From the NCBI GenBank assembly GCA_934597585.1, contig CAKTSA010000020.1, forward strand, positions 1 through 29,593: DNA of 29,593 bases. The letters run 5' to 3'. The position numbers and the translations under genes are program-made. The DNA comes from an uncultured Oscillospiraceae bacterium (lineage in GTDB: Bacteria; Bacillota; Clostridia; Oscillospirales; Oscillospiraceae). Shown in pieces: positions 1-29,593 of this stretch (within the stretch, counting starts at the first letter, position 1; each line of letters starts with the position of its first letter). Under the pieces are notes generated by a model that did no database searches, was not told the DNA's origin, and saw only the letters and a list, made by a program, of their open reading frames with translations.

Positions 1-126
1 CACACAGCATTGTGCGCCGCACCCATCAGCATGGGCCGGGGTTAGACTCCCGTGGAGCTGTGCCAGCAGCCGTCCGTTTTGCCTCTTTCATTGCTATCTT
101 TATGCTTTATGAAAGGGGATTTTATC

Positions 127-312
127 ATGCAAGATAAAGCTACAAATCCCGGCAAGACCAGCAGGCCAGAGAAAAATCCTCTGGATGCAAAAACGACCTA
201 TCACATTGGCAATCGGTCGTTCGTTGTTGAGCCGGTTTTCAAAGAAGAAAGCCCGGATACCCTGGGCAGCGTTCTCCTTCGCCTGATGAAGTCCGAGAGT
301 GAAAAGCTGTAA
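127..312 (+). CDS. tnpW: TnpW family transposon-encoded protein
   Basis: A small soluble protein of 61 aa matching the TnpW family, which is carried next to large serine recombinases in clostridial integrative elements. Its precise role is not established. The middle of the protein has the family pattern TTYHIGNRSFVVEPVF followed by a C-terminal segment with LGSVLLRLM. The frame is open further upstream, but ATG 127 is preferred because AAAGGGG lies 8 bases before it and the family usually begins with a short polar leader. It is followed after about 100 bases by the recombinase, which has its own promoter in the gap. I am confident of the family and have no view on its biochemical function. 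Confidence 0.8.
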   Translation: MQDKATNPGKTSRPEKNPLDAKTTYHIGNRSFVVEPVFKEESPDTLGSVLLRLMKSESEKL

Positions 313-329
313 ATAGCTTTCAAACCCGG

Positions 330-358
330 CTGACAGAGGCAGCAAATGGCGGTATAAT
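330..358 (+). promoter_or_regulatory. Promoter of the serine recombinase
   Basis: CTGACA (330-335) and TATAAT (353-358) are separated by exactly 17 bases, a good vegetative sigma-factor promoter. It lies 52 bases before the recombinase start at 411, and GGAGG lies just before that start. Confidence 0.7.
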
Positions 359-410
359 GTGTTCGTACAAGTATATTTGCTATTCGACTGCCTTGACGGA
401 AGGAGGACTT

Positions 411-2121
411 ATGAAACAGTCGAATAACAAAAAATCCCGTGACGTGACCGCCTTTCTCTATGAAAGACTTTCCCGTGACGATAATCTTGAAGGCGAAAGC
501 TAACAGCATCGGCAATCAAAAGAAGTTGCTTGCCAAAGTCGCAAAGGAAAAGGGCTACACAAATCTGGTCCATTTCCTGGATGACGGTATTTCCGGCGTG
601 ACGATGGATCGCCCCGGCTTCGTGGAAATGATCCGCCAGTTGGAACAGGGAAAAGCCGCCGCTGTCTTTGTCAAAGACCTCTCGCGCCTGGGGCGCAACT
701 ACATTGAGGTCGGACGTTTGACAGAGGAATTTTTCCCGGACCATGATATCCGTCTGGTGGCCGTTTCGGATAACATCGACACGGCGGAGGGCGAAAATGA
801 GCTTGCCCCGATCCGCAACCTGTTCAACGAGTGGTATGCCCGCGATATCAGCAAAAAGCGGCGCATCAGCAATAAGATCAAGGGCAATGCCGGTGAGCCG
901 ATGGGCCAGCCGCCCTACGGTTACATCAAGGACCCGAACGATCCGAAGCATTGGATTGTGGATGACGAGGCAGCCCAGGTTGTGCGCCGCGTTTACAGCA
1001 TGACTTTGGAGGGCTTCGGAACAGAGCAGATCGCCACCCAGCTTGAAAAGGATGGTGTCCTGACCCCGCGGGCCTACTGGCTCACGAAGGGCATCAAACG
1101 CCCCGGCAAGGGCAAACAGCAGCCGCCTACCAAGTGGAACAGCTCTACCATCACCAAAATCCTCTCCCTGCAGGAATACTGTGGTGACATTCTCAATTTC
1201 AAAACTTATTCCAAGTCCTACAAGAATAAGAAGCGGATCGACAATGACCGTGAGAATTGGGTGGTGTTCCAGGACGTCCATGAGGCGATCATCGAGTGTG
1301 CTGTCTATGAGCAGGTGCAGCAGAAGCGGGGCAAAATCCGCAAGCGCCGCACCAACAACGGAGAACACAATATGTTTTCCGGCCTGTTGGTCTGCGCCGA
1401 TTGCGGCAGCAACCTTCACTTTCACTTCAATCAGGGCAATCCGGAGATCAAGTATTTCAACTGCTCCAACTACAAGGGCAACCGCGGCACCTGCACCTCT
1501 ACCCATTATGTCCGTGTGGACTTCCTGGAGGAAGTGGTGCTGGGAGAAATACGGTGCTTAACGAAATTCGCCAGTCTCTATGAGGACGAATTTGTAAAAG
1601 CGGTGATCGGTCATTCCCAGCAGGCGGAGCAGACAGACCGCAAGCTGAAGGAAAAGGAACTGAAAACGCTCCTTGCCCGTGACGAAGAATTGGACGACCT
1701 CTTTGAACGCATTTATGAGGATAATGTTTCCGGCAAGCTCTCTGATGACCGCTTTGCAAAAATGTCCCGGCGGTATGAGGACGAGCAAAAGGACCTTTCG
1801 GAGAAAATAAAAAAGCTCCGCTCCGAAATAGAGAAGCAGAGCAGCCGTTCCATGACAACGGATATGTTTATCGGTCTTGTTCGCAAGTACACCAGAGTGA
1901 GAAAACTGACGCCCAGGATGCTGAACGAACTGATTGAGAAGATCGAAGTGTTCAATGCTGAGAAGATCGACGGCGTATGGGAGCAGCGGCTTCGCATCCA
2001 CTATAACTGCGTCGGAACAATTGAGATTCCAACGGTGCTGCCCCTGCCGATCCCGGAAGTGTCCGTAAATACAAGAAAAGGCGTAGTCGTCAACTACGCC
2101 CCCTGTGAACTCGCTGTATAA
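411..2121 (+). pseudogene. Large serine recombinase (TnpX-like), frameshifted
   Basis: A site-specific recombinase that would excise and insert the element through a serine-DNA intermediate. The start at 411 has a strong GGAGG site. The first 30 codons contain YERLSRDD, where Ser21 is the expected nucleophile, and then a TAA stops the frame at 501-503. Removing the single T at 501 restores the family reading GES-NSIGNQKK and a protein of about 569 aa, the usual size. The remainder carries the resolvase core (SRLGRNYIEVG), the recombinase domain, a zinc ribbon (CADCG followed by two later Cys) and a C-terminal coiled coil. As written, the catalytic serine is separated from the rest, so no active enzyme is expected. 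A sequencing error at one base is the main alternative. Confidence 0.88.
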
Positions 2122-2167
2122 AAAGCGAGTGTTCTTACAGCCTTTCAAATGCTATAAGAACACTCGC
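2121..2167 (-). terminator. Intrinsic terminator of tRNA-Leu
   Basis: Perfect 13-bp inverted repeat, arms 2125-2137 and 2155-2167, loop of 17 bases. Read on the minus strand the stem is followed by TTTTTA, so it ends the tRNA transcript 3 bases after the CCA. The recombinase stop codon at 2119-2121 touches the U-tract. Confidence 0.85.
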
Positions 2168-2169
2168 CA

Positions 2170-2253
2170 TGGTGCGGGCAACAGGACTCGAACCTGCACG
2201 CGTTTGGCAGTGGAACCTAAATCCACCGAGTCTACCAATTCCACCATGCCCGC
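2170..2253 (-). tRNA. tRNA-Leu (anticodon UAG)
   Basis: A class II tRNA of 84 nt including the encoded CCA (2170-2172). The acceptor stem pairs GCGGGCA with TGCCCGC. The anticodon stem GTGGA/TCCAC encloses the loop TTTAGGT, giving anticodon UAG, which reads CUN leucine codons. A long variable arm and GGTTCGAGTCC of the T arm are present. It has its own promoter and terminator and lies beside the end of the integrative element. Confidence 0.95.
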
Positions 2254-2270
2254 ATTGCCAGAGCCTGTTT

Positions 2271-2299
2271 ATTCTAGCATTTCGGAAAAAATTTGTCAA
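2271..2299 (-). promoter_or_regulatory. Promoter of tRNA-Leu
   Basis: On the minus strand TTGACA (2294-2299) and TAGAAT (2271-2276) are spaced by 17 bases, ending 17 bases before the tRNA 5' end. A near-consensus promoter, as expected for a stable RNA gene. Confidence 0.85.
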
Positions 2300-2339
2300 C
2301 ACTTCCAATCTCCGTTGCGCATATGGAATGAAAAAAACC

Positions 2340-2368
2340 TTGACATTGTGGTTGGATGCAAGTACAAT
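2340..2368 (+). promoter_or_regulatory. Promoter of rny
   Basis: TTGACA (2340-2345), 17-base spacer, TACAAT (2363-2368). It implies a 5' leader of about 210 bases before the RNase Y start at 2585. I see no recognised riboswitch in that leader. Confidence 0.8.
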
Positions 2369-2584
2369 AAACGTGGTATGGTATGTGCCCTCCGGGACTG
2401 CCAATTTCGGGGCGGTGCGTTTCATTTGTGAGAACCGGCATCTGGCCGGGATCTGCGTTTATCGCCGCGTGGCGTTTTATTGTGATATCCACCGCTTTTG
2501 CGGTGACTTTTGCAACAATTTCACATGGGGACAAACGCACACCCCTGGCCGCAAATTTTAGGAAGGAGGTGTGCTGCAAGAATT

Positions 2585-4126
2585 ATGGTTTGGGTTATTA
2601 CCGTTATTGTAACCATCCTGGGCATCGCTGCGGGCTTTGGCGGCGGTGTGCTGTACCGCAAGAAGGTCGCCGAACGTGCCATCGGCTCCGCCGAGGAGGA
2701 GGCCACCCGGCTTGTCAACGAGGCGATCCGCACCGGCGAGAACCGTAAAAAGGAAATGCTGCTGGAAGCCAAGGATGAAATCCATAAATCTCGCGCAGAA
2801 CACGACAAGGAAGTCAAGGAGCGCCGGGCGGAGCTGACCAAGCAGGAGCGCCGTCTGGAGCAGAAGGAAGCCACCCTGGACAAGAAGACCGAGGCCTTTG
2901 AACGCAAGGAGGACGAGCTGAACCGCCGTCTGGCTGGCGTCCAGCAGACCCAGGCCCAGGCAGAGGAGATCCGCAATCAGCAGCTGGAGACCCTGGAAAA
3001 GATCTCCGGCCTGACCCAGGAGCAGGCCAAGCAATTCCTGCTGGATTCCATCGAGCAGGATGTGCGCCACGAGGCCGCTCAGAAGATCAAGGAAATCGAG
3101 CAGCAGCTCAAGGACGAGGCAGAGGAGAAGGGCCGCGAGATTATCGCCACCGCCATTCAGCGCTGCGCCGCCGACCACGCCGCCGAGACGACGGTTTCCG
3201 TGGTCAACCTGCCCAACGACGAGATGAAGGGCAGAATCATCGGCCGTGAGGGCCGCAACATCCGCACCCTGGAAACCATCACGGGCGTGGATCTGATCAT
3301 CGACGACACCCCCGAGGCAATCACCGTCAGCTCCTTTGACCCGGTTCGCCGGGAGATCGCCCGCCTGGCGCTGGAAAAGCTGATCGTGGACGGCCGCATC
3401 CACCCCACCCGCATCGAGGACATGGTGGAGAAGGCCCGCAAGGAGGTTGACCGCACCATCCGCGAGGAAGGCGAGCGCGCCTGCTACGAGACCGGCGTGC
3501 ACAACCTGAACCCGGAGCTTATCAAGATTCTGGGCCGCCAGAAGTACCGCACCTCCTACGGCCAGAACGTGCTGAACCACTCCATCGAGGTGGCCCACAT
3601 CGCCGGCCTGATGGCCGCAGAGCTGGGCGTGGATGTGGCAATGGCCAAGCGTGCAGGCCTGCTGCATGATCTGGGCAAGTCCATCGACCACGAGGTCGAG
3701 GGCAGCCATGTGCAGCTGGGCGCCGACCTGGCCCGGAAGTTCAAGGAAAATCCCGTGATCGTCAACGCCATCGAGGCGCACCATGGCGACGTGGAGCCAA
3801 AGACGGTAATCGCCGTGCTGGTTCAGGCCGCCGATGCCATCTCCGCTGCCCGCCCCGGCGCGCGGCGTGAAAACGTAGAGAATTATATCCGCCGCCTGCA
3901 AAAGCTGGAGGAGCTGACCGGCTCCTACCCCGGCGTTGAAAAGGCCTACGCCATCCAGGCCGGCCGCGAGGTTCGCATCATGGTCAAGCCCGAGGAGGTC
4001 AGCGAGGACAACATGATCCTCCTTGCCCGGGACGTGGCCAAGAAAATCGAATCCGAGCTGGAATACCCCGGCCAGATCAAGGTCAACGTCATCCGCGAAA
4101 CCAAGGCTGTGGAATTTGCAAAATAA
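2585..4126 (+). CDS. rny: Ribonuclease Y
   Basis: Membrane-anchored endoribonuclease that starts bulk mRNA decay and processing in Firmicutes, acting at the inner face of the membrane. The 513 aa match the family length. An N-terminal membrane helix (about residues 2-22) is followed by a long charged coiled coil (about 25-195), a KH RNA-binding domain (about 203-270, with [10 protein letters not shown]) and an HD phosphohydrolase domain with the metal pair His361-Asp362 in [12 protein letters not shown]. Start 2585 (MVWVITVIV) gives the normal anchor, and AGGAGG stands about 15 bases upstream. The frame is open further upstream from 2510, but that extension is not family-like. It is a single-gene unit with its own promoter and a GC-rich terminator. 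Confidence 0.97.
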
Positions 4127-4138
4127 TCCCATCAAACA

Positions 4139-4164
4139 CCGGGGCTGCCATTTGGCAGCCCCGG
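4139..4164 (+). terminator. Terminator-like hairpin after rny
   Basis: Perfect 12-bp stem (4139-4150 with 4153-4164) around two T bases, 13 bases after the rny stop. The stem is very stable, but only a weak T-rich stretch follows. Confidence 0.6.
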
Positions 4165-4193
4165 AATCGTTATAGAAGCCAAAAACGAACGGC

Positions 4194-4234
4194 ATCCCCT
4201 TTGGTTCCCCCCTGCAAGGGAAGCCAAGGGGGAT
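4194..4234. repeat. Imperfect hairpin between rny and the capA-like gene
   Basis: The segment 4194-4209 pairs with 4218-4234 over about 16 positions, with wobble pairs and one bulge, enclosing a short loop. The CCCC/TTGG/TCCC composition resembles the arm of the dispersed repeats seen later in the window, so it may be a degenerate copy. Confidence 0.45.
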
Positions 4235-4258
4235 TTCCCATTTCTCAAAACAGAATAC

Positions 4259-4287
4259 TTGCATCACAGGCGATAATACGGTATAAT
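4259..4287 (+). promoter_or_regulatory. Promoter of the capA-like gene
   Basis: TTGCAT (4259-4264), 17-base spacer, perfect TATAAT (4282-4287), 46 bases before the chosen start codon. Confidence 0.7.
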
Positions 4288-4333
4288 AATATTTCATTAC
4301 CACCCCATCGCATTGGAAAGGAGACGTTTCGCC

Positions 4334-5641
4334 ATGGCTAATAGCCCGGAGGATATGGATAAGCGCCGGAAGCGGCGGGAGGAGCAGCTGCGACGTCGGC
4401 GGAAGCAGCAGCGCAAGCTGCGGCTGGGGCTGGCTGCGGCGGTGGTTGTGCTGGGGATTTGCTGCTGTGTGATCTATTATTTTATTCAGGACGCCCCCAA
4501 GGGGCAGATGACCCAGAACGTAGCTACCCCGGCTCCCACGGAGACGCCCGCCACCGCGCCCACCGAGGAGACCCGCTCCCGCTTCGACCCCATCACCACC
4601 GTGCACATCCGGGCGGCGGGGGATCTGAACATCACCGACTCGGTGGTGGATTCCGGCCTGGCGGCCAACGGCTACGACTATACCCGCGCCTTTCAGGATG
4701 TGGCCAGCACCCTGTCCAGCGCCGATCTGACCATTATGAATCTGGAGGGCAACATCTGCGGCGAGCCCTACGGCACCGCTACCACCTCCGCTCCCAATAA
4801 GCTGCTTACCGCGCTGCGCGCCGCAGGCGTGGACATTCTCCAGATGGCCAACTCCTGCACCATCAACAATGGCCTGATCGGACTGAATTCCACCTTGCAG
4901 GCCATCCGCGCCGCCGGGATCGAGCCGGTGGGGGCCTATGCCAGCACTGCCGAGTTCAAGCAGAGCAAGGGCTACACCATCTGCGACGTGGGCGGCATCC
5001 GCATTGCCGTGGTGGCATTCACCAAGGGCGTGGGCGGCCGGGGCCTGCCAGAGGGCAGCGAGGGCTGCGTCAACCTGCTCTATACCGATTACGAGAGCAC
5101 CTACCGCCGGGTGGACACCGCCGGCATTACCAAAATCCTGGACAATGCCAAGGCCGAAAAGCCGGATTTCATCATTGCCCTGCTCCACTGGGGCAGCGAG
5201 AACAACGACACCATCAGCAAGACCCAGGAATCCATCATCACCCTGCTGAAGAAGAACGGCGTGGGCCTGATCCTGGGCACCCATCCCCATCTGGTGCAGC
5301 AGATCGACTACGACGAGTCCGTCGGCACCTTGGTCGCCTATTCCCTGGGGGATTTCTACGGCGACGGCAGCCGGGGCGGCACCAATTATTCCATCATTCT
5401 GGACATTGAGATCACCAAGGACACCGACAAGCGCACCACCAAGGTCACCGGCTACAGCTACACCCCCATCTACACCGTCACCGGCGCACAGTCCGCTGAC
5501 GGCTATCAGCGGGTGGTGCGCATCGAGCAGGCCATGCAGGCCCACGACGGCAATTTCGTGGATAAGATCACTGATGCCTGCTATTCCGACATGGTCTACT
5601 CCCTTTCCCGCATCGCCGACCGCACCAGCGGGAAGGGGTAA
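4334..5641 (+). CDS. CapA-like metallophosphatase-fold protein, membrane-anchored
   Basis: CapA/PgsA-family protein of 435 aa, a group linked to poly-gamma-glutamate or other envelope polymer metabolism; the substrate here is unknown. An Arg/Lys-rich N-terminus (residues about 8-35) precedes one membrane helix (about 38-56), then a Thr/Pro linker, then the outward-facing catalytic domain. Motifs in order are AAGDLN (Asp97), NLEGN (Asn136/Glu138), MANSCTINNG (173-180), LLHWGSEN (His285), LGTHPHLVQQ (His317/His319) and YSLGDF. The third motif normally reads ANNHxxDxG, and here the His is Cys and the Asp is Asn. ATG 4334 is chosen over TTG 4313 because AAAGGAG lies 10 bases before it. It is monocistronic, between its own promoter and a repeat block. 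Confidence 0.85.
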   Translation: MANSPEDMDKRRKRREEQLRRRRKQQRKLRLGLAAAVVVLGICCCVIYYFIQDAPKGQMTQNVATPAPTETPATAPTEETRSRFDPITTVHIRAAGDLNITDSVVDSGLAANGYDYTRAFQDVASTLSSADLTIMNLEGNICGEPYGTATTSAPNKLLTALRAAGVDILQMANSCTINNGLIGLNSTLQAIRAAGIEPVGAYASTAEFKQSKGYTICDVGGIRIAVVAFTKGVGGRGLPEGSEGCVNLLYTDYESTYRRVDTAGITKILDNAKAEKPDFIIALLHWGSENNDTISKTQESIITLLKKNGVGLILGTHPHLVQQIDYDESVGTLVAYSLGDFYGDGSRGGTNYSIILDIEITKDTDKRTTKVTGYSYTPIYTVTGAQSADGYQRVVRIEQAMQAHDGNFVDKITDACYSDMVYSLSRIADRTSGKG

Positions 5642-5826
5642 CGCGGCCCGGAAAGAGCGCGCTTCCTTGGCTATGGACGCGAATCAAGGGAAGAAAATGT
5701 TTGTAGCTCCTGCTAAAAACGATTAAAACAAAAATCCCCCCCGTAGGGGTCGGCAACCTGCCGACCCTAAACCCCACGGTTTAGGAAGCACTAAAGATGA
5801 ACGTATAATCTGACGTATGCATCCCC

Positions 5827-6220
5827 AAGCTTCCCTGTGGGGGAAGCTGTCGCCGCAGCGACTGAAGAGGGCACTCAGGTGATAGTTTCGTGAGAGACTT
5901 CACTAAAAAGGTAGAATCTTAAACATTTTGAGTCCGTAGGGGCGGATATTAGCCGCCCGAAGCCCAACGAACGTGAGCTGTACAGACGAACCGCTCAATC
6001 TCGGTACCCGGCGGGGCGACAAATTGCCGCCCCCTACGAACTCAAAAACTTTTGGTAATGTTCATTCAACTGACAGCTCAATTCCGCGAGGTTGCGGGCG
6101 GCTGGTATCCGCCCCTACGGAGAGGTGCATCCCATTCACCGCACCCTTTAAGAAAATCCCACTGCGGTAAGCCCTCTTCAGTCAGCCCTACGGGCTGCCA
6201 GCTTCCCCCAAGGGAAGCTT
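5827..6220 (+). repeat. Composite palindrome, ~394 bp (block A copy)
   Basis: The left end (5827-5872, AAGCTTCCC-loop-GGGGAAGCT then a GTCGC/GCGAC hairpin, ending GAAGAGGGC) recurs inverted at the right end (6171-6220, GCCCTCTTC to GGGAAGCTT). Between them lie the 104-bp module and an inverted GGGCGG/CCGCCC hairpin. Confidence 0.75.
5935..6038 (+). repeat. 104-bp repeat module, copy 1
   Basis: Starts CGTAGGGGCGG and ends CCGCCCCCTACG, so its ends are inverted repeats. Flanking TGAGT and ACTCA extend the symmetry. The centre carries GAACGTGAGCTGT and CGAACCGCTCAATC, as in the other copies. Confidence 0.85.
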
Positions 6221-6420
6221 TTGGTGGAGGGCGGAAGCTGGTGCCATTCAATGAACCCTTAATAAAGAACCACCCACAGCAAACCCCTCAGTCTCGGCTA
6301 CGCCGAGCCAGCTCAGCTTTGCATTAAGCAGCTGTACGCCATTCGTTGAATGGCTACACCTGCTAAACCTTTCAAGGGAGCTCTGATAGCGCTAAAACTA
6401 CAACAAGAAGGAAAAGAACC

Positions 6421-8262
6421 ATGAGGATTCTGTTTGACAGCAAGAAGGCGGAGTTCAAGACGCCCTTTGGGTGCCTTTGCCCTGGGGAGGGGTGCACGCT
6501 GCATGTGCATATCCCGTCCTCCGTGGGCACCCGGCGGGCGGAGATCGTGCTGTGCTATGAGGACGGCAGCCCCGCCCGGTATCTGGAGATGTTCCGCCGG
6601 GAGCAGCGGGGGGATTATGACATCTATGAGGGGGAGTTCTCCCTCTTCGCCCCTGGGCTGTACTTCTACTATTTCCAGATTCACAACATGCACGGCATGT
6701 TCCGCCTGTTCAAGCAGGGGGACGACACCAATATGGAGGAAGGCGGCCTCTGGCAGGTCAGCTGCATCAGCCCGGATTTTACCACCCCGGACTGGGCCAA
6801 GGGCGCAGTGATCTATCAGATTTTTCCCGACCGCTTCCACCGCACCGGCAGCTGCGACCTCACCGGCAAGCTCCAGCCCTACACCCTCCACCGTCATTGG
6901 AGCGAGGACGTGGACTGGGCGCCGGATGAAAACGGCATCATTCAGAATAACGACTTCTACGGCGGCAATTTCCGGGGCATTACCGACAAGCTGGATTACA
7001 TCGCCAGCCTGGGCGTGACGCTCCTCTACCTGAACCCCATCTGCAAGGCCTTCTCCAACCATCGCTACGACACCGGCGACTACAAGACCCCCGACCCCAT
7101 GCTGGGTACCGAGGCGGACTTCGCCCGGCTGTGCAGCGCCGCCCACGCCCGGGGCATCCGGGTGATATTGGACGGCGTGTTCTCCCACACCGGCTCCAAC
7201 AGCCTGTATTTTGACCGCAGCCGCACCTTCGGCGGCATGGGGGCCTATTGCCGCCAGGATTCCCCCTATTATAACTGGTACACCTTCTACCACTGGCCGG
7301 ATAATTACCACTCCTGGTGGAATTTCGACACCCTGCCCACGGTGAATAAGATGCACCCGGACTTCATCAGCTATATCATCACGGATGAGGACAGCGTCCT
7401 GGCCCACTGGATCCGGCTGGGGGCCGACGGCTTCCGCCTGGACGTGGCGGACGAGCTGCCCGACGAATTCATCCGCATGCTCCGCGACCGGCTGCACCAG
7501 CTGAAGCCCGACGCGCTGCTGCTGGGCGAGGTGTGGGAGGATGCCTCCAACAAGACCGCCTATGGCCGCCGCCGTCGCTATTTCACCAATGCGGAGCTGG
7601 ACAGTGTGATGAATTATCCCTTCCGCACCGCCATTCTGGACTTCATGCGGGGCCGGGACGATGGCCGGAATCTGCGGGAGACGGTGCTGTCCATCGTGGA
7701 AAATTACCCCGCCCAGGTGGTTAGCTGCAATATGAACCTGCTGGGCACCCACGATACCCCCCGCATCCTCACCGCGCTGGTGGACGACTTCGACGGCAGC
7801 CGGGAGGAAAAGGCCCACCGCCACCTGAGCCGCAATCAGCTGGAGGTGGCCCGGGATCGACTGATGATGGCCTCCTTCCTGCAGTATGCCCTGCCCGGCT
7901 CCCCCAGCCTGTACTATGCCGACGAGGCGGGGATGGAGGGCTATAAGGATCCCTTCAACCGCCGCACCTACCCCTGGGGACGGGAGGATCAGGAGCTGCT
8001 GGCCCACTTCCGCGACCTGGGCAGGCTACGCACCCGGCTGACTGCGCTGCGCCTGGGCGACATCCAGTTCACCCTGGCCGCCGACCGCCACCTGGCCTTC
8101 ACCCGCACCCACGAGGGCGAGACGGTGCACGTCTATATCAACCGCAGCGGCGACGCCTGGGATATCCCCGCCGGGCAGGTGCTCTTTGGCCGGAACCTGC
8201 AGGCCGTTGCATCAGACCGGCTCACCCTGGCCCCTCGGGGCTTCTGCATGGTGGTGAAATAG
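6421..8262 (+). CDS. GH13 family alpha-glucosidase/neopullulanase-like amylase
   Basis: Retaining alpha-glucan hydrolase of 613 aa, likely cleaving imported malto-oligosaccharides or cyclodextrins, since there is no signal peptide. An N-terminal beta-rich carbohydrate-binding-like domain (about residues 1-125) precedes the (beta/alpha)8 barrel, which opens with AVIYQIFPDRF. The conserved regions are intact: DGVFSHTG (from Asp251), GFRLDVADE (nucleophile Asp341), LLGEVWE (acid/base Glu370) and GTHDTPR (His444-Asp445). A C-terminal beta domain follows. The N-domain plus barrel suggests the neopullulanase/cyclomaltodextrinase group, but the exact specificity is not readable. GAAGGAAA precedes the ATG. 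The stop is followed after one base by the next start, so the two genes are translated together. I see no clear promoter in the repeat-rich upstream region. Confidence 0.93.
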   Translation: MRILFDSKKAEFKTPFGCLCPGEGCTLHVHIPSSVGTRRAEIVLCYEDGSPARYLEMFRREQRGDYDIYEGEFSLFAPGLYFYYFQIHNMHGMFRLFKQGDDTNMEEGGLWQVSCISPDFTTPDWAKGAVIYQIFPDRFHRTGSCDLTGKLQPYTLHRHWSEDVDWAPDENGIIQNNDFYGGNFRGITDKLDYIASLGVTLLYLNPICKAFSNHRYDTGDYKTPDPMLGTEADFARLCSAAHARGIRVILDGVFSHTGSNSLYFDRSRTFGGMGAYCRQDSPYYNWYTFYHWPDNYHSWWNFDTLPTVNKMHPDFISYIITDEDSVLAHWIRLGADGFRLDVADELPDEFIRMLRDRLHQLKPDALLLGEVWEDASNKTAYGRRRRYFTNAELDSVMNYPFRTAILDFMRGRDDGRNLRETVLSIVENYPAQVVSCNMNLLGTHDTPRILTALVDDFDGSREEKAHRHLSRNQLEVARDRLMMASFLQYALPGSPSLYYADEAGMEGYKDPFNRRTYPWGREDQELLAHFRDLGRLRTRLTALRLGDIQFTLAADRHLAFTRTHEGETVHVYINRSGDAWDIPAGQVLFGRNLQAVASDRLTLAPRGFCMVVK

Positions 8263-8263
8263 A

Positions 8264-8464
8264 ATGGAACAAGAGCTTTTCTTCACCGGCTACTGCCGCC
8301 AGATCGACCAAAGCCGCATGGTCTGCATGGTACACAACGCCGCCACCCTGCTCGACTGCGACTGCTGCTACGGCACCTGCCTCTACCAGCCAGAATGCCC
8401 CATCGCAAAACAAATCACCGAGGCGCTTGATTTGCCCCCCTTAGATGTAAAGCAAGGGAGGTAA
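8264..8464 (+). CDS. Small cysteine-rich protein, function unknown
   Basis: A 66-aa protein starting one base after the stop of the GH13 gene and probably translated by coupling. It has seven cysteines, including the cluster DCDCCYGTC followed by PECPIAKQI, which suggests a metal site (zinc or Fe-S) or disulfides. No signal peptide or membrane helix is visible. The last residues (DVKQGR) run into sequence resembling the start of the dispersed repeats, so the C-terminal tail may be repeat-derived. I do not recognise a named family. The intact frame and tight coupling argue for a real gene. Confidence 0.65.
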   Translation: MEQELFFTGYCRQIDQSRMVCMVHNAATLLDCDCCYGTCLYQPECPIAKQITEALDLPPLDVKQGR

Positions 8465-8602
8465 ATATTTGTAAATCCTGATAAAAGCATCCTAAACCCC
8501 GTAGGGGTCAGCAACCTGCCGACCCTTAACCTTATGGTTTTGATAGCAAAAAAGATGAACGTATAACAAAAAAGGATACATCTACTAAGCTTCCCTGTGG
8601 GG

Positions 8603-8668
8603 TGTTGCAGAGCGCAGCGAATCTTTAATAACAATCATTGCCGGTGGCAATGATACCACAATTAATCA
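8603..8668 (+). repeat. 66-bp structured insert, copy 1
   Basis: Replaces the GAA at the apex of the AAGCTTCCC/GGGGAAGCT hairpin seen intact in block A. It begins TGTTGCAGAGCGCAGCGAAT and contains ATCATTGCC-GGT-GGCAATGAT (8634-8654), flanked by TTAAT/ATTAA. Confidence 0.8.
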
Positions 8669-8840
8669 GCTGTCGCCGCAGCGACTGAAGAGGGCACTCA
8701 GCCTATGGTTTTGAGAGGGACTTAGCTAAAGAGGTACAGGGTACAACGTTTTGAGTGCGTAGGGGCGGATATTAGCCGCCCGAGCCCCCGCCACTTCGAT
8801 AGCACCCCATTGAATGGCATCAGCCGAAAACCACCGCCTG

Positions 8841-8944
8841 CGTAGGGGTCGGCAATTTGTCGACCCGCCATGTACCGGGATTGAGCGTTTCGTCTATACA
8901 GCTCACTTGCATTACCTTTCGGGCGGCTGGTATCCGCCCCTACG
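8841..8944 (-). repeat. 104-bp repeat module, inverted copy
   Basis: Same length and content as the copies at 5935, 12170 and 18948, but on the opposite strand: it reads GATTGAGCG...ACAGCTCAC where the others read GTGAGCTGT...CGCTCAATC. The flanking TGAGT/ACTCA are absent here. Confidence 0.8.
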
Positions 8945-9016
8945 GATGGGGTGCTTCCCATTCAATATCCCGCTCTGTTCCGCAAGGTTGAGGGGCGACA
9001 AATTGCCGCCCCCTAC

Positions 9017-9118
9017 TAGTCCATATCCATTAAAGTTTTACTCTATATAGTGAAGATCGATGCATGTTTAACTTAAAGCCTCCTTCATCAACGATAAAAC
9101 TTTAACAGATATGGGCTA
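9017..9118. mobile_element. 102-bp MITE with 4-bp target duplication
   Basis: Imperfect terminal inverted repeats of 24 bp (21 of 24 match), beginning TAGTCCATATC on the left and TAGCCCATATC on the right, flanked by CTAC on both sides (9013-9016 and 9119-9122). Removing the element and one CTAC restores the repeat reading CCCCTACGTACTCAG. It is AT-rich relative to its surroundings and encodes nothing. Confidence 0.85.
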
Positions 9119-9260
9119 CTACGTACTCAGAAACTTTTGGTGACGTTCATTCAATTGACAGCTCAATTCCGCAACGTTTCGGGCGGCTAATATCCACCCC
9201 TACGGGTGGGGTGCTCTCGTTACCGGCACATTGGGCACTGTTTAAAAAAGGAGGGGCGGT

Positions 9261-9815
9261 ATGTCTCAGATCACAAAGCGGGCGTTGGAGCAGTCGCTGA
9301 AAAATCTGCTGCTGCAAAAGCCGCTGACCAAGATTACCATTAACGATATCGCCGAGGACTGCGGCATCAACCGCATGACCTTTTACTATCACTTCAAGGA
9401 TATCTACGACCTGGTGGAATGGTCGTGCATGGAGGATGCCCGGCGGGCGCTGGATGAGAACAAGACCTACGACACCTGGCAGCAGGGACTGCTTCAAATC
9501 TTTGAGGCGGTGCGGGACAATAAGCCCTTTATTATGAACGTCTACCGCTGCGTCCACCAGGAGCGGGTGGAGACCTACCTCAAGCCGCTGGTGGACGACC
9601 TGCTGCTGGGCGTGATCAACGAGGAGGCGGCGGGCCTGACCGTCCGGCAGGAGGACAAAGCCTTCATCGCCCAGGTGTACTGCTACATCTTCATCGGCAT
9701 CATGATGGACTGGATCAAGGACGACATGCGCGCCGCGCCGGAGCAGATCGTAGAGCATCTGGCAAGGCTGATCAAGGGCTCCGTGCGGGCAGCGCTGCTG
9801 CGCTTTGCGATGTAA
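9261..9815 (+). CDS. TetR/AcrR family transcriptional regulator
   Basis: A 184-aa DNA-binding regulator. The N-terminal helix-turn-helix (about residues 5-50) has ITINDIAEDCGINRMTFYYHF, the standard TetR recognition helix. The C-terminal part (about 70-180) is the ligand and dimer domain of the DhaS-like type. AAGGAGG lies 6 bases before the ATG. The gene precedes oleate hydratase on the same strand, separated by 162 bases that contain a hairpin and a promoter for ohyA. Unsaturated fatty acids are plausible ligands, with ohyA as target, as for other TetR-type regulators next to hydratases; that is inference from position. Confidence 0.88.
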   Translation: MSQITKRALEQSLKNLLLQKPLTKITINDIAEDCGINRMTFYYHFKDIYDLVEWSCMEDARRALDENKTYDTWQQGLLQIFEAVRDNKPFIMNVYRCVHQERVETYLKPLVDDLLLGVINEEAAGLTVRQEDKAFIAQVYCYIFIGIMMDWIKDDMRAAPEQIVEHLARLIKGSVRAALLRFAM

Positions 9816-9857
9816 TTTATCATTTGCCCCGGTTTGATTAAAATTTATACAGTTTAT

Positions 9858-9888
9858 GCCCCGGTGACGAAAGATTGGTCACCGGGGC
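9858..9888. terminator. Hairpin between tetR-type gene and ohyA
   Basis: Perfect 11-bp stem GCCCCGGTGAC (9858-9868) with GTCACCGGGGC (9878-9888), 9-base loop. It lies 42 bases after the regulator stop and 12 bases before the ohyA -35. There is no T-run, so it may be a terminator or a symmetric operator. Confidence 0.5.
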
Positions 9889-9899
9889 GCTGCTGTCTA

Positions 9900-9927
9900 T
9901 TGTAGGAATTGGGAAACTGGATATAAT
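9900..9927 (+). promoter_or_regulatory. Promoter of ohyA
   Basis: TTGTAG (9900-9905), 16-base spacer, perfect TATAAT (9922-9927), about 50 bases before the ohyA start. Confidence 0.6.
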
Positions 9928-9977
9928 GAAGTCATCACAAGAGCAAACCGCTCAAATATCAAACGGAGGTTTTGATT

Positions 9978-11768
9978 ATGTATTACTCTGCTGGAACCTA
10001 TGAATCCTTTGCCCATCCCGAAAAGCCCAAGGATGTGGATAAGAAATCCGCCTATATCATCGGCACCGGCCTGGCCGGTCTGACCGCCGCCTTCTATCTG
10101 GTACGCGACGGGCAGATGAAGGGCGAGCACATCCACCTGCTGGAAAAGCTGGAGCTGGCAGGCGGCAGCTGCGACGGCCGCAAGGACGTGACCAAGGGCT
10201 TCTTCATGCGCGGCGGCCGGGAGATGGACAACCACTTCGAGGTCATGTGGGATACCTTCCGGGACGTCCCCTCCATCGAGACGCCGGGGGTGTCCGTGCT
10301 GGATGAATACTACTGGCTGAACAAGCACGACCCCAACTATTCCCTGTGCCGCGCCACCGTCCGCTGCGGCGAGGATGCCCACACCGATAAGAAATTCGAG
10401 CTGGACAAGGCCTCCGCCATGGCGCTGAGCAAGCTCTTCATCACCCCGGAGGAGCAGCTGGAGGGCAAGAAGATCTCCGATGTGCTGCCCGACTCCTTCT
10501 GGAGCACCAACTTCTGGCTGTACTGGCAGACCATGTTCGCCTTCCAGAAGTGGAGCAGCGCCCTGGAAATGAAGCGCTACCTGTGCCGCTATGTCCATCA
10601 CATCGACGGCCTGCCCGACTTCTCCGCCCTGCGCTTCACCAAGTACAACCAGTATGAGAGCATGATCCTGCCTCTGGTGAAATATCTGGAGAGCCACGGC
10701 GTAAAAATCGAATACGGCATGGACGTGAAGAACGTCATCATCGACACCGAGGGCGACAAGCGCACCGCAAAGCAGATCGTCTACGTCAAGGACGGCCAGG
10801 AGCAGACCATCGACCTGATCGAGGACGACCTGGTGTTCATCACCAACGGCTGCTGCACCGATTCCTCCTGCTACGGCGACCAGACCCACGCCCCCGACCT
10901 GTCCGGCCTGGAAAACGGCAAGGGCGAATCCTGGGATATGTGGAAGGCCATCGCCGCCCAGGCCACCCACGGCGAGTACGGCAACCCGGACGCCTTCTGC
11001 TCCGACATTGAGGCCACCAACTGGATGAGCGCCACCGTGGCCACCTCCAACGAGGAGGTTATCCGCTATATTATGAACATCTGCAAGCGCGATCCCAGAG
11101 AGGGCAAGGTCACCACCGGCGGCATCGTCACCGTCAAGGACAGCGTGGACGACTGGTACCTCAGCTGGACGATCAACCGCCAGCCCCAGTTCAAGTCCCA
11201 GGACAAGGGTATGATCCTGGTGTGGCTGTACGGCCTGCACACCAACGTGCCCGGCAGCTATGTCAAGAAGGCCATGCGTGATTGCACCGGCGAGGAAATC
11301 TGCCAGGAGTGGCTGTATCACATCGGCGTGCCCCAGGATCGCATTGAGGCCCTGGCCAAGGAGGCCTGCAACACCACCACCTGCTTCATGCCCTATATCA
11401 ACGCCTTCTTCCAGCCCCGTCAGTGGTCTGACCGGCCCCTGGTGGTGCCCGAGGGCGCCGTCAACTTCGCCTTCCTGGGCCAGTTCGCCGAGACGCCCCG
11501 GGATACCATCTTCACCACCGAGTATTCCATGCGCACCGGCATGGAGGCTGTGTACACCCTGCTGAACATCGACCGCGGCGTCCCCGAGGTCTGGGGCAGC
11601 AAGTACGACGTCCGTGAGCTGCTGCGCGCCTGCTACTACGCGCTGGACAAGAAGCCCCTTGCCGAAGCCGACCTGTCCTTCATGGAACGCGAAGCCCTGA
11701 AAATCGCCGTCCGCAAGCTCCAGGGCACCGACATCGAGCTGCTCCTGAAAGAAAGCGGCCTGATCTGA
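9978..11768 (+). CDS. ohyA: Oleate hydratase (MCRA family)
   Basis: FAD-dependent enzyme that adds water to the cis-9 double bond of oleate and related fatty acids, giving 10-hydroxystearate (EC 4.2.1.53); it protects against toxic unsaturated acids at the membrane face. The length of 596 aa fits the family. The dinucleotide fold motif GTGLAG is at residues 29-34, followed by LLEKLELAGGSCDG for FAD binding. RGGREMDNHFE places Glu82 where the catalytic glutamate of the Staphylococcus enzyme lies. ATG 9978 follows GGAGG by 8 bases, while the upstream TTG 9972 is too close to it. It has its own promoter, a TetR-type gene upstream and a strong terminator. Confidence 0.97.
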   Translation: MYYSAGTYESFAHPEKPKDVDKKSAYIIGTGLAGLTAAFYLVRDGQMKGEHIHLLEKLELAGGSCDGRKDVTKGFFMRGGREMDNHFEVMWDTFRDVPSIETPGVSVLDEYYWLNKHDPNYSLCRATVRCGEDAHTDKKFELDKASAMALSKLFITPEEQLEGKKISDVLPDSFWSTNFWLYWQTMFAFQKWSSALEMKRYLCRYVHHIDGLPDFSALRFTKYNQYESMILPLVKYLESHGVKIEYGMDVKNVIIDTEGDKRTAKQIVYVKDGQEQTIDLIEDDLVFITNGCCTDSSCYGDQTHAPDLSGLENGKGESWDMWKAIAAQATHGEYGNPDAFCSDIEATNWMSATVATSNEEVIRYIMNICKRDPREGKVTTGGIVTVKDSVDDWYLSWTINRQPQFKSQDKGMILVWLYGLHTNVPGSYVKKAMRDCTGEEICQEWLYHIGVPQDRIEALAKEACNTTTCFMPYINAFFQPRQWSDRPLVVPEGAVNFAFLGQFAETPRDTIFTTEYSMRTGMEAVYTLLNIDRGVPEVWGSKYDVRELLRACYYALDKKPLAEADLSFMEREALKIAVRKLQGTDIELLLKESGLI

Positions 11769-11784
11769 TCCCCCCATAACCCCA

Positions 11785-11820
11785 ACAGGGCGCGCTGCCA
11801 ATCCGCAGCGCGCCCTGTCT
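11785..11820 (+). terminator. Terminator of ohyA
   Basis: Perfect 14-bp stem (11785-11798 with 11805-11818), loop CAATCC, followed by CTTGTTAT. Starts 17 bases after the stop codon. Confidence 0.8.
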
Positions 11821-12062
11821 TGTTATAATCAGCCCGCCGCCCCGCAGCTTTGCGGTTTCGGAAGCAAAAAAGTAGAATGTCAAACATTCTGAGTCCGTAG
11901 GGGCGGATACTAGCCGCCCGAAACCCTGCGGTTTCGATAGCAGGCCGTTGAATGGGAGTCGGAAAAGCTTCTGAGTCCGTAGGGGTCGGCAATTTGTCGA
12001 CCCTCAACCTCGCGGTTTTTGAGTGGTAAAGAAAAACGTATAACCCAAAGGGTACATCTCTT

Positions 12063-12457
12063 GGCTTCCCTGAGGGGGAAGCTGTCGCCGCAGCGACTGA
12101 AGAGGGCACTCAGGTGATGGTTTTGAGAGAGATTTGACTAAAAAGGTACAATGTCAACCACTTTGAGTGCGTAGGGGCGGATATTAGCCGCCCGAAAAGT
12201 AACGAAAGTGAGCTGTATAGACGAACCGTTCAATCCCGGCACACGGCGGGGCGACAAATTGCCGCCCCCTACGGACTCAGTAACTCTTGGTGCATTCCAC
12301 TCAATGCACTGCTATCGAAACCGTAGCGTTGCGGGCGGCTGGTATCCGCCCCTACGGATGGGTGCATCCCATTCAACGCACCTTTAATGAGGAACGCACT
12401 GCGGTAGGCCCTCTTCAGTCAGGCCTACGGCCTGCCAGCTTCCCCCAAGGGAAGCTT
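12063..12457 (+). repeat. Composite palindrome, ~395 bp (block C copy)
   Basis: Same order and nearly the same length as 5827-6220: GGCTTCCC-hairpin ending GAAGAGGGC, the 104-bp module, an inverted GGGCGG hairpin, then GCCCTCTTC to GGGAAGCTT in inverted orientation. Confidence 0.75.
12170..12273 (+). repeat. 104-bp repeat module, copy 3
   Basis: CGTAGGGGCGG to CCGCCCCCTACG, flanked by TGAGT and ACTCA; exactly 104 bp, like the copies at 5935, 8841 and 18948. Confidence 0.85.
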
Positions 12458-12702
12458 TGGTTGTAGCGTCGGCTGGTGCCATTCAACGGGGTGCTATCGA
12501 AGCGGCGACGCTACGGGGCGACAAATTGCCGCCCCCTACGGGCTCAGGAATTTTTGTGCATTCCATTCAACTGGCCGCTCAGGCCCGTTAGGCTTCGGGC
12601 GGCTGGTATCCGCCCCTACGGGGGAGGTGCTTGCCATTCAACGGGGTGCTATTGAAATCGTTACGTTGCGGGGCGGCGGGGGGCCGCCCCGCTTACGAAT
12701 TC

Positions 12703-14175
12703 TTATGCCCAGGGGTTCTCCGTGGCGTAGGGGAGGCTCTTGGGCTGGTTGTAGGCGATGTCCTGGACGCCGAAGTATTTCAGTACCTCGAACAGGGCCT
12801 TGCCGCAGTGGGCAAAGGCGACTGCGCCGTGGTGGGGGTAGCGCTTCTGCACCAGAACGTGGCGGTAGAACCGGCCCATCTCCGGGATGGCGAACACCGC
12901 AATGCCGCCGAAGGAGCGGGTGGCCACCGGCAGAATTTCGCCCTCGGCCACGTAGCTGCGCAGATTGCCCTCGCTGTCGCATTGCAGCCGGTAGAAGGTG
13001 ATTTCGGAGGCGGCGATATCGCCCTCCAGGGTGCCGCGGGTGAAGTCCGGCTCGCTGCCAACAGGCTCCAGCAGACGGTGCTGGATCAGCTGGTATTTCA
13101 CCGCGCAGTCGGAGCACATCTTGCAGCTGGGGGTGTTGCCGCAGTGGAAGCCCATGAAGGTATCGGTAAGTTTGTAGTCAAACTTGCCCTTGATGTCCTC
13201 GTCGTAGATGTACTGGGGCACGGAGTTGTTGATATCCAGCAGGGTCACGGCGTCGCCGGTGACGCAGGCGCCCAGGTACTCGGAAACCGCGCCGTAGATG
13301 TCCACCTCGCAGGCCACGGGGATCCCCTTGGCGGCCAGGCGGGAATTGACGTAGCAGGGCTCAAAGCCGAACTGCTCCGGGAAGGCGGGCCAGCACTTGT
13401 CGGCGAACACCACATACTCCCGGTCGCCCTTGTGGGCCTCAGCCCAATCCAGCAGGGTCAGCTCGAACTGCGCCATCCGCTCCAGCATATCCGCGTAGAC
13501 CTTTTCGCCCATCTCGGCCTTCATCTCGTCCATGATGCCGGCAACGCGGGCGTCGCCCTTGTGGGCGTTGTAGGACACCAACAGATCCAGCTCGGAGTTC
13601 TCCTCGATCTCAATGCCCAGCTCGTACAGGCCCTTGATGGGGGCGTTGCAGGCAAAGAAGTCCTGGGGCCGGGGGCCGAAGGTGATGACCTTCAGATTCT
13701 TCAGGCCGATGATGCCCCGGGCAATGGGAACAAACTCCCGGATCATCTTCGCGCAGTCCTGGGCGGTGCCGATGGGATACTCGGGGATGTAGGCCTTCAG
13801 GTGGCGCATGCCCAGGTTATAGGAGCAGTTGAGCATGCCGCAGTAGGCGTCGCCGCGGCCGTTGATCATGTCGCCGTCGCCCTCGGCAGCGGCGATGCAC
13901 ATGGCGGGGCCGTCGAACTTCTTGACAAGCAGCGTCTCAGGGGTCTCGGGGCCGAAGTTGCCCAGGAAGACCACCAGGGCGTTGACACCGTGGGCCTTCA
14001 CGTCGGCAATGGCGGCGGAGGCATCCTTCTCGTTCTCAACAGTGATGGGGCACTCGTACAGCCCCTCGCCGTACTCAGCCACAATGTTCTTGCGCCGCTG
14101 GGTGGACAGCGCAATGGGGAAGCAGTCGCGGGACACGGCAATAATGCCGAGCTTCACTTCTGGGATGTTCTTCAT
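12703..14175 (-). CDS. L-fucose/L-arabinose isomerase family protein
   Basis: A 490-aa aldose-ketose isomerase of the FucI/AraA superfamily, expected to use a divalent metal and act in the cytoplasm; the sugar is not determined. The N-terminal half has alternating beta/alpha domains (ALVVFLGNFGPETPE, GLKNLKVITFGPRP). The central part carries acidic candidates for the metal site in VACEVDIYGA and LLDINNS, and FHCGNTPSCKMC adds His and several Cys. AAAGGAG lies 10 bases before the ATG. It is the second gene of a two-gene operon, 22 bases behind the DUF4867 gene. No kinase, aldolase or transporter for fucose or arabinose is in the window, so the substrate may be a different sugar or derivative. 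Confidence 0.88.
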   Translation of the reverse strand: MKNIPEVKLGIIAVSRDCFPIALSTQRRKNIVAEYGEGLYECPITVENEKDASAAIADVKAHGVNALVVFLGNFGPETPETLLVKKFDGPAMCIAAAEGDGDMINGRGDAYCGMLNCSYNLGMRHLKAYIPEYPIGTAQDCAKMIREFVPIARGIIGLKNLKVITFGPRPQDFFACNAPIKGLYELGIEIEENSELDLLVSYNAHKGDARVAGIMDEMKAEMGEKVYADMLERMAQFELTLLDWAEAHKGDREYVVFADKCWPAFPEQFGFEPCYVNSRLAAKGIPVACEVDIYGAVSEYLGACVTGDAVTLLDINNSVPQYIYDEDIKGKFDYKLTDTFMGFHCGNTPSCKMCSDCAVKYQLIQHRLLEPVGSEPDFTRGTLEGDIAASEITFYRLQCDSEGNLRSYVAEGEILPVATRSFGGIAVFAIPEMGRFYRHVLVQKRYPHHGAVAFAHCGKALFEVLKYFGVQDIAYNQPKSLPYATENPWA

Positions 14176-14197
14176 AATCTTTTTTCTCCTTTATTGT

Positions 14198-14836
14198 TCA
14201 GATAGAATCGGCAATGTCAAGATTCTTGCCCACCAGGCCCACATAAGCGCCCTGGGCAGCCTCGCTGGATTCGGCGTGGGCCAGCAGCCACTTGTTCTTC
14301 GCCCACAGCAGCTTGTCCTCGGGGGCCAGCTCCTTCAGGTGGGGCTTTTCGGTGTTGGTCAGCCAGGGCAGCGCCACCAGAACCCGGAAGCCCTTGGCAG
14401 GGTCGGTATGGCAGGGGGCATAGTGCAGCGTGGTGGCGTAGACCTCCACCAGCGTACCGGCGGGGGCGCGGAAGGCCTTGACCTTGGCGGTGTCCAGCAC
14501 GCCGTTTTCAATGTCGTCCAGCTTGGCCAGCAGGAGGATAAAGTCCTGGGTGCCCAGGTTGAATTCGGAATCCCGGTGGTATTCCAGGCAGTTCAGCTTG
14601 GTATTATGGCCGTTGCACCAGCCCAGCTGGGCGGGCATGCCGCCGAACAGATTCTCGGAGACCTCCACCGCAGCGGGCAGCTCCTGAAGCGCCGGGTCGG
14701 TGGGGACGTAACCGGTGGCGTCGGGCAGGGGCGTCTGGGCCAGGGTGTCCAGAATCTCGCGGCAGGTTTCCTCCATGCCGGTGATCACCTTGCCATAGGA
14801 CTTGAACGCGGGATCAAATACGGAAAGAATTTCCAT
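14198..14836 (-). CDS. DUF4867 family protein
   Basis: A 212-aa cytoplasmic protein that I match to DUF4867, a family often found beside FucI/AraA-type isomerases; its reaction is unknown. It has cupin-like features: CLEYHRDSEFNLGT supplies His and Glu candidates, and RAPAGTLVEVYATTLHYAPC reads like a beta strand pair with a further His. A sugar-binding or mutarotase-like role is possible but unproven. Two adjacent ATGs exist (14839 and 14836); the second is chosen because GGAGG then stands 6 bases away. It is the first gene of the operon, with a strong promoter about 60 bases upstream. Confidence 0.82.
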   Translation of the reverse strand: MEILSVFDPAFKSYGKVITGMEETCREILDTLAQTPLPDATGYVPTDPALQELPAAVEVSENLFGGMPAQLGWCNGHNTKLNCLEYHRDSEFNLGTQDFILLLAKLDDIENGVLDTAKVKAFRAPAGTLVEVYATTLHYAPCHTDPAKGFRVLVALPWLTNTEKPHLKELAPEDKLLWAKNKWLLAHAESSEAAQGAYVGLVGKNLDIADSI

Positions 14837-14894
14837 CATGTACCTCCTTTGATGCTCTGCGGCAGACCGCAGGCTTCCAGCTTGGGATGGCTCC

Positions 14895-14923
14895 ATTGTA
14901 CCCCTTTTTCCGCCGCTTCTCAA
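14895..14923 (-). promoter_or_regulatory. Promoter of the DUF4867-isomerase operon
   Basis: On the minus strand TTGAGA (14918-14923), 17-base spacer, TACAAT (14895-14900). The rest of the 339-bp divergent gap (14837-15175) is AT-rich and holds two GAAATG-type motifs near 14975 and 15000 in opposite orientation, which could be a regulator site; I see nothing else there. Confidence 0.75.
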
Positions 14924-15076
14924 TGCCCACTTCGGGCTATTTACTAGACTAATTTGCGATTCTCGGAATTTTGGAGAAATGCATATTTTCCTGTCGGCCA
15001 TTTCATGCAAATTACCGAACGCCGGATACCCTCCCATGGGCTATGAATAAAAATTCTTAGTTTTTTCTTACGTCTC

Positions 15077-15105
15077 TTGAGAAAAGCGCTGCTTCGTGGT
15101 AAAAT
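15077..15105 (+). promoter_or_regulatory. Promoter of the motor-pair operon
   Basis: TTGAGA (15077-15082), 17-base spacer, TAAAAT (15100-15105), about 70 bases before the first start codon. Confidence 0.75.
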
Positions 15106-15175
15106 GACATAAAATGTACGCCTGCCGCATGGGGCGGCGTATGTTCCCGACGCAACGAAACAAGGAGGCTTTTTT

Positions 15176-16060
15176 ATGAAATTTCTTGCAAATATGCACC
15201 CCGTCAGTGTGGTCGTCATCATTATGATCCTGATGCTGTTTGCCGTGGCGGCGGTGATGCTGTTCGCCGTCAGCTGCGCCTACCGCCGCCAGACCAAGCT
15301 TGCCATTGTGGGCGATACCCATCGCAGCCAGCTGGTGCGCGATGCGCTGGAGGAATTCACCGCCGCCTACAATACCTTCGGTCAGGAGACCAATACCCCC
15401 GCCATCGTCACCAGCACCATTCATGCGGACATGGGCTTCTACCTGTTCTGTGAGCGGTTTTTGAGCAACGCCGTCTCGCTGTTCGTCACCATGGGCCTGC
15501 TGGGTACCTTCCTGGGCCTGAGCCTGTCCGTCAGCTCCCTGTCCCAGCTGCTGGGCAGCACCGCCGACTGGCAGAACGCGCTGAACAACATGGGCAGCGG
15601 CCTGCTTTCCGCCCTGTCCGGCATGGGCGTGGCGTTCTATACCTCCCTGGTTGGCGTGAGCTGCTCCATCATCCTGACCATTCTGCGCTCCATTTTCAGC
15701 CCGGAGTCCATCCGGGAGCAGCTGGAAAACGAGCTGGAGCTGTGGCTTGACCACCGGGTCGCCCCCCGCCTCAGCACCAACGCGCCGAAGGACGACGCCG
15801 CGCTGGTGCGCCAGATGATCGGCGGGCTGAACGCCGCTGCCGCCGCCATCGACGACGCGCTGAAGGGCTCCACCGGCGCGCTGCAGCAGAGCCTGACCGG
15901 CTTCAACGCCACGGTGGACTGCTTCAACCAGGGCGTGCGGGACTTCTCGGAATTTGATTACAATCTGCGGGGCACGGTGGAAAAAATGGACGTGGCCGTG
16001 CGGGATCTGACCGCCGCCATCCGCCGGGTGACCCGCAGCTCTGAAAGGGGCGACAACTGA
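15176..16060 (+). CDS. MotA/TolQ/ExbB-like proton channel protein (ZorA-like)
   Basis: A 294-aa membrane protein of the MotA/TolQ/ExbB channel family, forming the stator ring of an ion-driven motor. Three membrane helices are visible: about residues 9-32, 93-118 and 148-172. The channel signature is present as TMGLLGTFLGLSLSV and LSGMGVAFYTSLVGVSCS, closer in style to ZorA than to flagellar MotA. A helical cytoplasmic tail of about 110 residues follows, much shorter than the tail of characterised ZorA. It is the first gene of an operon; its TGA overlaps the next ATG by one base. No flagellar, Tol, Exb or Zorya accessory gene is in the window. The role could be envelope maintenance, cell-wall work or defence. 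Confidence 0.87.
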   Translation: MKFLANMHPVSVVVIIMILMLFAVAAVMLFAVSCAYRRQTKLAIVGDTHRSQLVRDALEEFTAAYNTFGQETNTPAIVTSTIHADMGFYLFCERFLSNAVSLFVTMGLLGTFLGLSLSVSSLSQLLGSTADWQNALNNMGSGLLSALSGMGVAFYTSLVGVSCSIILTILRSIFSPESIREQLENELELWLDHRVAPRLSTNAPKDDAALVRQMIGGLNAAAAAIDDALKGSTGALQQSLTGFNATVDCFNQGVRDFSEFDYNLRGTVEKMDVAVRDLTAAIRRVTRSSERGDN

Positions 16061-17082
16061 TGAGAAAAACCAGCCGTCGCACCCAGACCGGCGCCTCCAA
16101 CGGGGAGCAGGGCTTCTGGCCATCGTACACGGATATGATGTCGGCGGTGGCGCTGATCCTGTTTTTCCTGATGCTGCTGGCCTACATCCAGAATATCATC
16201 ACCAACAACGACCTGGCCCATAAGGAGGAGGAGCTGCGCGACACCCTGAATCAGCTGATCGTGGCCACCCAGCAGGTCAAGGACAAGGAGGAGGAGCTGC
16301 AAACCGTCTCCGACAATCTGGAAACCGCCCGGCAGGATTTGGATCAGCAGCAGATCACCCTGGATCAGCAGGCCTCCAGCATCATCGAGCAGGCCAACTT
16401 CATTCTGCAGCAGCAGGAGGATATCGCCGCCCAGAAGGATACCATCGCCCAGCAGCAGGCCCAGATGGCCCAGCAGCAGCTTTATCTGGACAACACCCAG
16501 GCAGAGCTGGGCCAGGTGCGCGCCCAGATGCAGGCGGCGGCCTTCCTGCGGGTGGACATTGTGGAGAAGATCCGTCAGAACGTGGAGCAGGTGATGGGCA
16601 ACGCCAACACCATCTCCATCAGTGACACGGGCAGCCTGGTGCTCAGCGAGAGCGTGCTGTTTGACCAGGGCTCCGCAGAGCTGAAGGCCAACAGCCGGGT
16701 GCTGCTGGATCAGCTGGCCATGGGCTTTGCCAGCTTCCTGGAGAGCAGCGACAGCATCGAGTATGTGGACACCATCGTCATCGGCGGCCACGCAGACAGC
16801 ACCGGCTCCGATACCCTCAACCGCAAGCTCTCCACCGACCGGGCAAATTCCGTGCTCACCTACCTGATGACCACCCAGGGCGGCGTCCTGGCCCCCTACG
16901 CCGAATACTTCTGCGCCGCCGGCTACGGCTCCACCCGCCCGGTGGCCACCAACGAGACGGTGGAGGGTCGGGCGCAGAACCGCCGCATTGAAATTTCCAT
17001 CACCCTGAAGGACGAAAGCGTGCTGGACGCCCTGAATCAGTACCTGGCCATCCAGGTTCCCGGCGAGACCCAAGGGGATTAA
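16060..17082 (+). CDS. MotB/ZorB-like protein with OmpA peptidoglycan-binding domain
   Basis: Partner of the preceding channel, 340 aa. A single N-terminal helix follows FWPSYTDMMSAVALILF; Asp25 sits where MotB and ZorB carry their essential ion-binding aspartate. Next comes a Gln/Glu-rich coiled coil (about residues 50-155, with QQQ repeats), then an OmpA-like domain (about 190-325) with GGHADSTGS, NRKLSTDRANSV, AAGYGSTRPVA and NRRIEIS, the residues that bind the peptide of peptidoglycan. The long coiled coil is unusual for MotB and could span a thick wall. Translation is coupled by a one-base overlap, and GAAAGGGG precedes the ATG. A plain MotB is unlikely because no other flagellar gene is near. 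Confidence 0.9.
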   Translation: MRKTSRRTQTGASNGEQGFWPSYTDMMSAVALILFFLMLLAYIQNIITNNDLAHKEEELRDTLNQLIVATQQVKDKEEELQTVSDNLETARQDLDQQQITLDQQASSIIEQANFILQQQEDIAAQKDTIAQQQAQMAQQQLYLDNTQAELGQVRAQMQAAAFLRVDIVEKIRQNVEQVMGNANTISISDTGSLVLSESVLFDQGSAELKANSRVLLDQLAMGFASFLESSDSIEYVDTIVIGGHADSTGSDTLNRKLSTDRANSVLTYLMTTQGGVLAPYAEYFCAAGYGSTRPVATNETVEGRAQNRRIEISITLKDESVLDALNQYLAIQVPGETQGD

Positions 17083-17118
17083 GAAACCATTATTTTTTTC
17101 TTTTTACAATCATTCCTA

Positions 17119-17147
17119 TTGAACCGGCCCGGTGGATCTGATATAAT
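17119..17147 (+). promoter_or_regulatory. Promoter of the secreted protein gene
   Basis: TTGAAC (17119-17124), 17-base spacer, perfect TATAAT (17142-17147). The palindrome ACCGGCCCGGT (17123-17133) overlaps the -35 and the spacer and could be an operator. A separate promoter means the gene need not depend on the motor operon. Confidence 0.75.
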
Positions 17148-17205
17148 CGGGCATAGAATCCCGCTGCATGATTTGAAAACATAATTTGAAAGGATGGAAT
17201 TGCAA

Positions 17206-18618
17206 ATGAAAATGACCCGCAATGCCGCCCGGCTGCTGTCCGCAGTGATGGCGTTTGTGATGGTGCTCGCCCTGGCCGCCCCCGCCCGGGCGGACAACGA
17301 CGCGGTTTCCGTGGAGCTGGTGCTCGCGGCGGAGGGAATCGAGGCCTCCGGCAAGCTGATCGTCTCCCCGGAGCTGGTGATGTCCATGGGCGTACAGCTG
17401 CTGCTCAACGGCGAAAGCTTTGCCGACCTGACCGGCTATGCCAGCACCCAGGCCGTCGCCGTCAGGAGCGGCTTCCTGGACAAGACCTATGGCGTAGACC
17501 TGGCCACCCTGGCCGAGAATCTGAAAACCTCGATCTTTGCCCCCGACTCCGGCTCCCAGTTCGCGCTGGACGAGGACACCTACAATCAGCTGCAGGCGCT
17601 GCTGAGCGGCAGCCTGCAAGAGGAGCTGCCTGAGCTGCCCGACCTGTCCGGCCTGGACACGGACGCCCTGACCAACGCCATCGAGGTGCTGGGCGCGGCG
17701 GGCGCACAGGCCTTCGACGATATCCGCAATAAGCTGGCCCTGGAATCCGCCCCCGCCACCGTGAGCATCAACGGCCAGAACGTGCTCGTCTCCCAGACCC
17801 GCATCACCGTGAGCACCGAGGCGCTGATCGCTTTCTACGATTCCCTGCTCACCGCGCTGGAGCAGGACGCCGAGCTGCAAAAGGCAGCGGAGGAGTTCTT
17901 CGATTTCTTCGCGCTGTTCGGCTTCATGCAGGATGACCTGTCCATTCCCGACGGCGCAACCGCCGTCCAGACCATTCTGGAGAATATGGACGAGGTTCGC
18001 CAGACCATTACCGACGAGCTGACCCAGGCTGCCCTTTCCGTTTCCGTCGTCACCTGCACCACGGAAAACACGGCGGTGAAGGTGGCCCTGGAAATCTCTG
18101 TGGATGACGAAACCGTGTCCGGCGCGCTGCTGATGAACGAGGCCCAGGACTTCTTCCGCCTGGAGATGGTGGACGTGGACGGCACCGTGACCGCCCTGCA
18201 ATTTGACGTGACCGTTGACACCGACTTGGCCTACGGCTTCCACTTCGGCAGCTACCGGGGAGACGACGAGACCTTCGCCGTCGTCTACAGCCAGGACAAC
18301 ACCGCCCAGACCTATGACGTCGCCGTCACCACCACCGACACTGACTACGAAACCGGCGAGCTGACCGCCAGCACCACCACCGTCTCCGGCAGCTACGTGG
18401 TGGAGGATGAGCTGTTCTCCCTGATCGTAGACAAGGTAGACGGCGAAGCATTCGGCGGCACCGTTACATTGAACATCCGCACCAACGACACCGTAACCAT
18501 GCCCACCTTCAGCGAACTGACCCGCCTGGAGGAAACCGAGTTCGCCACCGTGGTCGAGTCCCTGCAATCCGGCCTGACCACCATAACCCAACTCTTCGGC
18601 ACCACCCCCGCCGCCTGA
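17206..18618 (+). CDS. Secreted protein of unknown function
   Basis: 470 aa. A classical signal peptide is clear: basic MKMTRNAAR, hydrophobic LLSAVMAFVMVLALAA, then ARA before DNDAV, with cleavage near residue 28. The mature protein is acidic. Its first half looks helical with many Leu/Ala (residues about 60-270), and its second half is rich in Thr/Val/Asp with alternating strands (about 280-440). There is no LPXTG anchor, lipobox or later membrane helix, so it is probably released or held by non-covalent contacts. ATG 17206 is preferred over 17194, which overlaps the AAAGG ribosome site. It lies 123 bases after the motor pair and has its own promoter. I do not recognise a family; a link with the motor is only positional. 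Confidence 0.85.
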   Translation: MKMTRNAARLLSAVMAFVMVLALAAPARADNDAVSVELVLAAEGIEASGKLIVSPELVMSMGVQLLLNGESFADLTGYASTQAVAVRSGFLDKTYGVDLATLAENLKTSIFAPDSGSQFALDEDTYNQLQALLSGSLQEELPELPDLSGLDTDALTNAIEVLGAAGAQAFDDIRNKLALESAPATVSINGQNVLVSQTRITVSTEALIAFYDSLLTALEQDAELQKAAEEFFDFFALFGFMQDDLSIPDGATAVQTILENMDEVRQTITDELTQAALSVSVVTCTTENTAVKVALEISVDDETVSGALLMNEAQDFFRLEMVDVDGTVTALQFDVTVDTDLAYGFHFGSYRGDDETFAVVYSQDNTAQTYDVAVTTTDTDYETGELTASTTTVSGSYVVEDELFSLIVDKVDGEAFGGTVTLNIRTNDTVTMPTFSELTRLEETEFATVVESLQSGLTTITQLFGTTPAA

Positions 18619-18644
18619 TCTTCCCCCCAATAAAACACCCCCAA

Positions 18645-18676
18645 AAACGTCCCCGCCCCACCAGGCGAGGGCGTTT
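18645..18676 (+). terminator. Terminator after the secreted protein gene
   Basis: Arms 18645-18657 and 18664-18676 pair over 13 positions with one wobble and one mismatch, AAACG at the base pairing with CGTTT; loop CCACCA. Starts 26 bases after the stop. Confidence 0.6.
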
Positions 18677-18792
18677 CAGCACCTGCCCCCCGTAGGGGTC
18701 GGCAACCTGCCGACCCTCAACCTGACGGTTTAGGAAGCAGTAAAGAACACCGTATAACCTGACGTATGCATCCCCCAAGCTTCCCTGCGGGG

Positions 18793-18858
18793 TGTTGCAG
18801 AGCGCAGCGAATCTTTAATTACAATCATTGCCGGTGGCAATGATACCATAATTAAATA
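18793..18858 (+). repeat. 66-bp structured insert, copy 2
   Basis: Inner stem ATCATTGCC-GGT-GGCAATGAT (18824-18844) and a perfect outer stem TTTAATTA (18814-18821) with TAATTAAA (18849-18856). Same length and insertion point as 8603-8668. Confidence 0.8.
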
Positions 18859-18947
18859 GCTGTCGCCTCAGCGACTGAAGAGGGCACTCAGCTTACGGCT
18901 TCGAGAGAGACCCAACTAAAAAGGTACAATGTTCAACGTTTTGAGTG

Positions 18948-19051
18948 CGTAGGGGCGGCTACCAGCCGCCCGAAAGCTAACGAACGTGAGCTGTATAGAC
19001 CAACCGCTCAGTCCCGGTACATGGCGGGGCGACAAATTGCCGCCCCCTACG
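18948..19051 (+). repeat. 104-bp repeat module, copy 4
   Basis: CGTAGGGGCGG to CCGCCCCCTACG. The first hairpin here is the better-paired form GGGCGGCT-ACC-AGCCGCCC. Confidence 0.85.
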
Positions 19052-19114
19052 AACTCAGAAACTTTTGGTGATGTCCATTCAACCGACAGCTCAATTCTGC
19101 GACCTTTCGGGCAG

Positions 19115-19157
19115 GCAAAAATACAGCCGTGAGCGATCCTTGAACCGCTCACGGCTG
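19115..19157 (-). terminator. Terminator of yicI
   Basis: Perfect 12-bp stem (19124-19135 with 19146-19157), loop of 10 bases; on the minus strand it is followed by TATTTTTG. It begins 8 bases after the yicI stop. Confidence 0.85.
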
Positions 19158-19164
19158 CATTTAA

Positions 19165-21504
19165 TTATTCAAAGGAAATGGTGATATCTCCGTCTCCCTC
19201 CGGGGACAGGATGGGGGTTGCGCCGTTCTGCTGGTAGGGGCAGGTGGCGGATTTGGGGGTGCCTGCGTTTATCAGGGCCAGCTTGCAGGGCTTTTTGCCC
19301 TGGAGCCTGATGCGGTAGACGCCGCCCTGGCGGGATACCTGGGCGTGCAGCTCCGCCTGATTGTCCGGGGAGTAGACCACGGTCTGCGCCGTCGCGCCGT
19401 CCTGGAGGGCGTAGACGTTCAGGGTCACGCCGTCGGCGTAGTCATACACCGCGTCGTCGTCCCGCGCGCCCAGGGCAAGGATGCTGCTTTCCCTGGCGTA
19501 CAGGGGAATGCTCAGATAGCCGTGCTTTTCCCGGTACCATTTGCCGCCCTGGCGCGCCTCGCCGGTGAGGACGGATGTCCAGGTGCCCGCAGGCAGATAA
19601 TACTCCGCCATGCTTTGATCGTTGAAGATGGGGGCCACCAGCAGACTGTCGCCCAGGAAATACTGGTGGGCCAGATAGTCGCAGCTGCGGTCGCCGGGAT
19701 ATTCCAGCGCCATGGAGCGCATCATGGGCACGCCGGTCTGGTGAGTCTCGATGGCGCTGCGGTACAGATAGGGCATCAGGCGGGCCTTGAGCTTGGCAAA
19801 GAAGCGCACCACGTCCACGGATTCCTCGTCGTAATTCCAGGGCACCCGGTAGGAGCTGGAGCCATGGAGCCGGGAATGGGTGCTGAGCAGGCCAAAGGCG
19901 CACCAGCGCTTGTATACGTCCGCCGTGGATTGGCTTTCAAAGCCGCCGATGTCGTGGCTCCAGAAGCCGAAGCCGGAGGAGCACAGGCTCAGGCCGCCCC
20001 GCAGGCTCTCCTCCATCGGCTCGTAGTCCGACCAGCAGTCGCCGCCCCAGTGCACCGGGAACTTCTGCCCGCCGGCGGTGGCGGAGCGGGCAAAGAGGAT
20101 GGCCTCCTTTTCGCCCTTCTTGGCGCTGATCACATCGTGGACGGTCTGGTTGTAGAGATAGGTGTAGTAGTTGTGCATCTTCACCGGGTCGGAGCCGTCG
20201 AAATACACGCAGTCCGTGGGGATCCGCTCGCCGAAGTCGGTCTTGAAGCAGTCCACGCCCATGTCCAGCAGTGCTTCCAGCTTGGAGCCGTACCAGGCCC
20301 GGGCCGCCGGGTTGGTGAAGTCCACAATGGCCATGCCCGGCTGCCACATATCCCACTGCCATACGTCGCCGTTGGGCCGCTTGAGGAAGTAGCCTCCCTC
20401 CACGCCCTCCCGAAAGATGGCGGATTCCTGGCCGATGTAGGGGTTGATCCATACGCAGATCTTCAGGCCCTTCTCCTTCAGCCGCTTCAGCATCCCCACG
20501 GGGTCGGGGAATACCCGGTGATCCCACAAAAAGTCGCACCAGGAGAATTCCTTCATCCAGAAGCAGTCGAAGTGGAATACCTTCAGCGGGATGCCCCGCT
20601 CCAGCATGCCGTCCACAAAGGAGTTGACCGTCGCCTCGTCATAATTGGTGGTAAAGGAGGTGCTCAGCCACAGGCCGAACGTCCAGGGCGCGGGCATACC
20701 GGGCTTGCCGGTGATGTCGGTGTAGCGCACCAGCACGTCCTTCATGGTGGGGCCGCCGATCAGGAAATAGTCCAGCCGCTCCCCCGGCACGGAAAAGCCC
20801 ACCCGGCTGACCATCTCGGAGGCCACCTCAAAGGATACCCGTTCCGGGTGATTGACAAATACGCCGTAGCCCCGGTTGGACAGATAGAACGGAATATTTT
20901 TGTAGGACTGCTCCGTGGAGGTGCCGCCGTCCTCATTCCAGATATCCACGCTCTGCCCGTTCTTGACAAACGCGCCGAACCGCTCGCCCAGGCCGTAGAT
21001 CAGCTCGCCCACCCCCAGGGTCAGCTGCTGACGCATGTAGGCATCCTCCGGCCCCCGGTCGTAGGCGGTGCCCTTCCAGTCCGTCTTCATGTAGGCCAGA
21101 TCCCGGTACTGGGAGCCGGTGAGCTGCTTGTCCCCCTGGAAGAAGGCGAAGGACGCATTGTCCTTGCGGATCTCAATGCGCAGCGTGCCGCTGGACACGG
21201 TGAGCAGCTCCTCACTCTCCTGCGCCCGCAGCAGACCGCTCCGGGCCGGGGCAAGCTCAAATTTCGGCGCCCGCTCCCGCAGCCCCGCGTGATGCCACAC
21301 CTGCATGCGCAGCACCTCCGGGTACGGAGCGGAGATATGAATCGTCAGATTCACGCCGCCCAGCGTATCTCCCCGATGATTGATCCGCCCGGTGGGGGCG
21401 CAGATGGTAACGCTGTCCGCCTCGATCTTCGTAAAATAAACCTGCGCCGGAGAGAAGCACTCACAGCCCTCCCGTTGCAGCCAACATCCGTTGCTGAATT
21501 TCAT
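19165..21504 (-). CDS. yicI: Alpha-xylosidase (GH31)
   Basis: Retaining alpha-xylosidase of the YicI type, releasing xylose from isoprimeverose-like ends of xyloglucan fragments in the cytoplasm. The 779 aa compare with about 772 for E. coli YicI. The N-terminal beta domain covers about residues 1-250. In the barrel, CFKTDFGERIP gives the nucleophile Asp423 and HWGGDCWSDY gives the acid/base Asp489; both lie 7 positions later than in E. coli (416 and 482). Beta domains close the protein. ATG 21504 (MKFSNGCW) is chosen because the upstream extension is unlike the family; GAGGG lies 8 bases before it. It stands alone, with no transporter beside it. Confidence 0.95.
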   Translation of the reverse strand: MKFSNGCWLQREGCECFSPAQVYFTKIEADSVTICAPTGRINHRGDTLGGVNLTIHISAPYPEVLRMQVWHHAGLRERAPKFELAPARSGLLRAQESEELLTVSSGTLRIEIRKDNASFAFFQGDKQLTGSQYRDLAYMKTDWKGTAYDRGPEDAYMRQQLTLGVGELIYGLGERFGAFVKNGQSVDIWNEDGGTSTEQSYKNIPFYLSNRGYGVFVNHPERVSFEVASEMVSRVGFSVPGERLDYFLIGGPTMKDVLVRYTDITGKPGMPAPWTFGLWLSTSFTTNYDEATVNSFVDGMLERGIPLKVFHFDCFWMKEFSWCDFLWDHRVFPDPVGMLKRLKEKGLKICVWINPYIGQESAIFREGVEGGYFLKRPNGDVWQWDMWQPGMAIVDFTNPAARAWYGSKLEALLDMGVDCFKTDFGERIPTDCVYFDGSDPVKMHNYYTYLYNQTVHDVISAKKGEKEAILFARSATAGGQKFPVHWGGDCWSDYEPMEESLRGGLSLCSSGFGFWSHDIGGFESQSTADVYKRWCAFGLLSTHSRLHGSSSYRVPWNYDEESVDVVRFFAKLKARLMPYLYRSAIETHQTGVPMMRSMALEYPGDRSCDYLAHQYFLGDSLLVAPIFNDQSMAEYYLPAGTWTSVLTGEARQGGKWYREKHGYLSIPLYARESSILALGARDDDAVYDYADGVTLNVYALQDGATAQTVVYSPDNQAELHAQVSRQGGVYRIRLQGKKPCKLALINAGTPKSATCPYQQNGATPILSPEGDGDITISFE

Positions 21505-21807
21505 ATGTATTCCCTCACCTTTCCCAGAGACCACCCGGCCCCCAAAAATTCGGCCTTCCGCCGTTTTCAGAGATATTATACGGTATCCCCGCCCAAAAGA
21601 ATACTGGGCAAATTGCACCCATTTTACGATTATTTTTTGACAATTTGCCAACTACTTCTTTACGAAGGATACTCAGATTTTAACATTCCGCTGCCGGATG
21701 TGGTACAACAGCGCCGTGAACCAAAGGCGGCTGTGAAAAGAGGAAATTGCTTGCTCATGCAATTGGCATGCGCTGCAAAAACAGGTTCCCGCCGAGGGTG
21801 GCCTATG
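21505..21807. other. Intergenic region upstream of yicI
   Basis: 303 bases without a gene. On the minus strand a perfect TATAAT (21575-21580) is a candidate -10 for yicI, but no good -35 stands 16-18 bases away, so the promoter may need an activator. AATTGC (21745-21750) with GCAATT (21759-21764) forms a weak hairpin that could end the DUF6440 transcript. Confidence 0.4.
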
Positions 21808-21993
21808 TTATTTCTCCTCCTGCACCGGCAGTGTGGATACCACGGGCTTTCCGTCGCGATCCAGCAGGGGGGACAGGCCGCCGGAGTTGCCGCTGGCGTG
21901 GTAGAAATAGTTGACGCCGGTTTTGACGTCCACCCAGATTTCGTTGACGGTCATCAGGCCGTCGGAATAGACCTTTACAAAACGTTTTTCCAT
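21808..21993 (-). CDS. DUF6440 family small protein
   Basis: A 61-aa soluble protein with the family pattern EIWVDVKTGVNYFYHASG, then GGLSPLLDRDGKPVV. Function unknown. ATG 21993 is preceded by AAAGGAG at good spacing; the longer open frame upstream runs into the foldback repeat and is not family-like. It lies 227 bases behind the SPFH gene on the same strand, separated by a terminator and a repeat element, so it is probably transcribed separately. Confidence 0.78.
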   Translation of the reverse strand: MEKRFVKVYSDGLMTVNEIWVDVKTGVNYFYHASGNSGGLSPLLDRDGKPVVSTLPVQEEK

Positions 21994-22009
21994 ACTTTTT
22001 CTCCTTTGG

Positions 22010-22174
22010 AAGGCAACACCGCGCAATTGTGTCTGTGAGCCGCAGCCGTCTTTTTGCCCCACTTCTTCAGTTTGAAAAACGAGAAATACATACAGTATTC
22101 CTTCGTTTTCCAAGCTTTGAATTGAGGCAAAAATCCCGGCTGGGGCTTCTTGCCAAATTGTGTGGTGCTGCCTT
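22010..22174. mobile_element. ~165-bp foldback (MITE-like) element
   Basis: The ends are inverted: AAGGCAACACCGCGCAATT on the left against AAAGGCAGCACCACACAATT from the right, and the whole element folds back. Further pairing arms include AGCCG.../...CGGCT, TTTTTGCC/GGCAAAAA and GAAAAACGA with TCGTTTTC around an apex AATAC...GTATT near 22090. No clear target duplication is seen. Confidence 0.75.
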
Positions 22175-22175
22175 T

Positions 22176-22206
22176 AAAAATGCGCCGCCCACTTGCGCGG
22201 GCGGCG
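22176..22206 (-). terminator. Terminator of the NfeD-SPFH operon
   Basis: GCCGCCC (22184-22190) pairs with GGGCGGC (22199-22205), plus an outer C-G pair; on the minus strand it is followed by TTTTT. It begins 15 bases after the SPFH stop and touches the foldback element. Confidence 0.8.
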
Positions 22207-22220
22207 GGATCAATCACATG

Positions 22221-23138
22221 TTACTGCTTGGCGCTCTCGACGATGCCGTTGGCAAGGCCCACCAGGCCCTGCATTTCGCTGGGGATGATGATCTTGGTTG
22301 CCTGGCCGTCGGCCACGTGCTGCATGGCCTCGATGGCCTTCAGCTTCAGCACATTGTCGTTGGGGGCCTTCTCATTCAGCATGGCCAGGGAGTCGGCCAG
22401 GGCCTGCTGCACCGCGCGGATGGCGGCAGCCTCGCCGTCGGCCTTGAGGATGGCAGCCTGCTTTTCGGCCTCAGCTTTCAGGATGGCGGCCTCCTTCTCG
22501 GCGGAGGCTCTCAGGATGGCGGATTCCTTTTCACCCTCGGCAATGAGGATGGCGGACTTCTTCTGGCCCTCGGCCTGGAGGATGCTCTGACGGCGGTCGC
22601 GCTCGGCCTTCATCTGCTTCTCCATGGAGTTCTGGATGTCGGAGGGCGGCAGGATGTTTTTCAGCTCCACCCGGTTTACCTTGATGCCCCAGGGGTCGGT
22701 GGCCTCGTCCAGGATGGCCCGCATCTTGGTGTTTACCACGTCCCGGGAGGTCAGGGTCTGGTCAAGCTCCAGGTCGCCGATGATGTTGCGCAGGGTGGTG
22801 GCTGTCAGGGTCTCCATGGCCATCATGGGCTGCTCCACACCGTAGCAGTAGAGCTTGGGGTCGGTGATCTGGAAATAGACCACGGTGTCGATCTGCATGG
22901 TTACATTGTCCTTGGTGATCACGGGCTGGGGGGGATAGTCCAGCACCTGCTCCTTGAGGCTGACCTTGCGGGCAATGCGATCCACAAAGGGAATCTTGAA
23001 GTGCATGCCCACGCCCCACACGCTCTGGAACACGCCCAGCCGCTCAATGACGTAAGCGCGGGACTGCTGCACTACCTTGATGTTGGGGATGATGAGGAAA
23101 AACACCACCGCCAGCACGGCAATCAATACGTAAATCAT
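22221..23138 (-). CDS. SPFH/Band 7 (stomatin-like) membrane protein
   Basis: A 305-aa scaffold protein of the stomatin/prohibitin type, which organises membrane domains and is typically paired with NfeD. An N-terminal membrane helix (residues 2-18) precedes the SPFH domain (about 20-175, with VIERLGVFQSVWGVGMHFKI and VVNTKMRAILDE). A coiled-coil tail (about 178-250) repeats an EGEKESAIL / EAEKQAAIL pattern every 11 residues, and a glycine/alanine-rich end follows. GGAGG stands 9 bases before the ATG. The gene lies 24 bases behind nfeD and shares its promoter. Sequence order fits the slipin/QmcA-like group; a protease function is not implied. Confidence 0.93.
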   Translation of the reverse strand: MIYVLIAVLAVVFFLIIPNIKVVQQSRAYVIERLGVFQSVWGVGMHFKIPFVDRIARKVSLKEQVLDYPPQPVITKDNVTMQIDTVVYFQITDPKLYCYGVEQPMMAMETLTATTLRNIIGDLELDQTLTSRDVVNTKMRAILDEATDPWGIKVNRVELKNILPPSDIQNSMEKQMKAERDRRQSILQAEGQKKSAILIAEGEKESAILRASAEKEAAILKAEAEKQAAILKADGEAAAIRAVQQALADSLAMLNEKAPNDNVLKLKAIEAMQHVADGQATKIIIPSEMQGLVGLANGIVESAKQ

Positions 23139-23162
23139 TCTTTTTTACCTCCAAATAAGATT

Positions 23163-23609
23163 TTAAGTCTGAACTGTGACCTGCGCCGGGGAGACAAAGA
23201 CCTTTACGCCCTCTACCCGGTCGACCCTGACCAGAGTGCCCGCGTCGATGGGTGCGCCGGATGTGCTGCGGGCCGCCCAGGTAATGCCGCCCAGCTTGAC
23301 CCGGCCGGTGTAGGACACATTGTCGATCGGCTCGGTGACATAGCCCTCGGTTCCGATGACGCTGTCCACATTGGTTTTGGTGCCGATGGCCTTGGTGCGA
23401 ACCTTTTTCCACAGCAGCGCCAGCAGCAGCACGGACACCGCCAGGAAAACCGTCACCTGGAGCCACATGGCCGCCCCCAGCACCGCCGCGACCAGCGCCG
23501 CCAGCGCGCCCACGGCAAACCAGACGCTGACCAGCGCCACCGTCCCGGCCTCCAGCACCAGAAATACCGCCGCCAGAATTGCCCACAGAACGATGGGTGA
23601 GCTAAACAT
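23163..23609 (-). CDS. NfeD family membrane protein
   Basis: A 148-aa short NfeD without the serine protease domain. Hydrophobic segments at about residues 5-30 and 33-67 form the membrane part, and the C-terminal OB-fold domain (about 80-148) has GTEGYVTEPI and GRVKLGGITWAA. NfeD partners SPFH proteins, which matches the next gene. ATG 23609 is used because AGGAGGT lies 7 bases before it; a GTG at 23618 overlaps that site. First gene of the operon. Confidence 0.92.
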   Translation of the reverse strand: MFSSPIVLWAILAAVFLVLEAGTVALVSVWFAVGALAALVAAVLGAAMWLQVTVFLAVSVLLLALLWKKVRTKAIGTKTNVDSVIGTEGYVTEPIDNVSYTGRVKLGGITWAARSTSGAPIDAGTLVRVDRVEGVKVFVSPAQVTVQT

Positions 23610-23665
23610 TGTTTCCACCTCCTATTTTTGGGATGCGCTCTGGGCGCTTCCCCTTGGATGAATTG

Positions 23666-23694
23666 ATAATATCACATGGTCACGTGATTGTCAA
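23666..23694 (-). promoter_or_regulatory. Promoter of nfeD-SPFH with a palindrome in the spacer
   Basis: Minus strand TTGACA (23689-23694), 17-base spacer, TATTAT (23666-23671). The near-perfect palindrome ATCACATGGTCACGTGAT (23671-23688) fills the spacer, a likely operator for a dimeric regulator. Confidence 0.8.
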
Positions 23695-23745
23695 TAGTAA
23701 TTTTTAGATTATTTTTTAAAAAGGAAAGTCAAACCATTGATTTGG

Positions 23746-23774
23746 TTGACTGCGCCTGGATTGTGCGCTACAAT
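23746..23774 (+). promoter_or_regulatory. Promoter of pepF
   Basis: TTGACT (23746-23751), 17-base spacer, TACAAT (23769-23774), 32 bases before the pepF start. Confidence 0.8.
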
Positions 23775-23805
23775 TGGCAGTAGAATATCCAAGGAGGGAT
23801 TCCCT

Positions 23806-25557
23806 ATGAACGAACGATGGAATTTGGATCCGATCTACAAGGGCTTTCAGGACGAGGCCTTTCGGCGCGACCTGCGGGCGCTGGAGCATGCGGTGAAGGA
23901 GCTGGAGACCTTTACCCAGAGCCTGACCGGCGACCCCACCGCGCTGCTGAAGCAGGGGTTGGCGCTGCAGGAGCAGATTTCCGACCTGGCCCAGAAGCTC
24001 TTCACCTTTGCCGAGCTGCGTCAGGCGGCGGACACCATGGATGCCGAGGCCGGCTCCCAGCTGGGACGGATCATGGGCATCTACAGCGAGAGCGCCGCGC
24101 CCAGCGCCGCCTTTGAGAGCTGGTTCGCCCAGCTGCCGGAGCTGGAAAGCCTGATCGACGGGGATGAATTCCTTTCCGGCTACCGCTTCCTGCTGCTGCG
24201 CCGCCGGGACGCCAGCCGCCATCTGCTGCCCGGCATCGGGGAGCGGGTGATGGCCAAGCTGAAAATTTCCGGCGGAAGCGCCTGGGCGGAGCTGCAGCAG
24301 TACCTGACCAGCACCGTCAAGGTGAATTACCGTGGAGAGGAGATCACCCTCTCCGCCGTGCGGAACCTGGCCTATTCCCCGAAGGCGGACGTCCGCCGGG
24401 ATGCCTATCAGGCCGAGCTGTGCAGCTACGCCGCCATCGCCGACCCGGTGGCCTACGCCCTGAACTCCCTGAAGCTGGAGACGCTGAATGAATGCGCCCT
24501 GCGGGGTTACGAAAGCCCCCTGGCCATGACCCTGGAGCATTCCGACATGCAGCGGGCCACGCTGGACGCCATGTTCGCCGCCATTGACGAAAGCCTGCCC
24601 CAGTTCCGCCGGTATCTGCGGGCCAAGGGCAAGGCCCTGGGCCACGAAAACGGCCTGCCCTGGTACGATCTCTTCGCCCCCATGGGCCGCAGCAACACCC
24701 GCTTCACCACCCAGCAGGCCAGGGATTATCTGGTGGAGCTGTTCTCCCACTTCGACGGGGAGCTGAGCGCCATGGTGGCGGAGGCCTTCGACAACGCCTG
24801 GATCGACTTCTACCCCCGCAGCGGCAAGGCCGGGGGCGCGTTCTGCGCGGAGGTGCCCTGCATCGGTCAGAGCCGAATTTTGACCAACTTTGACGGCAGC
24901 CTTTCCGACGTGGTGACCCTGGCCCACGAGCTGGGCCACGCCTTCCACAACCGCTGCATCCAGAATAACCGCCCCCTAAACCGGGATTATTCCATGCCCG
25001 TGGCGGAGACTGCCTCCACCTTCAATGAGTGCGTGGTGATGAATCACGCCATCGCCCACGCCTCCGGCGACCAGGAGAAGCTGAACCTCATCGAGAGCCA
25101 GCTCCAGGACGTGACCCAGATCATCGTGGACATCTATTCCCGCTACCGCTTCGAGGCTTCCGTGCTGGAAAAGCGGGGCCAGGAATTCATGAGCGCCAAC
25201 GACCTGTGCCAGCTCATGCTCCAAGCCCAGCAGGACAGCTACGGCGACGGGCTGGACAAGAAGCTGCGCCACCCCTATATGTGGGTGTGCAAGAGCCATT
25301 ACTACGGCTCCACCTTCTATAATTTCCCCTACGCCTTCGGCGGCCTCTTCGCCCGGGGCCTGTACGCCAAATACGAGCAGGAGGGCGCAGCCTTCGTGCC
25401 CACCTACAAGCAGCTCCTGCGCACCACCACCGTCGCCACCGCCGAGGACACCGCCAGGGTAGCAAACATCGACCTGACCGACAAATCCTTCTGGCGCACC
25501 GCCCTGCTGGAGGTAGAGGAAAAAATCGACCAGTTCTGCCAGATCGTAGGAGAATGA
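23806..25557 (+). CDS. pepF: Oligoendopeptidase F (M3 family)
   Basis: Cytoplasmic zinc metallopeptidase of 583 aa that cuts short peptides internally. The zinc motif HELGH is at residues 374-378 (TLAHELGHAFHNR), and Glu401 in VAETASTFNE is the probable third ligand. The N-terminal helical region and the C-terminal part (GGLFARGLYAKYEQ) are typical of PepF. AAGGAGGG precedes ATG 23806; the frame is open upstream to 23737 but that part overlaps the promoter. It is monocistronic, and repeat block E begins within 10 bases of the stop. Confidence 0.95.
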   Translation: MNERWNLDPIYKGFQDEAFRRDLRALEHAVKELETFTQSLTGDPTALLKQGLALQEQISDLAQKLFTFAELRQAADTMDAEAGSQLGRIMGIYSESAAPSAAFESWFAQLPELESLIDGDEFLSGYRFLLLRRRDASRHLLPGIGERVMAKLKISGGSAWAELQQYLTSTVKVNYRGEEITLSAVRNLAYSPKADVRRDAYQAELCSYAAIADPVAYALNSLKLETLNECALRGYESPLAMTLEHSDMQRATLDAMFAAIDESLPQFRRYLRAKGKALGHENGLPWYDLFAPMGRSNTRFTTQQARDYLVELFSHFDGELSAMVAEAFDNAWIDFYPRSGKAGGAFCAEVPCIGQSRILTNFDGSLSDVVTLAHELGHAFHNRCIQNNRPLNRDYSMPVAETASTFNECVVMNHAIAHASGDQEKLNLIESQLQDVTQIIVDIYSRYRFEASVLEKRGQEFMSANDLCQLMLQAQQDSYGDGLDKKLRHPYMWVCKSHYYGSTFYNFPYAFGGLFARGLYAKYEQEGAAFVPTYKQLLRTTTVATAEDTARVANIDLTDKSFWRTALLEVEEKIDQFCQIVGE

Positions 25558-25665
25558 CGCCCCCCGTAGGGGTCGGCAACCTGCCGACCCTCAACCTAAC
25601 GGTTTAGGAAGCAGTAGAGATGAACGTATAACCTGACGTATGCATCCCCGAGCTTCCCTGTGGGG

Positions 25666-25729
25666 TGTTGCAGAGCGCAGCGAATCAAAATATCAATGAT
25701 TGCCAGTGGCAATCATACAATTGATTCAT
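25666..25729 (+). repeat. Structured insert, diverged copy 3
   Basis: Begins with the same 21 bases as the other copies but then diverges while keeping the fold: outer stem GAATCAA (25682-25688) with TTGATTC (25721-25727), inner stem ATGATTGCC-AGT-GGCAATCAT (25696-25716). It joins directly to the truncated 104-bp module. Confidence 0.75.
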
Positions 25730-25826
25730 CGGATACCAGCCGCCCGAAAGCCAACGAACGTGAGCTGTATAGACGAACCGCTCAATCCCGGTACCCGGCG
25801 GGGGCGACAGATTGCCGCCCCCTACG
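25730..25826 (+). repeat. 104-bp repeat module, 5'-truncated copy
   Basis: Starts at CGGATACCAGCC, lacking the first CGTAGGGG, and ends CCGCCCCCTACG. The centre GTGAGCTGT...CGCTCAATC is intact; one G is added near 25801. Confidence 0.8.
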
Positions 25827-26111
25827 AACTCAGAAGCTTTTGGATATTTTCATTCAACTGACGGCTCAATCCCGCGACGTTGCGGGCGGCTGGTATCCGC
25901 CCCTACGGAGGGTGCGCAAGCCCTCTTCAGTCAGCCCTACGGGCTGCCAGCTTCCCCCAAGGGAAGCTTTTGGTGGGAGCTGCAACCTGTCCCATTCAAC
26001 ATACCGCTCTGTTACGTCACGCTGCGGGGCGGCAAATTGCCGCCCCCTATTCATCGCCTTGTGGGCGTACATTTTCTCATTCTGTCAAAATTACAAAAAA
26101 GAGGTATAACC

Positions 26112-27392
26112 ATGGATACATTTACCAAATCCCTGTGTGAATTTTTGGACGAGGCGCACAGTCCCTATCATGCGCAGGCGGCGCTGCGGCGGGAGCTGGA
26201 GGCCTGCGGGTATGAAAAGCTGGCCGAGGGGGACGCATGGACGCTGACTCCCGGCGGGAAGTATTTCGTGTGCCGGGGCGGCGCTGCGGTGATCGCCTTC
26301 CGCGTGCCCGAAGGCAGGCCCCAGGGCTTTCTGCTCTCCGCCGCCCACACCGACCGGCCCAGCCTGAAGCTCAAGGAGAACGGCGAGGCGATGGGCGCGT
26401 ATGTCACCGAGCAGGTGGAGCGCTACGGCGGCCTGCTGATGGCCCCCTGGCTGGATCGGCCCCTGAGCGTGGCCGGGCGGGCGCTGGTGCAGACGGCGGA
26501 GGGGGCCAGGGTGACCCTGGTGGACATCGACCGGGATCTGATGCTGATCCCCAGCGTGGCCATCCACATGAACCGCCAGGCCAACGACGGCTACAAATGG
26601 AACCCGGTGATGGATCTGAACCCCCTGTTGGGGGGCAAGGACGCCGCCGGGAAGCTCCGCGCCCTGCTGGAGGAGGCCGCTGGCGGCAAGATCCTCGGCC
26701 ACGACCTGACCCTGTACGTTCGGGAGAGGGCAAAGGTGTGGGGCATTGACGACGAATACATCTCCAGCCAGGCGCTGGACGATCTGCAATGCGTGTGGGG
26801 CTGCTTCCGGGGGTTCCTGGAATCCGACGGCGGGGCGGATATCCCCGTGTTCTGCGCCCTGAACAGCGAGGAGATCGGCTCGTGCACCGCAGGCGGCGCG
26901 GACTCCACCCTGATCGCCGACGTGCTGGAGCGGGTCGCCGACGGACTGGGCGTGGACGTGCGGCAGCTGCTGAGCCGCTCCTTCCTGGTGTCGGCGGATA
27001 ACGCCCACGCCATCCACCCCAACCACCCGGAGCTGGCCGACCATGCCAACGCCCCGGTGATGGGTCAGGGAATCGTGGTGAAGTTCAACGCCAACCAGCG
27101 CTATTGTACCGACGCCCTGTCCGCCGCCCTGTTCCGCCAGGTGTGCGCCAAGGCCGAGGCCCCCGTTCAGACCTATTATAACCGCCCGGATATCCCCGGC
27201 GGCAGCACCCTGGGCTGCATCTCCATCGCCCACGTCTCCGTCCCCACGGTAGACATCGGCCTGCCCCAGCTGGCCATGCACAGCTGCTACGAAACCGCCG
27301 CCATCGCCGACGGCCTGAGCCTGCGCGACGCCATGAAAACCTACTTCTCCTCCACTCTGGACATGGACGAAGAGGGCTTCCGCCTGAGGTGA
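26112..27392 (+). CDS. M18 family aminopeptidase
   Basis: Cytoplasmic dinuclear-zinc aminopeptidase of 426 aa, removing N-terminal residues (often Asp/Glu in this family) from peptides. Family motifs are in order: SAAHTDRP (first metal His and Asp), APWLDRPLSVAGR, ALNSEEIGS (Glu-Glu), SADNAHAIHPN (Asp, His) and AMHSCYE near the end (His). The start at 26112 is preceded by AAAGAGGT with a 6-base gap; the longer open frame upstream lies wholly in the repeat block. It sits downstream of pepF, suggesting a peptide-use neighbourhood, but the 550-bp repeat block separates them and I see no clear promoter. The exact specificity is not determined. Confidence 0.95.
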   Translation: MDTFTKSLCEFLDEAHSPYHAQAALRRELEACGYEKLAEGDAWTLTPGGKYFVCRGGAAVIAFRVPEGRPQGFLLSAAHTDRPSLKLKENGEAMGAYVTEQVERYGGLLMAPWLDRPLSVAGRALVQTAEGARVTLVDIDRDLMLIPSVAIHMNRQANDGYKWNPVMDLNPLLGGKDAAGKLRALLEEAAGGKILGHDLTLYVRERAKVWGIDDEYISSQALDDLQCVWGCFRGFLESDGGADIPVFCALNSEEIGSCTAGGADSTLIADVLERVADGLGVDVRQLLSRSFLVSADNAHAIHPNHPELADHANAPVMGQGIVVKFNANQRYCTDALSAALFRQVCAKAEAPVQTYYNRPDIPGGSTLGCISIAHVSVPTVDIGLPQLAMHSCYETAAIADGLSLRDAMKTYFSSTLDMDEEGFRLR

Positions 27393-27451
27393 GGCAAAAA
27401 TTACGTGGCTCAGTTGCGGACATTTATTTAAGAAACTTCGTAAAAAGCGAG

Positions 27452-27480
27452 AGAAACCGCCCCAAAATGGCGGTTTCTTT
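27452..27480 (+). terminator. Terminator of the M18 gene
   Basis: Perfect 10-bp stem AGAAACCGCC (27452-27461) with GGCGGTTTCT (27469-27478), loop CCAAAAT, followed by TTCACTTTTT. Confidence 0.85.
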
Positions 27481-27522
27481 CACTTTTTGCTGTTGAAACC
27501 GTAAGGCTGAGGGTCGGCAGAA

Positions 27523-27552
27523 ACCGCCCGCGGCCAACTGGCCGCGGGCGGT
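27523..27552 (-). terminator. Terminator of the ABC ATPase gene
   Basis: Perfect 13-bp GC-rich stem (27523-27535 with 27540-27552), 4-base loop AACT; on the minus strand a short TTCT follows. Starts 17 bases after the ATPase stop, facing the M18 terminator. Confidence 0.75.
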
Positions 27553-27569
27553 GGGGGGAGTCAATGGAA

Positions 27570-28769
27570 TTAGGCCTCCAGGTTGATGCCGGTGTCTTTG
27601 GAGAAGACGTGGCAGACGTGGCCGGCGAAGTTGAACTTCACGGCGGCGCCGGTGGACAGGGAGGCGACCTCGGCGGGGGTCATGTTCATGGTGGAGACCA
27701 CCAGCACCACGTCCCGGTTCATGGCGGTGACGTGCAGGTGCACGGAGGAGCCCATCATTTCGGACACGTCGACCTTGGCGTCGATGCCGGTGCTGCCCAG
27801 CTCGATGTGCTCAGGACGGACACCCAGAACCACGGGCTGAGGCGCCACGTTGTTCTTGGCCAGGGCGGCCTGCTTGGCCTCGGACAGCTCCACGGTCAGG
27901 CCTTCCAGCTTGACGGCGTACTTGCCATTCTCCTTGACCAGCTCGGCGTTCTCGAACAGGTTCATCTGAGGCGTGCCGATGAAGGTAGCCACGAACAGGT
28001 TATAGGGGTGGTTGAACACTTCCTGAGGCGTGCCGATCTGCTGGATGAAGCCGTCCTTCATAATGACGATACGGTCGCCCAGGGTCATAGCCTCGGTCTG
28101 GTCGTGGGTAACGTAGATAAAGGTGGTGTTGATGCGCTGGCGCAGCTTGATGATCTCAGCGCGCATCTGGTTACGCAGCTTGGCGTCCAGATTGGACAGG
28201 GGCTCGTCCATCAGCATGACCTGGGGGTTACGCACGATGGCGCGGCCGATGGCCACACGCTGACGCTGACCGCCGGACAGAGCCTTGGGCTTACGGCCCA
28301 GGTACTGGGTGATGTCCAGGATCTCAGCGGCTTCCTTGACCTTCTTGTCGATCTCATCCTTGGGGGCGTGACGCAGCTTCAGGGCGAAGGCCATGTTATC
28401 ATAAACAGTCATGTGGGGATACAGAGCGTAGTTCTGGAAAACCATGGCAATGTCACGATCCTTGGGGGGAACGTCGTTCACCAGACGGTTGCCGATGTAC
28501 AGCTCGCCGCCGGAGATATCTTCCAGGCCGGCGATCATACGCAGGGTGGTGGACTTACCGCAGCCAGAGGGGCCAACCAGAACGATGAATTCCTTGTCGG
28601 CGATCTCCAGGTTGAACTCCTGGACAGCAACGACACCCTCATCGGTGATCTGCAGATTGGTCTTTTTCTTCTCAGGCTCGTCGCCCTTCTTGCGCTTCTT
28701 TGCCTTCTTGGCATCGTCGCCGTTGAACGGGTAGACTTTCTTGATGTTCTTCAGGGTTAAGCTTGCCAT
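27570..28769 (-). CDS. ugpC: Sugar ABC transporter ATP-binding protein (UgpC/MsmX family)
   Basis: ATPase subunit of carbohydrate ABC importers, 399 aa. Members of this group often stand alone and energise several oligosaccharide permeases, which fits the lack of permease genes here. Walker A GPSGCGKST starts at residue 66, the signature is LSGGQRQRVAIGRA, Walker B is VMLMDEP, and the H-loop lies in YVTHDQTEA. A C-terminal TOBE/regulatory domain covers about 270-399. A Lys/Glu-rich insertion (about residues 15-46, with KKAKKRKKGDEPEKKK) separates the first strand from the rest and puts Walker A about 28 residues later than usual. ATG 28769 (MASLTLKNI) is family-like, with GGAG 9 bases before it. 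The leader is about 175 bases long and structured. Confidence 0.95.
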   Translation of the reverse strand: MASLTLKNIKKVYPFNGDDAKKAKKRKKGDEPEKKKTNLQITDEGVVAVQEFNLEIADKEFIVLVGPSGCGKSTTLRMIAGLEDISGGELYIGNRLVNDVPPKDRDIAMVFQNYALYPHMTVYDNMAFALKLRHAPKDEIDKKVKEAAEILDITQYLGRKPKALSGGQRQRVAIGRAIVRNPQVMLMDEPLSNLDAKLRNQMRAEIIKLRQRINTTFIYVTHDQTEAMTLGDRIVIMKDGFIQQIGTPQEVFNHPYNLFVATFIGTPQMNLFENAELVKENGKYAVKLEGLTVELSEAKQAALAKNNVAPQPVVLGVRPEHIELGSTGIDAKVDVSEMMGSSVHLHVTAMNRDVVLVVSTMNMTPAEVASLSTGAAVKFNFAGHVCHVFSKDTGINLEA

Positions 28770-28906
28770 GTTTTTTGACTCCGTGCACGCTGAATCCTCA
28801 ATACGCGCACTCGCATTCTGCCGGGTTAACAGCAGAAGCTTTACGACAGGTCTCCACACTGCCGCACCGTGAGCCGGACGGGGTTTTCCTCCTTTATTTT
28901 AGCGTC

Positions 28907-28940
28907 GTATGCCTATTTTTGTGGAGTAGGCATACTCCAC
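28907..28940 (-). promoter_or_regulatory. Overlapping hairpins in the ABC ATPase leader
   Basis: GTGGAGTA (28921-28928) pairs with TACTCCAC (28933-28940); alternatively GTATGCCTA (28907-28915) pairs with TAGGCATAC (28927-28935). The two cannot form together. They begin just downstream of the -10, so they could be an operator palindrome or a switch in the RNA. Confidence 0.55.
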
Positions 28941-28952
28941 CGGAATATAGAC

Positions 28953-28981
28953 ATGATACCATATTTCGGATGCAACTGCAA
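28953..28981 (-). promoter_or_regulatory. Promoter of the ABC ATPase gene
   Basis: Minus strand TTGCAG (28976-28981), 17-base spacer, TATCAT (28953-28958). Confidence 0.65.
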
Positions 28982-29038
28982 TCGTAGAATGTAACATTTT
29001 TTCCGGGGCGTTCTTGTACATTCTGACAAATCTGCCCG

Positions 29039-29107
29039 CCCCGAAAGATTTTTGAGTTTCACCCTGAAAGATTTCGCAAATTCATCCCGAAATATTTTCC
29101 GAAAACG
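29039..29107. repeat. Three imperfect 23-bp tandem repeats
   Basis: Three consecutive 23-base units (29039, 29062, 29085), each beginning CCCGAAAGATTT or a close variant. They lie upstream of the ATPase promoter and downstream of the last gene's terminator. Confidence 0.6.
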
Positions 29108-29120
29108 CCCGCCGGGGCGG

Positions 29121-29149
29121 CAAAAGGCGCATGCCCTGCGGCATGCGCC
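29121..29149 (-). terminator. Terminator of the SdpI-like gene
   Basis: Perfect 10-bp stem GGCGCATGCC (29126-29135) with GGCATGCGCC (29140-29149), 4-base loop; on the minus strand TTTTG follows. It begins 12 bases after the stop. Confidence 0.85.
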
Positions 29150-29161
29150 CTGTGAAAGCGA

Positions 29162-29593
29162 TCAGGTGGCCCTGCGTTTTTTGCGGCGGCGGGTGCCGCT
29201 GTAGTCGTAGGTGTACATGGTGATGCCGTTGATGGCGGCGATGGCCAGCAGGGACAGGATGCCCTGCCACAGCAGGCATTTGGCGGCCAGCCAGGCCATG
29301 TCCATGGGGGCGCGGGCGGAAAGGGTCATGGCGATGAGCAGCATCAGGATCGTGAGCACCAGGCCCAGTATGCCGAACACCAGCCCGGCCAGGCGCTGGG
29401 TGTGCCGCCAGGCAGAGACGCTGCCCATGCCGAAGGCGGTGCGGTAGCCGAAGTAGTAGTTGGCCTCCTTGGGGGCGAAGAACAGATAGGCCAGGCCCAT
29501 GCCCAGCATGACCAGTGGGGCGATGAGGATGGCGATGGTGCACACCAGCTGCACCTTGCCCACGATGGTATCGATGTCCGGCAGCAGCGCGGC
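29162..29593 (-). CDS. SdpI-like membrane protein, 5'-truncated by the window end
   Basis: The frame is open to the window edge, so the N-terminus is missing; at least 143 codons are seen. Three membrane helices are visible, the first starting VQLVCTIAILIAPLVMLG. The loop YYFGYRTAFGMGSVSAWRHTQR matches the GYRTxxSMxSxxTW motif of the SdpI family (SdpI is the immunity protein for the SdpC killing factor, but most homologues are uncharacterised). The protein ends in a basic tail RRRKKRRAT, likely cytoplasmic. A GTG at 29563 could be a start, but the upstream codons (ALLPDIDTI) also look coding. No sdpC-like toxin is nearby. Confidence 0.75.
   Translation of the reverse strand, partial: AALLPDIDTIVGKVQLVCTIAILIAPLVMLGMGLAYLFFAPKEANYYFGYRTAFGMGSVSAWRHTQRLAGLVFGILGLVLTILMLLIAMTLSARAPMDMAWLAAKCLLWQGILSLLAIAAINGITMYTYDYSGTRRRKKRRAT

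Follow-up and report, generated by a model that had tools for sequence, protein, structure and literature searches.

Here we describe two adjacent genes, A and B, from a gut bacterium of the Oscillospiraceae type that, in our view and with somewhat more confidence than doubt, encode a wall-tethered, stand-alone, non-flagellar 5:2 ion motor with a rigid axle that is near-core in one genus. The newly found feature is the shaft of B, which keeps a single heptad phase despite its variable length. The pair, seemingly a self-contained module, lies in a window of 29,593 nucleotides (the whole stretch of DNA that was analysed), and no paper on it was found in the openly licensed literature of PubMed Central. 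Motors with 5:2 stoichiometry are known from flagella, the Ton and Tol systems, gliding/T9SS and Zorya; the Oscillospiraceae are not known to have an outer membrane that such a motor could energise. The features discussed are listed below by window position.

15077..15105, + strand: predicted promoter of A, sigma-A-like TTGAGA-17-TAAAAT, read from the sequence
15176..16060, + strand: gene A, 294-aa MotA/TolQ/ExbB-type channel subunit (open reading frame, Pfam, hydropathy, AlphaFold)
15788..16045, + strand: tail helix of A, residues 205-290, predicted to be cytoplasmic (AlphaFold, alignment)
16060..17082, + strand: gene B, 340-aa MotB/ZorB-type subunit with a transmembrane helix, a coiled coil and an OmpA-like peptidoglycan-binding domain
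16132..16134, + strand: in B, GAT codon for Asp25, the aspartate that binds the ion in this family
16213..16551, + strand: coiled-coil shaft of B, residues 52-164, ending at R164 (heptads, alignment)
16657..16983, + strand: OmpA-like domain of B, residues 200-308; D246, N254, L257 and R261 are kept in 200/200
17119-17147, + strand: predicted promoter of C, TTGAAC-17-TATAAT, read from the sequence
17206..18618, + strand: gene C, 470 aa, secreted, with a signal-peptide-like start; judged to lie outside the module
23737-25557: PepF

The A–B gene pair

A first-pass annotation of the window had proposed a MotA/TolQ/ExbB-type protein overlapping by one base with a MotB/OmpA-type protein that keeps the essential aspartate, and open reading frames, Pfam and the sequence itself confirm this. 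The genes meet at TGATG (16058-16062). B lies immediately 3′ of A in 78/79 cases, a pairing far above chance (at L038 and L061, B is present and A was missed by the gene caller; L031 stops short of B). A loose sigma-A pattern precedes A in 34/74 cases compared with 112/740 shuffled upstream regions, an excess that makes vegetative expression plausible and goes no further.

A passes the cut-off for the MotA_ExbB channel domain (PF01618; 24.1 bits against 22.9) and has three hydrophobic regions (1-38, 95-126 and 141-179). Its single-chain AlphaFold model (pLDDT 74.8, pTM 0.50) is all helical, without strand, with helices at 9-45, 87-127 and 132-174. Residues T105, T111, T156, S157 and C163 are kept in 198-199 of 199 A proteins; T111, T156 and S157, which align with ZorA at the level of sequence only and form the putative Ser/Thr ring, are present in all 199. 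The predicted tail changes in length mainly in steps of 7 and 11: the spacing from D192 to G266 is 74, 81 or 92 residues in 79/79 A proteins (78 loci and the window), and five of 120 further proteins fall off the main length series (38, 58, 75, 79 and 85, the last being a step of +11). The tip of the tail (246-280) has a mean majority of 0.81, versus 0.52 in the variable coil before it (L062 left out).

B matches the OmpA family (PF00691) with an E value of 3.8e-15. Asp25 is Asp in 80/80 B genes, those of 79 loci plus the window's own; among 120 further B proteins it is Asp in 117, the others having two gaps and one Val. The single-chain AlphaFold model (pLDDT 77.6, pTM 0.49) has a single helix spanning residues 23-179 and no separate plug, so that one predicted helix runs from the membrane to the wall domain. 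Pfam recognised no signalling domain in A or B.

A shaft of variable length in constant phase

The proline-free coiled coil of B spans approximately L52-M157. At 106 residues it matches the roughly 105 first proposed, is unusually long, and would be long enough for a Gram-positive periplasm, in support of the earlier suggestion of reach through a thick wall. Sixteen positions at seven-residue intervals carry I, L, M or V: L52, L59, L66, V73, L80, L87, L94 and L101, followed by I108, I115, I122, I129, M136, L143, L150 and M157. Because the hydrophobic period of the window's linker was reached by 127/2000 shuffles, this single linker is weak evidence, and the strength of the observation comes from the comparison across relatives. 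The length from Asp25 to the OmpA domain ranges from 111 to 188 residues, with a single outlier of 265, and differs between relatives almost exclusively by whole seven-residue steps. The heptad phase is kept in 196/197 measured B proteins, L062 being off-phase (three of the 120 further proteins were not measurable for shaft length), and positions at seven-residue intervals from Asp25 are I, L, M, V or F in 98% of cells. The register is that reported for the dimer interface of Escherichia coli MotB. Each heptad has only one hydrophobic core position, the other being T, Q or A, which leaves room for a weak coil or another oligomer.

Slippage of repeated DNA alone can yield some heptad steps, as indicated by tandem-repeat (TRF) arrays in 17/80 B genes (17 arrays of 21-bp period, none in the window). 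In B, third-codon identity is 0.419 at lag 21 and 0.426 at lag 42 (0.359-0.401 at the other six lags), whereas second-codon identity is 0.502 and 0.475 (0.238-0.338 at the other six). As the second-codon periodicity exceeds that of the third codon, we reject slippage as the sole cause of the heptad rule. By this codon comparison, slippage contributes to the steps, but what is retained is the amino-acid pattern. We infer from that pattern that selection maintains the continuity of the shaft.

Neighbouring genes

Scans of 16 window proteins with Pfam and of 6 with PADLOC recognised no protein of the flagellum, of Tol/Exb or of the Zorya effector set, as the first-pass annotation had stated. It had also noted a secreted 470-aa neighbour with its own promoter; C does have a signal-peptide-like start and a TTGAAC-17-TATAAT promoter. 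Its suggested role as a third partner of the motor is rejected, as no homologue was found in 92 other loci: tblastn with 11 of 120 listed C homologues against 93 sequences (the 92 loci and the window, some of which overlap or have short flanks) matched the window alone. C instead belongs to a family of its own, with at least 170 proteins at E 0.001; neither the window's C nor five scanned homologues passed a Pfam cut-off, and PADLOC gave no match for C.

Co-occurrence of neighbours, on which the earlier reading had staked itself, has a divided answer: no near-universal third gene was found in 79 A–B neighbourhoods, whereas A and B themselves stay together (78/79). The neighbour tables are approximate, as the gene caller mistook an antisense shadow for the window's C. 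A PepF (M3 oligoendopeptidase) cluster occurs in 23/79 neighbourhoods, including the window, and directly 5′ of A in 19/75; it is absent from most neighbourhoods, and we therefore reject it as a partner and take it as local gene order. The other recurring clusters, named by Pfam, are LysM/GH18, M23 peptidase, aldose epimerase, ABC ATPase, release factor, PPIC isomerase and DUF4349. With 6 to 18 neighbourhoods per cluster, LysM/GH18, M23 and the rest are rejected as constant partners. Some of these recurring families are wall-related. PADLOC at 1e-5 matched none of 20 neighbour proteins (from the window, L001, L002 and ten recurring clusters).

Distribution and inheritance

We examined 80 of the 214 genome loci found, all of them from Oscillospiraceae-type or unplaced metagenome-assembled genomes. 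In one genus A was matched in 67/81 genomes and FliG in 0/81 (control positive in 4/14), which supports the earlier reading of a non-flagellar envelope motor pair. EH_signature (ZorC) was likewise matched in 0/81, but the control genomes gave no signal either. In the genus of L001 and L002, whose A proteins are nearest to that of the window, none of 60 further genomes had A; loss or horizontal transfer fits this pattern as well as a core role does.

Of 79 A genes, a motif filter removed 4; the tree of A was built from the other 75, and 74 of these carried a linker label. For 23/30 genomes (rpoB was missing or fragmentary in 7), the A+B and rpoB trees have 10/20 splits in common; some well-supported A+B splits are absent from the rpoB tree. 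A and rpoB distances correlate at 0.56 (0.45 without G002), and the nearest neighbours by the two measures agree in only 6/23 genomes. The window's A had no tblastn match in plasmids or phages, and in viral contigs neither A nor B had a confirmed relative; we therefore reject a mobile element as the carrier. The pair thus appears to be near-core and mainly vertically inherited in one genus, which makes a housekeeping envelope function likelier than phage defence.

Comparison with known motors

Among the closest known systems are the ZorA and ZorB proteins of Zorya (types I-III). Like these, the pair combines a channel subunit, with a predicted helical tail at its C terminus, and an OmpA-type subunit with a conserved Asp. 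The best PADLOC matches are ZorA1 for A (41.1 bits) and ZorB1 for B (113.1 bits); A is nearest to ZorA by sequence and B to ZorB-I by fold, tied with MotS. By sequence, the sole motor protein matched by A in the PDB is ZorA (8vvn); a Foldseek search with the A model gave nothing at E ≤0.001, the best being ExbB at 1.2e-3. The earlier suggestion of a Zorya relationship thus stands as regards nearest matches and does not extend to membership. A misses the cut-offs of the NCBIfam ZorA models (38.1/100, 31.8/500, 26.3/190 and 16.8/700 bits), no ZorB model is among the best 25 of 57 models matching B, and the effector genes ZorC/D, ZorE or ZorF/G were not recognised beside A–B. A has 294 aa versus 696 aa in the solved ZorA chain. 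In the VIA alignment, B residue 121 is paired with residue 19 of ZorB-I, an offset suggesting that the modelled B helix is about 100 residues longer than that of ZorB-I. According to PMC12505986, the mark of Zorya is an added beta-sheet; the A model is strand-free.

B resembles flagellar MotB and PomB in its transmembrane helix with Asp and its OmpA-like wall-binding domain, but A has the layout of TolQ, ExbB and ZorA, and its scores against TolQ/ZorA exceed those against MotA/PomA. PMC12505986 gives a four-transmembrane A subunit as the rule for flagellar stators; A, with three hydrophobic regions, does not have this layout or its large torque-generating loop. FliG is absent from the genus tested, and the B model lacks a separate plug. 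A zipper MotB has been engineered to mimic the open state, according to PMC5647336, and by analogy the A–B family looks like its natural counterpart. B, a 340-aa protein with an OmpA domain, differs from the small ExbD/TolR-type subunits of ExbBD and TolQR. According to PMC12505986, the non-flagellar B subunits of that paper's set have no OmpA domain; the A–B pair is an exception to that statement, and ZorB another. Compared by description, GldLM of gliding/T9SS also has a long periplasmic shaft, reported in PMC9389320 as 18 nm, built of four GldM domains and exclusive to Bacteroidetes, whereas the A–B shaft is a coiled coil in Oscillospiraceae-type hosts. B also matches the PRK09039 'peptidoglycan-binding protein' models NF006542 (78.3 bits) and NF006543 (74.8 bits), in two stretches each, but misses their cut-offs (388 and 305 bits).

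Proposed mechanism and alternatives

By homology, five A subunits would form a ring enclosing the transmembrane helices of two B subunits, whose Asp25 would face the Ser/Thr ring of A. Beyond the membrane, B would run on without a break for about 16 heptads as a parallel coiled coil kept in register, carrying the OmpA-like domain an estimated 18-20 nm to the peptidoglycan. Ion flux may rotate the A ring against the wall-fixed B axle, and the A tail helices, probably bundled as in ZorA, could pass force or signal inward to a cytoplasmic partner. Selection would keep the shaft continuous by allowing its length to change almost only by whole heptads. The output may be wall-coupled mechanics or signalling.

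The same parts could work without continuous rotation, B serving as a wall-fixed gauge rod for wall tension or membrane-to-wall distance whose movement against A would control ion flux or a signal passed through the tail tip of A. Rod lengths that shift by heptads and a tail tip conserved past a variable coil would suit such a sensor, as would a second MotA_ExbB subunit in related genomes that carries a fused EAL domain, which indicates that channels of this type can bear signalling domains. However, no signalling domain was recognised in A or B and no partner was found, and we regard this reading as unlikely. A passive tether or spacer, in which a non-conducting A merely holds a B dimer, would need only a rod and a wall-binding domain, and heptad-step lengths are expected of any rigid spacer; Asp25 and the Ser/Thr residues of A, needless for a tether, are nearly invariant, which makes this reading improbable.

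We also think it rather doubtful, more so than the gauge rod, that the pair is a Zorya-like anti-phage sensor, in which ZorAB homologues sense wall damage and the effector is encoded elsewhere. The ZorA1, ZorB1, 8vvn and ZorB-I matches, the predicted tail and the sporadic presence in the genus nearest to the window all fit it, but the best NCBIfam ZorA score is 38.1/100 bits, no third gene recurs, ZorC was matched in 0/81 genomes (with silent controls) and searches of plasmids, phages and viral contigs yielded no confirmed relative. The defence role raised in the first-pass annotation thus fares poorly as far as tested, given 20 PADLOC-negative neighbour proteins without a recurring effector, A in 67/81 genomes, and 10/20 splits shared with rpoB. 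A flagellar stator or its remnant, to which only the MotB-like membrane motif and OmpA domain of B point, is scarcely credible given 0/81 genomes with FliG (control 4/14), three hydrophobic segments in A and TolQ/ZorA scores above those of MotA/PomA. Stand-alone pairing, the 67/81 and 0/81 counts and the lack of mobile relatives together argue against flagellar use and weaken the defence reading.

Returning to the wall-tethered motor, we put forward more tentatively that it may represent a new class in gut bacteria. Its axle would be a natural, stutter-free zipper in one register from Asp to wall domain, with its length heptad-tuned in each species to the membrane-to-wall gap. The motor could then spend energy on gauging the geometry of the wall or working on it like a wrench, and would always be in an activated state that flagellar MotB attains only through zipping of its plug helices. 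The A–B pair is a further branch of the 5:2 motors, and its natural series of axle lengths in constant phase (111 to 188 residues, and one of 265) makes it directly testable whether such a motor needs a continuous rigid rod as its B axle.

A two-gene pair with a weak MotA_ExbB signature

The pair comprises two genes:

15176–16060, + strand: gene A, MotA/TolQ/ExbB-type channel protein, 294 aa
16060–17082, + strand: gene B, MotB/OmpA-type protein, 340 aa

The first-pass annotation correctly saw a MotA_ExbB gene overlapping an OmpA-domain gene by one base: the overlap can be read directly in the sequence, the MotA_ExbB domain (PF01618) of A scores a weak but above-threshold 24.1 bits (cut-off, 22.9), and Pfam places an OmpA domain in B. 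Hydropathy reveals three hydrophobic regions in A. The single-chain model of A is all-helical (residues 9–45, 52–71, 74–85, 87–127, 132–174, 176–198 and 205–290; pLDDT 74.8), and that of B has a single helix (residues 23–179) followed by an OmpA fold (pLDDT 77.6, and 91–95 across residues 61–130). Among the papers listed in searches of the openly licensed PubMed Central literature, none describes the pair.

Relatives of A were sought in one genome per GTDB species, and the best 80 of 214 stretches were used. These 80 are titled Oscillospiraceae, Ruminococcaceae, Clostridia, Clostridiales, Eubacteriales, Bacillota or unplaced bacteria; two carry Candidatus names, and a named member is Candidatus Limivicinus faecipullorum (locus L060, in genome G006). 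A Faecousia sp. protein (P0291) is a B homologue with 69% identity. One A homologue (L083, G164:C39:14826–15728) has a single in-frame TGA, which could be a sequencing error or decay.

Gene neighbourhoods and distribution

Genes were called and clustered in the 80 loci plus the window, yielding A in 79 (78 loci and the window) and B in 80. In 78 of the 79, A is immediately followed by a co-directional B; at the remaining locus (L031) the contig edge ends the sequence. No third gene cluster is near-universal in these neighbourhoods: the commonest encodes an M3/PepF oligopeptidase (23/79), which immediately precedes A in 19 of 75 related neighbourhoods; next come ABC ATPases (18), a LysM/GH18 protein (11) and an aldose epimerase (10). 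Of 75 genes called 3′ of B, 38 share its strand and 37 lie on the opposite one; given this nearly even split and the lack of a near-universal neighbour, nothing suggests a longer operon. The secreted 470-aa neighbour C (17206–18618, + strand), earlier proposed as a third partner, is not part of the pair, as it has no match in 92 other loci.

Other features of the window were recorded. No Pfam model matches the C family above its cut-off; the family has at least 170 homologues and is unrelated to A–B by gene order. The window's M3/PepF-type peptidase (23737–25557), a member of the M3/PepF cluster above, lies 6.6 kb downstream of A–B. A large serine recombinase (460–2121; Resolvase, Recombinase, Zn ribbon and DUF4368) ends next to an opposite-strand tRNA-Leu (2170–2253), a junction that is possibly the edge of an integrated element. 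The minus strand at 12703–14839 encodes an L-fucose/sulfoquinovose isomerase-like protein (PF02952; NF048012 match below cut-off) and a DUF4867 protein.

Of 81 genomes in the G006 genus, 67 match A, though one of these (G376) counts only through a 98-residue fragment at the edge of a contig plus a weak match to another protein; excluding G003–G006, which were chosen for having A, the figure is 63 of 77. Some misses may be draft-genome gaps, as genome completeness is not given. The figures are 14 of 250 genomes in the family of G001 (itself included) and 6 of 345 in the order of G006, where two matches are strong (one being G006 itself) and four weak; two of the weak matches, on inspection, are a different, EAL-fused protein. 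The A proteins of L001 and L002 are 75–76% identical to that of the window, and A was found in none of 60 further genomes of their genus.

Flagellar use of A–B is very unlikely: none of the 81 genomes in the G006 genus has FliG, in a search with a working control. The defence role suggested by the first-pass annotation is, as far as tested, unsupported by gene context or distribution. PADLOC at 1e-5 gave no matches for 20 neighbour proteins (three from the window, seven from L001/L002 and ten that represent recurring clusters), tblastn with the window's A returned none among 72,556 plasmid and 50,697 phage records, and viral contigs yielded no confirmed relative of A or B. Across 23 genomes, the A+B and rpoB trees have 10 of 20 internal splits in common (maximum of 3 in 2,000 label shuffles), and distances correlate with those of rpoB at 0.56 for A (0.45 without G002) and 0.68 for B, either value being reached by 0 of 1,000 permutations. 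Nearest neighbours in A and rpoB distances agree in only 6 of 23 genomes, and some A+B splits with support of 91–100 are missing from the rpoB tree. We read this as probable descent of A–B mainly by vertical inheritance within the genus.

A different motor-like pair in related genomes:

L151: 1015–4289
L152: 3172–6527
L153: 931–4271
L154: 1287–4561
L155: 404–4266
L156: 1030–4424

In this second pair (Pfam run on L151, L155 and L156), the first protein (about 525 aa) combines MotA_ExbB (PF01618) with an EAL domain at its C terminus (PF00563, E values of 1e-49 to 1e-56). Its partner (562–736 aa, 4-base overlap) has a MotB-like motif at its N terminus and, in place of OmpA, SpaA/prealbumin-like repeats (PF17802). 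These domains point to an ion channel that carries a c-di-GMP-type domain and has an outer subunit resembling a pilin; none of the papers listed in a literature search describes this second pair.

A heptad-locked shaft

The coiled coil of B varies in length but almost never in phase. Of 80 sequences (the window and 79 loci), all but L062 (135) have an Asp25–R164 distance of 111, 125, 132, 139, 146, 153, 160, 167 or 188, and each of these nine values is 6 modulo 7. The globular R164–D246 stretch of the same proteins spans only 81–83 residues. Among 120 further B proteins, which partly overlap the first set and are not independent of it (P0241, for instance, shares 99% identity with the window's B), 117 were measurable and all 117 are 6 modulo 7, one with a length of 265. 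A quick tree from A alone implies at least 29 shaft length changes among 74 rows and one phase change only; with equal phase odds, 28 of 29 in phase by chance has p near 5e-23, an estimate in which tree errors inflate the number of length changes.

Offsets 6 modulo 7 from Asp25 hold I, L, M, V or F in 98% of 1,238 cells (offset 26 onward, 79 in-phase sequences), against 21% for the next class. In the 117 further proteins, 97.9% of 1,897 such cells hold one of these five residues (next class, 15.4%), and in 115 the series consists solely of A, I, L, M, V, F, Y and W. No proline occurs in 80 linkers. In Escherichia coli MotB, A31 and M38 (−1 and +6 from Asp32) are a positions at the dimer interface, according to an excerpt of PMC10659934. 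Counting on from these gives W45 as the next a position; as the phase matches, the linker series extends the membrane helix's a register as far as R164. At the second core position, offset 2 modulo 7, T, Q or A predominate. Offset 20, which is an a position, carries Asn in 196 of 200 sequences; Asn at a favours parallel dimers.

The predicted C-terminal helix (tail) of A also changes in discrete steps. All 79 sequences have a D192–G266 distance of 74, 81 or 92 (8, 40 and 31, respectively), values separated by steps of 7 and 11; of 120 further A proteins, 115 have 74 or 81, and the others 38, 58, 75, 79 and 85. The hydrophobic period is 3.55 in 196 of 198 tails, the coil is variable (mean majority fraction of 0.52) and the tip (residues 246–280) conserved (0.81). 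Such a pattern would be expected of bundled helices with a conserved contact site. By analogy with ZorA, as presented in extracts of PMC11890865, we infer that the tails would bundle on the cytoplasmic side.

A coiled coil rises 0.1485 nm per residue, which puts the computed Asp25–R164 span of the window's B at about 20.6 nm and the range for lengths 111–188 at 16.5–27.9 nm. In the excerpted text of PMC8141598, cryosectioned periplasmic spaces measure 22 nm in Bacillus subtilis and 16 nm in Staphylococcus aureus, and another group is noted to have seen no periplasmic space in most Gram-positive species; the similarity of the computed spans to the reported gaps is suggestive only.

In the flagellar motor, the plug helices of MotB associate into a parallel coiled coil on channel opening, and an engineered zipper mimics the open state (PMC5647336, in extract). 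Compared with flagellar MotB, in which the zipper was engineered, this B seems to have one built in. By analogy, B may be held in an activated form; the pair would then be controlled through wall binding or by the A side. It is the heptad-locked shaft that deserves specialist attention.
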